Origin: Bacteroidales bacterium
Lineage (GTDB): Bacteria; Bacteroidota; Bacteroidia; Bacteroidales; M50B96
Length of the DNA stretch: 64,000 bases
Assembly (NCBI GenBank): GCA_021740905.1
Contig: JAIOYV010000006.1
Span: 62,001 to 126,000, forward strand
Reading direction: 5' to 3'
The position numbers were made by a program, and so were the translations under genes. Positions 1 through 64,000 of the stretch are shown here, piece after piece (position 1 is the stretch's first letter; the number at the start of each line of letters is the position of its first letter). Below the pieces are notes generated by a model, which saw only the letters and a list, made by a program, of their open reading frames with translations, was not told where the DNA came from and made no database searches.

Positions 1-311
1 CGCTTTAAAATCCTTGCGGAATCAACAAATACTTCACTTACAATTAACTCGCTGTCTTCCAACCGAACACCTTCGTTTTTGGCTTGCCAATTGGCAATTG
101 CCGAGAGTAAAAGCTTTTCTACCCGAATGGCAGCATCTTTCTTGCTAAACTTTAATATATTGAGAGCTTTGTTAACTTCCATGCCCCTGATCATATCGGT
201 AACCAACCTCATTTTTCGAGGTGAAGTAGGACAGTTACGCAAGGATGCAAAAGAGTTTTTGCTCTTTTCTTCCTTGGCATTTTCTGCTGATATTCTTTTT
301 CTTGCGCCCAT
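1..311 (-). CDS. rplV: 50S ribosomal protein L22, C-terminus cut by window edge
   Basis: This is the N-terminal ~103 residues of L22, which lines the 23S rRNA exit tunnel. The start at 311 reads [15 protein letters not shown], and further on there are [13 protein letters not shown] and the family-typical ANWQAKNEG-like stretch. It is the last visible gene of the str-S10 operon, 46 nt after rpsS. The reading frame is still open at base 1, so the stop lies outside the window. The order rpsS then rplV matches the bacterial S10 operon, and I see nothing unusual in it. Confidence 0.93.
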
Positions 312-357
312 TTTTTTTCCTTCTATAATATCTTATCTAACTAAGCTTTTAGCTTAT

Positions 358-627
358 TTATCTTTTCTTATTGCCTGAGTGGCCTCTGAAAGTACGAGTT
401 GGAGAAAATTCGCCAAATTTATGTCCTACCATGTTCTCGGTAACATAAACCGGGATAAATTTATTTCCATTATGAACGGCAAAGGTGTGTCCCACAAATT
501 CGGGGGAAATCATTGAACGACGTGCCCAGGTTTTGATAACCGATTTCTTACCAGTTTCATTCATTGCCAAGACTTTGCGTTCTACTTTAAAGTCAATAAA
601 TGGACCTTTCTTTAATGATCTGCTCAT
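358..627 (-). CDS. rpsS: 30S ribosomal protein S19
   Basis: S19 binds 16S rRNA in the head of the small subunit and contacts S13. The 89-residue product starts [12 protein letters not shown] and contains the typical [17 protein letters not shown] and GEFSPTRTF stretches, so length and motifs are canonical. It lies 11 nt downstream of rplB and upstream of rplV in the leftward S10 operon, so it is expected to be co-transcribed from the rpsL promoter or an internal promoter. Confidence 0.97.
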
Positions 628-638
628 AACTACTTATC

Positions 639-1463
639 TTATTTCTTTCTTCTTTCAATGATATACTTATTCGAGGCTTTCTTCTTGTCGCGGGTCTTAT
701 ATCCTTTTGCAGGGATACCTTTCCTTGAACGTGGTAAACCACCTGATGCACGGCCTTCGCCACCTCCCATTGGGTGATCAACCGGGTTCATAACGACACC
801 ACGTACTCGTGGACGACGACCCAACCAACGGCTTCTTCCGGCTTTACCCGAACGTTCAAGCTGATGGTCGGAGTTAGATACAGTACCAATGCTCGCTTTG
901 CAAGTAACCAACACACGCCTTATTTCGCCCGAAGGCATTTTCAACAGCGCGTATTTTCCTTCGCGAGAAGTTAACTGGGCAAATGTTCCTGCACTACGTC
1001 CAAAAACGCCGCCCTGACCTGGGTACAATTCAATATTATGAACAACAGTTCCAAGAGGGATTTCGGATAGGAAAAGCGTATTCCCAACTTCTGGGGCCGC
1101 CCCTTTTCCTGATAAAATTTCCTGGCCAACTTTTAGTCCTGTTGGAGCCACGATATATCGTTTTTCTCCATCCTGGTATTCAACAAGCGCAATACGTGAT
1201 GTCCTGTTTGGATCGTACTCGATTGTTTTTACCGTTGCCGGCATACCATCTTTATTTCTTTTGAAGTCGATAATCCGATACCTTCTTTTATGTCCACCGC
1301 CAATGTAGCGCATGGTCATTTTACCAGTGTTGTTACGACCACCTGAACGTTTGATCGGTCCGAGCAACGATTTTTCTGGTTTGCTGGCCGTAATGTCGTC
1401 GAATGTACTAACTATCTTATGTCGTTGACCCGGTGTTGTGGGTTTCAGTTTACGTAATGCCAT
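639..1463 (-). CDS. rplB: 50S ribosomal protein L2
   Basis: L2 is needed for subunit association and peptidyl-transferase centre assembly. The 274-residue product begins [16 protein letters not shown]. Near the C-terminus it has the conserved [19 protein letters not shown] segment that carries the functionally important histidine, followed by a basic tail. Length is normal for the family. It follows rplW by 5 nt and precedes rpsS by 11 nt, tight spacing consistent with one transcript. Confidence 0.97.
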
Positions 1464-1468
1464 GTCGC

Positions 1469-1759
1469 TTAGATATTGCTATAGAAATCAATTAATTCAT
1501 CTTTTGCCAATGTAACAATGGCTTTCTTATAAGAGGAGGCTTTTCCTGAAACAACCCCGGCCCGTGTAAAACGCGACTTGCGCTTTCCACCATACCGAAG
1601 TGTATTAATGGCTTCGACCTGAACATCGTAAAGTTCCTCAACGGCCTTCTTAATTTGAATTTTGTTGGCCTTTTTGTCAACAACAAAAGCATACCTATTA
1701 AGCTTTTCGCCTAGTTTGGTCATCTTTTCTGTTACAACGGGTTTTATAATTATACTCAT
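1469..1759 (-). CDS. rplW: 50S ribosomal protein L23
   Basis: L23 sits at the tunnel exit and docks trigger factor and SRP. The 96-residue product starts [16 protein letters not shown] and has the family pattern [19 protein letters not shown] followed by a basic loop ([12 protein letters not shown]). Its position between rplD (11 nt upstream) and rplB (5 nt downstream) is the standard S10 operon order. Length is normal. Confidence 0.96.
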
Positions 1760-1770
1760 GTCAATACCTC

Positions 1771-2400
1771 CTAAATACTAAAATTTTTCTCCAAAACGTC
1801 AATTGAACCTTCAGTGAGAAGTAAAGTAACTGCATCTAAAATAGTGTATGTGTTTAATTCAGATGCTGTTACGACCTTACTGTCCGCCAAATTCCTGGAC
1901 GACAAATATAGACTTTTATTTGGTTCGTTGATAACCAATAAAGATTTTTTATTATCAATCTTTAAATTTTTACGCAAAGCCACAAATTCTTTGGTCTTTG
2001 GAGCCTCCAAATTAAAATCTTCCAGAACAATAATCTTGTTATCCTGAGCCTTGTACGACAAAGCAGATTTCCTTGCCAGTTGCTTCACTTTTTTGTTCAG
2101 CTTGAAGGAATAATCACGTGGTTCGGGACCAAATACACGGCCTCCCCCTTTGAACAATGGAGATTTGATACTACCCGCACGGGCTGTACCGGTTCCTTTT
2201 TGTCTCTTTATCTTACGGGTACTTCCCTTAATTTCTGCTCTTTCTTTCGATTTTGCAGTTCCCTGACGCTTGGCTGCCATGTAATGTTTAACATCCAGAT
2301 AAATGGCGTGGTCGTTGGGTTCGATTGCAAAAATACTATCGTTAAGTTGTACCTTCCGTCCGGTATCTTCACCAGACTTGTTATATACCGATAATTCCAT
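1771..2400 (-). CDS. rplD: 50S ribosomal protein L4
   Basis: L4 forms part of the exit-tunnel constriction. In Proteobacteria it also autoregulates the S10 operon; whether it does so here cannot be read from the sequence. The 209-residue product begins [14 protein letters not shown] and has the long basic loop [19 protein letters not shown] followed by [19 protein letters not shown], the diagnostic L4 signature. Its start lies one base from the rplC stop, so translational coupling is likely. Confidence 0.97.
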
Positions 2401-2401
2401 C

Positions 2402-3022
2402 TTACTTATTGATAATTAAATATGAACCATTTGAACCAGGAACTGATCCTTTTACAATTAAAATATTTTTCTCAGGGATAAGCTTTACAATAGCAATATT
2501 GATCACTTTTACCCTGTCGCCGCCCATTTGGCCAGCCATCCGCATCCCTTTGAATACCCTCGATGGGTAAGAAGAAGCACCAAGCGAACCCGGAGCCCTC
2601 AAGCGGTTATGCTGACCGTGTGTGGAATCACCTACACCACGGAAGCCATGACGTTTCACAACGCCCTGAAAACCTTTCCCTTTCGTGGTACCGGTCACAT
2701 CAATCCACCGGTCGTTTTTCAGCACTTCACCAACATTCAGGATGTCGCCTAATTTTAGATGATCGAATACACCCCTAAATTCAGCTACCTTGCGCTTAGG
2801 TGCAGTGTTGGCCTTTTTGAAATGGCCCACCATCGGTTTTGTACTATTTTTTTCTCTTTTGTCGTCAAATGCAATCTGCACTGCATTATAGCCATCCTTC
2901 TCCTTGGTCTTGATCTGTGTAACTACACAGGGACCAGCTTCAATAACAGTGCATGGCACATTCTTGCCCTCGGCACTGAAAATAGATGTCATACCTATTT
3001 TTTTCCCTAATAATCCTGGCAT
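2402..3022 (-). CDS. rplC: 50S ribosomal protein L3
   Basis: L3 initiates large-subunit assembly and reaches the peptidyl-transferase centre with its loop. The 206-residue product starts [15 protein letters not shown] and contains [13 protein letters not shown] and [20 protein letters not shown], both signature segments. It follows rpsJ by 22 nt and is separated from rplD by one base. Length and order are canonical. Confidence 0.97.
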
Positions 3023-3044
3023 TGTTTAAACTTTTAAAAATTTA

Positions 3045-3350
3045 TCAGACTTTTATCTCAACCTCTACGCCGCTCGGCAATTCTAATTTCATCAAAGCAT
3101 CGATCGTTTTAGCAGTAGAACTGTAAATGTCGAGAAGCCTTTTGTATGATTGAAGTTGGAATTGTTCCCTCGATTTTTTATTCACGAAGGGTGACCTTAA
3201 AACTGTAAAAATACGCTTGTGCGTTGGCAGTGGAATAGGTCCGCTAACTATGGCACCTGTTGTTTTTACAGTCTTTACAATCTTTTCTGCCGATTTATCG
3301 ACCAAGTTGTGATCGTAAGATTTCAATTTTATCCGAATCTTCTGGCTCAT
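3045..3350 (-). CDS. rpsJ: 30S ribosomal protein S10
   Basis: S10 is a head protein of the small subunit and, in many bacteria, the NusE partner in transcription antitermination. The 101-residue product has the typical [20 protein letters not shown] start, the [15 protein letters not shown] loop and the [18 protein letters not shown] end. It follows fusA directly (18 nt). No tuf gene lies between fusA and rpsJ, unlike the Escherichia coli arrangement, which fuses the str and S10 clusters. Confidence 0.97.
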
Positions 3351-3368
3351 TTTATAATTTATACTTAA

Positions 3369-5474
3369 TTAAACTAATATTTTCCCTTTTGTCTTATTGA
3401 TAACGTTTTCCGCTATGCTGGTTGGAACTTCATCGTAATGCGAAAATTCCATACTTGATGTGGCCCTGCCCGAAGTTATGCTTCTTAAAATAGTCACATA
3501 ACCGAACTTTTCGGCAAGAGGCACTTTGGCCTTAATAATACGAGAACCTGATTTTTCTTCCATTCCAGTTATTTGCCCCCTACGCTTGTTGAAGTCGCCA
3601 ATTACATCACCCATGTACTCTTCGGGAGTAACCACTTCTGCACTCATAATAGGCTCCAACAAAACAGGTTTTGCTTTTATGGCAGCATGTTTAAATGCTT
3701 GTCTTGCACAAATCTCGAACGAAAGTTGGTCGGAGTCGACCGCATGGAACGATCCATCGAGCAAAGTTACCTTTAGGCTTTCAACCGGGAATCCGGCCAA
3801 AGGTCCGTTCGTCATTGCTGACTTAAATCCTTTTTCTATGGATGGAATATATTCTTTGGGGATATTACCCCCCTTGATGTCGTTTACAAATTGAAGGCCT
3901 GTTTTTCCCTCATCAACAGGTGAAATCTTCACCGAAATGTCTGCAAATTTACCACGGCCACCGGATTGCTTTTTGAAAACTTCGCGATGCTCTACTGTGG
4001 ATGTTATTGCTTCTTTATACGCCACCTGGGGTGCGCCCTGACTACACTCTACATTGAATTCGCGCTTAAGCCTGTCAATAAGGATTTCCAAATGCAACTC
4101 GCCCATTCCGCTGATAATGGTTTGTCCAGAATCTGGGTCAGTCCTCACCATAAATGTGGGGTCTTCTTCGGATAATTTGCCCAACGCTATACTGAGTTTA
4201 TCGACTGATGCCTGGGTCTTAGGCTCAACGGCCACCCCAATTACGGGGTTTGGAAACGTCATTGTTTCCAGTAGAATTGGATGCTTGGCATCGCATAATG
4301 TATCTCCGGTACGCAAATCTTTAAATCCCACTGCTGCACAAATATCGCCTGCCTCAATACTTTCCATTGGAATTTGCTTATTGGCATGCATTTGATATAG
4401 CCGGGTAATACGTTCCTTTTTACCTGTACGTATATTTAAAACTTGTGAGTTTGCATTCAGTGTTCCTGAATATACCCGTATAAATGCCAAGCGGCCTACA
4501 AAGGGGTCGGTAGCAATTTTAAAAGCGAGACATGCAAGAGGCTTAGTTCTATCGGGCTCCCTGGATATTTCTTCATCGGTGTCAGGGTCTATTCCTTTTA
4601 CTATGCCCTTATCTAAAGGACTAGGAAGGAAAGTTACTACTGCATCAAGTAGTCGTTGAACACCTTTATTTTTAAAAGCCGATCCACACATCACAGGAAT
4701 GATGGTACGGTCAATAGTAGCTTTGCGGATAACCGCCCTGATTTCGTCAGGGGTAATGGCATCAGGGTCGTCGAAAAAACGTTCCATCAATTCATCGCTG
4801 TATTCAGCCACTGATTCGATCATTTTTTCACGCCATTCAAACACCTCATCGGCCATGTCCTCTGGAATGTCTTCCAGTTCGTATTTTACACCATTAGCAC
4901 CGGCTTCGTACCAGACAACGGCTTTGTTCTCAATCAGATCGACTACTCCCTTGAAGCTTTCTTCAGCTCCAATTGGAATTTGAACAGGCACCGGATTTGC
5001 ACCCAATTTGTCTTTTAATTGCTGCACCACGCTAAAAAAATCGGAGCCAACACGGTCCATTTTATTAATAAAGGCAATGCGTGGAACATTATATTTATCA
5101 GCTTGTCTCCAAACGGTTTCAGATTGAGGTTCAACACCCCCAACCGCACAAAAAACAGCTACTGCTCCATCCAGTACCCGCAATGAGCGTTCTACTTCAA
5201 CCGTAAAATCGACGTGACCGGGAGTATCGATAATATTGACTTTATATTCAGCGTTTTCGTAACTCCAATAGGCAGTTGTGGCAGCAGATGTAATTGTAAT
5301 ACCCCTTTCCTGTTCCTGAATCATCCAGTCCATGGTAGCGGCTCCATCATGTACCTCACCTATACGGTGGGTTTTGCCAGTATAAAACAATATCCTTTCG
5401 GTAGTGGTTGTTTTACCAGCATCAATATGGGCCATTATCCCAATGTTCCGGGTATTTTGAAGACTGCTTGCCAT
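3369..5474 (-). CDS. fusA: Elongation factor G (canonical translocase)
   Basis: This GTPase drives tRNA-mRNA translocation and, with RRF, ribosome recycling. I place the start at 5474 ([18 protein letters not shown]), giving 701 residues. An in-frame extension to 5618 would overlap rpsG and lacks homology. All GTPase motifs are intact: AHIDAGKT (residues 15-22), switch I with RGITI (58-62), DTPGHVDF with the catalytic His (83-90) and NKMD (137-140). Domain IV carries the SGGRGKFAD-type loop and domain V the [15 protein letters not shown] segment. It lies 7 nt after rpsG in the str operon. This is the essential copy; compare the degenerate paralogue at 6843. Confidence 0.97.
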
Positions 5475-5481
5475 TCGTTTG

Positions 5482-5958
5482 CTAAAATCTGAAATGAGCA
5501 AATGCTTTGTTAGCTTCAGCCATACGGTGAGTATCTTCTTTTTTCTTGAATGCAGCCCCTTCTTCGTTGAATGCGGCCATAATCTCAGCAGCCAATTTTT
5601 CGCCCATCGAGCGGCCATTGCGTTTCCTTGAATAAAGGATCATGTTCTTAATGCTGATTGACCTTTTTCGTGAAGCACGAATTTCGGTAGGTACCTGAAA
5701 AGTTGCACCACCAACCCGGCGGCTTTTTACTTCCACACCAGGAGTGATATTATCCAGGGCCTTTTTCCAGATATCAATAGGGGTAAGTTCTGTATTCTTC
5801 ATTTTTTCCTTTACGATGTCCATTGCATCATAAAAAATCTGGAACGAAGTATTCTTTTTACCATCCACCATTAAATCGTTGACAAACCTTGTTACCAACT
5901 GGTCGTTGTACTTTGGGTCTGGCAATACGATCCGTTTCTTTGGTTTAGCCTTTCTCAT
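5482..5958 (-). CDS. rpsG: 30S ribosomal protein S7
   Basis: S7 nucleates assembly of the small-subunit head. The 158-residue product starts [19 protein letters not shown] and has the signature [19 protein letters not shown] followed by [14 protein letters not shown] at the C-terminus. Length is normal. It is the second gene of the str operon, 26 nt after rpsL, and its stop is 7 nt from the fusA start chosen here. Confidence 0.97.
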
Positions 5959-5984
5959 TTCTTTATACTATATCAAATAATTTA

Positions 5985-6365
5985 CTATTTCTTTTGCTTT
6001 GGCCTTTTGGTACCATATTTCGACCTGCGCTGAGTACGTCCTTCTACCCCTGAAGTATCTAGTGCCCCCCTTATGATATGGTATCGTACACCTGGTAAAT
6101 CTTTCACCCTTCCGCCACGGATCATTACAATCGAGTGTTCCTGCAAGTTGTGACCTTCTCCAGGAATGTAGGCATTTACTTCCTTCTGGTTTGTTAATCG
6201 AACCCTTGCCACTTTACGCATGGCCGAATTCGGCTTCTTAGGCGTGGTAGTATAAACCCGTAAGCAAACACCTCTCCTTTGTGGACATGAGTCCAGCGCG
6301 GGGGCTTTACTTTTATCAACCAGTTTCTTCCTACCTTTCTTTACTAATTGTTGAATTGTCGGCAT
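5985..6365 (-). CDS. rpsL: 30S ribosomal protein S12
   Basis: S12 is part of the decoding centre. The 126-residue product starts [14 protein letters not shown] and has the [18 protein letters not shown] segment and [14 protein letters not shown]. The lysines corresponding to E. coli positions 42 and 87, whose change gives streptomycin resistance, are both still lysine, so this is the sensitive-type sequence. It is the first gene of the str-S10 operon; a recognisable Bacteroidota promoter lies about 50 nt upstream (6414-6442). Confidence 0.97.
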
Positions 6366-6413
6366 TCTACAGCTATATTAATCTTACTAAAACTTTTTAA
6401 CAAATTTGGTGTG

Positions 6414-6442
6414 CAAAGATAAAGGAATTTTCATCTAAACAA
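6414..6442 (-). promoter_or_regulatory. Predicted promoter of the rpsL (str-S10) operon
   Basis: On the minus strand there is TTG at 6442-6440, an 18-nt spacer, then TATCTTTG at 6421-6414. This fits the Bacteroidota consensus (-33 TTG/TTTG, -7 TAnnTTTG). Transcription should start near 6407, giving a leader of ~40 nt before rpsL. Confidence 0.6.
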
Positions 6443-6749
6443 TATTTTCTTTTAATTTATTTGACAGCACCTTACTAGTCCTTTTTTAATCCACAAAACA
6501 ATCTGATTATAAGCATTTTTAAAAGCATCAACGCGATATACTAACAGGGCATGTGAATAAATATAATGACTTCAATTTGGATACACTGGTTAAATGAGCG
6601 GCAAATTCAGAAAAAATAAATTACAAAACAGCAAAAACCAAAGCCAGTTTTTATCTATTTTCAGACACATTCACAGAGTATATTCAATGAAATTCTTTAT
6701 CTACCTGATTATATGTCATTTAAGTAAATACTTCGCTTTGAGAGGTAGG

Positions 6750-6780
6750 TTTGCAGGTAATTAAAAAATTATTAGTTTTG
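6750..6780 (+). promoter_or_regulatory. Predicted promoter of the EF-G paralogue
   Basis: TTTG at 6750-6753, a 19-nt spacer and TAGTTTTG at 6773-6780 match both halves of the Bacteroidota promoter consensus with ideal spacing. The start would be near 6787, leaving an AT-rich leader of ~55 nt before the ATG at 6843. Confidence 0.62.
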
Positions 6781-6842
6781 ACCACCTTTTTCGGTACTGA
6801 TAGTTAATTTAAAGTATTAATAATTTTAAAGTAAAGTAAAGA

Positions 6843-8999
6843 ATGAAAGTCTACGAAAGTAACCAGATCAAGAATATTTCTCTTGTTGGGAATACAGGTT
6901 CTGGAAAAACTACTTTAGCTGAATGTATTTTATTCCAAAGTGGGTTGATTGACAGACGAGGTGATGTGGGAAGTAAAAATACCGTTTCAGACTACAACGA
7001 TATTGAACACGAAAACGAGAACTCGATATTCTCGACAGTCCTATATGCCGAATGGAAAGGAAATAAAATAAACATAATCGACAACCCTGGTCTTGATGAC
7101 TTTGTGGGCGGTTCGATTACTGCCTATGCAGTAAGCGACCTAGCTGTTATGTTGGTAAATGCCCAAAATGGGGTTGAGGTCGGAACTGAAATCCAGGGCC
7201 GTCACGCAAGCCGATTGAACAAGCCTATGATGTTTGTGGTGAATCACCTAGACCATGACAAAGCCAATTTCGAGAAAACTTTCGAAGCCTTGAAAGAACG
7301 ATTTGGTGGCAATACCATACTTGCGCAATACCCCATAGATACCGGTGCTGGATTCAATAGCATCATCGATGTCGTTAAAATGAAAATGTATAAATATCCT
7401 GCTGATGGAGGCAAAGCCGAGGTATTGGATATCCCAGCTGGGGAAAAAGACAAGGCTGAAGCCCTTCATGCTGAATTGATCGAAAAAGCTGCCGAAAGCG
7501 ATGAAAGCTTGATGGAATTGTTTTTCGAAAACGAAACCCTTACCGATGCCGAAATGACCAAAGGGATAAGCGATGGTTTGATCCAACGTGGTTTGTTCCC
7601 AGTGTTCTGTGTTTCGGCCAAGGCCAACAAAGGGGTCGACCGTTTGTTGGATTTCCTCGCAGAAACAGCCCCCACTTCAGTCAAAATGCCAGGGGTTCAA
7701 AATAGTGAAGGACAAGAAATCAAATGTGACCCTAAAGGGCCTGCTTCGTTGTTCTTTTTCAAAACATCTATCGAACAACATATTGGCGAGGTGCTTTATT
7801 TCAAAGTAATGTCAGGGTCTATTTCGGAAACCAACGACCTTACCAATTACACAAACAACACGAAAGAAAGGATTTCTCAAATTTTTGCCTGTTCGGGTAG
7901 AAAACGCGAAAAAGTAACTACCATGCACGCCGGTGATATTGGCGGAACGGTAAAACTGAAGAACACCAAAACAGACCATACGCTCAACGCCGCCGGAAAC
8001 GATTGGACTTTCCCGGCAGTGAAATTCCCAGAACCAAAATACCGTGCAGCGATCCGTACATTGGCCGAAGGCGACGAAGAGAAGATGGCCGAGGCATTGA
8101 ACAAGATGCACCAAATCGATCCTACCATAAAAATAGAATTCTCGAAAGAATTGAAACAGATCATTGTTCATGGACAAGGCGAATACCATTTGAATATCCT
8201 AAAATGGCACTTGGACAATATCTATAAAATCGAGACAGAATATATTTCACCCAAAATACCTTATCGCGAAACCATCACCAAAGCGGCGCCTGCATCGTAC
8301 CGGCACAAAAAGCAATCGGGCGGAAGTGGCCAGTTTGGTGAAGTACACATGGTGATCGAGCCATACATTGAAGGACAACCCGATCCATCGAAATTTAAAA
8401 TCAATGGTAAGGAAACCAACATTTCGGTTCGTGGCAAAGACGAAATTGAATTGAAGTGGGGTGGAAAATTGATCTATTATAATTGTATTGTTGGTGGATC
8501 TATCGATGCCCGTTTCCTTCCAGCTATCTTGAAAGGGATTATGGAAAAGATGGAAGAAGGCCCGCTCACCGGATCGTATGCCCGCGACATTCGCGTTTCG
8601 GTGTACGATGGTAAAATGCACCCGGTCGACTCCAACGAAATTTCGTTTAAACTGGCTGGTCGTAACGCTTTCAGGCAAGCTTTTAAAGAAGCCGGACCAA
8701 AGATTATGGAACCCGTTTATCAGGTCGAAGTTTTAGTTCCATCAGAATACATGGGCGATGTAATGAGCGATTTGCAAGGCCGTAGGTCGATTATTGAAGG
8801 GATGAGCTCGGAGAGTGGATATGAAAAGCTAAAGGCAAGAGTTCCATTGGCCGAGATGAACAAATATTCGACAGCCCTAAGTTCGATAACCAGTGGCCGC
8901 GCCACTTATACCATGAGCTTTGCCAGCTACGAACCTGTGCCGGGCGACATCCAGGAAAAACTCCTGAAAGATTACGAAGCCGAAGAAGAAGAAGATTAG
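6843..8999 (+). CDS. EF-G paralogue with degenerate GTPase motifs (EF-G2 type)
   Basis: This 718-residue protein is co-linear with EF-G over all five domains. The P-loop is kept (GNTGSGKT, residues 16-23), but the chemistry is changed. Switch I lacks the RGITI threonine motif (about 57-66). DTPGH is replaced by DNPGL, so Leu84 stands where the catalytic His should be. NKMD is replaced by NHLD (134-137). Domain IV (SGGSGQFGEVHM) and domain V (SEYMGDVMSDLQGRR) are well conserved, and there is an acidic tail. Bacteroides thetaiotaomicron has an EF-G paralogue of this kind (EF-G2/FusA2), reported to lack GTPase activity and to act under carbon starvation. The same role here is inference. It has its own promoter and terminator. 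Confidence 0.9.
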   Translation: MKVYESNQIKNISLVGNTGSGKTTLAECILFQSGLIDRRGDVGSKNTVSDYNDIEHENENSIFSTVLYAEWKGNKINIIDNPGLDDFVGGSITAYAVSDLAVMLVNAQNGVEVGTEIQGRHASRLNKPMMFVVNHLDHDKANFEKTFEALKERFGGNTILAQYPIDTGAGFNSIIDVVKMKMYKYPADGGKAEVLDIPAGEKDKAEALHAELIEKAAESDESLMELFFENETLTDAEMTKGISDGLIQRGLFPVFCVSAKANKGVDRLLDFLAETAPTSVKMPGVQNSEGQEIKCDPKGPASLFFFKTSIEQHIGEVLYFKVMSGSISETNDLTNYTNNTKERISQIFACSGRKREKVTTMHAGDIGGTVKLKNTKTDHTLNAAGNDWTFPAVKFPEPKYRAAIRTLAEGDEEKMAEALNKMHQIDPTIKIEFSKELKQIIVHGQGEYHLNILKWHLDNIYKIETEYISPKIPYRETITKAAPASYRHKKQSGGSGQFGEVHMVIEPYIEGQPDPSKFKINGKETNISVRGKDEIELKWGGKLIYYNCIVGGSIDARFLPAILKGIMEKMEEGPLTGSYARDIRVSVYDGKMHPVDSNEISFKLAGRNAFRQAFKEAGPKIMEPVYQVEVLVPSEYMGDVMSDLQGRRSIIEGMSSESGYEKLKARVPLAEMNKYSTALSSITSGRATYTMSFASYEPVPGDIQEKLLKDYEAEEEED

Positions 9000-9018
9000 T
9001 CTTTAGTAGAATAGATGG

Positions 9019-9053
9019 AAAGCCACCTTCGTGAAGGTGGCTTTTCTTTTTTA
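9019..9053 (+). terminator. Rho-independent terminator of the EF-G paralogue
   Basis: A 12-bp perfect stem AAAGCCACCTTC / GAAGGTGGCTTT (9019-9030 and 9033-9044) is followed by a T-rich run to 9053. It starts ~20 nt after the stop codon. Confidence 0.85.
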
Positions 9054-9062
9054 TTAGGAAGA

Positions 9063-9134
9063 TTGGAGTGAGGGAGTGAGGGAGTGGTGGAGTATTGGAG
9101 TATTGGAGTGATGGAGTGGCGGAGTATTGGGTGG
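9063..9134 (+). repeat. Degenerate tandem repeat of GGAGTGATGGAGTATT type
   Basis: About 70 bp is built from tandem variants of GGAGTG(A/G)(T/G) and GGAGTATT. The same units recur, in inverted pairs, at 12615-12675 and 19112-19188. All three copies lie just downstream of gene stop codons. Confidence 0.8.
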
Positions 9135-9528
9135 TTTTATGCAAAGATCAACCTAATTTGTCGATTGAACTTTTGTATATATTGAAAAATGAATTGTAGC
9201 AAAAACTTGCGAGAATTTTAAGTTGATGACTTGAACCAATTTTTGTATGTTTGCTAATAAAACCGGAAACTTATTGCACTCTCACCATTTAACCTCGTGA
9301 AAAATAACTATCACTTATACCTGGGCAAGGCTGGGCATTTGGCAATAATGTCTGACTATAGCGATTTCCCAATTATTGATATTGAATAATCAAACTTAGA
9401 CTCGATTTTTTCCGCCTTGAAAAAAATCGTTTTAAGTAAGAATTTCTGATAAATCTCGTTCCTTTGCTAAACTTACTTGTGCCAAAAAGTGTTTACAAGT
9501 ACACCATAATATATATAGAAGCCTATTT
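9135..9528. other. Intergenic region, no gene seen
   Basis: This AT-rich stretch has no credible coding region. It contains a hairpin at 9403-9429 (CGATTTTTTC / GAAAAAAATCG). TTCCTTTG at 9459-9466 is one mismatch from a -7 box and could serve the downstream TPR gene, but no -33 partner is visible. Confidence 0.5.
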
Positions 9529-11391
9529 ATGAACAGAATATTTCTAAGCATACTAATTTTATTGATCGGATTTGCTGGCCTGTCGCAACCCAAATTCAAC
9601 GATGCCAAACTGGCAAGCGAATATTTCAGGAACAAAGAATACGACAAGGCCATCGTGATCTACAAATCGCTGTACGAGGATTCGCCCTCGGGACGGGCCT
9701 ATTATTCCATGTACCTGATGTGCCTGACTGAATTGCAGGAATTTGACCTGGCTGAAAAAGTGATCAAAAAAGAAATCAAGCAAAACCCAAAAGAACTTTC
9801 CAACTATGTGGAGCTGGGCTACATTTACGAATTGCTTGGCGAAAGCAAAAAAGCCGAAGACAGATACCAGGATGCCCTGAGAAAACTAACAGCCGATCAG
9901 AATCAAGTTATCCGCTTATCGAATGCTTTCAGGAGCAAGCGGATGTATTCGTATGCCCGCATGGCATTGACCGAAGGAAGAAAACAGCTTGGCAACCCCA
10001 CCCTGTTCCGAAACGATTTGGCCAACATCTACTTGATGGAGCGCGAATACGAGGCCATGATAAACGAATACCTCGATTGGCTGGCTGACAATAGCGGAAA
10101 TCTTCAGAATGTAAAGAACCGATTGCAATCGGCCATGTATATCGATGTTGACAACGATGTGTACAACATGATCAAAGAAGGCCTGATCCGCCGGATACAA
10201 TTAAACCCAAATATTGATATTTATAGCGACCTACTGGTATGGCTCTATATTCAGAAAAAGGAATTTAAAAAAGCCTTCTACCAAGCCAAAGCCCTCGACA
10301 AGCGCAAGCAGGAAAGCGGACAACGGATGATGGCCCTCGGACAAATGGCTGCCTCGAATGGGGAATTGGAAACCGCCACCGAAATTTACCAATATGTGGT
10401 CGACAAAGGGAGCGGCTCGGAAATGTTTTTTTCTGCAAAAACAGCCCTTCTGCAGGTTAGCTACAAATTCTATATGCAACAGAACAAGACCAGCCTTGCC
10501 GAAATGAGCGAGCTGGAAACCATGTATCAAAGTGCGTTAACAGAATTCGGTTCTGTACCAAACACGGCTGAGTTGATGCTTAACCTTGCTCACATTCAGG
10601 CTTTCTATCTCAACAAAACCGAAAACGCGCGAACCATCCTCAACAATATTATTGCGATGAAAGGCATTAAGCGTGATTTGATAATGCTGGGCAAGCTCGA
10701 ACTGGCTGACATCGAATTGTTCGATGGGGATATTTGGGAAGCCGCCCTTTTGTTCGGGCAAGTGGAAAAAGACAACGAGGAAAACCCCATCGGGCACGAG
10801 GCAAAATTCAGGAAAGCACGCCTGGCCTACTATGCCGGCGATTTCCTTTGGGCACAGGCACAACTTGATGTACTGAAAGCCAGCACCTCGAAACTCATCG
10901 CCAACGATGCCTTTGCCCTGGCCACATTGATAAACGACAACACCGCCATGGACACCTCCGAAACGGCCCTGATGATGTTTGCCCGTGCCGACCTCCTCAT
11001 TTATCAAAACAAAAACGAGCGGGCTTTGCAGGTTTTCGATTCCATTATGCAGGATTTCCCAAACCATACCCTTGCCGACGAAATTGTATACAGAAAAGGG
11101 GAGATTATGCTGAAACAGAAAAACTATACCGAAGCCGTCAACTATTTCAAGCAAGTAGTAGATGTGTACGGCAACGATATTTTGGGCGACAATGCCCTAT
11201 TCCATTTAGCCTCGATAAACGACTATAACCTGAATGAGCAGGAACTGGCCAAGACCTACTACAAAAAGCTGATCACCGAATACCCCGGAAGTATTTTTGT
11301 AGTTGAAGCCCGCAAACGCTACCGCTACTTACGTGGCGATGATGAAACTACCGAAGAAACTATTAAAAGGTTGGATGAGGTGAATCCCTAG
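9529..11391 (+). CDS. Secreted TPR-repeat protein
   Basis: This 620-residue protein has a signal peptide (residues 1-20, MNRIFLSILILLIGFAGLSQ) and is then almost entirely helical tetratricopeptide repeats. Typical units are FRNKEYDKAIVIYKSLYED near residue 33 and KGEIMLKQKNYTEAVNYFKQ near 525, with further degenerate units between. The C-terminal repeats resemble YbgF/outer-membrane-lipoprotein-type TPRs. It is probably a periplasmic scaffold; no catalytic motif is visible. It stands alone, with ruvC following after a 244-bp gap that contains a dispersed palindromic element. I cannot assign a process. Confidence 0.85.
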   Translation: MNRIFLSILILLIGFAGLSQPKFNDAKLASEYFRNKEYDKAIVIYKSLYEDSPSGRAYYSMYLMCLTELQEFDLAEKVIKKEIKQNPKELSNYVELGYIYELLGESKKAEDRYQDALRKLTADQNQVIRLSNAFRSKRMYSYARMALTEGRKQLGNPTLFRNDLANIYLMEREYEAMINEYLDWLADNSGNLQNVKNRLQSAMYIDVDNDVYNMIKEGLIRRIQLNPNIDIYSDLLVWLYIQKKEFKKAFYQAKALDKRKQESGQRMMALGQMAASNGELETATEIYQYVVDKGSGSEMFFSAKTALLQVSYKFYMQQNKTSLAEMSELETMYQSALTEFGSVPNTAELMLNLAHIQAFYLNKTENARTILNNIIAMKGIKRDLIMLGKLELADIELFDGDIWEAALLFGQVEKDNEENPIGHEAKFRKARLAYYAGDFLWAQAQLDVLKASTSKLIANDAFALATLINDNTAMDTSETALMMFARADLLIYQNKNERALQVFDSIMQDFPNHTLADEIVYRKGEIMLKQKNYTEAVNYFKQVVDVYGNDILGDNALFHLASINDYNLNEQELAKTYYKKLITEYPGSIFVVEARKRYRYLRGDDETTEETIKRLDEVNP

Positions 11392-11523
11392 ACCAGTCAT
11401 CGTCCACGACCTGTCATCGTCCGAAAGATCCCGAAATGATCGGGACAGGCTATGACAGCGTCGAAAAGAGGAACACCAAAAAAAGGAAACGCTGACGAGC
11501 CAGACCCGGTCATTTCCGGATAC
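11392..11523 (+). repeat. Dispersed ~130-bp palindromic 3'-UTR element, copy 1
   Basis: The element begins right after the TPR gene stop. It contains GACCTGTCATCGTCCGAA, then a long imperfect inverted repeat whose arms are ATCCCGAAATGATCGGGAC... (from 11429) and its partner ending near 11520. A second copy, in the opposite genomic orientation, lies at 18172-18301. Over the ~61 bp of 11402-11462 the two differ by three substitutions and one 5-nt gap. Both sit just downstream of a stop codon in the same relative orientation. Confidence 0.75.
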
Positions 11524-11635
11524 TTCGTACGCTGTCGGATTTCCGGCCCCCTCTGACATTCACCAACAATCAACATATATTTTTGCATGATGTAGCAGTC
11601 TTTCTCAGAAGTATTTTTCGTTACTTTGAAACCCA

Positions 11636-12193
11636 ATGAAAACACAAGATCGCATCATTCTCGGCATCGACCCCGGGACAAGCATAATGGGCTATGGCAT
11701 TATCCAGGCCAGCAAGCCCAAGCCTACCATCCTTGCCATTGGTGTGGTGAACCTGAAAAAATACAAAGACCATTACGTCACCATAAAAACCATTTACGAT
11801 AAAACCTACAGCCTGATAGATCAATACCTGCCCGACGAACTGGCCATCGAAGCACCTTTCTATGGAAAGAATATCCAGTCGATGCTGAAGCTGGGCAGGG
11901 CACAGGGCGCTGCAATATCGGCAGCACTAAACCGGGATATTCCTATTTTTGAATATGCCCCCCGAAAAATCAAGATGTCAATCACCGGAAACGGGAATGC
12001 CTCAAAAGAACAAGTGGCCGCTTTCCTTACCAGCTACCTCAGTATCGAAGACATCCCTGATTCGCTTGATGCCACCGATGGGCTGGCGGCTGCCGTATGC
12101 CACTATTTTCAGAAATCTATGCCGGGCGAAAAAAAGAGTTATAAGAGCTGGAAAGACTTTGTGAACAAGAACCCGGGGAAGGTGAAAGGGTGA
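11636..12193 (+). CDS. ruvC: Holliday junction resolvase RuvC
   Basis: RuvC cuts Holliday junctions during recombination, normally with RuvAB. The 185-residue product has the RNase H-like fold with the four acidic catalytic residues in place: D12 (GIDPGT), E72 (AIEAPF), D145 and D148 (DATDGLAAA). The [12 protein letters not shown] helix and [21 protein letters not shown] are family-typical. The start ATG at 11636 aligns with family N-termini. TATTTTTG at 11578-11585 matches the -7 consensus, but no clear -33 is present. ruvA and ruvB are not nearby, which is normal for this phylum. Confidence 0.96.
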
Positions 12194-12604
12194 ATTGAGG
12201 AATTAGGGAATTGAGTAATTAAGAAATTGGGGAATTTAGTAATTAAGGAACTGGGGAATTAATCCATCCCAACTCTTCCTTTGGGAAAGAAAGGGCTTCC
12301 CCCTGTCGTACAAGAATTGAGAAAATTGCACCACCGTTTCTATAGAACATGGATTATCCCCCTTTTAAAAGGGGGAAACTGAATTGAGCTATGAAAAAGA
12401 AAAAGCAAATGGGGATGAACACAAAACACAGAACCACAAAAAAATCAGGTATAGCTGATGCTTCGCATAGCGATACCCGGGCTTACTTTTTCAAAAAACA
12501 AAGAGATGGGAAATTGATCGGGAATTGATGAAAAGAAGAGACGCGATTAATCGCGTCTCTACACGACGGTAAATCAATTCTCTTGAGATATTCTCCCCTT
12601 TTTA
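12194..12604. repeat. Intergenic region with tandem repeat and two perfect palindromes
   Basis: No gene is seen. At 12194-12262 there is a degenerate tandem array of GAATTGAGGAATTAGG-like units. At 12358-12375 there is a perfect 18-bp palindrome (half-site CCCCCTTTT). At 12537-12560 there is a perfect 24-bp palindrome (half-site AGAGACGCGATT). These look like repetitive extragenic elements. Confidence 0.65.
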
Positions 12605-12656
12605 GAAATAAAAAAGTGATGGAAACTACCCAGTCTCATCGGTCGTTTCCATCACT
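12605..12656 (-). terminator. Terminator of the S9 peptidase gene, built from GGAGTG repeat
   Basis: Read on the minus strand, AGTGATGGAAAC (12656-12645) pairs perfectly with GTTTCCATCACT (12626-12615) and is followed by a T-run (A-run at 12609-12614 on plus). The stem derives from the same GGAGTG repeat family, and additional repeat units extend to 12675. Confidence 0.7.
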
Positions 12657-12681
12657 CCAATACTCCATCACTCCATTTTTT

Positions 12682-14616
12682 TTATTCTTTTTCGGTCACC
12701 AACATGTGTGAGTTTAGGAATTTTTCCATAGCCCGGTAAAAATCGAACTGGTTTTCCTGGTTATGGAAACCATGGCCTTCGTTGTCTTTTACCATATACT
12801 CTACTTCTACGCCACGCTCTTTCATGGCAGCTACCATTTGATCCGACTCATCCTTGTTTACACGGGGGTCGTTGGCACCCTGGGCCACGAATAAGGGAGC
12901 TGTAATTTTATGTGCCTGCAATGCAGGAGAAGCATCGGCCAATAAAAGGCTGTCTTTTACCGGGTCTCCCACCATTTCGTACATCATGGCCAAGAATGGT
13001 TTCCAGTAAGGAGGGATAGTTTTCATAAACGAAAACATGTTCGACACGCCCACATAGTCGATGCCACAGCAATACAAATTGGGAGTGAAAGCTAGACCGG
13101 CAAGTGTAGCATATCCTCCATAGCTGGCACCATAAATGGCTACCCGCTTGGGGTCGGCAATGCCTTGTTCGACCAACCAGTTAACACCATCGGTAATATC
13201 GTCCTGCATGGTTTTTCCCCACTCCTTAAAAGAGGCTTCCCAAAAACTACGGCCATACCCAGTCGATCCACGGAAGTTCATTTGCAAAACGGCATACCCC
13301 CTATTGGCCAGGAACTGGATTTCGGGGTTGAATCCCCAATAGTCGCGCGCCCAGGGGCCGCCGTGTGGGTTCACCACAACAGGCAAGTTCTTTGGGTCAA
13401 CGCCAACGGGAAGGGTCAGATAGCCATTGATGGTCAGGCCATCACGCGAAGTAAATTTGATCGGCTTCATTTCGGCCATTTCGCTTTCATCGATCCAGTT
13501 GGCCACATCGACAATTTTTTCGATCTTGTCGGTATTCTTATCATAAATATAATATGCCCCCATCGATCGGTCACTATAGGTGCGCACTATAAATTTCGTT
13601 TCATCGCGGGTGGTGGAACTGATGCTGATTTCATACTCCCCCAAATCCTGTTGTAGCCTGGTTACCATTTGTTCGGTTTCGGCATCCATGAAATGACGGT
13701 GGCTCTTGTCGGTGTAATACGAAATGGCTGTCAATACTTTGCGCTTTCTTGAGTACATCAGGTTGCTGACATCCACTTCGGGGTGGGAGAATATCTCTTC
13801 TATTTCCTTGCCATTTTTAATGTCGAACAAAACGATGGCGCCTTTATCGCGACCCAGGTTTGAGGAAACATACATGTTTTTGTTGTCGAAATCGAAAAAC
13901 AAAGGGTCGGCACTTTCCTTGAAATTGGTAGTCAAAACCACCTTGAACTCATCTGCTTCGGTATCGCGGTACAGGAGGCTGCTTTCCACACCATCTGTGG
14001 CAGTGGCTACGCGTAGTTTTCCATCGTGGTCGGTTACCCAGCCCTGGATATTTCCCGGGTTCTCGGCCAACATGGTCAGTTCGCCTGTTTCAATATTCAG
14101 ACGGTAAGGATCGAAAACCTGTGGGTTGCGCTTGTTCATCCCAATGATCATCTCGGTGGGGTTATCTTCGAGGTCGTCGATAAAGCGGGTGCGGACCCCT
14201 TCGAAATCAGTCAATGGCATTGGGTTGGTGCCATCGATATTCACTGCGAAAAGTTTAAAGTTTTCGTCGCCGCCCGTATCTTTCAGGTAAAGGATGCGGG
14301 TAGGGCTGCCCCAGGTGTAACCGGCCAGGTCGCGCTCGGTTTCAAAAGTTACCTGGGTGGCCGAGTCCATGCCAATTTCCTGGATAAACACATTCATACG
14401 ATCCTGGTAAGGAGCCATGTAGGAATAGTACTTGCCGTCGGGCGAAATTTTGTAGGAAGATTTTTCGGGATTCTTGAAGAAATCTTCCAAAGGGATTTGT
14501 CGTACACTCATTTCGTTTTTCTTGTTTTTTGTGGAACCCTGCTCGCCACACGACACAGCCGAGATTCCAATCAGGGCGAGACATAGCGCCCAAATCATTC
14601 CATTTTTCATTTTCAT
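12682..14616 (-). CDS. Prolyl oligopeptidase-family (S9) serine peptidase, lipoprotein
   Basis: The 644-residue product has a signal peptide with lipobox (Cys23 in SAVSCGEQ), so it is predicted to be a lipoprotein facing the periplasm. An N-terminal beta-propeller (about 40-385) precedes an alpha/beta-hydrolase domain (about 385-640). The catalytic triad is visible: Ser498 in GASYGG, Asp583 in GANDPRV and His615 in NEGHGF. The NFRGSTGYGRSFWEA segment is typical of the S9C acylaminoacyl/dipeptidyl peptidase group. The expected role is breakdown of short peptides; the exact specificity is unknown. Its 3' end has a repeat-derived terminator. Confidence 0.92.
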   Translation of the reverse strand: MKMKNGMIWALCLALIGISAVSCGEQGSTKNKKNEMSVRQIPLEDFFKNPEKSSYKISPDGKYYSYMAPYQDRMNVFIQEIGMDSATQVTFETERDLAGYTWGSPTRILYLKDTGGDENFKLFAVNIDGTNPMPLTDFEGVRTRFIDDLEDNPTEMIIGMNKRNPQVFDPYRLNIETGELTMLAENPGNIQGWVTDHDGKLRVATATDGVESSLLYRDTEADEFKVVLTTNFKESADPLFFDFDNKNMYVSSNLGRDKGAIVLFDIKNGKEIEEIFSHPEVDVSNLMYSRKRKVLTAISYYTDKSHRHFMDAETEQMVTRLQQDLGEYEISISSTTRDETKFIVRTYSDRSMGAYYIYDKNTDKIEKIVDVANWIDESEMAEMKPIKFTSRDGLTINGYLTLPVGVDPKNLPVVVNPHGGPWARDYWGFNPEIQFLANRGYAVLQMNFRGSTGYGRSFWEASFKEWGKTMQDDITDGVNWLVEQGIADPKRVAIYGASYGGYATLAGLAFTPNLYCCGIDYVGVSNMFSFMKTIPPYWKPFLAMMYEMVGDPVKDSLLLADASPALQAHKITAPLFVAQGANDPRVNKDESDQMVAAMKERGVEVEYMVKDNEGHGFHNQENQFDFYRAMEKFLNSHMLVTEKE

Positions 14617-14760
14617 AATAACATGTAATTAGAGGTTTTAATATTTCACCATATTCAATAAATAAATTCGGTGTTTTAATTCAGTTTAATTCAACAGTAA
14701 AATTAATTAGAATACCAATAAAAAAGCTAAACCTATTTTTTGAGAATAACTCCATAAAAC

Positions 14761-16158
14761 TTATATCCCGTAGCTTTCAAACACTTTCCTAATATCGCCC
14801 GATGGACGTTCAGCCCTTACATTAATGATCATTCCCTCTGTGTCGATTAGGATGAATCGAGGGATTGACCTTACTTTGTATAAAACGGCCACATCCGATT
14901 TCCAGGCACCATTAGCATACATTTGAAGGCCGGCCATGTTGTCTTCTGTCACCATTTTACGCCAGGGCTCTGGGGTATCGTCAATGGAAATGCTGATGAT
15001 CGCAATATTTTTATCAGCATATTCTTCGTGCATTTTTTCCAGTTCGGGGATTTCCCTCAGGCAAGGGCCGCACCAGGTTGCCCATATATCGAGGTAGACA
15101 TACTTGCCCAGGAAACCGCTCAACTTGTATTCTTTTCCATCTAAATCGACACAGCTAAAATCGGGAGCTGGCATACCAGCTGCAAGGCTTTCCCAGCTTT
15201 TCAGGGTCGAATCGATATTGGCAATCGAAACCGAATCCTTACACAGAAGTTTGAAATCTTGAACAAGGCTGTCGATATTGTTGATGTCGGAGTAAGCTAC
15301 ATGTTCGGCCATGGTTTTATAAAGTGCCTTGTTCAACTCTTCCTGGTCGCTTATCAGGCCTGGTAAAACTTTCAATCGGGCCAATGTCCGGGAATGGCCG
15401 CGATTGGCAATGGTTTTATCATTTTCTACTAGCTGCATGGCTTTGTATTCGACCAGGTAATCGAAATATGAAGTAAATTCATTCAGCTTCCGATAGTCTT
15501 TATTGGTAATGTCAATATCGGCCACAAAAGCATAATAATCATCGGGTAGTTCAACATTCGTCTCTTTTGTATAGAACTGATGGTATTGGGGATACTTCAT
15601 CTTTTCGATGGCATTGCCAAGTGTCAAACGCGCTTTTTCGGAGTTTAAAAAATCAAGCTGAAATTTGGATAAAGTATTGTAACTATCCAATAAGGCTTGC
15701 ATGACAACATGGTTCGCTTCCACTTCCATGAGAAAGGAATCGGCTGGGAGTAGCCAAATCTGCTGATTGTTGGATCTTAGCTCCTCGTCTTTTAAATAGC
15801 GCTGGGCAAGGTAATTGTTTTTCTCCGAACCCAGTCCCGAGTAAACAATGCTTTCGTCGAATTCTTCGGGGTTTAAAGTTAGGTACACACTATCGCCGGG
15901 TTGAAGGTATAATACGGTGTTTTCGCGACCATGCGAAAAGGAATAATAGTCACCTTCTTTTAAATTGATCGAAAAACGAAATAAGCCATCCGCATCGAAG
16001 AAACTGGTGTCGGCAGTTTTCTGATAGCGGAGTACTGCAAAATCGGATTCTGCATTGTCGATCTTACCAGTTAAAATAGCAGTTTGAGAGGATTTGTCGA
16101 GTTGAGTACAAGCAGCAAACACAAGAGCCACAAGCAGCATAAAGCTACATTTTTTCAT
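14761..16158 (-). CDS. TlpA-like thioredoxin-fold lipoprotein
   Basis: The 465-residue product has a lipobox (FAAC, Cys17) and an N-terminal DUF4369-like beta domain (about 25-110) that often precedes thioredoxin folds in Bacteroidota. A helical middle region follows, then a C-terminal TlpA/ResA-type thioredoxin domain (about 330-465). The active site is W362-C-G-P-C366 and the cis-proline is in SIPRF (P433). Such proteins are thought to act as periplasmic thiol-disulfide reductases; the partner is unknown. TACATTTG on the minus strand (16194-16187) matches a -7 box, ~30 nt upstream of the start. Confidence 0.9.
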   Translation of the reverse strand: MKKCSFMLLVALVFAACTQLDKSSQTAILTGKIDNAESDFAVLRYQKTADTSFFDADGLFRFSINLKEGDYYSFSHGRENTVLYLQPGDSVYLTLNPEEFDESIVYSGLGSEKNNYLAQRYLKDEELRSNNQQIWLLPADSFLMEVEANHVVMQALLDSYNTLSKFQLDFLNSEKARLTLGNAIEKMKYPQYHQFYTKETNVELPDDYYAFVADIDITNKDYRKLNEFTSYFDYLVEYKAMQLVENDKTIANRGHSRTLARLKVLPGLISDQEELNKALYKTMAEHVAYSDINNIDSLVQDFKLLCKDSVSIANIDSTLKSWESLAAGMPAPDFSCVDLDGKEYKLSGFLGKYVYLDIWATWCGPCLREIPELEKMHEEYADKNIAIISISIDDTPEPWRKMVTEDNMAGLQMYANGAWKSDVAVLYKVRSIPRFILIDTEGMIINVRAERPSGDIRKVFESYGI

Positions 16159-16267
16159 AATTCCGCAGATATTAGGTTTAGTTGTGCAAATGTATTATTT
16201 TTCAATGAAATAAAACGGAAACATAATTTTGGGGTGTTCGACAAAATCCCTATTTCAAACATCAGAA

Positions 16268-16432
16268 GATACTTTCTTCATCGAATTGATATGCGTATTT
16301 AGTTCGTTTCTCTCCTAAAGCCACATCAATCCTGCCTGCCGCAGGCAAGTCAGTATCGGCATTTATCAATTCAATTAGCGATCCCGGACATCCGGGATCA
16401 GCGCATTTCATAATGAATTTGGTATAACCTAA
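16268..16432. repeat. MITE-like element, copy A
   Basis: This ~165-bp element shares TTTAGTTCGTTTC, TCCTAAAGCC, a CCTGCC-containing hairpin and a TTGGTAT end with a copy at 60121-60286. Internally it has palindromes CCTGCCGCAGG and GATCCCGGACATCCGGGATC. The ends are imperfectly inverted. No transposase is encoded; a 65-codon open frame through it looks incidental. Confidence 0.55.
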
Positions 16433-16502
16433 ATTTCCTGCACAAAGGAATATACCCAATTTTCATCTTTGCAAAATCTGCCGATATTTTTACTCCGGGG
16501 GT

Positions 16503-16817
16503 TGATTACGCCCCGTTGGGGCTTATTTTTTCATGTCATTCCATACCCAGGGCTGCCACCGCCAGATGCGGCGGACACACCCTGGGCTAGTGATCACACC
16601 CCTTTGGGGCTACCAGGTGAAAAACGCAAATCACCTAGAGATAAAAATATCATTGTTCATGAACCATTGAATTGTTCTACATTTTTCCATATCGAATTAA
16701 ATGTAGCCCCAACGGGGTGTGATCATTAGCCCAGGGTGTATTTTTTTGACTTCGTCAAAAAAAAGCCCTGGGACACGTAAGGTATCAGATAGCCCAAGCC
16801 CCAAAGGGGTGTAATCA
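16503..16817. repeat. Inverted pair of ~110-bp GCCCC/CCCAGGG hairpin elements
   Basis: Four copies of a 22-bp motif of the form TAGCCCCAA-n-GGGGTGT plus GATCA occur. Two are reversed (16503-16524, 16591-16612) and two are forward (16704-16725, 16796-16817). Each pair brackets a hairpin with CCCAGGG / CCCTGGG arms (16546-16552 with 16580-16586; 16730-16736 with 16766-16772). The right hairpin has a second perfect inner stem TTTTTTTGAC / GTCAAAAAAA. The whole is a large palindrome with a ~90-bp spacer. The rest of the 741-bp gap shows no gene. Confidence 0.8.
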
Positions 16818-16899
16818 TAATTCCAGAATGCAATCAATGCGGAAATTTATCCCGTTCAATGTATAATCAGACTGAACAACTTGCCCAAACATCCCAATG

Positions 16900-17916
16900 C
16901 TATTTTATCCGGTCTCCCCCCTGACGTTCGATCATCCAGGCCGGATATTCTTGCGATAGCTTGCTTGCTTCGTCCAGTGCGCCGAGTTCTTCAACAGAAA
17001 GATGCACTTTGACAGAATGGATATTATCGCTTAACTGCTGAGGTTTATTGGCTCCAATGATGACCGATGTTACCACAGGCTGATGCAACAACCAGGCTAT
17101 GGCAATTTGTGCCACAGTTACTTGTTTGTCGTCGGCAATGGCTTGCATTACATCTATAATATGAAAAGCTTTGTCCTTATTTATTGGCGGGAAATCGAAA
17201 TTTGCCCGACGGCCTTCTTTCGATTCCGCATTGCGGCTATATTTTCCACTTAATAATCCACCTGCCAGTGGGCTCCACACCATCAGTCCCATATTCTGGT
17301 CTATTAACATGGGTACCAATTCCCGTTCGAGGTCGCGTCCGGCGATGGTATAATAGGCCTGAAGCGAGACAAACTTGCTGAGGTGCTCCTGTACCGAGAT
17401 GCCCAGTGCTTTCATAATCTGCCAGGCAGCCAGGTTGCTGCACCCGATGTAGCGAACCTTCCCGCTTTTCACCAGCGTGTCGAGCGCTTCGAGGGTTTCC
17501 TGCAATGGAGTGAGGGCATCGAAACCGTGTATCTGGTACAAGTCGATATAATCCATTTGTAAACGGGCAAGGCTTTCGTCGGCCTGCTGCAAAATGTGCT
17601 TGCGGCTTAAGCCCGTATTGTTTGGCCCAGCCCCCATTTGTCCTCGTACTTTTGTGGCGATAACAAGGTCGTCGCGTTTTAATCCCAAATCGCGAATGGC
17701 CTGACCTGTCATTTGTTCACTCAACCCCTCGCTGTACACATTGGCCGTATCGATAAAATTAATACCGCCATCGACTGATTTTTTCACTAACGCATTTACC
17801 TGATCCTGGGGAAGTGTTCAAATTGCTGTCCAAAAACCACGTCCACCAAAGGTCATGGTTCCAAGGCAAAGTTCCGAAACTTTTAAGCCCGTATTACCTA
17901 ATAGATTGTATTTCAT
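16900..17916 (-). pseudogene. Aldo/keto reductase broken by an in-frame TGA
   Basis: The full frame runs from ATG at 17916 ([19 protein letters not shown]) to 16900 and would give ~338 residues, a normal aldo/keto reductase length. Codon 33 (17818-17820) is TGA, just after GRGFWTAI, where relatives usually have Gly. One substitution (GGA to TGA) would explain it. The rest is intact: NFIDTANVYSEG with the catalytic Asp and Tyr, TKVRG with Lys, YQIHGFD with His, and the NADPH-binding IIGANKPQQL. An internal GTG at 17787 could start a 295-residue product, but that would lack the first beta strands. A possible promoter lies at 17980-18010. Confidence 0.8.
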
Positions 17917-17979
17917 AAGTTTTTAGTTTTGTGGTTGTATTATTAAAATGTTGCTTTTGATTTTCCAAATTGCTTTTTC

Positions 17980-18010
17980 CAAATTTAATCTAATCCAATT
18001 TTAAAACCAA
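17980..18010 (-). promoter_or_regulatory. Possible promoter of the aldo/keto reductase
   Basis: On the minus strand, TTG at 18010-18008, a 20-nt spacer and TAAATTTG at 17987-17980 fit the Bacteroidota consensus. The predicted start would leave a leader of ~55-60 nt. The rest of the 17917-18171 interval holds nothing recognisable. Confidence 0.4.
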
Positions 18011-18171
18011 CAGATGTGGCATATAGTTCAATCTTTTCAACAAAGAAAGATCGTTGAAATTACTTTCTTAAAATGCAAGCAGGCTATTCTGTTGAAGTAA
18101 GACAAGAGGCCGTTTCAAAAAGGGAATGTTTAGGAGTTGTTTGTGCGTAAGTTTGTGGTGGTGAGATTGTA

Positions 18172-18301
18172 ATCCCGAAATGAACGGGACTGGCTCTGTC
18201 AGCGTTTACGGCTGGGTAAACTTTGACGCTGTCATAGCCAGTCCCGATCTTTTCGGGATCCTTCGGACGATGACAGGTCTTTCGGTGGACGTTGACAGGT
18301 C
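18172..18301 (-). repeat. Dispersed ~130-bp palindromic 3'-UTR element, copy 2
   Basis: This is the reverse-oriented counterpart of 11392-11523 and begins 9 nt downstream of the NYN gene stop. Its arms at 18172-18207 and 18221-18259 form a long imperfect hairpin around a TACGGCTGGGTAAAC loop, and GATGACAGGTC and GTTGACAGGTC flank it. Orientation relative to the upstream gene is the same as in copy 1. Confidence 0.75.
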
Positions 18302-18310
18302 TGCAATAAG

Positions 18311-19063
18311 CTATTTCCTGGTCTTCACATAAATATGCTTGATGTGGGTTTTTTCGACTTCCCGTTCATCCACTATAAAATGTTTTTTCAGCGACTTGAT
18401 CAGGGGTGTAAGTTTTGGAAAGCCATAATTCCGGGGGTCGAAATCGGGTTTCTTTTTGATGATCAACGCCCCGACTTCGGCCAGGAAAGCCCATTCGTTG
18501 TCGTCGGCAATATCCTCAACTGTTGATTTCAACAGCTTGATCAATTTGTTGTCGATCTTGTCGAATGTGGGAGCTGGGGCAGGGGTTGGCGTGCTTGCTT
18601 CGGTCGCTTTGGGTTCTTCTTTCGCCCCTATAATTTCGATGTAAATAAACTTATCGCAGGCCACAATAAAGGGTTTAGGGGTCTTTTTTTCGCCTATGCC
18701 AATCACCAACATGCCCGATTCGCGCAAACGGATGGCCAACCGGGTAAAATCGCTATCGCTCGAGACCAGGCAAAAGCCATCTACTTTCTGGCTGTGCAGG
18801 ATGTCCATGGCATCGATAATCATGGCCGAATCGGTGGCGTTCTTGCCCGAAGTGTAACTATATTGTTGGATTGGGGTGATGGCATGTTCGAGCAGTGCCG
18901 GTTTCCAACCCGAAACAGTGGGCTTGGTCCAATCACCATAAATACGTTTGATGGATGGGACACCCAATTTTGCAATTTCGTCCAACATCCCTTTAATATT
19001 GGAATAGGGGATATTATCGGCATCGATCAATACGGCCAGGTTTAAATCGTTTTTTTCTCTCAT
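18311..19063 (-). CDS. NYN-domain RNase-like protein with C-terminal OST-HTH/LOTUS domain
   Basis: The 250-residue product has an N-terminal NYN (PIN-like, DUF88/LabA) nuclease domain, residues ~8-145. Its acidic site residues are in LIDADNIPY, the GKNATDSAMIIDAMD motif and VSSDSDFTRLA. A Pro/Ala/Thr-rich linker (~155-170) leads to a C-terminal OST-HTH/LOTUS-like winged helix (~172-248). This architecture is widespread in bacteria and probably acts on RNA, but the substrate is not established. TATATTTG on the minus strand (19102-19095) matches a -7 box ~35 nt upstream of the start. Confidence 0.88.
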   Translation of the reverse strand: MREKNDLNLAVLIDADNIPYSNIKGMLDEIAKLGVPSIKRIYGDWTKPTVSGWKPALLEHAITPIQQYSYTSGKNATDSAMIIDAMDILHSQKVDGFCLVSSDSDFTRLAIRLRESGMLVIGIGEKKTPKPFIVACDKFIYIEIIGAKEEPKATEASTPTPAPAPTFDKIDNKLIKLLKSTVEDIADDNEWAFLAEVGALIIKKKPDFDPRNYGFPKLTPLIKSLKKHFIVDEREVEKTHIKHIYVKTRK

Positions 19064-19103
19064 CGGATTATTTTTAAGGTGCCGAATATTTCTTCAAATA
19101 TAC

Positions 19104-19188
19104 AAAAAAAATGGAGTGATGGAGTGGTGGAGTATTGAGGGAGACTCATTCAAGCCCCCATCCATTAATCCACCACTCCATTACTCCA
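19104..19188 (-). terminator. Repeat-derived hairpin, likely terminator of the M1 peptidase gene
   Basis: Arms 19112-19131 (TGGAGTGATGGAGTGGTGGA) and 19169-19188 are inverted copies matching at 19 of 20 positions. On the minus strand a seven-T run follows (A-run 19104-19110). It is made of the GGAGTG repeat family and sits 67 nt downstream of the M1 gene stop. Confidence 0.6.
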
Positions 19189-19254
19189 AAATGGTTTAGT
19201 TGAATTTGAAACCGAGCGTCTAATAATTTGCGTTTTTTGAACGCCTCACAATAC

Positions 19255-21444
19255 CTATATCCCCGAGAGGGCTTTCCTCGGCTTCAAGCGGGCAATTATC
19301 TCACCTGTTTCTTCAGCATAAGGAATGGTATATTGCAATTTTGAAGAGCTAACCGGCAGGGTAGCTTTCAGGCTATTTTGTGCCGATTCCCCTTCAAAAC
19401 CAAGCAGCGAATATTTTCCATAATGTGGTAATTTCCGGATAAGCCCTTCGATGGCCCCGGCACTATTTGCGCCCACAAATCCAACAGGGAAATCAGGATT
19501 CATTTCATTGTTTGCCACAAAAACAAGGCTTCCGCTTTTGGAAAGGTCAGCGATCCCAGCCAGTTGTTCGGGGTCGATGTTGTTTTTGTTCTCTTTTATG
19601 AAATCAGGTAGCGAATTAAATTTGTTCTCAAAGCCAATTATCCACACACCCCGATCGTCGGGTAAAGTTTCAATCTTATTGTCAAGCACAATGTCGAGCT
19701 TATTGCCTTGGGCATCCTGGCTTTCCTTCCAGATTTTTGCCAGCGATTCATAATCTTTCAAGAATTTGCTTTTTGACGGTAAAACCAGCATGGCCTGTTT
19801 CTGCCCGAAAACAAGGGAAAGGGTAGCCGGGATTTCGCTGTTGTCGAGCCTCCGCATCAGGTTAAATTCGGGATCAACCTGGATGGACAAGGGCCGTTTG
19901 TCGAAAGAGAAAACAAACTGTTGCGATTTACCCTCCATTTTCAGGCTCTCCGTCACCACAGAGCTATCGGCCTCCAAATAAATAGCAACTGGGACATCGA
20001 GTGCAAAAGCTTCCTCATCCTGTGTTTGATTCAAGTTGAAGGTCAGTTCATATTTTCCTTCTGAACTTTTCACTTTTACATCCGAAAGTTTAATCTCTGG
20101 TGCTCCAGTGCGGTTGACCCACTGATCGAAAAAGGCTTTCAAATCCAAGCCTGTCACAGCTTCAAAACTGGTACGGATATCATTGAACGAAGCATATTGA
20201 AATTTATAATCCTGATAAAATTTGGCGTAGGCTTTCAGATAATTTTCATCGCCCACTAATTCCCTCAACATATTGTTCATCATCAACACCTTTCCGTAGC
20301 CAATGGCTTCTTCAGCTGAATTGTTCCGGCTCCTGAACTGATTAACAGGAAAATCATTATCAGCGTTTACATAGTTGGTGAATTTTTCGAGGGTCGATCT
20401 TCTATAATCTGCACCCAAACCCTGCTGTTCTTTTATCAGATGGTCGGCCATATAGGCTGTGATCCCCTCGCACCAATTCCCACCGGCATAATCGACATAC
20501 ACACTATTGCCCCAGTAGTTATGCAACAATTCGTGGGGATAGGAAGAATGTAATATCCAGGGGAAACGGATCACTTTTTCGCCCAGCAAAGTAAACGAAG
20601 GCATACCAAAACCGGTTTCCCAGAAATTCTCGACCAAGGCAAACTTTGTGAATGGATAAGGCCCGATAAGCTTTTCGTAAAGTTGAAGATAATCGCTGGT
20701 AACACCGAGGTAACGCTGAGCAAGTTCTGGATCGGGGTTTCGCAAAAAAGCTTGGACAAGGATATTGTTTGCAGTGGTGTCGTATTCGGTCCAACGGGCG
20801 GCAATCAAGTAGGTTTCATTCATCGGTTTATCACATTCGTACCGAACAATTTGCTTTCCATTGTCCAACTCATTTTGGGTACGTGTCCCTTGCGAAACCA
20901 CATTCCACCCTTCATCTAAAGTAACATTTAAGGTAAAAGTAGATAAATCCTTTACATTGAAAGCAGGCAGCCAAAAGCTAGCCCCAGCCAGATAAACCCC
21001 ATCTTCCGAGATAAGGCCATCAGTATCGCTGAAGCCACGGGCATATTCGGCTGCTCCGGCCACTATTTCCTCTTTTATTACCCCTGAGTAATGAAAAACG
21101 ATCATCATCCCTTGCGAGGTAGATTCAATAGGCGGGGTAATCTTATACTTTGTCTGTTTGCCATCATTCTCAGGATCGACCAATTCAAAACTGTTTGACT
21201 TGTCACTGTCTATTATCAAAGCCGAATTCAACATAAAAGTTTGATCTTCCCACGAATCCCAGATATGTTTAGGAATGTAAACCGTGTCGGTCACTTCGAT
21301 GGATGAATTGGCAATATCCAAAGTAGCGTGTATGTGCTGATCAATGGTGTCGGATACTTTGCTATTCACAGTATTACAAGCTAAAAAAGCGGATACCACA
21401 AAAAAAGAAAAAGCGAATTTTAAAATAAGTTTGCTACTCATCAT
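19255..21444 (-). CDS. M1-family metallopeptidase-like lipoprotein
   Basis: The 729-residue product has a lipobox (AFLAC, Cys23). The zinc site is HELLH (304-308), followed by NWCEG with Glu326. The spacing is 17 residues rather than the usual 18 of M1 aminopeptidases. The substrate-binding GAMEN motif is not recognisable; the equivalent place reads WETGFGMPSF. It therefore belongs to a divergent gluzincin group and may prefer other substrates. The C-terminal ~200 residues are a separate alpha/beta region resembling the aminopeptidase-associated domain of Bacteroidota lipoproteins. It is a single gene with a repeat-derived terminator. Confidence 0.85.
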   Translation of the reverse strand: MMSSKLILKFAFSFFVVSAFLACNTVNSKVSDTIDQHIHATLDIANSSIEVTDTVYIPKHIWDSWEDQTFMLNSALIIDSDKSNSFELVDPENDGKQTKYKITPPIESTSQGMMIVFHYSGVIKEEIVAGAAEYARGFSDTDGLISEDGVYLAGASFWLPAFNVKDLSTFTLNVTLDEGWNVVSQGTRTQNELDNGKQIVRYECDKPMNETYLIAARWTEYDTTANNILVQAFLRNPDPELAQRYLGVTSDYLQLYEKLIGPYPFTKFALVENFWETGFGMPSFTLLGEKVIRFPWILHSSYPHELLHNYWGNSVYVDYAGGNWCEGITAYMADHLIKEQQGLGADYRRSTLEKFTNYVNADNDFPVNQFRSRNNSAEEAIGYGKVLMMNNMLRELVGDENYLKAYAKFYQDYKFQYASFNDIRTSFEAVTGLDLKAFFDQWVNRTGAPEIKLSDVKVKSSEGKYELTFNLNQTQDEEAFALDVPVAIYLEADSSVVTESLKMEGKSQQFVFSFDKRPLSIQVDPEFNLMRRLDNSEIPATLSLVFGQKQAMLVLPSKSKFLKDYESLAKIWKESQDAQGNKLDIVLDNKIETLPDDRGVWIIGFENKFNSLPDFIKENKNNIDPEQLAGIADLSKSGSLVFVANNEMNPDFPVGFVGANSAGAIEGLIRKLPHYGKYSLLGFEGESAQNSLKATLPVSSSKLQYTIPYAEETGEIIARLKPRKALSGI

Positions 21445-21587
21445 GTCAGATTTTAATGAAAGTGATTCAGAAATTGCAATAAACTAACATACAAAGAAAA
21501 TAATTTCTCCATACAACCATTCAACTATTTTCTGCCACTTTAGGACAGAAGCAATAAATTTGCATAACTAAATAAGCAAAATACTGC

Positions 21588-22124
21588 ATGGTGTACCTGA
21601 ACAATCCTGACGAACTGTTGCTCGTGGAGGCCTGCCTGAGAAGCGACAGGAAGGCTCAGAAAGCTTTGTACGAAAAGTATAAGGATGCCATGTACACCCT
21701 TGCATATCGCGTTCTTGGAAATTTTGATGATGCCTGCGATGCCCTTCAGGAAGGATTTATACAGGTGTTCCGAAGCCTTGAAAATTTCGAGGGCCGTTCT
21801 AGTTTAGGCGCATGGATAAGGACAATTGTGGTAAGGGCTGCCTACAAAAAGCTAAAACCGGAAATTGCCTTCGAGGAAATAGAGTTATCCGAAAATTCCG
21901 GCCTTTATTGCTGGGACGATAACCTGACCAGTGAAGAATTGGAGAGGGCAATCCTAAACCTCAGCCCTGGCTACAGGCTTGTTTTTACTTTGGTTGAAGT
22001 GGAGGGATACAAGCACAACGAAGTGGCCGAAATGTTGGGGATTTCGCCCGGCACATCGAAATCGCAGTTGTTTTACGCCAAAAAGAAATTGCAAGAGGAG
22101 TTGGCTTATATGATCGAACCCTAA
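21588..22124 (+). CDS. ECF-type RNA polymerase sigma factor
   Basis: The 178-residue product has region 2 (KALYEKYKDAMYTLAYRVLG, then DACDALQEGFIQVFRSLENF) and region 4 (LSPGYRLVFTLVEVEGY, then HNEVAEMLGISPGTSKSQL). This is the usual ECF length without region 1.1 or 3. TAAATTTG at 21555-21562 matches the -7 consensus 25 nt upstream, so basal transcription by the housekeeping sigma is likely. The next gene starts one base after the stop, which suggests it encodes the cognate regulator. Confidence 0.92.
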   Translation: MVYLNNPDELLLVEACLRSDRKAQKALYEKYKDAMYTLAYRVLGNFDDACDALQEGFIQVFRSLENFEGRSSLGAWIRTIVVRAAYKKLKPEIAFEEIELSENSGLYCWDDNLTSEELERAILNLSPGYRLVFTLVEVEGYKHNEVAEMLGISPGTSKSQLFYAKKKLQEELAYMIEP

Positions 22125-22125
22125 A

Positions 22126-22911
22126 ATGGAAAACGAAAAAAATAACATATCGAAATTAAAAAACAGGCTACCGCAGCACATAGCCCCCGAATCGGTTTGG
22201 GAGTCGGTTGAAGAGCAATTTCAACTGGAGGAGCAATCGACCGGAAACCTAAAGCAAGCCATCGCAGGACTTCCGGTTTATCTGCCACCCGAAAAAGCAT
22301 GGGAAGCTATCGATCTGTCGCTTAACAAAAAAAGAGGCCTTGTTTTTTCTGCTCATTTAATTATACGAATTGCAGCAGTTTTGATCCTTGCACTGGCCAT
22401 TGGTTTTTTGATCAGGGACAAAATAGCTGATGAAAAAAGCAATAAACTGGCACTGGTTGAGAAACCAACTCAGTTCAACTTAAACGACCGATTGGAAATG
22501 CCACCTTCCAACGTAGACATCAAGAGTGAAAAACCTGAAGCGTCCAAGAACCAAGCTGTGACAAAAAATAAACAGATTTCACAAAAAAAAGAAATGCTGA
22601 ACGAAAGGGATGCCATCGAAAAAATCGAACTGGTAACTATCTCTTCCATCAACATTAATAAGCTTGAGGATTACAAAAAAAAGGATCAGACCCAGTTATC
22701 TGAGAACCTATTGAAATCCGAACCTAAAGTAGAACGGAAAACCAAAATCAACAGGGTAAAACTGATTGTCCATAACGACCCGCCGCCGCCGGTGGTAGAC
22801 AAAAGAAGGTTCACATTTGCTTTGTTTAGGCCGGTGAGCTATTCCCAACCCACCAAAGATACCCTCAACAGAAATACGAAACCCCTGTTTGCAGCAAGCA
22901 TAAATTTATAA
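22126..22911 (+). CDS. Putative membrane anti-sigma factor
   Basis: The 261-residue product has a cytoplasmic N-terminus of ~75 residues with a repeated pattern: LPQHIAPESVWESVEE at ~15 and LPVYLPPEKAWEAIDL at ~49. One membrane segment follows (about 76-96), then a low-complexity, Lys-rich periplasmic tail. Position one base after an ECF sigma gene and this topology suggest an anti-sigma factor, although the canonical HxxxCxxC zinc motif is absent. It is 16 nt from the next gene, so the three form one operon. The function is inferred from context. Confidence 0.65.
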   Translation: MENEKNNISKLKNRLPQHIAPESVWESVEEQFQLEEQSTGNLKQAIAGLPVYLPPEKAWEAIDLSLNKKRGLVFSAHLIIRIAAVLILALAIGFLIRDKIADEKSNKLALVEKPTQFNLNDRLEMPPSNVDIKSEKPEASKNQAVTKNKQISQKKEMLNERDAIEKIELVTISSININKLEDYKKKDQTQLSENLLKSEPKVERKTKINRVKLIVHNDPPPPVVDKRRFTFALFRPVSYSQPTKDTLNRNTKPLFAASINL

Positions 22912-22927
22912 ACAAAAAACTCTAATC

Positions 22928-23851
22928 ATGAAAAAACAAATTTTATTGACCCTGATTACCTTAATAAGCCTAAGCTGTTTTGCAATCGACCCACCCGGTT
23001 TGCCACCATTGCCGGAAGCAGGAAAACCTGACACCATCCTTATCGAGTTAAGCGACAGCACCACCATTCTCATTATCTCAAAAAGCAACGATGAATTTGC
23101 AGGATTAAAAAGCCTTAACCTCGACACCCTAATCGAAGCATTAGTGAAGGTAATGGGGAGCGATGAATTTCAGGGGATTTCCGATTCACTTATTGAGTTT
23201 GAATTGGCCCAAAAGGATTTCCAAAAAGCGATGCAGGCCCATGAGCTGGCTCTTCGGCTTAAAGAAAACCAATTCAGGGCACAGGAAAGAGCAATGCGTG
23301 AGATCGAAAACCTACAAGATTTAAAACAATTGGAACAATTGAAGGCAATTGACGCAATAAAGGAGCTTGAAAGAATCAAAGATATTGAAGGGGATAAAGC
23401 ATTTAACATAGAGCGTGACAGAACATCGGACCAAATTAATATATCTACGAATATTGGTCTTGGCTTAATCCGCGACAAGATTTCCCCATCCGCCGATTTC
23501 GTGTTGGCTTTTGCCATTAATAAATACTATTATGCAGCCATTGGGAATATGAATTTTACTTTCGAGCAAAAGCCAGACGATAGCTACCGGACACAGAACA
23601 ACATTTTTGTGGGTGTAGAATTTGGCCGAAGGTTGAACAAAAAAGAAGATAAGGGTCTAGGCTTTTCTACTTATTTCAATAATGTGGGACTATCTTACCT
23701 CGTGCAGAAAAGGGGCAACTATTTTGGCGAGAATACCTTTAAGCTCTATTACGGGCTTGATGCCGGCCCTGTAATAATTCAGCCACAACTTATAACCACC
23801 AATAATTTCGATGATTGGTTCCCGTCGATTGGGATTAGGGTAAAGCTGTAA
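22928..23851 (+). CDS. Secreted coiled-coil protein with barrel-like C-terminus
   Basis: The 307-residue product has a signal peptide (1-19) and a proline-rich segment (PPGLPPLPEAGKP). Residues ~95-165 are charged and coiled-coil-like, rich in E, K, L and A. The C-terminal half (~170-307) shows alternating hydrophobic strands and ends in IGIRVKL, like small outer-membrane barrels. It is third in the sigma/anti-sigma operon and may be an envelope stress reporter or target. I do not recognise the family. Confidence 0.7.
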   Translation: MKKQILLTLITLISLSCFAIDPPGLPPLPEAGKPDTILIELSDSTTILIISKSNDEFAGLKSLNLDTLIEALVKVMGSDEFQGISDSLIEFELAQKDFQKAMQAHELALRLKENQFRAQERAMREIENLQDLKQLEQLKAIDAIKELERIKDIEGDKAFNIERDRTSDQINISTNIGLGLIRDKISPSADFVLAFAINKYYYAAIGNMNFTFEQKPDDSYRTQNNIFVGVEFGRRLNKKEDKGLGFSTYFNNVGLSYLVQKRGNYFGENTFKLYYGLDAGPVIIQPQLITTNNFDDWFPSIGIRVKL

Positions 23852-23896
23852 TAGCAGCATAGAGATTTGTTTTCGGTTTTCGAAACTTTCACTCTA

Positions 23897-23982
23897 CCAC
23901 CTTAGTGAAACTTAGTGATCTTAATGCCTTAGTGGTAAAAAAATAAACCACTGAGGCACAAAGGGCACTATGGAACACTTAG
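23897..23982. repeat. Long imperfect hairpin of CTTAGTG units
   Basis: Direct units CCTTAGTG / CTTAGTG on the left (23897-23936) face GGCACAAAG / GGCACTATG / CACTTAG units on the right (23946-23982). The inner part is the best paired (ATGCCTTAGTGGT with ACCACTGAGGCAC). It lies between the convergent 3' ends of the sigma operon and the AraC gene and may terminate both. Confidence 0.6.
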
Positions 23983-23999
23983 AAATCTCCTATTCCCAA

Positions 24000-24863
24000 T
24001 TACTTTACTGGTACCCAAATTTCAGTAAGCAATTTCTCTGGGTTGGTTTTTTCCGGGTTGTTTATATATTTTTCAAACACAGGAAAATCGCGCAGTTCTA
24101 ATCCCGATTCAGGATACCATTTGCCAAAAATAGTATTGTACACCGCACCCAGCCTTTGATAAGGGCCTTTGTATTTGAACACGGCATACTTCCCTCCTTC
24201 AATGGCCTGCACACCTACCCTACCCTCAGGTTTTACTTCTTTGCTGATGGTGATGCAGGCATCGTAGCGGCACAGGTTGGTTTCGGTTATGTTGGGGTCG
24301 TCGTGGCCAATGCCGATCATTTCGGTTTTCCATCCAAACAGCTTTTTTTCTTTGGCAAACAAGAAAAGGTCTTTCCAAGCCAGCCCGGTGCTTTCACTGT
24401 TGTAATCATCCATCGACCGGATAAAAATGACTTTTATGTGTGCAATGCTTTTGATTTTTGGTTGAATGGAAAAATTGCTTTCAAATTCTTCCTCTGATAA
24501 ATATTCACCCTTTATAATTTCTGATCCCCTGTATTCGGTCGGAGCAATGGAAAACCGCTTCTTAAAAGCTTTGGTAAAGGATGCGGCACTCTCGTATCCA
24601 ATCTGAAAAGCAATATCAGTAATAGAATCGTCGGAGAATTTTAGCAACCGGGCGGCATTCTCCAATCGCAAACGCGAAATATACGAGGCAAGTGGCTCGT
24701 GGATGTGTGCCCGCATGATCCGGTGAAAATGAAATATCGAGAAATTCGAAACAGAAGCCAGTTGCTCCAGGTCAAGTTTTTCGTCCAAATGCTCATTGAT
24801 GTACAAGAGGACTTTGTTTATCCTTTCCTGATAATCCTTATAAGTAGAAGGTTTTACATTCAT
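24000..24863 (-). CDS. AraC-family regulator with GyrI-like effector domain
   Basis: The 287-residue product has an N-terminal AraC helix-turn-helix pair: QLASVSNFSIFHFHRIMRAH at ~42, then SITDIAFQIGYESAASFTKAFKKRF at ~80. The C-terminal ~155 residues form a GyrI-like (SOUL/RHH-type) small-molecule-binding domain with GIGHDDPN and YDACITI. This Rob/SoxS-like layout usually responds to hydrophobic ligands. It is divergent from the threonine dehydrogenase gene with 92 bp between them, so it could regulate that gene, but no operator is identified. Confidence 0.88.
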   Translation of the reverse strand: MNVKPSTYKDYQERINKVLLYINEHLDEKLDLEQLASVSNFSIFHFHRIMRAHIHEPLASYISRLRLENAARLLKFSDDSITDIAFQIGYESAASFTKAFKKRFSIAPTEYRGSEIIKGEYLSEEEFESNFSIQPKIKSIAHIKVIFIRSMDDYNSESTGLAWKDLFLFAKEKKLFGWKTEMIGIGHDDPNITETNLCRYDACITISKEVKPEGRVGVQAIEGGKYAVFKYKGPYQRLGAVYNTIFGKWYPESGLELRDFPVFEKYINNPEKTNPEKLLTEIWVPVK

Positions 24864-24955
24864 TTTTGATATGTTGTAGAATATATTTTCAAAACGATTT
24901 TGGCCGTTTAAAATAGTAATTTTGCGCCATTATAAAACAGAAAAAATCAAACCTT

Positions 24956-25909
24956 ATGGAAAGAATAATGATAATTGGATGTTCGGGTCAAATAGGATCA
25001 GAACTCACCATGGAACTCCGCAAAATGTACGGCAACGAAAATGTGTTTGCCACCGATATCAAAATGGCTCCAAGCTATATTACCGAGAGTGGCCCCTTTC
25101 AGGTTATCGACGTAATGGACAACAAGCGGCTGATCCATTTTGTGATCCGCAACAAGATCACCCAGATTTATCATTTGGCAGCAGTCCTTTCTGGTAATGC
25201 CGAAAAATTGCCTATTCAGGCATGGGACATCAACATGCAAAGCCTGATGAACATCCTCGACCTTGCCCGCGAGGTGGATGAAGTTAAAAAAGTATTCTGG
25301 CCAAGTTCTATCGCCGTTTTCGGCCCCACAACCCCTCGCCATAATACCCCACAGTTAACTGTGATGGAACCCAATACGGTGTATGGTATCAGCAAACAGG
25401 CCGGCGAACGCTGGGTAGAGTACTACCACAAACGCTATGGCGTGGACGTAAGGAGCATCCGCTACCCCGGCCTTATCAGCCATAAAACAGAGGCCGGTGG
25501 AGGCACTACCGACTATGCTGTGGAGATTTTCTACGAAGCAGTCCGCAACGGAAAATACGAGTGTTTCCTATCCGAAAACACCGCCCTGCCCATGATGTTT
25601 ATGGAAGATGCCATAAAAGCTACCATCGACCTTATGGAAGCCGATCATTCAAAACTCAGCATCCATTCGAGCTACAACGTGGCCGGTATCAGTTTCGACC
25701 CAAAAGAGATCAGCAACGAAATCAAAAAGTTGATGCCGGAATTTGAGATTACCTACAAACCCGATTTCCGCCAGGCCATTGCCGACTCCTGGCCAGCCAG
25801 CATCGACGATAGTGTTGCCAAAAAAGACTGGGGCCTCAACTACAAATACGACCTGAAAACCATGACAGAAGTGATGTTGAGGGAAATCAAGACTAAACTT
25901 GGGAAATAA
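24956..25909 (+). CDS. L-threonine 3-dehydrogenase, short-chain/epimerase type
   Basis: The 317-residue product is a nucleotide-sugar-epimerase-like Rossmann protein with GCSGQIG (8-14), the DINMQSLMN segment, Ser117/118 and the catalytic Y143xxxK147 (YGISK). The overall pattern (TTPRHNTPQ, YPGLISHKTEAGGGTTDYAVE) matches the SDR-type L-threonine dehydrogenases known from Flavobacterium and archaea rather than sugar epimerases. It would oxidise threonine to 2-amino-3-ketobutyrate with NAD+. The partner kbl is not in the window. TAATTTTG at 24917-24924 is a -7 match; a TTTG lies upstream but only 14 nt away. Confidence 0.85.
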   Translation: MERIMIIGCSGQIGSELTMELRKMYGNENVFATDIKMAPSYITESGPFQVIDVMDNKRLIHFVIRNKITQIYHLAAVLSGNAEKLPIQAWDINMQSLMNILDLAREVDEVKKVFWPSSIAVFGPTTPRHNTPQLTVMEPNTVYGISKQAGERWVEYYHKRYGVDVRSIRYPGLISHKTEAGGGTTDYAVEIFYEAVRNGKYECFLSENTALPMMFMEDAIKATIDLMEADHSKLSIHSSYNVAGISFDPKEISNEIKKLMPEFEITYKPDFRQAIADSWPASIDDSVAKKDWGLNYKYDLKTMTEVMLREIKTKLGK

Positions 25910-25931
25910 TTTCTGATCAAGATAATTATTC

Positions 25932-25957
25932 AAAGCCTGGCATCGACCAGGCTTTTT
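25932..25957 (+). terminator. Rho-independent terminator after threonine dehydrogenase
   Basis: Stem AAAGCCTGG / CCAGGCTTT (25932-25940, 25947-25955) with a CATCGA loop is followed by a short T/A tail. It begins 22 nt after the stop codon. Confidence 0.8.
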
Positions 25958-26145
25958 ATTTACTCATAGTATAAACTACGCAAAAGTTATTGTTTTATCA
26001 GTATCTGAGAAAATAATTGACCCTCGCTGGTGTGAATTCGCAATTCATGCCTTTTCTACCTTGTCAATAATTCCTTTCAAAATTCCTTTGAGTCAGCATA
26101 ATCCCTGGCGAAGCTCTAATCCTAATTTTCTGTCCTCACTGGCTT

Positions 26146-27312
26146 TTAATAATTCTTTAAACGAACTATTAACTTAGCATTATCGGTAACCAAGATATTT
26201 TCTGAAAGAGGGTATTCTGTGGCACATTCCGGGATGAGGATAAAATTATCGTCTGTGCCCAAATCATTTATAACTTGGGTAAAACTTCGGCTTCGTTTCG
26301 GTGTTGACGAAAGCTTTACCTCTACACAAACAACCGGCTTGTCCCCTTTGCAAATCACCAGGTCACATTCGGCCAGGTCTTGTGTCCGATAAAAGAAATA
26401 AGAAAACTTATCTCCTAAGCTCCCTATAATCTGTTCAATACAAAAGCCCTCCCAGGAACTGCCTGCAAGCTGACTTCCCATTAAGGCGTTCATGTCTTGT
26501 AAACCATTCATAAAATGCACCAAGCCACTATCCCTGATATATACCTTCGGTGATTTGACCAAGCGTTTTCCAATATTTATAAAGTATGGCTCAAGTTTCC
26601 GGATTATGAATATGGCCTCAAAAAAATCCAGGATTTCAGTTACTTGGGCATTAGAGATATCCAAGGAATTTGACAGGTTTCGTTTATTCACAATCCCACC
26701 TTGATTTGAGGCAATCATCCGGATAAATCTTGAAACGATTGCTGAAGATATTTTAAGCCCCAATTGAGGGAGGTCCCGTTCGGTGATTGTACGCACAAAA
26801 GAATTGAACCATATTGTGCGTATTTCATTTTCCATCATTTGAAATGCTTCGGGGAACATGCCTCTAAACCACAAATCGAACATTTGATTTCGATCAGATA
26901 CCTCTTCTAATAAAAATCCGGTTAATTCGGTATATGATACCCTACCTGCCAGTGACTCGGAACTTAACTTCAAAACATGGGTATTGGCAGAGCCTAATAA
27001 GATAAAGCGGCCCGCTGTCCTATCCTGATCAATGATACTAGGAAGCAATGGAAATAAATGGGGCATCCGTTGCACCTCGTCAATTATAAGGCACTTGCTT
27101 TTATTCAGGTTAAAAAACATTTCGGGTTCCGATAAACGGTTTATGTCACTGTCAAGCTCCAAATCAAGATAAAGAGTATCTCTTTGGATTGATTTAGAAA
27201 TCATTTTTACAAGCGTGGTTTTTCCTACTTGTCTGGCACCAAGAATAACCACGGATGGGAAATATTCCAAATGCTTTAAAATCTCATGCTTTAAACTTCG
27301 GTCGTAATACAT
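26146..27312 (-). CDS. AAA ATPase with DUF4143 PD-(D/E)XK-like domain
   Basis: The 388-residue product has a P-loop (LGARQVGKTT, ~25-34), Walker B (KCLIIDEVQRMP, ~72-83) and a sensor-like LLGSAN. The C-terminal DUF4143 domain carries an ECDLVI...VEVKLS arrangement that fits the PD-(D/E)XK nuclease core. The family is abundant and patchily distributed in Bacteroidota, and its biological role is not settled. It lies alone between a terminator and a decayed gene. A 9-bp perfect inverted repeat lies immediately upstream of the start (27319-27357). Confidence 0.88.
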   Translation of the reverse strand: MYYDRSLKHEILKHLEYFPSVVILGARQVGKTTLVKMISKSIQRDTLYLDLELDSDINRLSEPEMFFNLNKSKCLIIDEVQRMPHLFPLLPSIIDQDRTAGRFILLGSANTHVLKLSSESLAGRVSYTELTGFLLEEVSDRNQMFDLWFRGMFPEAFQMMENEIRTIWFNSFVRTITERDLPQLGLKISSAIVSRFIRMIASNQGGIVNKRNLSNSLDISNAQVTEILDFFEAIFIIRKLEPYFINIGKRLVKSPKVYIRDSGLVHFMNGLQDMNALMGSQLAGSSWEGFCIEQIIGSLGDKFSYFFYRTQDLAECDLVICKGDKPVVCVEVKLSSTPKRSRSFTQVINDLGTDDNFILIPECATEYPLSENILVTDNAKLIVRLKNY

Positions 27313-27318
27313 AATTTT

Positions 27319-27357
27319 TTCCTGTAAATGTATAATATATTTTCACAATTACAGGAA
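27319..27357. promoter_or_regulatory. Inverted repeat abutting the DUF4143 ATPase start
   Basis: TTCCTGTAA (27319-27327) and TTACAGGAA (27349-27357) are perfect inverted copies separated by 21 AT-rich bases, starting 7 nt upstream of the ATG. It could be an operator or a 5' hairpin. A comparable palindrome precedes the other ATPase at 36280. Confidence 0.55.
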
Positions 27358-27390
27358 TAAAATTTTATATCTTTTTATGACCCAACACGC

Positions 27391-28094
27391 CTAATTTCTG
27401 TAGGGAGGTTTTCGATCCTCATTTTCAGGCAGGTATTTGTAATTGATCCCAACCTGTTTTGCATATTCTTCGATTGGTTGCATACGAATAGATTCCCGTC
27501 TCGAATTCACATTTTTTTCATCCTCAATAGGCCAAAACCCCCAATCAGACATTTTGCCGTAGTTTTCAGATTTCTTATCCCGGATACGATATTGTACCAG
27601 TTGTGTCCCATAAACTTGTTTTTTGTTTTTGTGCATCAAGTACCTATCCAACATCATGGCAAACGATCGTCCGTTTGCCTCCTTCATTATAACAGCTTTT
27701 TCTAAAAGTGGAAGTGCAAGTTTCAAATACCTGTTTTTGTTGTTATGTTGAAGAATAATCATAGTGGCTTCCGAAGCATCTTCCCCAACTTCCGAAAAAG
27801 TAGGCCAATGTTCTAAGGTTTTCAAGATATCGAACACTTGCTTTGCCCGGCGTTTTGTATCCTTCTGGTACTGCCGGGTTGCTACTTTCCATTCTTTCGA
27901 TCCAGATACTACGGTTGGCCCTTTTTGGTTTCTACCTGGTTGATAATTTCATCGAACATCCCTTGCTTTCTAAGGCTATCAACTTCAACAAGGAATTGCA
28001 CAGGATTAACGATATTGGGCCTACAACTATTGAATTGGGCTTGAGCTTCTGTGTAGAGAATAATGATTAAGAATCCAGAAATCAGGATTTTCAG
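27391..28094 (-). pseudogene. Decayed DUF6624-family secreted protein
   Basis: The intact 3' part (148 residues from 27837) has the DUF6624 pattern: HWPTFSEVGEDAS, then IILQH, a long helix and KKQVYGTQLVQYR. Upstream, the same protein continues in another frame as VVSGSKEWKVATRQYQKD. A single-base deletion near 27911-27918 breaks the link to a signal-peptide-like start, KILISGFLIIILYTEAQAQ. The expected start codon reads CTG (28092-28094), not ATG. Two lesions suggest a dead gene. Its function is unknown. Confidence 0.65.
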
Positions 28095-28245
28095 GTTTGC
28101 AGAGAAATGACCATCCTTTGGTAAAATTTTATTGTAGCTAAAATTAGCAATTTTTAGGTGCTATGTAAGTTGGTTGGAAACTCCCTCAATTCTGTGTAAA
28201 TTATTTTGAAAGATTCCCGAAGATACAATATCATACCATTAGTTC

Positions 28246-29703
28246 TTAATCACACGGCAAGCCTTTCCCGTTATTTTTTGCCCGTTCACAAATATCATCC
28301 ATCACGTCTGCTTTCATGGCCTCGTTGAGGGAATGAAGATGGGTGCATTTCAGGCAATCATCTTCCCTTCTTCGTGCAATCCGTTGGATATTCAAGAGGT
28401 GCTTTACAGAAATATTGTCTGTGGTAATATTCTTGCCCCCGCTGCCACAAGCCAGGGTCATCGATGGACTAAGCTTGTTGTAGGTTCCGCCCAGTGCACC
28501 TTGAGAGGAAGGTGTGTTAACGATTATCCGTCCGGCGTTCATGGTGTTGGCGAAATATTGAATCTTGGCCTCATCGCGCGAAAAAATGGATACGGTATGA
28601 CCCAGACCTCCATGACTGTTTATCTGTTTGCACAAGGCAATTCCGTGGGCAAAATTATCGACATGATAGAAAGCCAGGATGGGTGCCAATATTTCAAATG
28701 AAAGAGGAGAATCCATGCCCACAATTTCGAGAGGTGCCATCAATAGGCTGGTATCTTCAGGCACATCGAAGCCCGCCATTTTTGCTATGTTGTAAGCTGA
28801 CTGACCGATCACACCTGCCTGCATCACCTTGGCTGCTTTGTTAAAGGCAATGGGTTCGAGCTTCTTTATCTCATCTTTCGACATAAAATGGGCCTTGTGC
28901 TTTTTGAACTCTTCGATCACTTTTTTAACATGGATGTCGGGTACAATCACAGCCTGCTCGCTGGCACAGATGGTCCCATTGTCGAAGGTTTTGGACATCA
29001 CAATTTGCTGTACCGCAAACTCCACATCCGAGCTTTTGCCCAAATAAACCGGCACATTGCCGGGCCCTACGCCAATGGCGGGATTACCCGAACTATAAGC
29101 AGCTTTCACCAAGCTAACCGAACCCGTTGCCAGGATAAGGGCAATTCGTTTGTGGGCCATTATTTCGAGAATTTCATCTTTGGTGGCTCGTCTGATCCAT
29201 TGGATGCAATTCTCTGGAGCCCCTGCAGCAATGGCGGCCTCGTAGCAAATTTTAGCTACCTCGATGGTGCACTTTTTAGCTGCTCCGTGAGGACTAATTA
29301 TAATAGGATTCCTTGATTTCAGTGCAATCAATATTTTAAAGAGCGCTGTTGAAGTTGGGTTAGTGATGGGCGTGGTGGCAAAAATAGGTCCGATGGGTTG
29401 GGCAATTTCCGTGATGCCGGTTTCTACATTTTCTGAAATTATCCCTACAGTTTTTTGATCCTTTATATCGTTGTACACAAAACGGGTGGCTATAATGTTT
29501 TTAATCACCTTGTCTTCCCATTTGCCCACGCCGGTTTCCTGCCAGGCTTTTTTGGCCAGGTGAATGCGGTTGTCGAAACCTGCTTCGTAAACAGCCTTTA
29601 CAATCCGGTCGGTATGAGCTTGCCCAAACATGCGATATTGCTCTGCCGCCTTTCGTGCATTGTCCATCAGAGCCTCAATGTCGAGGCCTTTTGTTGCTTC
29701 CAT
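28246..29703 (-). CDS. CoA-acylating aldehyde dehydrogenase
   Basis: The 485-residue product corresponds to the aldehyde dehydrogenase half of AdhE, or to EutE/PduP-like enzymes, and would convert aldehyde plus CoA and NAD+ to acyl-CoA. The catalytic cysteine is C246 in NGTICASEQ. The segments QPIGPIFATTPITNPTSTA and GVGPGNVPVY are family signatures. The iron-dependent alcohol dehydrogenase domain of AdhE is absent, and a shell-targeting peptide or microcompartment genes are not seen. A role in acetaldehyde or propionaldehyde metabolism during fermentation is likely; the substrate cannot be told. The product ends with cysteine near the C-terminus (GLPCD). Confidence 0.88.
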   Translation of the reverse strand: MEATKGLDIEALMDNARKAAEQYRMFGQAHTDRIVKAVYEAGFDNRIHLAKKAWQETGVGKWEDKVIKNIIATRFVYNDIKDQKTVGIISENVETGITEIAQPIGPIFATTPITNPTSTALFKILIALKSRNPIIISPHGAAKKCTIEVAKICYEAAIAAGAPENCIQWIRRATKDEILEIMAHKRIALILATGSVSLVKAAYSSGNPAIGVGPGNVPVYLGKSSDVEFAVQQIVMSKTFDNGTICASEQAVIVPDIHVKKVIEEFKKHKAHFMSKDEIKKLEPIAFNKAAKVMQAGVIGQSAYNIAKMAGFDVPEDTSLLMAPLEIVGMDSPLSFEILAPILAFYHVDNFAHGIALCKQINSHGGLGHTVSIFSRDEAKIQYFANTMNAGRIIVNTPSSQGALGGTYNKLSPSMTLACGSGGKNITTDNISVKHLLNIQRIARRREDDCLKCTHLHSLNEAMKADVMDDICERAKNNGKGLPCD

Positions 29704-29788
29704 AAATCTATTTATTTAGAGATGTGAATATATAGAAATTTTGGAAATTGGAAAATCCCTACTTTCGTGCTTTTAAAATTTGCCAATT

Positions 29789-30259
29789 ATGAAAGAAAAA
29801 GCTTTTCAGGATTATTACCCCGATGATGTGTCTCATTGCTATGGCTGCGGGAGTTTAAACCAACATGGACTTCAACTTAAAAGTTTCTGGGATGGCGACG
29901 AAACTGTTGCCCGGATTACCCCGAGGGATTATCATACTGCCATTCCTGGCTTTGTCTACGGTGGATTTGTGGCTTCCATTATCGACTGCCACGGAACAGG
30001 AAGTGCGGCAGCGGCAGCCTACCGTGCCGAAGGCCGTGAAATGGATACTATGCCGCCATTGCGTTTTGTCACAGCTTCGCTGAATGTAAAATATCTGAAG
30101 CCTACCCCAATGGGGGTTGAATTGGAAGTACGGGGTGAAATTGTGGAAGTAAAAGGCCGCAAAGTGGTTGTCAGCGAAAAGGTTTTTGCAGGAGATGTAC
30201 TTGTTGCCACGGGCGAAGTGGTGGCGGTTCAGATGCCAGAAAATATGATTACCAAATAG
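29789..30259 (+). CDS. PaaI-type hotdog thioesterase
   Basis: The 156-residue product has the hotdog fold: an N-terminal CYGCG motif near residue 17, then GFVYGGFVASIIDCHGTGSAAA containing the catalytic Asp on the long helix, and the SLNVKYLKPTPMG strand. It probably hydrolyses an acyl-CoA. I chose the ATG at 29789 over a TTG at 29780. It is divergent from the acyl-CoA-forming aldehyde dehydrogenase 85 bp away, which makes a metabolic link plausible but unproven. Confidence 0.85.
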   Translation: MKEKAFQDYYPDDVSHCYGCGSLNQHGLQLKSFWDGDETVARITPRDYHTAIPGFVYGGFVASIIDCHGTGSAAAAAYRAEGREMDTMPPLRFVTASLNVKYLKPTPMGVELEVRGEIVEVKGRKVVVSEKVFAGDVLVATGEVVAVQMPENMITK

Positions 30260-30302
30260 TGCTTGTAAGCCTCAATCGAAAAGGTGAAAATAATTGGAAG
30301 CA

Positions 30303-31553
30303 TTAAACAAAAAATCGCCACACCAAAAAATACACACTAAAAGCCGACAAAACTACCAGTCCGACCCAACTTAGGATTACTAACCACTTTTTAGGTCGGG
30401 CATATTCCGGCACGTTCGATCCACGTACTACTTTAAAATTCATCCAGCCTAAAATGGGGGCTGTGATAAACGACAGGGTGGTGGCCAGGTCGACCATGAA
30501 TTTCATGCTGGACGCAAAATAGCGGATGGTCAAATAAGCACCGACTGCCACAACAAACAACCAAAGGTAGCTTAACCAATTGGTGTCTTTGGTAGATTTC
30601 ACTTTCGGGACAATCATTTCGGTAAGGGGCTTCAACACCCTGGGATAAGCATCCAAACAAGTAAGTGTGGTGCTGAACATGGTAGTGATGGCGGCAATGG
30701 AAATGAGGATGTATGCCCAGGGGCCAATCGACTTGGTGTACAAACTAATCAACTGTCCGGCAAATTCAGTCCCTTTGGGCGAAAACTCTTCGCCTGTCCC
30801 GTACATCACCAGTGCGCCTAACGAAAGAAAACCCAGGGCAAGAATGGCAGTCCCAAAATATCCCACATTAAAATCGAACAGGGAATTTTTCATGCTGAAA
30901 TTTCTCCCCGACTCTTTCTTTTTGGCCAGTATCCAGAACGAATGCCAAACCGAAATGTCAATTGCAGTGGGCATCCATCCCGCAAAAGCAATCAAAAAAG
31001 CGATGTCGGTAAATTCCCAGTTAAACGATTTGGCCAGATCGGGGTTTGGGTTAAATCCCTTGGAGAATGAAAAAACAACTGCCACAACAGTTGTAAGCGT
31101 AAGGGTGACAATAATAAACTTGATGATCCTGTCTAATGCAGAGTATCTCCCAACGATAACAATAATGGCCGAAGTTCCCAACAAAATCATGGCCCAGGTA
31201 ACAGCATCGAAACTGCCCTCAAAAATGTTTGCGAACAGGCCTGCGGTAACCAGCGTTACAGCCGATTGGATGGCGAACATAGTCCCAATGGTGAGGATCA
31301 GGAATAAATACAAAGCCCATTTTCCCAGGCGTTGATACCCGTCGAGCAGGCTTTCGCCAGTTGAAGCAGCATAGCGCGGGGCAAATTCAAAAAAAGGATA
31401 TTTAAAAAGGTTGATCAGCAACACAATCCAAATGAGTTCGAAACCATACATCGAACCCGCACGGGTGCTTTGTACCAGGTGCGATACTCCAATGGCTGCA
31501 GCAGCCCAAACAAGACCAGGCCCAAGTGCCGATAATTTCGATAAATGCTTCAT
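30303..31553 (-). CDS. Divergent Nramp-family membrane transporter
   Basis: The 416-residue product has about 11 predicted membrane segments and aligns with Nramp (natural resistance-associated macrophage protein) transporters. The metal-binding motifs differ, however. Helix 1 reads GPGLVWAAAAIGVSHLVQ, with no DPGN. Helix 6 reads AGWMPTAIDISVWHS, without the MPH motif. In canonical Nramps those residues coordinate Mn2+ or Fe2+. It may transport another ion or substrate. TATTTTTG on the minus strand (31572-31565) matches a -7 box close to the start. Confidence 0.82.
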   Translation of the reverse strand: MKHLSKLSALGPGLVWAAAAIGVSHLVQSTRAGSMYGFELIWIVLLINLFKYPFFEFAPRYAASTGESLLDGYQRLGKWALYLFLILTIGTMFAIQSAVTLVTAGLFANIFEGSFDAVTWAMILLGTSAIIVIVGRYSALDRIIKFIIVTLTLTTVVAVVFSFSKGFNPNPDLAKSFNWEFTDIAFLIAFAGWMPTAIDISVWHSFWILAKKKESGRNFSMKNSLFDFNVGYFGTAILALGFLSLGALVMYGTGEEFSPKGTEFAGQLISLYTKSIGPWAYILISIAAITTMFSTTLTCLDAYPRVLKPLTEMIVPKVKSTKDTNWLSYLWLFVVAVGAYLTIRYFASSMKFMVDLATTLSFITAPILGWMNFKVVRGSNVPEYARPKKWLVILSWVGLVVLSAFSVYFLVWRFFV

Positions 31554-31736
31554 AATGTTGAAGCCAAAAATAATAATAATAAAACATCCTTGTAACTCAG
31601 TAAGATTTATTTCCGTAAGTGCTTTACCTGTTGGTACAATAAGGCTGAGGCCAAAGGTTTAAGGATGTAAGTCGTAAGTTGATAAAAATAAAAACGCGCG
31701 GAAAGAAAAGGCCCGGGATGCTTAAAAATTAGAAAA

Positions 31737-33407
31737 ATGATACAAAAATATGTACTCACTATATTACTTGTGTGCCTATTGACATTATTGTTTATTTCAT
31801 CCTGTACCTTGGAAGATGTACCAACTGATCCTATCAATGAGGAAAACTCTATTACCAATCTGGAAATAAGCGATGCCTTCGATTGGCGAACCAGTCAACA
31901 AGTTGAATTTAACCTGATTTTTCCTGGCAACATGACCAATTTAATGGTTGAAATTGAATCTTTGGAAGATGGTATCGTTTGGGCAAAAGGGTTATCCCTT
32001 AAAAATGTATTTTACCGGAAGGTAATATTACCGACCCGTATCGAAAATGTGACGGTAAAAGTGGCAGGTAATCTTTTCCCTCCAACCCATTTAAGCATAG
32101 TCGGTAATTTTGTTGAATTCCAATATGAGAGTAATTTAGCATCCACAATCGCTGTAGGCCAACTTCCCTGGCACTATTTCTTTACCAATACAAACCATAC
32201 GATCCTGGTCCCTGCCACAACCACATTTACAGGTGTGGTGGTTAGTCCCGGCGACTACATTGGTGTATTTTACGATTCGCTTGGCACATTGGCTTGCGGT
32301 GGATATATCCAACCCTCCTACTCAACAGTCGACAATATGTTTATTTCGGCATTTGGTGCCGATGTGGGCAACGATGGATTTTTAAACAACGAAGAGTTTA
32401 CATGGAAAATTTGGCAAGCCTCAACGGGCAACGAATACATAGCCACAGCCACGTACAACACTGCCATTTTCTCAAACCAGGGAAATTTTGTTGTGAATGG
32501 GATGAGTGGGATAACCCATCTAACGGTAAGTTCCCCCGATGCCGATAACGATGGCGTGGCAGACAGCAATGATGATTTTCCCAATGATTCATTAAGGGCT
32601 TTCGACAACATTTATCCCGCCGATGGCTTTGGGAGTTTTGCTTTTGAAGACTTTTGGCCCGGTGCTGGCGACTACGATTTCAACGATTTGGTTATCGACT
32701 TTCAATGTCATACCATCGAAAATGCCAATAATGTGGTCCATGAAATTATATTTAAAATCCTTCCTGTTGCCAATGGTGCTGTCTTTCATAATGGTTTGGG
32801 CATTCAATTTCAGGATGTATTGCCGGCATGGATAAGTTCCGTAAGCGGATACGATATTCAGGAAAATTATATCAACCACACCAATGGCCTTGAAAACAAC
32901 CAAAGCAAAGCTACCATCATTGTTTTCGACGATGCCTACAATGTTTTGTCCTATCCAAACGATGGATACATTGGGGTAAATACCAATCCGAACGGAATTC
33001 ATGTGGATGCCGATACTATAACCCTCCATATAAGTTTCGATACCTCATTTGGAAAAACTTCGAATGATATTTTTGCCAGCGGAAGCCCAAACGTTTTTTT
33101 GATCGCCGATCAAACCCGGGGACGGGAAGTACACCTTCCCAATTTCCAACCTACCGACTTAGCCGATTTATCCTATTTTGGCACGTACGATGATGATTCA
33201 GATGGGGTGAAAACCTATTTGTCGAATAGCAATCTGCCGTGGGGAATTGAGACAGGTGTTGGCTTTGACCACAATATTGAAAAAAATTCCATTGAGTTGG
33301 CTTATTTGAAATTCATCCCCTGGGTACAAAGTGTCGGAAATAATTTCCCGGATTGGTATATGGACCTACCCAATTATCGAAGAAGCATATACATTTATAG
33401 CGAATAA
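31737..33407 (+). CDS. LruC-domain (DUF4842) lipoprotein
   Basis: The 556-residue product has a lipobox (FISSCT). The N-terminal ~260 residues are beta-rich, with a calcium-binding-like DADNDGVADSNDDFPND stretch (~268-284). The LruC domain follows, with the diagnostic FEDFWPGAGDYDFNDLVID (~304-322). LruC proteins are common, poorly characterised surface lipoproteins in Bacteroidota and related phyla. It stands alone with a weak hairpin after the stop. Confidence 0.82.
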   Translation: MIQKYVLTILLVCLLTLLFISSCTLEDVPTDPINEENSITNLEISDAFDWRTSQQVEFNLIFPGNMTNLMVEIESLEDGIVWAKGLSLKNVFYRKVILPTRIENVTVKVAGNLFPPTHLSIVGNFVEFQYESNLASTIAVGQLPWHYFFTNTNHTILVPATTTFTGVVVSPGDYIGVFYDSLGTLACGGYIQPSYSTVDNMFISAFGADVGNDGFLNNEEFTWKIWQASTGNEYIATATYNTAIFSNQGNFVVNGMSGITHLTVSSPDADNDGVADSNDDFPNDSLRAFDNIYPADGFGSFAFEDFWPGAGDYDFNDLVIDFQCHTIENANNVVHEIIFKILPVANGAVFHNGLGIQFQDVLPAWISSVSGYDIQENYINHTNGLENNQSKATIIVFDDAYNVLSYPNDGYIGVNTNPNGIHVDADTITLHISFDTSFGKTSNDIFASGSPNVFLIADQTRGREVHLPNFQPTDLADLSYFGTYDDDSDGVKTYLSNSNLPWGIETGVGFDHNIEKNSIELAYLKFIPWVQSVGNNFPDWYMDLPNYRRSIYIYSE

Positions 33408-33408
33408 G

Positions 33409-33433
33409 AAGGTGGGAAAAAACCCACTTTCAT
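33409..33433 (+). terminator. Weak terminator after the LruC gene
   Basis: AAGGTGGG and CCCACTTT form an 8-bp stem with one G-U pair around an A6 loop, followed by a short T-rich stretch. Confidence 0.45.
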
Positions 33434-33718
33434 TTCAAACGGGATAAATTTTCGCATCTTGTCAAATCCATCTAACCCTACTGTCGCCTCAACGAGGCTT
33501 GGTAAACTTGCTTCTTTTTAATACTACCATACTGCCGTTCCTAGCGGAACTCTACTCAATCAATAAATATTCGATAAGCCTAGTAGAAGCGACAGTATGG
33601 TGGAATAAGACCAACAAAAGAGAAAACCTAAATTGATCAATTGTCAATAAACAATAATCATTTAAATAGATTCTCAATATTTTGTTTTAGTTTTGATTTT
33701 GCGATTGAAACCGGAATA
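33434..33718. other. Intergenic region with an imperfect palindrome and a -7 box
   Basis: ACCATACTGCCGTTC (33526-33540) and GAAGCGACAGTATGGT (33586-33601) form inverted arms around 45 bp. TAGTTTTG at 33688-33695 matches the -7 consensus and fits the histidine kinase start at 33719. No gene is seen. Confidence 0.5.
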
Positions 33719-36193
33719 ATGAAGTACCGTCTGAACCTAAAAACCCGCATGTTGTTGCTGTTGCTCACTACCACGCTGATCATTTTTGCGGCAGGGATAG
33801 GGTATATCAGCATCCGATATAAAAAGAAAGCCATGGCAGATGCCAAGGAAATTGCCATGACTTCGGCCCGCGAATATGCCAATCTCCTGAAAGCTTCTAT
33901 CGATAAAGATTTTGGGATTTCGCGAGGTTTGGCTATTGCTTTACAGGCAATCGAGGATGGAGGAACAGACAGGAGAGAAGAGCTTCAATTCGACATTTTA
34001 AAACGGGTATTGCTCGATAACCCCTCGTATATTGCTTCTTTCCTTCAATGGGATTTGAGCGATTGTGATACGTCCTGGCATAAACCACACGGCAGGCGAA
34101 GATACATGGCCTACCGAAAATACCCTCAGCCCGAGATTGTTGGCTTTATCGAAAATGCCAATTATTGGGACATCGATACGATGAGGGGGATTGTGGAAAC
34201 CGAAAGCTACGACCCTCAAAACCCATTTTATCTGATCAAGAAACATAAATACGAATTTATTGTCGACCCCTACTTTTATTCTTATCAAACGGTTGCTGAA
34301 ATGCCATCCGACCATCCCACGCAAAAGGATGCTGTGTTGGAGACAACCATTATTGTCCCTCTCGTCAAGGATGGTAAATTCAGGGCCCTTACCGGGGTTG
34401 ATATCCCCCTCAACCATTTCCGTGAAATCATCAAGAAAATCCATCCTTTTCCCAAAAGCAATTCATTTATCGTATCGAACAATGCCCACTTTGTTGCGCA
34501 TCACGAAATTGGCATGTTAGGCAAACCCATCAGCAAATATATCCCGGCCACCGATTTCGATATCGAAGAAAAAATACGCAAGGGCGAAGAGTTCTCCTTT
34601 ATAGCCAATCATCCCGAGATGGGAGAAATGTATTTCATGTTCAGCCCCATAAAAATTGCCCGCACTATTACACCCTGGTCGGTGGCTATTTCGGTACCGG
34701 TAAATGTAATTTTAGCCGAAGCCATGAAACATTTTTATGTTTCCCTGCTGGTTGGTTTATTAGGCTTGATTGTTATGACCATCCTCATATATCGGATTGC
34801 TAAAAGCATTACCCGCCCCATCGAAAGCACCACTTTGCTGTTGAACGAATTATCGAAAGGGAAGATCGACAGTTCGGCAAAAATAATCGTCCGCACAGGC
34901 GATGAGTTACAAGCCATGGCCACCTCTGCAAATATCTTGCTCGATGGCCTGTGGCAAACATCTGCTTTTGCCAGGCAAATTGGCGAAGGGCAACTCGATG
35001 CAGAGTATAAACTGTTAAGCCAAGATGATGTGCTTGGTCACTCATTGATGGATATGCGAGATAAGCTCATACAATCGAACGAAGAAATACAGGCTAAAAA
35101 CCGCGAGCTTGAAAAGCTTTCGATGGCCGTTCAAAAGACCGATAATGCGGTAATGATCATGGATGCGGAAGCCAATATCGAATGGGTAAACGATGCCTTT
35201 ATCAAAATGTATGGGTATACGCTCGAAGATTTTTACAACGAGCTTGGCCGGAATTGTATCCAGTTGAGTACCCATCCCCATATAGATGAGATTGTTGGAA
35301 AGTGTATTAAAGATCGATCGACCATTTTCTACGACTCAATGATCCGGTCGAAAGCGGGCCAAACCATTTATGCCCAAACCACAATTACCCCGGTGCTTGA
35401 TGAAAAAGGAAATGTAATCAAATTGCTGGCTATCGATTCCAATATTACCGATATTAAAAAAGCCCAGGAGAAAATCGAACTCCAGCGCGACCAGCTGGAG
35501 AGCCTGAATGTGATGAAAGACAGGTTTTTTGCCATCATTGCCCACGACCTGAAAAACCCATTTACCTCCCTGCTGTCGCTATCGCAATCACTATCAGAAA
35601 ATTTCCAGGATTTTGAACCGGATGAACTGGATGAATTCCTGAAGCGTGTGAATAAATCGGCCTGGCAGATTTTCAACCTCCTCGAAAACCTCCTTACCTG
35701 GTCGCGCTCGCAAACCGGAAAACTGGACTTTGCCCCGCAAAAAGTGAATGTGGCCGAAGCCCTGAACACCACCTATAACCTTATGCTTGCCACGGCAGAG
35801 AAAAAGCAAATTGACTTTTCGGTATCAAGCGAACCCGATCTTTGCATGTTTGTCGACAATAACATGATGATGACCGTGCTCCGAAACCTGGCCCACAATG
35901 CCATCAAGTTTACCAATCCCGAAGGCAGGGTAAACATATCGGCAACAAAAAATGGCAACGGCTTTATCCAATTTGTTGTTGAAGATAATGGCATCGGCCT
36001 AAGCAAGGAAGACCAGGAAAAACTTTTCCGTATCGATGTAAAAACAAAATCGATTGGAAAATCAACCGAAAAAGGCACAGGTCTGGGTCTAATCCTCTGC
36101 CAGGAATTCATCCAAAAAAACGGGGGAGACATTCATGTCGAAAGTGAGGAGGACAAGGGGAGTCGGTTTGTATTTAGGGTGCCGGTAGGGTAA
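33719..36193 (+). CDS. Membrane sensor histidine kinase (dCache-HAMP-PAS-HisKA-HATPase)
   Basis: I start it at 33719 (MKYRLNLKTRMLLLL), giving 824 residues; a TTG-started extension would include the -7 box at 33688. Order: TM1 (~10-30), periplasmic dCache sensor (~31-335) with the AxGVDIPL-type segment, TM2 (~338-358), HAMP (~360-410), PAS (~470-585), HisKA with the phosphoacceptor His609 in FFAIIAHDLKNP, and HATPase with the N-box HNAIKF, EDNGIGL and KGTGLGL. It is a complete kinase without a receiver domain. No response regulator gene is adjacent, so it is an orphan whose partner is elsewhere. Confidence 0.9.
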   Translation: MKYRLNLKTRMLLLLLTTTLIIFAAGIGYISIRYKKKAMADAKEIAMTSAREYANLLKASIDKDFGISRGLAIALQAIEDGGTDRREELQFDILKRVLLDNPSYIASFLQWDLSDCDTSWHKPHGRRRYMAYRKYPQPEIVGFIENANYWDIDTMRGIVETESYDPQNPFYLIKKHKYEFIVDPYFYSYQTVAEMPSDHPTQKDAVLETTIIVPLVKDGKFRALTGVDIPLNHFREIIKKIHPFPKSNSFIVSNNAHFVAHHEIGMLGKPISKYIPATDFDIEEKIRKGEEFSFIANHPEMGEMYFMFSPIKIARTITPWSVAISVPVNVILAEAMKHFYVSLLVGLLGLIVMTILIYRIAKSITRPIESTTLLLNELSKGKIDSSAKIIVRTGDELQAMATSANILLDGLWQTSAFARQIGEGQLDAEYKLLSQDDVLGHSLMDMRDKLIQSNEEIQAKNRELEKLSMAVQKTDNAVMIMDAEANIEWVNDAFIKMYGYTLEDFYNELGRNCIQLSTHPHIDEIVGKCIKDRSTIFYDSMIRSKAGQTIYAQTTITPVLDEKGNVIKLLAIDSNITDIKKAQEKIELQRDQLESLNVMKDRFFAIIAHDLKNPFTSLLSLSQSLSENFQDFEPDELDEFLKRVNKSAWQIFNLLENLLTWSRSQTGKLDFAPQKVNVAEALNTTYNLMLATAEKKQIDFSVSSEPDLCMFVDNNMMMTVLRNLAHNAIKFTNPEGRVNISATKNGNGFIQFVVEDNGIGLSKEDQEKLFRIDVKTKSIGKSTEKGTGLGLILCQEFIQKNGGDIHVESEEDKGSRFVFRVPVG

Positions 36194-36230
36194 GAAAACA
36201 TAGTCCATCAATTCAATATTCTTAAATTTG

Positions 36231-36271
36231 TTATTATGTTTGACAAACATTATTATTGTCAAACATAATAA
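36231..36271. promoter_or_regulatory. Perfect 16-bp inverted repeat before the AAA ATPase gene
   Basis: TTATTATGTTTGACAA (36231-36246) is repeated inverted and without mismatch at 36256-36271, with a 9-nt spacer. The right arm ends 8 nt before the ATPase start. It may act as an operator, a leader hairpin or a recombination-type site. Confidence 0.7.
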
Positions 36272-36279
36272 AATGGAAT

Positions 36280-37873
<1,594 letters not shown>

Positions 37874-37941
37874 ATAACAATTGAAGATAAAACAAGAGGA
37901 TAAAATCATTTCCTATATTTGTCGTAAATAATTTAGCGATC

Positions 37942-39594
37942 ATGAAAAAATCCAGTTTTATCATCTCATTATTAGTAAGCTTATTTTTCTCCTCGAATGC
38001 CAACTCACAGACCCTGGTTCAATGGTACACATCGATGGGCGATTTCAATGTGCAACTGAGAGAAGACCTGGTTCCAAACACAGCTCAGAATTTTATTGAC
38101 CTTACCAATTCTCAATTCTATGATAGCTTAATTTTTCACAGGGTAATAGCCGGTTTTATGATTCAAGATGGTTGTCCGCTTGGCGATGGGACTGGTGGCC
38201 CGGGTTACACTTTCAACGATGAGTTTCATCCCTTACTGAATCACAACGAGGCCGGGATTCTTTCCATGGCGAATAGTGGCCCAAATACCAATGGCTCGCA
38301 ATATTTCATTACGGTTGCCCCAACCACCTGGTTGAATAATGTACATGCTGTTTTCGGAAAAGTGATTGATGGTCTGGATGTCGTATTTGAAATCAGCGAA
38401 GTAGAAACCGATGCCAACGACAGGCCTTTGGTTGATGTTGTCATCGACAGCATTAGAGTTATCACCATGGGAACAAAAACGCTGGAATTAACTTCTCCGG
38501 TTTTAGGTGATATTTTTCTTGCGAATAGTGATCTGCTAATTACCTGGGCAAGTCAATTTATTGCCGATGTTACTATTGAATTCTCAATGGATGGAGGTGT
38601 AACCTGGCAAACCATTGCCGATTCTATTTCGTGCAATGCAAAATCCTTTAGCTGGCATGCACCCGATAGTTTGGCAACTAATTGCAAGATAAAAATAAGC
38701 GATGCAACAAACGCTTCTCTCTTCGATATCAGCGAAACTTTTTCGTTAGGCAAATTGAGTTTAACAGCTCCCTACCTGGGAACCTATTTGGGCGGCCAGG
38801 AACTGGAGATTTCATGGGTGAGCGAAGGGATTCCATACATTAGCCTGGCTTACCAGGACACCATAAATGGAGAATGGTTTACGATAGAAGATAGTATTTC
38901 AACAACTGTCAATTCGTACAACTGGTTAACACCCGAAAAGGCATCTGTCAAGTATAAGGTGAAAATCTTTGTTTCAAATACGCCTACTGCCTATCATGTT
39001 TCATTAGGCTATTTCAAAATCTGCCTGCTCGACTTACTATATCCAATTGGCGGGGAAGAATTCGTTGCCGATAGTGTTTGTGGCATTGCATGGTCGAGTG
39101 AATTAATAAGTCAGTTAACCCTCGAGTTTTCGGCTGACAATGGAACTACCTGGAGTGAAATTGTTCCCCATATTTATACCTGGGATTCAACCTATCTGTG
39201 GACCATCCCTGATACTGTTTCGAACAGTTGTTTTGTAAAGGCCTCCTATAAAGGAAAGCCCTGGCTTAATAAAACAAACAACTTCCCGTTTTCGATAGGA
39301 TGGTCAGCATCAAGTGAGGAGTTTACTAAAAACGATGGCCTTCGCGTTTCCATTAGTCCGAATCCGGCAAACGATGTTATTCGTATTGAGTACTCCATTG
39401 AGAATAAGGTCAACAAGCTCGATATTTCACTGTATGATTTAAGTGGAAAGCTTGTATCCAATATTCTCAGTCAATCACATCAACCTGGTATTTATAGCCT
39501 GGAATATGATGCTAGAGATCTAAAACCAGGGGTATATATTGTTGAAGTGAAAGGGGGTGGATTGGTAGCGACTCAAAAGATTGTGAAGGAGTAA
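37942..39594 (+). CDS. Secreted cyclophilin-type peptidyl-prolyl isomerase with T9SS tail
   Basis: The 550-residue product has a signal peptide (1-22) and a cyclophilin domain (~24-175) with FHRVIAGFMIQDGCP, GPNTNGSQYFIT and HAVFGKV, so the active-site Arg, Phe and Gln are present. Two to three Ig/fibronectin-like beta domains follow (~180-450). The end is a Por-type sorting tail (SPNPANDVIRIEYS ... GVYIVEVKGGG ... KIVKE). It is expected to be exported by T9SS and displayed on the surface, an unusual place for a PPIase. TATATTTG at 37914-37921 matches a -7 box. Confidence 0.88.
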   Translation: MKKSSFIISLLVSLFFSSNANSQTLVQWYTSMGDFNVQLREDLVPNTAQNFIDLTNSQFYDSLIFHRVIAGFMIQDGCPLGDGTGGPGYTFNDEFHPLLNHNEAGILSMANSGPNTNGSQYFITVAPTTWLNNVHAVFGKVIDGLDVVFEISEVETDANDRPLVDVVIDSIRVITMGTKTLELTSPVLGDIFLANSDLLITWASQFIADVTIEFSMDGGVTWQTIADSISCNAKSFSWHAPDSLATNCKIKISDATNASLFDISETFSLGKLSLTAPYLGTYLGGQELEISWVSEGIPYISLAYQDTINGEWFTIEDSISTTVNSYNWLTPEKASVKYKVKIFVSNTPTAYHVSLGYFKICLLDLLYPIGGEEFVADSVCGIAWSSELISQLTLEFSADNGTTWSEIVPHIYTWDSTYLWTIPDTVSNSCFVKASYKGKPWLNKTNNFPFSIGWSASSEEFTKNDGLRVSISPNPANDVIRIEYSIENKVNKLDISLYDLSGKLVSNILSQSHQPGIYSLEYDARDLKPGVYIVEVKGGGLVATQKIVKE

Positions 39595-39620
39595 AGGCTT
39601 TCGCGACTTCTACGACTGTG

Positions 39621-39723
39621 TTGTCAATTCTCTGATAAATGCCCTTTGCACAGTACTCTATTTGTCTTTCTTGGGACTTGTGGGACAGGGGCGACGGTGT
39701 AGCAGAAGTCGCCTAAGTCCCAA
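39621..39723 (+). repeat. Flanking repeat, downstream side of the four-helix-bundle gene
   Basis: TTGTCAATTCTC, TAAATGCC and TTTGCA (39621-39650), then TTGGGAC, GGCGAC and a CCTAAGTCCCAA end, recur in the same order at 40335-40468. The first 30 bp match at 26 positions. TCGCGACTTCTACGAC just left of it also has a relative inside the other copy. Confidence 0.65.
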
Positions 39724-39732
39724 TAAAACGGT

Positions 39733-40311
39733 TTATCGCTTCTTTTTTCTTTCATCTAACCTTGCTTTGGTCATGCGCTCGCGCAAGCCACCTTCTTTTA
39801 CGAAGGCTATTTCTAATTGCTTTATCTGTTGATTAAGTAGATACGTAGTAATTTTTATTAATGTGATCATAGCATTGGCACAAATCTCGGGGCTTTCGTG
39901 CTCAATGGCTTTTTGGAAAGTCTCGTAAGTTGGCTTGGGCACACTGCGGTTAAGTTCGCGGACACGGGCCACCAAGCGATGCCCTTTTTCCCAGATGGGC
40001 AGCTTTTGAGTCCTTAAAAAGTCTTCATAATCGATCAGCAATTCTTCTAAGCTTGCACGGGCTACATTGGTGAGTTTTATTTCGGTTTCTTTGGAAGTGG
40101 CCGATGCCATACTGGCTTCTGCAATGTTTTGTTTGCCACTGCGGGCAGCCTGTACCATTTGCCCCACGGTACGATCGTATTTGTGGAAAAAGCGATTGGT
40201 AAAATACACCGTTCCATCATAAATGATTTCCGCTTTCTGGTAACTGAACAGATTTCGGTAACCCCCGTGCGTGGGAATGAAACCTTCTGTGTTTTTGTTT
40301 ACGTTGCTCAT
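39733..40311 (-). CDS. Four-helix-bundle protein (S23/IVS family)
   Basis: The 192-residue product has the family pattern: LFSYQKAEIIYDGTVYFTNR, VGQMVQAARSGKQNIAEAS, and KLTNVARASLEELLIDYEDF. Helical repeats and a long basic C-terminal tail ending in ERKKKR follow. Relatives are encoded in 23S rRNA intervening sequences and, as Avd, in diversity-generating retroelements; stand-alone copies are frequent in environmental Bacteroidota. No reverse transcriptase or rRNA is nearby. The gene lies between two related repeats (39621-39723 and 40335-40468). Confidence 0.85.
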   Translation of the reverse strand: MSNVNKNTEGFIPTHGGYRNLFSYQKAEIIYDGTVYFTNRFFHKYDRTVGQMVQAARSGKQNIAEASMASATSKETEIKLTNVARASLEELLIDYEDFLRTQKLPIWEKGHRLVARVRELNRSVPKPTYETFQKAIEHESPEICANAMITLIKITTYLLNQQIKQLEIAFVKEGGLRERMTKARLDERKKKR

Positions 40312-40334
40312 TTAAACTTCAAATTCTTTTTCAG

Positions 40335-40468
40335 TTGTCAATTCTCCATTAAATGCCTTTTGCAAGATACATTTATTTCTTGTTTTTTCTTGAAAGTTTT
40401 CTTGTGCATTTTCTTGGGACAATCGCGACTCCTGCGACAGTGTCCTAAGAGTCCCAAAAGTCCCCAAA
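40335..40468 (+). repeat. Flanking repeat, upstream side of the four-helix-bundle gene
   Basis: This is the counterpart of 39621-39723: TTGTCAATTCTC, TAAATGCC, TTTTGCA, TTGGGAC, TCGCGACTCCTGCGAC, then CCTAAGAGTCCCAA and further AAAGTCCCC. An extra ~25 bp of T-rich sequence is present in the middle. It is a direct repeat relative to the other copy. Confidence 0.65.
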
Positions 40469-40493
40469 AAACTCGAATTACCCATGCCACCCC

Positions 40494-43400
40494 CTAAAAA
40501 TAAGCTCGCAACTGCACTCCCCCAATATGAATAATCGGATTGCCTTCCGATTTGCGGCCCGAATAGTTTAGGTTGAGTTGCAGGTTGCCGGCCAGTTTTT
40601 GCTGATATTGAAGCTCCCAGGTTAGGTTGGTGCCAGGGTTTAATCCGCCCAGCATTTCGTAGGCTATGGGTGTGTTGGTGTTTTCTTGGTTGAAGTCGAT
40701 GGCAATCATGTTGAATTTTGCGGTGAGGTTGGACTTCGACAATACTTTATAGCTCAACTCAGGGCCAAATTTATGCTCGCTCGATTTTTCAGGGGCGAGG
40801 CTGTTTTCCTTTTGGGTGAAGCTGTAGTTCAGGGCAAAATTCCAGTCCAGTCTTGCCTGCCAGGTCAGTGTAAGTTCGTTTTTCAGCGATTCGATCTGAT
40901 AATTTTTCGAGGCGAAGACTTCCGAAGAATACTCCTTTGTGCCCAGTTCAAAATTCTCGTTCAGCACAATATCCTGAAACACTTTCCACCGAAAACGTAG
41001 CCCTTGCAGAAAAGTGGTGCGGGTATCAAAACCATTTACCAGAAGTAGTTTATTGGTGGAATTTTGCACCAGGTAATCGGCCCCAAATTTCGATTTCGAG
41101 CGGTTAAAGGAGAAGGTGTTCCGGACGGATGAGTTCACACTTTTCAATCCGGCTTCCGAGGGATTGATCATAAAGGGGTTGGCATTGTCCCAGAAATTGT
41201 CGGGGATATTTTTCCGGTCGGCTCGAAAAACAAACTGGTTGGTGAAATTGCTCAGAAGTTTTTTGATGCCTTCCTTTCCACGCCAAATCCGATCGGGGCG
41301 CAGCATGGTACTAAAGTTTACCTGGTTCGACAGGATTTTCTCGTAACTATTCCCCGGCAGGAAAACCCGGATGTAGTTGGCCGTGTCCTGATAAACCCCT
41401 TGCTCGAACTCGTCCAATTGCTGAACGCCATCACTGTTATAGTCGTTCCAGATGTATGTGCCCTGCCCCGAACTAACCTGTACAAACGAGTACTCCTTTT
41501 TCAGTTCAAGACCAGATCCAATTTCATAAAAAACAGAGTTGCTCATGGCTCCCTTGAACCAATTAAAATTCAGTTCAAAGCGCGAATTAATGTTGTCTTC
41601 TTGTTTTGCAGAAGTAAGACTGGTGTCGATAATTTGAAGCTTGCGGTAATTAAAAATGGTTTTGATGCTCTGCCTGTTTCGCGAGGTGTATTTGTGCATC
41701 ACCTCAAAATCGTGGCCCAGCGTGACTTCTGCCAGCGAATTGTTTTGTGGCAGTAAATCTTTCCGTACCGTATATCCTGTGCGCCACTGATTGCGGCTCG
41801 AATCGGCATTTTCGATAAACGTATTGGCTTGATAAAACGAATAGCTGTTTGCCTTTAAACTATCCGAGCGGCTATCTTTCCATTGGTTGAATTCATTTTC
41901 GCCGCCCACCCCGATTTTGAAATACCGGAAATCCCTGACCAGTTCAGCTTTATTTCTGGAGAACAGGCTTGTGTTGAAATCGTCCTCCGAATTCAATAGG
42001 CTGGAATTTAGCGTCAGTTTGTATTTTTTCTTTTGAAGTTGAATAGCAACCCCATTCCTAAAAGCCCTGTAAAGATTGCCTTTTTGCAGCATTTCGGAGC
42101 TTAGACTCGTGCTTCCGAGATTGTCCTTTTTCAGATCAACCCCAAGGGAAAGCAAATGCTCATCGGCTGCCTGGTTTTTCGATTGTAAATTCCAATCGCG
42201 CGAAAATTCCACCGGACGGAAATTCTCCACGGCATCGAAATATTTGTTCAGCAATTGATACCGGGCTTTTATCTGCCCGGAAGCACCTTCTTTCGCAATA
42301 AATAGTTTCCGGCTGGCCCCCACATTCATCGCCAGTCCCACATTATCTCCGGCATCCTTTTTTGAAAAGGTATTAAGGTCGTTGTTAGATAGGGCCATCT
42401 CAAAATCGACCTTGCTTTTCTTTGAGAAATTATAATCACCCCCAAAAGTCAGGACTTGTTTCTTTTTTGGGGTGACCAACAACACTACCGGCTCATAACT
42501 ACCTTGCGGCTGACCTGAAGCATCGGGTGCTTGCCAGCCAAAAACTTTTCCATTGGCCAGGCTTTGCACCGGCTCGTAATTTCCGTTTCCCTGGCCTACA
42601 AAACTAAATCCCAGCCTATATCGGGCACTATCGGGGTTGGTGGAGTAAACATAAACCGGCGAGTAAAGGAGACCGTTTGCCAAGCTGTCCACTTTTTTAT
42701 ACAGCACGTAAGCCTTGTCGAATTCAACTTCTTCCACATTGGGGCTGATGGCCTGATCCAAACTATCGCCAATATTAGCCAACAACTCTTTTTGCGCATC
42801 GCTTAAATCTTGTTGCAGGGGTTGGTTTTTGCTGTCCTGATTGCTGAAAAACGACACAAACAAACGGCCTTTTTCGTGCCGGTATTCGTTTTCGCTATAG
42901 AGCATAAAACGGGCGTAGTTTTTATCAGAATACTCAAACTCAAAAGTAATACGCTTGTTTTTGGTGATGATTTGGTTTGGTGTAAAGGTAATCTCAGCCT
43001 GGTTGTAGTCGATAGTGTAATCGTTGTCGAGACCCCGCTCCAGAAGCTTCCCATCGATGTACACCTTCTCGCTTCCGGCCAAAACAATAATATAATTTTC
43101 GTTGTTCGCGCCATATAATTTATACGGGCCCTGGTTGCCTTCAATGCCCACAATAAACATCCGGTTGTACTGCCCTTTCGACACGGCCGCTCCAAAAGAT
43201 GTATGCAGGCTTTTTTTCTTTTCTTCTGAAAGATTGAAGCTGGTGCTAAACAAGGCACCCTGCGCTTTTTTCTTTACTCTTAGAAAATTTCCATTGGCTG
43301 AGTTGATCTCGAAATCGCCCACCGTGAGGCTGGTTTTTTCGTTGAACACCTGGATGAACACCTTGTCGAACTCCTGGATTTGTTGGGAAGTGCCATCGGG

Positions 43401-43955
43401 TTGGATGGGGATATTGTCGTCGGTGATGGCTGCCCGGATTTCAAACTCGTTGTTCAGCTTCCCCGACATTTGAAGATTGAGGCTGGAATTCACGATCACA
43501 TCCTGGTTGTTGCCAAAACTGATGCCCCGTGAGATGCTCCCCTGTTTTTGCAACTGGTCGTTTGCAAAATATGAACCCGAGATGGACGGTGAGTTTCCAG
43601 CCACGTATCGGCCGGCTCCAATGTTTTCTGAATTTACCAGACTATTATAATCCTTGTGGAAATAGGGTTTGGTGAAGTTTATAGGAAAAACACGGTATTC
43701 CATTTTCAATATTTTTCCCTTGAAACGATTGTGAGGAAAAAACAGGGATTTCCCAAAATCGAAGGAGAACCATTTCTGATCGATGATTGAATCGCCCAGG
43801 AATACCTTTTCCGAACCGGGGATTATGCTCAGGGTGTCTAAATGAATTGTATCGGAATCGACAGGCATAAGCTTTACACGGAGGTTATTAAAATCCTGGG
43901 AATATGTTGCCAAAACAATCAACAAAAAACTTATGGACAGAAGAGTTTTTCTCAA
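40494..43955 (-). CDS. Very large outer-membrane beta-barrel protein
   Basis: The 1153-residue product has a signal peptide (1-19, ending TYSQ). The segment SISRGISFGNNQDVIVNSSL, then IPIQPDGTSQQIQEFDKVFI and GDFEINSANGNFLRVKK (~138-230), resembles conserved motifs of SprA-like giant T9SS outer-membrane proteins. The C-terminal ~650 residues are alternating amphipathic strands ending in an aromatic residue (LRAYF), as expected for Bam-assembled barrels. It is far smaller than SprA (~2400 residues), so I treat it as a related or analogous outer-membrane protein, not SprA. TACGTTTG (43991-43984, minus) is a -7 match ~30 nt upstream. Confidence 0.72.
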   Translation of the reverse strand: MRKTLLSISFLLIVLATYSQDFNNLRVKLMPVDSDTIHLDTLSIIPGSEKVFLGDSIIDQKWFSFDFGKSLFFPHNRFKGKILKMEYRVFPINFTKPYFHKDYNSLVNSENIGAGRYVAGNSPSISGSYFANDQLQKQGSISRGISFGNNQDVIVNSSLNLQMSGKLNNEFEIRAAITDDNIPIQPDGTSQQIQEFDKVFIQVFNEKTSLTVGDFEINSANGNFLRVKKKAQGALFSTSFNLSEEKKKSLHTSFGAAVSKGQYNRMFIVGIEGNQGPYKLYGANNENYIIVLAGSEKVYIDGKLLERGLDNDYTIDYNQAEITFTPNQIITKNKRITFEFEYSDKNYARFMLYSENEYRHEKGRLFVSFFSNQDSKNQPLQQDLSDAQKELLANIGDSLDQAISPNVEEVEFDKAYVLYKKVDSLANGLLYSPVYVYSTNPDSARYRLGFSFVGQGNGNYEPVQSLANGKVFGWQAPDASGQPQGSYEPVVLLVTPKKKQVLTFGGDYNFSKKSKVDFEMALSNNDLNTFSKKDAGDNVGLAMNVGASRKLFIAKEGASGQIKARYQLLNKYFDAVENFRPVEFSRDWNLQSKNQAADEHLLSLGVDLKKDNLGSTSLSSEMLQKGNLYRAFRNGVAIQLQKKKYKLTLNSSLLNSEDDFNTSLFSRNKAELVRDFRYFKIGVGGENEFNQWKDSRSDSLKANSYSFYQANTFIENADSSRNQWRTGYTVRKDLLPQNNSLAEVTLGHDFEVMHKYTSRNRQSIKTIFNYRKLQIIDTSLTSAKQEDNINSRFELNFNWFKGAMSNSVFYEIGSGLELKKEYSFVQVSSGQGTYIWNDYNSDGVQQLDEFEQGVYQDTANYIRVFLPGNSYEKILSNQVNFSTMLRPDRIWRGKEGIKKLLSNFTNQFVFRADRKNIPDNFWDNANPFMINPSEAGLKSVNSSVRNTFSFNRSKSKFGADYLVQNSTNKLLLVNGFDTRTTFLQGLRFRWKVFQDIVLNENFELGTKEYSSEVFASKNYQIESLKNELTLTWQARLDWNFALNYSFTQKENSLAPEKSSEHKFGPELSYKVLSKSNLTAKFNMIAIDFNQENTNTPIAYEMLGGLNPGTNLTWELQYQQKLAGNLQLNLNYSGRKSEGNPIIHIGGVQLRAYF

Positions 43956-44080
43956 ATCAAATTAATCAATACAAAGTCACTAACAAACGTACAGAATAAT
44001 GGAATAGGTACATAGAGAGAATTGGCGAAATTTTTTCCTTGTCCATTTTCTTCGTAAGTTTAAAGTCTAAATTGAGATTC

Positions 44081-44614
44081 ATGTACGAACCCAAGTCGAT
44101 ATACACCCAACTGGCTCTCGAAGCCATAATTGCCAAGGTAAAAGGGCAACCATTCGAAGCATCCAAGGAGTTGCAAATAGACGAAAACCTGAAAATGAAA
44201 CGGGCTTGCTTTGTGTCCATACACCTGACCAATGGAGATTTACGGGGTTGCATTGGCACCATTAAACCGGTAGAAGAAAACCTGTTCTTTGAAATTATCC
44301 GAAATGCAGAAGCTGCCTGCACCCGCGATTCGCGCTTTGAACCAGTTATTGGGAATGAATTGGATGATCTGGAAATTTCGGTAGATGTCTTGTCATTACC
44401 CGAAGAAATCAGGGATATTTCGGAACTAGATGTAGAAAATTACGGGGTCATAGTTTCCGATGGCCACTACCAGCGTGGTGTGCTATTACCAAACATTCCT
44501 TCGGTAACATCGGTGGAGGAGCAACTTAAGATTGTCAAACGCAAAGCTGGTATTCATCAAAAATCATTAAAAGGATTGAAGATTGAACGATTTACATCGA
44601 CGAGGTACTATTAG
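44081..44614 (+). CDS. amrA: AMMECR1-domain protein (AmmeMemoRadiSam system protein A)
   Basis: 177 residues from ATG at 44081 (MYEPKSIYTQLALEA). A TTG-started extension to 44039 is less likely. The hallmark LRGCIGTI and the EAACTRDSRFEPV segment identify AMMECR1. The fold is conserved from archaea to humans and its biochemical role is unknown. It begins an operon that also contains a radical SAM enzyme and a Memo-family protein, a widely conserved trio, here with an extra lipoprotein gene after the first member. Confidence 0.9.
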   Translation: MYEPKSIYTQLALEAIIAKVKGQPFEASKELQIDENLKMKRACFVSIHLTNGDLRGCIGTIKPVEENLFFEIIRNAEAACTRDSRFEPVIGNELDDLEISVDVLSLPEEIRDISELDVENYGVIVSDGHYQRGVLLPNIPSVTSVEEQLKIVKRKAGIHQKSLKGLKIERFTSTRYY

Positions 44615-44628
44615 GAAATTTCGATATA

Positions 44629-45411
44629 ATGAATAAGATTAAGAACATGATTAATATTATTGCGATTTTTTCAATAATCGCTTGTGCAAATCCACCCAAA
44701 AATAATTGTCTGAAAAATGAACTTGACTCTTTAAGTATTACTAAGAATGATACTTCAATTACTAAAATTTTAGGCACTTCATCCATGGAACAAACAATTA
44801 CCAAGGATTTTTTAGATCTTATAGAATTTATTGATTCATCTGGATTTATTTTTGACACAATTCGTTTTAGAAAGACCTACAGATCATCATATCAATTGCA
44901 ACCAATTCGTTTTGATAAATATTTTCTTTACAAATTAAAATTTGAAGAAACTGTTCCCATTCAAGAATTTGCAAATGGGATAAAGAGAATGGATGAAATT
45001 GATAAAGAATTGTATGATACCTCACACTTTAAAGTTAAAGATGATTGGAAATTGAAATGGGAACCGAAATATGCTCTCCTTGAAAAAGTTGAAAGTGTTT
45101 ATCAATATTTCTATATTGATAAATCGTTTCATTCAAAGAATAGCATCGGGACATTTAATGATGGGCTAATCGAAGAATGGAAATTCCCTGATGCAAACAG
45201 TGCAAGAGAAGCCTCTAATGATCTTGCATTAAAGACAAAAATGATATATGTGAATAGGGGTGCATATATCTGTTATAAGGATAAATATATGTATATTTTT
45301 CATTCAAGATCAGCTGGATTTTATACTCCTTTAAAGAATTTCCTAGAGTATTTTGAAAATATGAATAATGCTACAATTCCTTATAAAAATGAACAAAGAA
45401 GTTCCTTTTAA
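44629..45411 (+). CDS. AT-rich lipoprotein gene inside the AMMECR1-AmrS-Memo operon
   Basis: The 260-residue product has a lipobox (IIACAN, Cys19) and no family I recognise. The mature part is rich in Lys, Asp, Phe and Tyr. A KLKWEPKYALLEKVESV helix near residue 142 and a GAYICYKDKYMYIFHSRS segment near 222 suggest an alpha/beta domain. Its bases are visibly more AT-rich than the genes around it. It is 14 nt after AMMECR1 and directly abuts the radical SAM gene (stop TAA then ATG), so it must be co-transcribed. It is probably a late insertion into the operon. Confidence 0.75.
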   Translation: MNKIKNMINIIAIFSIIACANPPKNNCLKNELDSLSITKNDTSITKILGTSSMEQTITKDFLDLIEFIDSSGFIFDTIRFRKTYRSSYQLQPIRFDKYFLYKLKFEETVPIQEFANGIKRMDEIDKELYDTSHFKVKDDWKLKWEPKYALLEKVESVYQYFYIDKSFHSKNSIGTFNDGLIEEWKFPDANSAREASNDLALKTKMIYVNRGAYICYKDKYMYIFHSRSAGFYTPLKNFLEYFENMNNATIPYKNEQRSSF

Positions 45412-46440
45412 ATGATGATTGAAAAAGAAGCCACATACTACAAAAATCTTGATGATGACAAAGCCCAATGCTTTCTCTGTCCCCATAACTGCATTATCAA
45501 AAATGGCAAAAGTGGGATTTGCCGGGTGCGCACAAATAATGAAGGAAGATTGATTGCTGACACTTTCGGGCAGGTTTCATCAATGGCTTTCGACCCCATT
45601 GAGAAAAAACCTTTGTACCACTTTTTTCCGGGCAGCGAGATATTTTCGGTAGGTTCGGTGGGCTGCAACCTTCATTGTTCGTTTTGCCAGAATTGCGAAA
45701 TATCTCAAACTTCGGTAGCTGATTTTCCTTACCTAAAACAAGCCAGCTTTGAGTCAATTGTTCAGCAAGCACAAAAAAGGTCTGGGAATATTGGAATTGC
45801 CTTCACTTACAACGAACCTACTGTCTGGTTTGAATTTATGCTTGATATTGCGAAACAGGCAAAATTGACCGGGTTGAAAACAGCCATGATCAGCAATGGG
45901 TTTATCAATCTGGAACCTCTGCAGCAGTTGTTGCCATATATCGATGCTTTCAATATCGATCTAAAAGGATTTACTGAAAAGTTCTATGAAAACTACACTT
46001 CATCACATTTGGAGCCGGTGAAAGAAACTCTAAATCTGATAGCCAAAAGCGGAAAGCATTTGGAGATAACGAATCTTTTAATTCCTATTTTAAATGATAA
46101 CCTTTCTGATTTTTCAGATATGCTCGATTGGATCAGGGATGAACTTGGCCGGGATGTACCTCTGCACTTGTCGCGTTATTTTCCGCGCCATAAATTAACC
46201 ATCGACGCGACATCGCCAGAACTGATGCTGGAATACTACGAATATGCCTGTGGAAAACTCAATTTTGTATACCTCGGCAATTTGCATGGCAGACAGGGAA
46301 GTGATACCTATTGCCCAGGCTGTAAAAATACAATCATCACCCGTTCGGGGTACCGGACCGAAATTTCGGGATTGGAGAATAATGGACAATGTTGTTTTTG
46401 CGGGAAACAGGTACTTCCTGAAAAAAACATGAAATTATGA
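45412..46440 (+). CDS. amrS: AmmeMemoRadiSam system radical SAM enzyme
   Basis: The 342-residue product has the radical SAM CxxxCxxC cluster motif C85-N-L-H-C89-S-F-C92. Extra cysteines lie at the N-terminus (CFLCPHNC) and C-terminus (CPGCKNTII and CCFCGKQV) that could bind additional clusters or zinc. Segments AFTYNEPTVWFEFMLD and GLKTAMISNGF fit the family formerly labelled pyruvate-formate-lyase-activating-like. The substrate is unknown. It overlaps the Memo gene by four bases (ATGA), which indicates coupled translation. Confidence 0.92.
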   Translation: MMIEKEATYYKNLDDDKAQCFLCPHNCIIKNGKSGICRVRTNNEGRLIADTFGQVSSMAFDPIEKKPLYHFFPGSEIFSVGSVGCNLHCSFCQNCEISQTSVADFPYLKQASFESIVQQAQKRSGNIGIAFTYNEPTVWFEFMLDIAKQAKLTGLKTAMISNGFINLEPLQQLLPYIDAFNIDLKGFTEKFYENYTSSHLEPVKETLNLIAKSGKHLEITNLLIPILNDNLSDFSDMLDWIRDELGRDVPLHLSRYFPRHKLTIDATSPELMLEYYEYACGKLNFVYLGNLHGRQGSDTYCPGCKNTIITRSGYRTEISGLENNGQCCFCGKQVLPEKNMKL

Positions 46441-47273
46441 AGGATATTAGAAAAGCCCATGTGGCCGGACGTTTTTACCCGGCCCGAAAAGATGAGTTGG
46501 AAAAGCTTATCCACCAGATTTATCAACGCGAAAGAGGAAACATCAGGAGTGAACTGGCCGACAAAAAAATTATCGGTGGAGTTGTGCCTCATGCGGGTTA
46601 TATTTTCTCCGCACCTCAGGCTGTTCACTTTTTTAAGATTGTGAGCTTGTCGAAGGTAAAGTATGATACTATTGTCATTGTCAACCCATCGCATACCGGC
46701 TATGGCGAGGATATTTCGCTTTGTGGCCACACTGCCTGGGACACGCCCTTTGGCCCCGTAGAAGTTGACACCGAATTTGCCGGACAAACCGGGCTTAAAA
46801 CTTCGGCACTTGCCCACCAACAGGAACATTCCGGCGAGGTGATGTTGCCATTGCTCAAATATTTTCTCGATTACGATTTTAAAATTGTCCCCATTACCCT
46901 TCGGATACAGACCCCCGAAAAGGCCAGACAAATTGCACAGGCCATTCACAAAGCACAAAGTTTCAGCAATAAAAAAATCCTGGTGATTGCGTCCTCCGAT
47001 TTTTCACACTACGTAAGCCCCGAGTACGGCGCAAGACAGGATGATTATGTCATCAATGAAATTCTGAACATGAATACCGACAAAATTTATCAGCAGGTTC
47101 AGAAATACGATGTTTCCTGTTGTGGTTATGGGCCAATCATGTCGCTGGTCGAATTTGCGAAATTGAGCCATCCTTCACCCCAAATTGAAATATTGGCACG
47201 GGGACACTCGGGGCAGGTCATGCCATCGGACGAGGTGGTGCATTATGTTTCGATGTTGGCCTATGGAGAATAA
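46437..47273 (+). CDS. amrB: Memo-family protein (AmmeMemoRadiSam system protein B)
   Basis: The 278-residue product starts MKDIRKAHVAGRFYPAR. Memo proteins share the LigB dioxygenase fold. The metal-site residues are recognisable: His52 in VPHAGYIFS, His86 in NPSHTGYG, and Cys in DVSCCGYGP near the C-terminus. Human Memo1 binds copper or iron, while the bacterial activity is not known. It is the last gene of the operon; the convergent Rpn-like gene ends 16 nt away with no obvious terminator between. Confidence 0.92.
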   Translation: MKDIRKAHVAGRFYPARKDELEKLIHQIYQRERGNIRSELADKKIIGGVVPHAGYIFSAPQAVHFFKIVSLSKVKYDTIVIVNPSHTGYGEDISLCGHTAWDTPFGPVEVDTEFAGQTGLKTSALAHQQEHSGEVMLPLLKYFLDYDFKIVPITLRIQTPEKARQIAQAIHKAQSFSNKKILVIASSDFSHYVSPEYGARQDDYVINEILNMNTDKIYQQVQKYDVSCCGYGPIMSLVEFAKLSHPSPQIEILARGHSGQVMPSDEVVHYVSMLAYGE

Positions 47274-47289
47274 TTCTTGGAATATATGA

Positions 47290-48297
47290 TTATCCTTTCA
47301 CTTCCTGGTCTTTTCGGAGTTTATTAATCTGTTCATCGCTCAGCCCTGTCATCGTTTTTATGGTTTTGTTGTCGAACCCAGCCTTTATTCCGTTTACAGC
47401 AGAGGTTAATTTTTCTTGATTTACCCCCACATCAATGCCTTGCTCAATGCCTTGCTCAATGCCTTCTTCAATAAATGCCTTTTGAAAACGTTTTACCTGT
47501 TCTGAAAACTTCTCGAAATCCTTGATATACTCCCAATCTGCCTGTTTGAAAGATTCGGTTTTTATGCGCTTGATGATCTCGACAAAAACATCGTCTTTCA
47601 AATATTCGTCGAACCAGCCTTTTTCGTTCAGTTTGTTTTTGGTTTTGTGCGCAAGCTCGAACCAAGGCAGGTATTTGCTGTATTTTTTGTTCTTTACGAT
47701 GTTCGGCTGGAAAGCATAAATCAACTTGTTTTGCTGAAGGAAATCGAGTTTTTTGGTCCGATTGGTAATGGTCTCGAAGCATTTCTCGCGCTGGGCAAGC
47801 AATTCAAGGATGTTTTCTTCCTTCCAAATATTTTTATTTTTGATGAAATCGTTCACCGTTTCGCTGGTCATTGTATACGACACAAAATCGTCAGTGAAAT
47901 TCAGGTTGTCGTCCGCCAACCAAATCAGTGTTATTACCGGGATTAGGTTATTATAATCCTTGATGTCGCGTTTTTTGTTGCCGTCAAGGTCGATGCTTTT
48001 ATCAGGCATCCCTTCCAATTGCAGCACCGTGTTCATCGAATGGTACATATAGAACCGTTTCACGATATCGGTCTTGAACCATTGCTGCATGTCGATGATG
48101 ATATAATTGTTGTTCACCTTGCACCGAAAATCAAATTCAACGGCAGTGGCATTGTCGGTTATTTTATGGCGGGTCGGCAGCACCTCCATTTCATCGATGG
48201 TAAAGTCGAAAAAGTCTTCAAGAAAGCGTTTGGCTATCCTCGTATCCGAGAACACCTTCTTGAAATATCTGTCGTAGTTTAATGGAGCTAAATACAT
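47290..48297 (-). CDS. Rpn-family recombination-promoting nuclease/putative transposase
   Basis: 335 residues from ATG at 48297 (MYLAPLNYDRYFKKVF); a TTG at 48324 would add nine. The N-terminal PD-(D/E)XK core has VEFDFRC and IIIDMQQ, where most relatives have IEMQ. The C-terminus has short in-frame repeats (EEGIEQGIEQGID), encoded by 12-bp DNA repeats around 47431-47470. Such repeats vary in copy number among Rpn proteins. Rpn proteins of E. coli are DNA endonucleases linked to recA-independent recombination; the native role is uncertain. Confidence 0.88.
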   Translation of the reverse strand: MYLAPLNYDRYFKKVFSDTRIAKRFLEDFFDFTIDEMEVLPTRHKITDNATAVEFDFRCKVNNNYIIIDMQQWFKTDIVKRFYMYHSMNTVLQLEGMPDKSIDLDGNKKRDIKDYNNLIPVITLIWLADDNLNFTDDFVSYTMTSETVNDFIKNKNIWKEENILELLAQREKCFETITNRTKKLDFLQQNKLIYAFQPNIVKNKKYSKYLPWFELAHKTKNKLNEKGWFDEYLKDDVFVEIIKRIKTESFKQADWEYIKDFEKFSEQVKRFQKAFIEEGIEQGIEQGIDVGVNQEKLTSAVNGIKAGFDNKTIKTMTGLSDEQINKLRKDQEVKG

Positions 48298-48512
48298 TAC
48301 TTGCCTATTTAGATTTGTTGACAAAAATAATCAATCCTGACATTAATCACAATTAAAAGACCAGCAATTCATTACCTATATTTGTCGGCCAAAGCTTTAG
48401 CGTAGGTGAACTTCTCACAAACAAACAGACTTTTGTCAATTATGCTCAATATTTCAGGCCAGCTACGCTAATTTCAATCCCAAACCCTTACTTTTGCAAA
48501 AAAATTATTTTG

Positions 48513-49862
48513 ATGAAGAACAGTATTTTAATCATTTCCTTTATTCTGATCTCTTTCGGGATGATGGCTCAAATACCGGCTGGGTATTACAATGGCACCG
48601 AAAACCTGAGTGGTACTGCCCTCAAGTCGGCCCTGCACAACATTATCGACAACCATAGCTCGGTAAGTTATTCCTCCTTATGGAATCATTTCCAGACAAC
48701 CGATAAAACCAGCACCAACAAGGTATGGGATGTGTATTCCGATATTCCCGGTTCGACCCCGCCATATACCTTTACTTTCGGAACGGACCAATGTGGGAAT
48801 TACAGCCAGGAGGGCGATTGCTACAACCGCGAACACAGTTGGCCACAAAGCTGGTTCAACGAGAACAGCCCCATGGTGACCGATATGTTTCATATTTACC
48901 CGACAGATGGCTATGTGAATGGACAACGGGGATCTTATCCCTTTGGCGAAGTGGGATCGGCAAGCTGGACATCGCAGAATGGAAGCAAGCGGGGCACCTG
49001 CACCTATCCGGGTTACAGCAGTATATGCTTCGAACCGATCGACGAATACAAAGGCGATTTGGCGCGCAGCTACTTTTACATGTCGACACGTTATTACGGC
49101 GAAGACAGTGGATGGGCTACCAACTCTGCAGTTGATGGTGCCGAAATCCAGCCCTGGTCGCAAAATATGTTTATGGAGTGGCACATAAACGACCCGGTGA
49201 GCACGAAAGAGATAGACCGGAACAACGCCATTTATGGCATCCAGAACAACCGAAACCCCTTTATCGACCACCCCGAATTTGCTATCCTGATGTTTAGCTC
49301 AAATTACCCGCAACCTGTTTTTTCAGGTACTCCTGTCACGGTGGCTCAGGAAAACAGCTATTACGAGTATGCCTTTTCAGCTACTGATTCCTATGGAAAT
49401 CCCATCGTTTTTAGTGCAGATATTTTACCTGCCTGGTTGAACCTTGTGGACAACGGGAACAACACCGCCGTGCTTTCAGGGACACCAGGTGCAAGTGATG
49501 TTGGACAGGTAAACATGACCTTAAAAGCAAGCAACTTGTATTCGCCAAGTGTTGAGCAGTCCTTTACACTCAACGTTTCTCTTCTTACCGGCTTCGATCA
49601 ATTGACTGGCCCTGATGCAACTATTCATTTTTACCCACACCCTGTTCAACAATTAATGAATATCGATTGCGGTAGTTGTTATGAAGAATCGTATGAGCTT
49701 TCTGTCATGAATGTGCTTGGCGAACTTGTTCTTGCCAATAATGTTGAATTCAGTAAAGGAAAGAGCAGCATCCCACTTTCAGGATTAAAACCTGGAATCT
49801 ATTTTATCAGCCTCAGGAATGGAAATTTGCAATACATATTGAGGAAGTTTGTGAAGGAGTAA
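48513..49862 (+). CDS. Secreted endonuclease I with T9SS tail
   Basis: 449 residues starting at ATG 48513 (MKNSILIISF). After the signal peptide, an endonuclease I (EndA/NucM) domain spans ~20-265 with the diagnostic CYNREHSWPQSWF motif. A putative Ig-like domain (~270-355, PVFSGTPVTVAQENSYYEYA) follows. The end is a Por-type sorting tail with FYPHPVQQLMNID, LKPGIYFISLRNG and RKFVKE. It would be exported by T9SS and used to degrade extracellular DNA. TACTTTTG at 48489-48496 matches a -7 box. Confidence 0.9.
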   Translation: MKNSILIISFILISFGMMAQIPAGYYNGTENLSGTALKSALHNIIDNHSSVSYSSLWNHFQTTDKTSTNKVWDVYSDIPGSTPPYTFTFGTDQCGNYSQEGDCYNREHSWPQSWFNENSPMVTDMFHIYPTDGYVNGQRGSYPFGEVGSASWTSQNGSKRGTCTYPGYSSICFEPIDEYKGDLARSYFYMSTRYYGEDSGWATNSAVDGAEIQPWSQNMFMEWHINDPVSTKEIDRNNAIYGIQNNRNPFIDHPEFAILMFSSNYPQPVFSGTPVTVAQENSYYEYAFSATDSYGNPIVFSADILPAWLNLVDNGNNTAVLSGTPGASDVGQVNMTLKASNLYSPSVEQSFTLNVSLLTGFDQLTGPDATIHFYPHPVQQLMNIDCGSCYEESYELSVMNVLGELVLANNVEFSKGKSSIPLSGLKPGIYFISLRNGNLQYILRKFVKE

Positions 49863-50012
49863 GTTTTTTGATGTAGATGATTGTTGCCAATCCATTTCAC
49901 AGTACGCCATTACTCCATTTCAGATTGTAAATTGTGATGGGCTACAGGGTATCCTTTGCCAAAAGCTTACAAAGCCCCAATATTCCCTGACCCCCTATGA
50001 CAATAATCATTT

Positions 50013-50041
50013 TTTGTTAATCCAACATATTTATATATTTG
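50013..50041 (+). promoter_or_regulatory. Predicted promoter of the ArsR-type regulator
   Basis: TTTG (50013-50016), a 17-nt spacer and TATATTTG (50034-50041) match the Bacteroidota consensus. The start would be near 50048, 26 nt before the ATG. Confidence 0.6.
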
Positions 50042-50073
50042 CATTTGTTAGTATAACTTAATTTACGACCCCA

Positions 50074-50373
50074 ATGAAATTATCAGACTTAAGCATAAGT
50101 CAACTGGAGCAGGCGGCCAACATGTTGAAAGCCATTGCACATCCCATGCGGATTGCCATACTTGGTTTTCTGGAAGAAGGCAAGAAATTGACGGTCACCG
50201 AAATTCACGAATTATTGGGTATCGAGCAATCTACCACATCGCACCACCTCGGCATATTAAAAGACAAAGGGGTTTTGGCTTCCAAGCGCGAAGGAAAAAA
50301 CACCTACTACTTTTTAAAACACCCCGATCTGGGAAACATCGTGACCTGTGTGAGTCAATGCACCACCGACTAA
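50074..50373 (+). CDS. ArsR-family winged-helix repressor
   Basis: The 99-residue product has the classic ArsR pattern: ANMLKAIAHPMRIAILGFLEE, TVTEIHELLGIEQSTTSHH (recognition helix), GVLASKREGKNTYYFL. A single CVSQC pair lies at the C-terminus, which could bind metal or sense thiols. The ELCVCD metal motif of ArsR/SmtB is absent. It is monocistronic with a good promoter and probably represses itself. The inducer is unknown. Confidence 0.9.
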   Translation: MKLSDLSISQLEQAANMLKAIAHPMRIAILGFLEEGKKLTVTEIHELLGIEQSTTSHHLGILKDKGVLASKREGKNTYYFLKHPDLGNIVTCVSQCTTD

Positions 50374-50393
50374 AAAATAATTATTGTTTATTG

Positions 50394-50564
50394 TCAATTG
50401 ATTAATTTTAGACTCTGCATGTGTAGCGGAAAAATTAGTCTAGGTGGCACAGTCAATATAAAATCATCAAATCTATCTATAGATTGATTTGTGAGATTTA
50501 CTTTTTCAATTTGGGCAAGATATTTTAAAAGTTTGTCATAAGGATTTCTGTTGCCATTGTTCAT
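50394..50564 (-). CDS. Possible small protein, 56 residues
   Basis: An ATG at 50564 opens a 56-codon frame (MNNGNRNPYDKLLKYLAQ ... SIDRFDDFILTVP ... LKLIN). Its amino-acid composition looks protein-like and it fills most of the 265-bp space between the ArsR gene and polA. There is no clear ribosome-binding site, and such sites are weak in this phylum anyway. I know of no family. It could be a remnant or spurious. Confidence 0.3.
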   Translation of the reverse strand: MNNGNRNPYDKLLKYLAQIEKVNLTNQSIDRFDDFILTVPPRLIFPLHMQSLKLIN

Positions 50565-50638
50565 TCTTCAATTAGCCTTAAACAATAATCATTAAAAATT
50601 GTATTTTCACCAGCTATGTTAATTGAAATACAAACACA

Positions 50639-53437
50639 ATGGATACACCTAAAAAACTTTTTTTGCTCGATGCTTATGCCCTGATCTACCGCAGCTATTT
50701 TGCTTTTATCAGGATGCCCCGCATCAATTCAAAAGGATTAAATACGTCGGCCATTTTTGGCTTTACAAATACTTTAGACCAGGTTCTTCAACAGGAAAAC
50801 CCTACTCATATTGCTGTGGTGTTCGACCCTCCCGGCCCTACTTTCCGTCACGAGATGTTCGCGCCTTATAAGGCTAATCGCGATGAAACCCCCGAAGACA
50901 TCCGAAAAGCCATTCCCTATATCAAGCAGATTATCGAGGGCTATAACATCGAATCCATCCAGGTGATGGGCTACGAAGCCGACGATGTGATTGGCACCCT
51001 GGCTAAAAAAGCCGATGAAGAGGGCTACGAGGTATTTATGATGACCCCCGATAAGGACTATGCCCAGTTGGTTACCGAAAAGGTGAAGATGTACAAACCC
51101 GGACGTTCAGGTAATGAGGTGGAGATTTTGGGCATCGAGGAGGTGAAGAAGAAGTTTGGGATCGAAAACCCAAGTCAGGTAATCGACATCCTGGCGCTAT
51201 GGGGCGACTCGTCCGACAATATTCCCGGTGCTCCCGGCATTGGCGAAAAAACTTCGCAAAAGCTGGTAGCTGAATATGGCTCGGTAGAAGGCTTACTCCA
51301 AAAGACCCACGAGCTGAAAGGCAAGCAAAAAGAAAGCATCGAAAACAATGTGGAGCCGATCAAACTTTCGAAAGTGCTGGCCACCATAAAAACGGATGTT
51401 CCCGTCGAATTTGGAACCGACCAACTTGTCCGCAAGGAAATGAACCGCGACAAGCTGAAAGAGGTTTTTGAGGAACTGGAATTTCGTACCATGGCCCAAC
51501 GCATTTTGCAACAAACCTCAGCCCCTCAACAGACAAAACCCACCCAACATCCACAGCAAACCAGTTTGTTTAATTTTGATGAGGAACCTGCTCAGGAATT
51601 TGAGCAACGATCACTGGATTCGATAAATACCATTGATCATAACTATGTTTTGGTTGAATCGGGGGATGATAGGAAGGAACTGATTTCAAAACTTTCTGGC
51701 CTGAAAGAATTTTGTTTCGACTCGGAAACCACTAGCAAAGATGTGAACAATGCTGAGATTGTCGGACTATCCTTCTCCTGGAAAGCCCACGAAGCTTTTT
51801 ATGTCCCATTGCCTGACGACCGGAGCCAATGCCTGAATGTGTTGGAAGAATTCAAGCCCCTTTTCGAAAACCCGGAAATCGGAAAAATCGGCCAAAATAT
51901 AAAATACGATATTTCTATGTTGAAGTGGTACGGTATGGATGTGCAAGGCCAACTGTTCGACACTATGTTGGCCCATTACCTGCTCGAACCCGATCATCGG
52001 CATGGCATGGATTACCTGGCCGAAGTGTATCTGGGCTACAAACCAATTTCGTTCAATGAGGTTTGTGGCAGCAAGGGGAAAGCACAAATCACCATGCGCG
52101 AAGCCTACAAACGAAACCCCGAACTGGTAAAAGATTATGCTGCCGAAGATGCCGATATTACTTGGCAATTGAAGGAAATAATGGCAAAAGGTTTAGCCGA
52201 TAAGGAACTTACGAAACTGGCTGAAGAGATTGAAATGCCTCTTGTGCCGGTTTTGGCCGACATGGAAAAAACGGGGGTAAAACTCAATGGCGAAGCATTA
52301 AAGCTTTTTGCCGAAGATCTTACCCAAACCATTTTTGCCACCGAAAAGGAAATTATTAAAATGGCTGGTCAAGATTTTAATGTAAGTTCTCCCAAACAAC
52401 TGGGCGAGGTACTTTTCGATAGGATGAAACTGGACGACAAAGCCAAAAAAACCAAGACCGGGCAATATTCAACCAACGAAGAAACCCTGGCCCGCATACA
52501 GGACAAACACCCCATCATAGCCAGGATACTGGAATACCGGGGACAAAAAAAATTGCTCTCGACTTATGTGGAAGCCCTGCCCCTGCTAATCAACAAAAAA
52601 ACAGGGAAAATACACACTTCCTACAACCAGGCTGTAGCTGCAACAGGCAGGTTAAGTTCGGTTAACCCCAACCTGCAAAACATCCCCATCCGCGAGGAAC
52701 AAGGTCGCGAAATCCGCAGGGCATTTATCCCTTCCGACGAAAACCATACTTTTTTCTCTGCCGACTATTCGCAGATCGAACTCCGACTGATGGCCCACCT
52801 AAGCGAAGATCCCAACCTGCTCGAAGCCTTCCAGAACAACGAGGACATCCACACAGCCACGGCCGCCAAGATCAATAAAATACCCATTGCCGAAGTCACC
52901 CGTGACATGCGCAGCAAGGCCAAGACAGCCAACTTCGGGATTATCTATGGCATATCGGCTTTTGGTTTGTCGCAACGGCTCAACATTTCGCGATCGGAGG
53001 GCAAGGATTTGATTGATGGCTATTTCGAGAGCTATCCAAAAGTGAAAGAGTACATGGACGAAAGCATCCGCATTGCCCGCGAGAAGGGCTACGTGGAAAC
53101 CCTCCTCGGCAGGCGGCGCCAATTGGCCGACATCAATTCGCGCAACGCCGTGGTGCGGGGCATGGCCGAACGAAATGCCATCAATGCCCCCATCCAGGGT
53201 TCGGCTGCCGACATCATCAAGCTGGCTATGATCAATATTTACCACCGTTTCAACGAAGAAAAACTGCAAAGCAAAATGATCCTCCAGGTGCACGATGAAT
53301 TGAACTTCGACGTGTATAAACCTGAATTGGAAAAGGTAAGGGAAATCGTGATCCACGAAATGCAAAATGCCGTTTCGCTGAAAGTGCCTTTGATCGTAGA
53401 TTATGGGATGGGGGAGAATTGGCTGGAAGCGCATTAA
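50639..53437 (+). CDS. polA: DNA polymerase I
   Basis: The 932-residue product has all three domains. The 5'-3' exonuclease (1-~290) has FLLDAYALIYRSY, GYEADDVIGTLA and GDSSDNIPGAPGIGEKT. The 3'-5' proofreading domain (~345-535) keeps DSE in FCFDSETT, GQNIKYDISM and YAAEDADI, so it appears active. The polymerase domain has ADYSQIELRLMAHLS, KTANFGIIYG and VHDELNFDV. An insertion rich in Gln, Thr and Pro (~295-315) links the first two. It is a complete housekeeping enzyme for Okazaki-fragment processing and repair. The next gene starts 45 nt after. Confidence 0.97.
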   Translation: MDTPKKLFLLDAYALIYRSYFAFIRMPRINSKGLNTSAIFGFTNTLDQVLQQENPTHIAVVFDPPGPTFRHEMFAPYKANRDETPEDIRKAIPYIKQIIEGYNIESIQVMGYEADDVIGTLAKKADEEGYEVFMMTPDKDYAQLVTEKVKMYKPGRSGNEVEILGIEEVKKKFGIENPSQVIDILALWGDSSDNIPGAPGIGEKTSQKLVAEYGSVEGLLQKTHELKGKQKESIENNVEPIKLSKVLATIKTDVPVEFGTDQLVRKEMNRDKLKEVFEELEFRTMAQRILQQTSAPQQTKPTQHPQQTSLFNFDEEPAQEFEQRSLDSINTIDHNYVLVESGDDRKELISKLSGLKEFCFDSETTSKDVNNAEIVGLSFSWKAHEAFYVPLPDDRSQCLNVLEEFKPLFENPEIGKIGQNIKYDISMLKWYGMDVQGQLFDTMLAHYLLEPDHRHGMDYLAEVYLGYKPISFNEVCGSKGKAQITMREAYKRNPELVKDYAAEDADITWQLKEIMAKGLADKELTKLAEEIEMPLVPVLADMEKTGVKLNGEALKLFAEDLTQTIFATEKEIIKMAGQDFNVSSPKQLGEVLFDRMKLDDKAKKTKTGQYSTNEETLARIQDKHPIIARILEYRGQKKLLSTYVEALPLLINKKTGKIHTSYNQAVAATGRLSSVNPNLQNIPIREEQGREIRRAFIPSDENHTFFSADYSQIELRLMAHLSEDPNLLEAFQNNEDIHTATAAKINKIPIAEVTRDMRSKAKTANFGIIYGISAFGLSQRLNISRSEGKDLIDGYFESYPKVKEYMDESIRIAREKGYVETLLGRRRQLADINSRNAVVRGMAERNAINAPIQGSAADIIKLAMINIYHRFNEEKLQSKMILQVHDELNFDVYKPELEKVREIVIHEMQNAVSLKVPLIVDYGMGENWLEAH

Positions 53438-53482
53438 AATCAATAAGTCATCCGTTGACTTCAATATTTTAATAACATAGCT

Positions 53483-55057
53483 ATGGGAAATAGTAAAGAA
53501 CCGGACGATGTAGATTTAGAAGTAGTAAATCGTCCATTAACAAAAAACGAGAAAAAGTTATTTAGTGATTTCGTAGAAGAAAAAAAGTTTAATCCAAGAC
53601 CATATATGGAATTGGCAATTGAAGAGATGAATAAAAGTCTCAATGAACCGAGGCTTGATGGAAAAGTACCTCCTAAGGTTGGTGCAATATTATTATTTCC
53701 CGATGGAAAAATTGAAAGAGCACATCGAGGTGAACTTAGAGATGGTGATCATGCAGAATTTACCTTGCTTGAAAGAAAACTCGGCGACAAAAAGCTTGAT
53801 GATTGTATTTTGTTCACTATTCTGGAACCTTGCGTTGAAAGAAACCCACCTAAAATAGCTTGTTGCAAACGAACATCAAAAGCAAGAATTAGAACAGTAT
53901 ATGTAGGAATTACTGATCCAGATCATACAGTTGATGGAAAAGGAATAAAACACCTTGAAAAAAACAATGTAAAAATAATCATGTTTGACAGGGACCTTCA
54001 AAAAATAATAGAAGACGAAAATTCAGAATTTATCAAACAAGCAAACGAAAGAAAGGAGAAGAAAGAAGAATTTGATTTGCTATCTCCGATTGAAAAACCG
54101 GTTAAATATGCAGATTTAAATGATTTCTCTGATGAGGCATTAAACAAGTTTATTTCTGAAGCAAAATTAAACTTTCATATTTCGGACACTTCTTTTCATG
54201 ATTATCTTGCAGATGTCGGTGTTATTCAATTCGATGAGAAAGATAATGTTTACCGGCCAACGGGTTTGGGTATTTTGCTTTTTGGGAAAAATCCAAGGAG
54301 TAAGTTCAAACAAGCAGCATTTATGGCTTCGGTAGAATATGGAAAGAATAAAGTAGAACCAAAAACTTTTGACCAAGCTCTTGTTTTAATCCCTGACCTA
54401 ATTGAAGAATGGCTTTTTAAGGTATTGCCATTGGCAAAAGATACCTCTTCTTTCAAACGAAAAGATATTCCAGGTTTTCCAACAAAAGTTCTTCGCGAAG
54501 CAATAATAAATGCACTTGTACATAGAGATTATATGATTGAGGGTGCAAAATCTTCCATAGAAATTGACGATTTTAAAATTGTAGTTAAAAGTCCAGGTGC
54601 CCCATTACCTTCTATTTCTCTTGAACAACTAAATACATTTAAAGCGCCTTCTATTAGTAGAAATCCAATGCTTACATACGTTTTCAGTTTGATGGACTAT
54701 GTAGAGGAAAAAGGATTTGGCATGAAATCTCTTAGATCTTTATATGCAGTTTTTAATTTACCTCTACCTGAATATTCCTTTGAAGATCCTTTTTTAACCC
54801 TTCGTTTTCCTCGTAATATGGAAGCTATTACCGAAGTATCTGAACGTGAAGGAATAGGCGAACTTAATGATGATGAACTTAAAGGTTTTGAATGGATTAA
54901 AAGTCGGGGAGAAGTTTCGGCCAAGGATTATACCATTCAGTTTGGTATAACTACCAGAACGGCAAGTAGACATCTTAGTAAAATGTTTGAACTTCAGCTT
55001 ATTAAAACAAATGGAGAGAATCCCAAATCACCTAAGTTGAGATACAGTGCAACATAG
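53483..55057 (+). CDS. RibD-like deaminase fused to RecG-C-like GHKL ATPase and winged helix
   Basis: The 524-residue product is AT-rich compared with polA. The N-terminal domain (~40-190) is a cytidine-deaminase fold with H90-A-E92 and P116-C117...C127-C128, matching zinc ligands and the catalytic Glu. The following GITDPDHTVDGKGIKHLEKN segment resembles RibD deaminases. A charged linker (~185-205) leads to a HATPase_c_4-type domain like the RecG C-terminal group (~215-440), with the N-box LREAIINALVHRDY, VKSPG and EEKGFGMKSL. A winged helix closes it (~465-510). No riboflavin genes are near. I infer a nucleotide- or nucleic-acid-acting regulator or defence protein; this is not proven. Confidence 0.8.
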   Translation: MGNSKEPDDVDLEVVNRPLTKNEKKLFSDFVEEKKFNPRPYMELAIEEMNKSLNEPRLDGKVPPKVGAILLFPDGKIERAHRGELRDGDHAEFTLLERKLGDKKLDDCILFTILEPCVERNPPKIACCKRTSKARIRTVYVGITDPDHTVDGKGIKHLEKNNVKIIMFDRDLQKIIEDENSEFIKQANERKEKKEEFDLLSPIEKPVKYADLNDFSDEALNKFISEAKLNFHISDTSFHDYLADVGVIQFDEKDNVYRPTGLGILLFGKNPRSKFKQAAFMASVEYGKNKVEPKTFDQALVLIPDLIEEWLFKVLPLAKDTSSFKRKDIPGFPTKVLREAIINALVHRDYMIEGAKSSIEIDDFKIVVKSPGAPLPSISLEQLNTFKAPSISRNPMLTYVFSLMDYVEEKGFGMKSLRSLYAVFNLPLPEYSFEDPFLTLRFPRNMEAITEVSEREGIGELNDDELKGFEWIKSRGEVSAKDYTIQFGITTRTASRHLSKMFELQLIKTNGENPKSPKLRYSAT

Positions 55058-55148
55058 ACAGGAAGATAGACATACTGTCTATGTTAAAGTTAATAGAGCT
55101 AAAAATAATCCTATACATAGACAAGAACATAGACATGATGTCTATGTT
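55052..55148 (+). repeat. Two palindrome-bearing 34-bp repeats at the end of the deaminase-fusion gene
   Basis: Copies at 55052-55085 and 55115-55148 differ at only 4 of 34 positions. Each ends in an inverted repeat; in copy 2 AACATAGACA and TGTCTATGTT pair perfectly around TGA. The first copy overlaps the stop codon. Both other reading frames stay open through the repeats, so slippage could extend the protein. Confidence 0.75.
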
Positions 55149-55577
55149 AGGGAAGTCATCCGATGATTATTGAATACAGTTCAGGAGGAAAATCGGAATT
55201 CATTTTTGTGAAAGGTTGCTACGGAGCACTGTCCCGCATGTGCGGGAATAATGATGGGGGAATTCCCACAAATAGTTCCACCGCCTAGCCCCCGCCAGCG
55301 GGGGACATTCTCCGAAATACCACTCAGAGAAATTCAAAAATGCAGGTTTGTACATTCATTAACTTCGTCTTTCCTGTAAACATCACCGGGTGACATTAAT
55401 ATTAAAAAAAATTGCTATTTTTGATAACACTATTTTTATGCCATGGAAGAAAGACAATTACCTCAGAAGTTAATTCCAAATTATAAGGGAAAAACAAAGA
55501 ACATAGTGGAAGTCTACACAATTGAGTAGTGAGATTTTTTTACAATAAGCACATAAGATGAATTAATAATTGACGAT
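55149..55577. other. Intergenic region with REP-like palindromes
   Basis: Hairpins CCCGCATGTGCGGG (55233-55246) and CCCCCGCCAGCGGGGG (55289-55304) look like repetitive extragenic palindromes. TATTTTTG at 55416-55423 matches a -7 box. It precedes a 28-codon frame at 55443-55529 (MEERQLPQKLIPNYKGK...), which may be a remnant or a tiny gene. Nothing else is recognisable. Confidence 0.5.
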
Positions 55578-56774
55578 ATGAAAAATAGCATTGTACTAAT
55601 TTTATTGGTTGCCACATTTCTTTCTTCTTGCACCAATAAGGATGATGGAAACCTGACCCCGTATAAAACAGAAAAAATAAGTGGTGTAAGCCAGAAGGGT
55701 CCATTCTTAAATGGTTCTTCCTTAACTATTTTTGAACTGGATGGAAGTTTTGATCAAACAGGTAAATCATTTATTACCCAAATAACAGACAATTCGGGCT
55801 CATTTGAATTAGATAATATTAGTTTATTGACCCAATATGCAAAACTAAAAGCCGATGGCTATTATTTTAATGAAGTGAAAAACATAAATTCGTTGGGGCC
55901 TGTTTCGCTTTTTGCCTTGTCCGATTTATCGAATAGTAGCACAATTAATATCAATTTATTGACCACATTAGAACTTTCAAGAGTAGAATATTTAATTAGC
56001 AATGGATCTAATTTTAATGATGCTAAACACCAAGCGCAACAAGAAATTCTGAGTATGTTTTTTATTAGTAAGCCTACCATGGCTGCCTCAGAGTTATTAG
56101 ACATTTCTGTCAATGGGGATGATAATGCCATTTTATTGGCCATTTCATTGATTATACAAGGATTTAGAGCCGATGCTGAATTGTCACAATTGTTAGGTGA
56201 CATTTCAAATGATATAAGAACTGATGGGATTTTAAATAGCCAGTCATTGAGCTCAGCATTAATAAATGACGTAACACTATTTGACACCGTTCAAATACGG
56301 AACAACATTGAAAACAAATATAATTCTCTTGGTATAACAACCGTAATACCTCATTTTGAACCTTACATTAAACAATTTTTGGATTCTTGTACCTATACAT
56401 TTACAAATTATATTACATACCCCGAAAATGGTTTGTGGGGAATTAATGTTTTAAACACACAGGATAGCGTATTCATTAATATGGCTGATTGTAGCTTTTG
56501 TGCATATTTACCTGAAGGAACTACTTTGAAAATATTTTCCCCTACGAATTACTCAATGGATTCAGCAGCCATTTCATTCGCAGTGGGCTTTGATGATGGA
56601 TGGATAATCTTGGGGCCGGGGTCTCCATATATGACATTAGAATCTACTAAGAATGGTTTAATTGATTGGCGAGCCTGGCCTCATGCATATGAAGGTGGAG
56701 GTGTTTTTACACTATACTTTTATGAAAACAACTCAGTATCTCCTACACGAACTAAAAACATTTATGTTCAATAA
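55578..56774 (+). CDS. Lipoprotein of unknown function
   Basis: The 398-residue product has a lipobox (FLSSCT). The first mature segment, ISGVSQKGPFLNGSSLTIFELD (about 35-55), continues as a small beta-sandwich resembling carboxypeptidase-regulatory-like domains. A helical stretch follows (~120-260), then a beta-rich C-terminus (~265-398) with several aromatics. It is AT-rich, like the deaminase-fusion gene before it. No catalytic motif or family is recognised. Confidence 0.7.
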   Translation: MKNSIVLILLVATFLSSCTNKDDGNLTPYKTEKISGVSQKGPFLNGSSLTIFELDGSFDQTGKSFITQITDNSGSFELDNISLLTQYAKLKADGYYFNEVKNINSLGPVSLFALSDLSNSSTININLLTTLELSRVEYLISNGSNFNDAKHQAQQEILSMFFISKPTMAASELLDISVNGDDNAILLAISLIIQGFRADAELSQLLGDISNDIRTDGILNSQSLSSALINDVTLFDTVQIRNNIENKYNSLGITTVIPHFEPYIKQFLDSCTYTFTNYITYPENGLWGINVLNTQDSVFINMADCSFCAYLPEGTTLKIFSPTNYSMDSAAISFAVGFDDGWIILGPGSPYMTLESTKNGLIDWRAWPHAYEGGGVFTLYFYENNSVSPTRTKNIYVQ

Positions 56775-56850
56775 AACTACTACAGTTCTCCCCCAAATGC
56801 TGGCGTAGATTGCAATCTATGATAGTGCTGAAAGCACTTAGTTCCTAAAT

Positions 56851-57012
56851 ATGGACAACAATAGCGAAATACTTCTTTACCAAGCCGACAACGGCAGCAC
56901 AAAAATAGATGTGCAATTACAAGGTAAAACCGTTTGGCTTACACAGACACTGGAATATTTGAACAGTGAATTGAAAAGCCTGGCTTCAAAACAAAACAAT
57001 CAGTATAAATGA
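56851..57012 (+). pseudogene. Truncated RhuM-family (virulence/DNA-binding) remnant
   Basis: A 53-residue frame begins MDNNSEILLYQADNGSTKID and VWLTQT, matching the first ~35 residues of RhuM/Fic-associated proteins (usually ~300 residues). It then jumps to a short coiled end (LEYLNSELKSLASKQ). The middle has been deleted. Its stop overlaps the ATG of the YdeI-family gene (ATGA), so the remnant may now serve only as a leader. Confidence 0.65.
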
Positions 57013-57581
57013 AACCAATATTTTTCGCAGATCAAACAGAATTTAGAAAGTGGTTGGAAGAAAACCATTTGAAGGTAACTGAAGCGCTTGTTGGCTTTTA
57101 CAAAATCGGCAGTGGCAAGCTCAATATGACCTGGTCTCAATCGGTCGATGAGGCACTTTGTTTTGGTTGGATTGACGGGATCCGCAGGTCTGTCGACCAA
57201 GAGAGTTATTGTATCCGTTTTACGCCAAGAAAAAAGACGAGCAATTGGAGCGCTATCAACATTTCGAAAGTTGAAGAACTTACGAAAAAGGGCCTGATGC
57301 AAAAAGCAGGAATTGATGCCTTTAAAAACCGGAAGGAGGAAAAATCAAAAATCTATAGCTTTGAAACTGATGCGAAAAAATTTAACGCAGAATATGAGAG
57401 CATATTTAAAGCGTCCCAAAAAGCATGGGACTTTTTTATTTCGCAAGCCCCTTCTTACCAAAAAACAATGATTCATTGGATTATGTCGGCCAAACAAGAG
57501 AAAACCCAGCTTTCGCGACTTGAAAAGGCAATATCTGAAAGTGAAAAACAAAAGAGGCTTTGGGACAATTATAAAAGATAA
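57009..57581 (+). CDS. YdeI/OmpD-associated family protein
   Basis: The 190-residue product has the family pattern: FADQTEFRKWLEENH, then EALCFGWIDGIRRSVDQESY and RFTPRKKTSNWSAINISKV, with the C-terminal helices expected. E. coli YdeI has been linked to peptide resistance and OmpD, but its biochemistry is unclear. No neighbour explains its job; it overlaps the stop of a RhuM remnant. The start at 57009 aligns with relatives. Confidence 0.85.
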   Translation: MKPIFFADQTEFRKWLEENHLKVTEALVGFYKIGSGKLNMTWSQSVDEALCFGWIDGIRRSVDQESYCIRFTPRKKTSNWSAINISKVEELTKKGLMQKAGIDAFKNRKEEKSKIYSFETDAKKFNAEYESIFKASQKAWDFFISQAPSYQKTMIHWIMSAKQEKTQLSRLEKAISESEKQKRLWDNYKR

Positions 57582-57672
57582 AATTACGCACAATATTATT
57601 TTGCTCCAGTACTGCCATAATATCAGAAATTATGCTTTATCTTTGATATACAATTTACTAATAATTAAAGCT

Positions 57673-59100
57673 ATGAGGCGTTTCATTGGACCTGTCTTAT
57701 TTGTCTTTGCAGCACTAGGAGCACAAGCCCAACTCAGTGCCGAAAAACACAATCTGAAAACCTACGGGGCAGAGGTTTTCGAGTTTTCAACCAGTGCCGT
57801 ACAATTCGATGCCGGTGCACAAAGGGAGGGTTTTTTCGAAAAACGACTTCCAGAAAAGAGCAAAAGCTCTCAATTGGCTTATGGATTAATTGCCGGGCCA
57901 ACCCTGTCCAATACGATCAATACTTTGGGTAAAGATATAAGTGGCACGAAAATGAAGTTCGGTATGCAATTCGGGCTTATCGGAAACTACCAGGCGAGCA
58001 ACCTATTTGGGCTAAAATCCGGGTTGGTTTTTACACAAAAAGGATACAAAGGCGATTATGAGGACTATCTTACCTCAGCGAATGTTGATTATAAAAACAC
58101 GTTCAATTATCTGAGCATCCCTGTTCTTGCCACAATTAATTTTGGGGATGATATCCATTTTTATGGAAATGCTGGCCCGGTAGTAGGGATTTGGATAGGG
58201 GGGCGAAGCAAATCGGATGGGAATTCTGAAAAAATAGACGATGGAATGGCCCCGGCAGACCTGGCAGTACAATTTGGTGGCGGTACAATAATCCCTCTTG
58301 TCAAGTACAAAGAAAGCCCGTCGATAAGTTTGATAGCCGATGTAAATTATCAACTGGGGCTCAGCGGCGTTTACTACGAAAGTTCACATGTTTATAATGC
58401 CGGCTTCGCTTTTGGTGTAGGTGTTCTTGTAAATGCCGAAGAAGCTTTCGATGCAGCCAGGCAGATTACTGTACAAAGAAAAGAAACCAGGAATGAATCC
58501 TACTTCGATCGCAAAAACCCCCATAAATTTGACAGATCCAATCTGACGTTTTGCGTAATAGCCGGGCCTACATTATTCAAAATAGGAGATAAATACTTTG
58601 GCTCAGAAATGAAAACGGGTATGCAACTCGGTGTCATAAGCACCTATCAACGGACTGAAAACTTTGGATACAAAACTGGTTTGATATACACCCAAAAAGG
58701 GTTCAAAGATAATTTCACCCTACTCCCTGACTCGGTTGAGATTGAGGAAACCATTACCTACCATTATCTGAATATCCCGATCCTTGCTACGTATGGGTAT
58801 GGCGAAAAAGTTATAATTTATGGAAATGCAGGTCCTGTGATTGGGATTTTTATGGGTGGCAAAGATCAAATCAATGACGATACATATCGGTACACCAAAA
58901 TAGCCGACAATACAGATTTATCGCTCCTTGTGGGTGGTGGGGCGATTATTCCTGTGGCCAAATATAGGAATACTAAAACCATCAGCTTGCTTGCCGATTT
59001 TAATTATCAGCTTGGTATTGGGGATATTTATGGCTCAATTTCAGATATAGAGAACAGGGGCTTTGCTTTCGCTCTGGGAGTTATGATTGGTGGATTTTAA
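57673..59100 (+). CDS. Tandem double PorT-like outer-membrane barrel protein
   Basis: 475 residues from ATG at 57673 (MRRFIGPVLFVFAALGAQAQ), with a signal peptide. A longer frame would overlap the YdeI gene. Two homologous barrel domains follow: one at ~70-275 (GLIAGPTL ... LKSGLVFTQKGYK ... YLSIPVLATINFG ... YGNAGPVVGIWIGG) and one at ~290-475 (VIAGPTL ... YKTGLIYTQKGFK ... YLNIPILATYGYG ... YGNAGPVIGIFMGG). Single-barrel relatives are ~200-250 residues, as in the next gene. TATCTTTG at 57638-57645 matches a -7 box. Confidence 0.85.
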   Translation: MRRFIGPVLFVFAALGAQAQLSAEKHNLKTYGAEVFEFSTSAVQFDAGAQREGFFEKRLPEKSKSSQLAYGLIAGPTLSNTINTLGKDISGTKMKFGMQFGLIGNYQASNLFGLKSGLVFTQKGYKGDYEDYLTSANVDYKNTFNYLSIPVLATINFGDDIHFYGNAGPVVGIWIGGRSKSDGNSEKIDDGMAPADLAVQFGGGTIIPLVKYKESPSISLIADVNYQLGLSGVYYESSHVYNAGFAFGVGVLVNAEEAFDAARQITVQRKETRNESYFDRKNPHKFDRSNLTFCVIAGPTLFKIGDKYFGSEMKTGMQLGVISTYQRTENFGYKTGLIYTQKGFKDNFTLLPDSVEIEETITYHYLNIPILATYGYGEKVIIYGNAGPVIGIFMGGKDQINDDTYRYTKIADNTDLSLLVGGGAIIPVAKYRNTKTISLLADFNYQLGIGDIYGSISDIENRGFAFALGVMIGGF

Positions 59101-59121
59101 TTCAAAAACAGTACTCCTTTT

Positions 59122-59154
59122 ACAAACGGCAGGGTAAATAATCCTGCCGTTTGT
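59122..59154 (+). terminator. Hairpin after the double-barrel gene
   Basis: ACAAACGGCAGG (59122-59133) and CCTGCCGTTTGT (59143-59154) pair perfectly over 12 bp with a 9-nt loop. The U-tract is poor, so termination may be partial. Confidence 0.6.
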
Positions 59155-59262
59155 ATTGATATATAGAGGATTCAAGTTTTAAATGTCAACATCTTTTAAA
59201 AACAGTTTTTATTCTGAAAAAAAATCCTTTTTTTTGGTATCCTAATCAAAAAAATTTAAACT

Positions 59263-60033
59263 ATGAAGTATTTAATTTTACCTGTCTTATTTGCCTTTGC
59301 ATCGCTCACCACAAACGCGCAGCTAAGTGCAAACAATTACGACCTAAAGTCAAACGAATCCAGCAGTTTGCAAATTGCAGATCATTCACTCAGCACATCG
59401 CAAATAACCGCCGATGCACAGGGAAGTGATTTTTACAAAAAAAGAAGAAAAGGCAAGAAAAAAAGTTCCCCTTTGGGATTTGGCATAATTACCGGAGGAA
59501 GCATGTTTAGTGTATCGGGCGATGGCGTTGAGAACGTCAAAATGAAGTTCGGTATGCAATTCGGACTTTTTGGAGTGTACCAAATAAACGAAATGTTTGG
59601 GGTAAAAACGGGTTTTATTTATACCCAAAAAGGGTTCAAGTATGAAGAAGAAATGTTAGGGATCAAGTTTGACTTGATCAGTAACTTCAATTATTTGAAC
59701 ATCCCTATTTTGGCCACTGTCGGATTCGGCGAAAGTGTTAAGATATATGCAAACGCCGGCCCTGTTGTAGGTATTTTTATGAGCGGCAAAAACACAAGCG
59801 ATGGAGTTAGTGAAGACATCGAGGATGGTATAAAATCGACAGACATGGGTTTGCTTGTTGGTGGAGGTGCTATAATTCCTATTGTTCAAAGTCGCAAAAT
59901 GCCTACCATTAGTATTATCGCTGATGTAAACTATCAACTTGGATTGGCGGATATCAATGATATAGAGGGAGCAGGCACATTAAAAAATAATGGTATTACT
60001 TTCGGTGTCGGTATTATGGTTGGCGGATTTTAA
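59263..60033 (+). CDS. Single PorT-like outer-membrane barrel protein
   Basis: The 256-residue product has a signal peptide (1-19), a variable linker with KKRRKGKKKSS, and one barrel domain (~70-256) with GIITGGSMF, VKTGFIYTQKGFK, YLNIPILATVGFG and YANAGPVVGIFMSG. It is clearly paralogous to both halves of the preceding gene, and its C-terminus (GVGIMVGGF) is nearly the same as the second half's (GVMIGGF). Local duplication is the simplest explanation. The function is unknown. Confidence 0.85.
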   Translation: MKYLILPVLFAFASLTTNAQLSANNYDLKSNESSSLQIADHSLSTSQITADAQGSDFYKKRRKGKKKSSPLGFGIITGGSMFSVSGDGVENVKMKFGMQFGLFGVYQINEMFGVKTGFIYTQKGFKYEEEMLGIKFDLISNFNYLNIPILATVGFGESVKIYANAGPVVGIFMSGKNTSDGVSEDIEDGIKSTDMGLLVGGGAIIPIVQSRKMPTISIIADVNYQLGLADINDIEGAGTLKNNGITFGVGIMVGGF

Positions 60034-60054
60034 TCTAACATATTATCAAGATTC

Positions 60055-60090
60055 AAAAACGGCAAGGACTTTCCTCTTTGCCGTTTTTTT
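60055..60090 (+). terminator. Rho-independent terminator after the single-barrel gene
   Basis: AAAAACGGCAA and TTGCCGTTTTT form an 11-bp stem around a 12-nt loop, followed by an uninterrupted T-run to 60090-60091. Confidence 0.85.
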
Positions 60091-60120
60091 TATGTCTTAG
60101 ATTGAAGTAGGAACAATATT

Positions 60121-60286
60121 ATACCGATTACTATTTGAAATGCACCTTTAGTTCGTTTCCATCCTAAAGCCCCTACATACCTGCCTCCCGGACAGGCAGG
60201 TATTTGCCGGTATTGACTCCCGATGAAAATGGGGACAGGCTAATTTAAATAGTAAAATGGCTTTCATTTTAATACACAATTGGTAT
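60121..60286. repeat. MITE-like element, copy B
   Basis: The ends ATACCGATTACTATTTG... and, inverted, ATACCAATTGTGTATT... match at 15 of 22 positions. The interior shares TTTAGTTCGTTTC, TCCTAAAGCC and a CCTGCC hairpin with copy A at 16268-16432. No transposase is encoded. The rest of the gap (60287-60727) shows no convincing gene. Confidence 0.55.
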
Positions 60287-60727
60287 TACTTCTCAAAGTA
60301 AAACTGAACTATCGCCCCATAACCACAAGACTTCATCAATTAAGAAAAATACCATAATTGCGCATCCTATTGCTGAAGCTATGACAATAATAAATCCTAT
60401 ATGACAGGGCATTCAGGTATTTGATGGTGAACGAAAGGCTGTCTAAAAAGGTGATTAGTATTTTGTTGGACATGGAAATCGAAATTCCCGATCGACATCC
60501 AACGAATTCGCAATTACCTGGGATCAAATTATCTATCTTAGTGAAACTTTCAAAACAACTTAACCATTCCGGATGATGATTCCCTCGCCAACTCACTAAA
60601 CATCTTTGAGATGTAAATTAAATCGGCTGGAAAGTCTTATAATTTATGAATCAGTGGCTGTTTATCTTATTTTAAAATAGCCCGGATTCACAAAATAGAT
60701 AAATTTGATTAAGTCATTCTGAACATG

Positions 60728-62470
60728 TTACTTATCAATAATCACAATTTTGCTTGCAAAGGATATCAGATTGTCTTTAATATGAATCCAATACACCCCA
60801 CTTTTAAAATGTGAAATGTCTAGTTGGTACGGAATTGAAATGTTCCTTTTTGAAAACATGGTATTCCCATAAATATCTTTAATCTCAATATCGGGATTCC
60901 CACTACCTTCGATTGTGATTTCTCCGCTTGCTGGATTTGGATAAACCTTAAAACCATTCATGTTAATTTCATCTGCCGAAAGAACATACGTGTAAACATC
61001 CGAGATATTTGAGCAATCATTCTGGTTGGTCACTTCGACTTGATACTCACCTGCACCCAATGCTTGTGCATTAAACACATTAAATGTGGCGCCCGAAATT
61101 GGTGCCCCAAAATAGTACCATTGATAACTATAACCGACATCAGTACTTAAAACCCCCTGGTTATTATAAATTATCGGAACTGGGGGGGAAGAAAGAACAG
61201 TCAGTTCCAGATTTACAATGCTATCCCAACCAAGTGTTGAAACTAAGCTATCATGATACATTCCTGCGAGGCTTTGATAAGAATTCCCAAACAGGACACT
61301 ATCCCCATCACATATTGTGGTATCCGACAACGAACCTGTCACGAATTCGAATGCCCGCAAATTTTCATTGGGGGGCAGACCCCTTTGGCAACCGTTCCCA
61401 TTTAAGTATATTGCCTCATGATCATAATCACAGGCAGAGCCGGGAAGGCCAGGCTTATGGATTGCACTTAGGTAATTGCTAAATCTTTCTGCGGAATAAA
61501 TCTTTCCATCTGGTGCAATTTGCAATCCACTAATTTGCAGCGAAGAGGGTGATGGAAGCACATAAATTGGGCTATCGAGTGGATTTGCCAAAGTCAAATT
61601 GAATTGAAAAAGGGTTGAATTAGCATATAGTGTGGAAGCATATAACAAATTGTTGTTGGGAGAAAACTCAACCCCATACACATTTGGATAATTTGCGGGC
61701 GAAGTAATGCAATTAGAAAGCTCTCCGGTTGAATTATCAAAGTCGAATAATTCTATCACCCCAACAAAATGAATAGCGAGAGCAATTCTTGACCCATACA
61801 AATTTGATTTCAAATAGCCTATCGAGTTTGACAAACCAGTAGTGCCCCCTCCTTGATGTACGATGCCTATACTGCTAACCACCGGAACGGTGTTGATTCC
61901 TGCCGGCGAAATATGATAGGCAAGAAATTCATTTGAATTCCACCTATGGGCAAGTACCCACAATTGATCTGAGTTCTCATGAACAATGGCAAGAATTTTC
62001 TCACAGACTGGATTTTCCAACAACACATTTTTAATCGCAGTAACTGCTCCAAGGCCATTGTCCAAATCCATATTTACAATGGAATACCTAAGCCCATTTT
62101 GCAATTGATGTTCGAGGGCATCAACAGTAAGGATAAAAAACAAATGTGTACTATCGGGATAGGGAGCAATGATACAAGATTGGGTGGACGAATTATGTCC
62201 AAGCAAACCTGTGCCATTTTGCATGATCTGGTGGTTCTTGTTCCAAACTGTCATTCCATCGGAATAAAACAAAAGGTTGCCATCGCTATCGCCAACCGAG
62301 GCACAACCCTCTCCGTTATAGGTTTGTCCACCCGATACAACCGTAGTGATCCCAAAGTTAAAGTCAACCCCGGCATTGTAGCCAAAAAACCAATTGTTTG
62401 AGGTAAATTCCTGAGCGTAACAAACTGGAAATAAGCAAAGTGATAGGATGATTAAAACTAGGTTCTTCAT
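60728..62470 (-). CDS. T9SS-exported beta-propeller-like surface protein
   Basis: The 580-residue product has a signal peptide (1-19). Residues ~20-375 show repeated WD/YVTN-like beta patterns (NWFFGYNAGVDFNFG, GVEFSPNNNLLYASTLY, ISGLQIAPDGKIYSAERF), suggesting a propeller. A cysteine-containing DTTICDGDSVLFG domain follows (~382-490), then a Por-type sorting tail (FKVYPNPASGEITIEG ... FKSGVYWIHIKD). No enzymatic site is visible. TATGTTTG on the minus strand (62519-62512) matches a -7 box ~40 nt upstream. Confidence 0.82.
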   Translation of the reverse strand: MKNLVLIILSLCLFPVCYAQEFTSNNWFFGYNAGVDFNFGITTVVSGGQTYNGEGCASVGDSDGNLLFYSDGMTVWNKNHQIMQNGTGLLGHNSSTQSCIIAPYPDSTHLFFILTVDALEHQLQNGLRYSIVNMDLDNGLGAVTAIKNVLLENPVCEKILAIVHENSDQLWVLAHRWNSNEFLAYHISPAGINTVPVVSSIGIVHQGGGTTGLSNSIGYLKSNLYGSRIALAIHFVGVIELFDFDNSTGELSNCITSPANYPNVYGVEFSPNNNLLYASTLYANSTLFQFNLTLANPLDSPIYVLPSPSSLQISGLQIAPDGKIYSAERFSNYLSAIHKPGLPGSACDYDHEAIYLNGNGCQRGLPPNENLRAFEFVTGSLSDTTICDGDSVLFGNSYQSLAGMYHDSLVSTLGWDSIVNLELTVLSSPPVPIIYNNQGVLSTDVGYSYQWYYFGAPISGATFNVFNAQALGAGEYQVEVTNQNDCSNISDVYTYVLSADEINMNGFKVYPNPASGEITIEGSGNPDIEIKDIYGNTMFSKRNISIPYQLDISHFKSGVYWIHIKDNLISFASKIVIIDK

Positions 62471-62630
62471 GATGAATAGAAAATTAAATAAGACTTAGGT
62501 TAACTGTAAAGCAAACATACCATAAAATTTTGATAATCTGTGCATTTTTTTATAAGTTCATCCCTTATTTTTATTATTTTTGAATTAAGATTTTACCATT
62601 GTATTTTAACATTACAAACAATTTCAAACC

Positions 62631-63245
62631 ATGAGAAATTATAAGAAATCGGTTTACTTAATCCTTCTACTGTCAGCTTTCAACTTCCTGAATGCCCAAA
62701 ACACAGTTTCTCTTCATGTCCCGAAAGCGATTGAAATAGATGCCGGGATAAATGTGACTGTCGCTCAAAACGATCCCGTAAATTTAGGTGGTAATCCCAC
62801 CGCCCAATTTGGAATGCCACCTTACCAATACAACTGGACACCAGTTGACGGATTAAATGACCCATCTTCTCCGAACCCGATTGCGACTCCGGTAGATACT
62901 ACCACTTATTTGTTGGAGGTTATCGATGCTAATGGTTGTGTCGAATCCAGCCAGGTGACCCTTAATATCATCACAATAGGAATAAATGAAATTTCGGCTC
63001 AGGATGATATTACGATATTCCCAAATCCAAATATTGGAACATTGGGATTAAAATTTCATTCTACAATGGGGGAAGTAAATATTTCATTTTTCGATTTTGC
63101 TGGAAAGTTTATTGAAGAAAAGAGAATACAGACAATGAAAGGAAGTTCTCACTCCTTTGATATAAATCAATATCCGGTAGGACAATATCTACTATCTATA
63201 ACAGGCTATGATTTTGCCATTTCCCGTTCAATCATTAAAAAATAA
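62631..63245 (+). CDS. Small T9SS-exported protein with PKD/Ig-like domain
   Basis: The 204-residue product has a signal peptide (1-22, ending LNAQ). One Ig/PKD-like domain (~35-117) contains PPYQYNWTPVDGLNDPSSP and TYLLEVIDANGCVESSQVT. A Por-type sorting tail (~125-204) has TIFPNPNIGTLGLKF and YPVGQYLLSITG. It is probably a small surface adhesion module. TATTTTTG at 62575-62582 matches a -7 box. It is followed after 6 nt by another surface protein gene, likely in the same operon. Confidence 0.8.
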   Translation: MRNYKKSVYLILLLSAFNFLNAQNTVSLHVPKAIEIDAGINVTVAQNDPVNLGGNPTAQFGMPPYQYNWTPVDGLNDPSSPNPIATPVDTTTYLLEVIDANGCVESSQVTLNIITIGINEISAQDDITIFPNPNIGTLGLKFHSTMGEVNISFFDFAGKFIEEKRIQTMKGSSHSFDINQYPVGQYLLSITGYDFAISRSIIKK

Positions 63246-63251
63246 TCCGCC

Positions 63252-64000
63252 ATGAAAAGAAAATATTTTCTCATTTTTACTCTTCTTTTAGCAACCTGCT
63301 CATTTTCATTCGGACAAAGCAACATCGCACCTATTCTCTTCAATAATCCTTATAATATTGGAGATACTGTTATTTTGAAGTTAGACAATTCGGGTGGGAG
63401 CGTACAATGGCAAGAATCACTCGATTTAATGAACTGGACAAATATTCCCGGGCAAAACGATGACAGTCTGGTTCATATTGTGGTTTCGCCAAAATACCTA
63501 CGGGCCAGTGTGATATATGGAAGTTGCGATCCTTATTTTTCCGATACGCTTTATATCAACAATGGACAAATCCCCTTTGCAAGCTTTGTTGCCAACACGG
63601 TTGTGATAATGCTCAGTGATACAATTTTCTTTACTGATCTTTCTTTAAACAATCCCACTAGCTGGTTTTGGGATTTTGGCGATGGTTCAAACAGCACCAC
63701 TCAGCATCCTTACCATGTTTATCAACTAAGCGGTACATATAGCGTGTCATTGATCGCGAGCAACCAATTTGGAAGCGACACTTGCTTGGCAGTTAACTAT
63801 ATAATAGTGCAAGATACTGCATCATGCCCTCCGACTGTTACAGATATCGAAGGTTATGTTTATCCTACAGTGCTAATTGGTACTCAGTGCTGGATGAAAA
63901 AAAATATGCGTGCTATTCATTATGCTGATGGTTCTCCTTTAATGCAAGTCGTAAGTAATATTGATTGGAACAACTTGGGGTATATCGACCAAGCTTATTG
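63252..64000 (+). CDS. PKD and FISUMP-domain surface protein, cut by window edge
   Basis: The first ~250 residues are visible, starting MKRKYFLIFTLLLATCSFSF. A C-S pair in the signal region might be a lipobox, but SFGQ fits a signal-peptidase-I site. A PKD domain lies at ~115-190 (LNNPTSWFWDFGDGSNSTTQ). The beginning of a FISUMP (Fibrobacter succinogenes major paralogous) domain follows (TDIEGYVYPTVLIGTQCWM). Such proteins are exported surface proteins of unclear function. The end is outside the window. Confidence 0.85.
   Translation, partial: MKRKYFLIFTLLLATCSFSFGQSNIAPILFNNPYNIGDTVILKLDNSGGSVQWQESLDLMNWTNIPGQNDDSLVHIVVSPKYLRASVIYGSCDPYFSDTLYINNGQIPFASFVANTVVIMLSDTIFFTDLSLNNPTSWFWDFGDGSNSTTQHPYHVYQLSGTYSVSLIASNQFGSDTCLAVNYIIVQDTASCPPTVTDIEGYVYPTVLIGTQCWMKKNMRAIHYADGSPLMQVVSNIDWNNLGYIDQAY

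Follow-up and report, generated by a model that had tools for sequence, protein, structure and literature searches.

The 64,000-nucleotide stretch of DNA that was analysed, called the window below, carries on its plus strand an intact ORF at positions 53483–55057, which runs from ATG to TAG and encodes a protein of 524 amino acids. The initial annotation had described one polypeptide consisting of a RibD-like deaminase, a HATPase_c_4-type domain and a winged helix, and this description was borne out by the ORF, Pfam, an AlphaFold2 model and an alignment of 35 members. The N-terminal third matched Inv-AAD (7.7e-11) and dCMP_cyt_deam_1 (3.7e-8) in Pfam, and the RibD-type zinc deaminase domain was assigned to about residues 34–192 (53582–54058, plus strand) by Pfam and by VIA-align to 2b3z, 4g3m and 9no2. 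The HAE catalytic motif was found at residues 90–92 (53750–53758, plus strand), and the zinc cysteines lay between PC at 116–117 and CC at 127–128 (53828–53866, plus strand), exactly where the annotation had located them. The GHKL ATPase domain covered about residues 300–445 (54380–54817, plus strand) and was defined by HATPase_c_4 together with the N-box and glycine boxes. The Pfam match itself spanned residues 354–440 (9.6e-13, 48.4 bits against a cutoff of 26). The N-box comprised E339 and N343, and the glycine boxes were S370-P371-G372 and G411-x-G413. H90, E92, P116, E339, N343, S370, G372 and G413 were invariant in the 35-row alignment, and A91, C117, C127 and P371 were nearly so. The winged helix, residues 463–521 (54869–55045, plus strand), was predicted from the AlphaFold2 model and from covariation with DNA half-sites, and the protein gave no Pfam HTH match in this part. 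Pfam found neither a reductase family nor an anticodon nuclease domain in the protein, where a deaminase is present. The Schlafen AlbA_2 domain (PF04326) was also unmatched at E 1, and the deaminase occupies its place.

The gene was AT-rich, with 34.2% GC; the window as a whole has 41.8%, and polA, which lies upstream, has 47.2%. AT-richness had been taken as a sign of transfer. However, the next gene downstream, which is lipoprotein-like, had 33.8% GC, so AT content alone was no mark of foreign origin. Promoter-like sites were fewer than in shuffled DNA (2 versus 8). Four PADLOC models, Argonaute- and CARF-related, matched the protein at E ≤ 1, and the best stretches of the Argonaute-model matches fell inside residues 163–447. 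A prokaryotic Argonaute identity was rejected, as the SIR2 and Piwi families were unmatched at E 1 in Pfam.

The AlphaFold2 model was built from the 35-row alignment and had a mean pLDDT of 86.2 and a pTM of 0.63. The modelled winged helix consisted of helices at residues 463–475, 480–487 and 491–503 and strands at 507–509 and 519–521. Residues 491–503 formed the recognition helix, which includes S495 and R496 in the window protein. In Foldseek, the top match of the model was DIP2311 (3lmm, 2.8e-12), followed by RibD/RibG deaminases (2hxv, 1.8e-9; 4g3m, 5.0e-9) and then by dCMP deaminase and evolved TadA. VIA-align gave Z values of 20.7–21.2 for the deaminase against 2b3z, 4g3m and 9no2, and residues 36–192 aligned to RibG/RibD 2b3z with Z 21.2 and an rmsd of 2.4 over 146 residues. 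The structure search that the annotation had proposed therefore recovered a deaminase fold. The protein shared with RibD/RibG this fold, the HAE motif, the PC-C zinc motif and the P-x-VGA and DP-x-x-x-V-x-G segments. However, it carried an ATPase and a winged helix instead of the reductase, and no riboflavin neighbours were seen. The NCBIfam RibD model scored 37.8 bits against a cutoff of 156. Residues 196–524 aligned to DIP2311 (3lmm) with Z 22.1 over 295 residues at an rmsd of 9.8, which suggested that the domain arrangement may differ from that of DIP2311. We take DIP2311 itself to be a Schlafen-type GHKL-winged-helix protein.

Relatives of the C-terminal part without the deaminase were scanned with Pfam. 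All 51 relatives from related genomes and from the phylum contained HATPase_c_4, with SLFN_AlbA_2 in 47 and DUF4062 in 2. HATPase_c_4 was likewise present in all of 17 other relatives, with SLFN_AlbA_2 in 10 and DUF4062 in 7. Both sets together gave AlbA_2 in 57 of 68 and HATPase_c_4 in 68 of 68. These results and the fold matches suggested that a RibD-type deaminase and a Schlafen-type ATPase and winged helix are joined in one chain. Since its C-terminal two thirds match Schlafen-type proteins, the protein looks like a Schlafen-ATPase-winged-helix protein in which the RNase was swapped for a deaminase. The order of GHKL ATPase and winged helix was the same as in Schlafen-type proteins (DIP2311 aligned to residues 196–524), whereas the deaminase replaced the AlbA_2 domain. 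Proteins with SLFN AlbA_2, HATPase_c_4 and wHTH domains are presumably those of COG2865.

The fusion family is rare, patchy and widespread. The deaminase-GHKL-winged-helix fusion was found at more than 50 loci in several phyla. A pattern scan of genome contigs gave 33 loci in several phyla, as judged by record title, among which L012, L029, L033, L035, L036, L037 and L040 were broken, cut or remnant. Seven more loci came from 395 genomes of the phylum. Within the class, 12 of 395 genomes carried the fusion, the window's own counted, and a thirteenth match (L139) had no deaminase. Genome sets around other centres gave 10 of 372 (one cut), 2 of 355 when the centre is counted and, among 378 genomes, the centre alone. 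The 35-member set omitted L012, L035, L036 and L037 (broken genes), L033 (cut), L040 (deaminase remnant) and L069 (no ATPase domain), and it retained L029, the start of which was cut off. No relative was found on viral contigs. None covering 80% of the query was present among the plasmid matches listed (20 of 81 records) or among the phages (16 records), and the listed plasmid and phage matches lay from residue 149 onwards. In one member (L039:9989–11482), both zinc cysteines were lost while HAE was kept and the ATPase motifs were intact. A short form of 240 amino acids (L004, the same as L069, 80–802) had the deaminase and the winged helix and no ATPase.

Palindromic repeats were found directly behind the window gene. 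Two sites of TAGACANNNTGTCTA were present in the window when up to one mismatch was allowed, both exact, compared to an expected 0.08; two sites were reached in 1 of 100 shuffles. The repeats were arranged as triads, in which a half-site A1 is followed 12 nt on by the same half-site, A2, and then by an inverted one, A', each of 9 nt with 3-nt spacers. Triad 1 (55052–55084, plus strand) consisted of ACATAGACA, AGATAGACA and inverted ACATAGACA at 12-nt steps, and its first half-site overlapped the stop codon of the gene. Triad 2 (55115–55147, plus strand) consisted of ACATAGACA, ACATAGACA and inverted ACATAGACA and lay 63 nt after triad 1. In the 6.54-Mb genome, the 27-nt triad pattern occurred exactly at these two places only, and with up to three mismatches it gave 4 matches versus 5 for the reversed control. 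A regulon of triads was rejected because the genome held no further exact triad. A terminator-like stem on the minus strand over triad 2 was the palindrome itself (2 found versus a shuffle mean of 1.6) and was also rejected.

The 3' flanks of family genes carried the same kind of repeats. A first finder detected one triad or more in 36 of the 39 flanks, compared to 7.8% of shuffles. A strict finder detected triads in 30 of the 39, whereas shuffles gave 14 of 3900 and other genes gave 4 of 338 flanks. Triads paired 56–68 nt apart were present in 23 of the 39 and in none of the 3900 shuffles or the 338 other flanks. Counted among the 39 were the flanks of the window gene, of L069 and of the C-terminal fragments of L012, L035 and L036; the flanks were non-independent, several being from close relatives. 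Arrays mostly contained two or three triads of 9-bp half-sites; in L032 and L034 a triad variant had a shorter centre, and the short form L004/L069 was followed by triads of ATCTCGCCA at an 11-nt step. When both strands of the window and 43 loci were scanned, triads stood almost exclusively beside family genes, with a few strays such as window 47434 and L017 8058. These results suggested that the palindromes, which the initial annotation had rightly noticed and had read as a sign of transfer, instead belong to the system and are probably the cognate DNA array of the winged helix.

Half-sites varied by clade, with ACATAGACA in the window and ACTTGGACA, ATCGCGACA, ATCCGGACA, ATCGGGCCA and ATCCCGCAA among others elsewhere. 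G at position 6 and A at position 9 were invariant in the half-sites of the 35 members, with exceptions among later members. Half-sites were read by eye where the finder gave none (L009, L032 and L034); those of L009 and L011 were re-read, and their labels were unchanged. Half-site labels, which were set after inspecting the data, were compared with every column of the 35-row alignment. Arg at residue 496 corresponded to AC at letters 7–8 in 35 of 35 members (best other column 31), and Arg at residue 495 corresponded to CG at letters 4–5 in 35 of 35 (best other column 34). Four further labels showed nothing special to the recognition helix. One of these, GGG at letters 4–6 (three rows of one clade), matched fully in ten columns across the protein, which indicated that descent alone can yield such agreement; no column matched the remaining three fully. 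On a tree from which the winged helix had been left out, residue 496 and letters 7–8 changed state jointly six times. Three of six independent tree contrasts lay on well-supported branches, and the sign test was not significant (p 0.25).

Members found later were compared with both rules. Repeats of the triad kind followed the gene in all 18; the finder detected them in 12, and in the other 6, missed by the strict finder, they were read by eye (L131, L133, L136, L143, L148 and L149). L127 and L144 were L041 and L024 again, as judged by identity figures and arrays, and were uncounted, and L138 and L140 were one gene. The residue-496 rule held in 14 of 18 and the residue-495 rule in 17 of 18. 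The former failed in L131, L132, L133 and L135, which share CGCCA half-sites; in three the step was 11 nt, and in L133 the order was irregular. The latter failed in L136. L069 also had Arg at 496 with a CGCCA half-site, contrary to the rule. Residue 496 was therefore rejected as an absolute rule. Taken together, it is well supported by these comparisons that the winged helix binds its own array, but not as a finished code.

The array might instead act as RNA: hairpins in the 3' part of the message would bind the protein and serve as an RNA antitoxin or regulatory element. A1 or A2 is able to pair with A'. Among 61 standard-geometry triads, for which G at 6 and A at 9 were required, 60 had the orientation of the gene. 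A1 was identical to A' in 39 of these 61 and A2 to A' in 17, a pattern that would also follow from an outer stem; A1 and A2 were identical in 26. However, the 12-nt and about 62-nt steps fit the helical phasing of double-stranded DNA, and the covarying residues sit in the recognition helix of the winged helix. In L030 and L031 the triads lay upstream, within about 120 bases of the called start. The direct repeats of Schlafen-type relatives also need no hairpins, and no Rfam family exceeded its threshold. A plant microRNA family of Rfam (E 0.026) was far below the gathering score and was taken as chance. We regard this explanation as improbable. In Type III toxin-antitoxin systems, tandem RNA repeats bind the toxin; in a comparison with these, tandem units were seen behind the family genes, and no Rfam family scored above threshold. 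The half-site of L030 and L031, ATCCCGACA, fitted their recognition helix.

Mosaic arrays were observed in L011, L012, L016, L038 and L069, where the first triads were those of the gene and were followed by triads of other half-sites. In L038 and L069 the other half-sites were of the window's ACATAGACA type, as if from lost genes. Such a series of several half-site types, as if genes came and went, would fit an array that serves recombination or integration and lets the gene move as a cassette. However, the half-site type tracks the recognition helix, and no recombinase recurred beside the gene, Phage_integrase being found in 2 of 69 adjacent ORFs. A cassette site seems very improbable.

Repeats were also found behind genes of the relatives without deaminase. 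In 13 of the 51 genes, exact 8-mers were repeated directly at a step of 11 nt in the first 120 nt past the stop codon. Shuffles gave 0.4% and control flanks gave 3 of 345; in the same controls, steps of 12 nt and of 21 nt were slightly in excess as well, at 9 of 345 for each. In the second set, 8 of 17 genes had such repeats versus 0.4% of shuffles. No repeat at any step of 8–23 nt was seen in 30 of 51 and 5 of 17 relatives. The carriers were Schlafen-type and DUF4062-type GHKL-winged-helix genes (L005–L008, L050, L053, L056, L078, L081, L086, L095, L101 and L110 in set one; L141, L151, L159, L162, L164, L165, L167 and L169 in set two). The fusion family resembled Schlafen-type genes in its defence neighbourhoods and in its repeats, which many of them also have just past the stop codon. 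Its triads are direct-direct-inverted at 12 nt, whereas the Schlafen-type repeats are direct and mostly at 11 nt.

The genomic neighbours of the family were tabulated, as had been proposed. The window gene, which lies between polA and the lipoprotein-like gene, had no adjoining defence gene or hsd gene, and several other family members likewise stand alone. By ORF clustering in the fetched DNA of up to 10 kb per side, hsd genes of Type I restriction were found in 12 of 41 loci, a count that excluded L069, and were missing from the other 29. HsdM, HsdS and HsdR clusters occurred in 8 loci each; they were named by eye, and HsdS and HsdR agreed with Pfam and PADLOC. In seven loci (L022, L035, L041, L061, L062, L064 and L065), hsdS preceded and hsdR followed the gene on the same strand, the hsdR start of L061 being taken from the flank sequence. 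Among 69 adjacent ORFs, hand-picked mostly from 153 within 2.5 kb, PADLOC identified 8 Type I restriction enzymes and 6 specificity subunits, and Pfam gave HSDR_N 8, Methylase_S 6, Eco57I 3, DNA_processg_A 3 and SLFN_AlbA_2 2, besides the integrases. The distant set was all 131 ORFs drawn by script and was scanned as 69 (L009–L036) and 62. The 62 showed no restriction family in their complete list of 9 families. In the 69, the 25 of 62 families listed included a Type I and a Type III methyltransferase, one of each, and no Type I restriction enzyme. Because ORF calling relied on length, the neighbours counted in GC-rich loci include some spurious antisense frames. By eye, L027 resembled a Type III locus. 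In L012, L013, L021, L038 and L060, a small gene from a single cluster stood close behind the gene and array; Pfam found it DprA-like in L013. As the annotation had stated for the window, no riboflavin genes were seen among the neighbours inspected or scanned (for adjacent ORFs, the 25 commonest of 74 Pfam families). The immune role that it had thought conceivable drew support from homologues near restriction-modification genes and from the ATPase and winged helix common to Schlafen-type proteins, but not from the window's own neighbours.

The substrate of RibD deaminases is a free, nucleotide-like molecule. The protein might accordingly be a housekeeping or salvage enzyme that deaminates a small nucleotide; the winged helix and its array would then set only the expression of the gene itself, with no role in defence. 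The 29 loci without hsd genes in the fetched DNA and the position of the window copy after polA would fit such an enzyme, as would the operator-like upstream arrays of L030 and L031. However, the gene is patchy, being found in 12 of 395 class genomes, and the same chassis elsewhere bears Schlafen or DUF4062 domains. In most members the array lies behind the gene and not before it, and in seven loci the gene is flanked by hsdS and hsdR. This autoregulated enzyme was considered unlikely.

We consider it probable, with some reserve, that the protein is a deaminase-armed variant of the Schlafen-type GHKL-winged-helix proteins, which is bound to its array and released in infection as a defence. Schlafen RNase-minimal histidine kinase-wHTH proteins are described as anti-phage modules that sense phage signals and cleave tRNAs (PMC12839542). 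The proposal of a deaminase-armed guard held on the array until infection came from the domain parts, this published picture and the position between hsdS and hsdR, which recalls PrrC. The sequence shows the architecture and the array, including its geometry and the way it covaries with the recognition helix; the role in phage defence, the trigger and the deaminase substrate are our inference. The RibD-type deaminase would be the effector in the place of the Schlafen RNase, and the GHKL domain would be an ATP-dependent switch. The C-terminal winged helix would bind the array beside its own gene with a sequence specificity of its own, and the array would hold the protein together in place, probably in a silent state. 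It might be released when a phage infects the cell or when a companion restriction system is damaged. The freed deaminase would then act on a nucleotide or RNA and stop phage growth, much like the guarding by PrrC.

PrrC guards its restriction locus, and PrrC/RloC-type guards of Type I restriction combine an anticodon nuclease with an ABC-type ATPase. The fusion is similar in its position between hsdS and hsdR in seven loci and in carrying an effector and an NTPase on one chain. However, it has a deaminase and not an anticodon nuclease, a GHKL and not an ABC-type ATPase, and a DNA array of its own; hsd genes were found in 12 of 41 loci and none beside the window gene. The window locus without a defence neighbour and the 29 loci without hsd genes in the fetched DNA were counted against the guard reading. 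The post hoc labels, the later rule failures, the weak tree contrasts, the non-independent flanks and the cysteine loss of L039 were counted against it as well.

In a wider and rather doubtful extension, the whole class of defence ATPases with GHKL and winged-helix domains and with Schlafen, deaminase or DUF4062 N-termini would have a cognate array with an evolving recognition code, and the array would serve as a DNA safety lock. If so, the effector would be inactive in the nucleoprotein complex, and the loss, modification or competition of host DNA in infection would free it, the deaminase branch contributing a RibD-type effector. The array would offer a concrete and cheap handle on infection sensing by Schlafen-type ATPases, as the probable ligand of the winged helix is readable from it. 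Under the guard reading, the possible defence effectors would also come to include a RibD-type deaminase, swapped as a domain onto a chassis that until now has been known with an RNase.

In the open-access literature, the titles and abstract starts of the matches listed described neither a deaminase-GHKL-winged-helix protein nor repeats behind Schlafen-type genes. The chassis is already known; what appears to be new is the exchanged effector together with the cognate array. Anti-phage deaminases include dCTP deaminase and RADAR. The fusion is like them in having a deaminase as a possible effector, but neither was among the four PADLOC models that matched. Similar deaminase heads were also observed outside the family, joined to TPR-like repeats in L154:1492–3351 and to another C-terminal part in L157:1072–2010.
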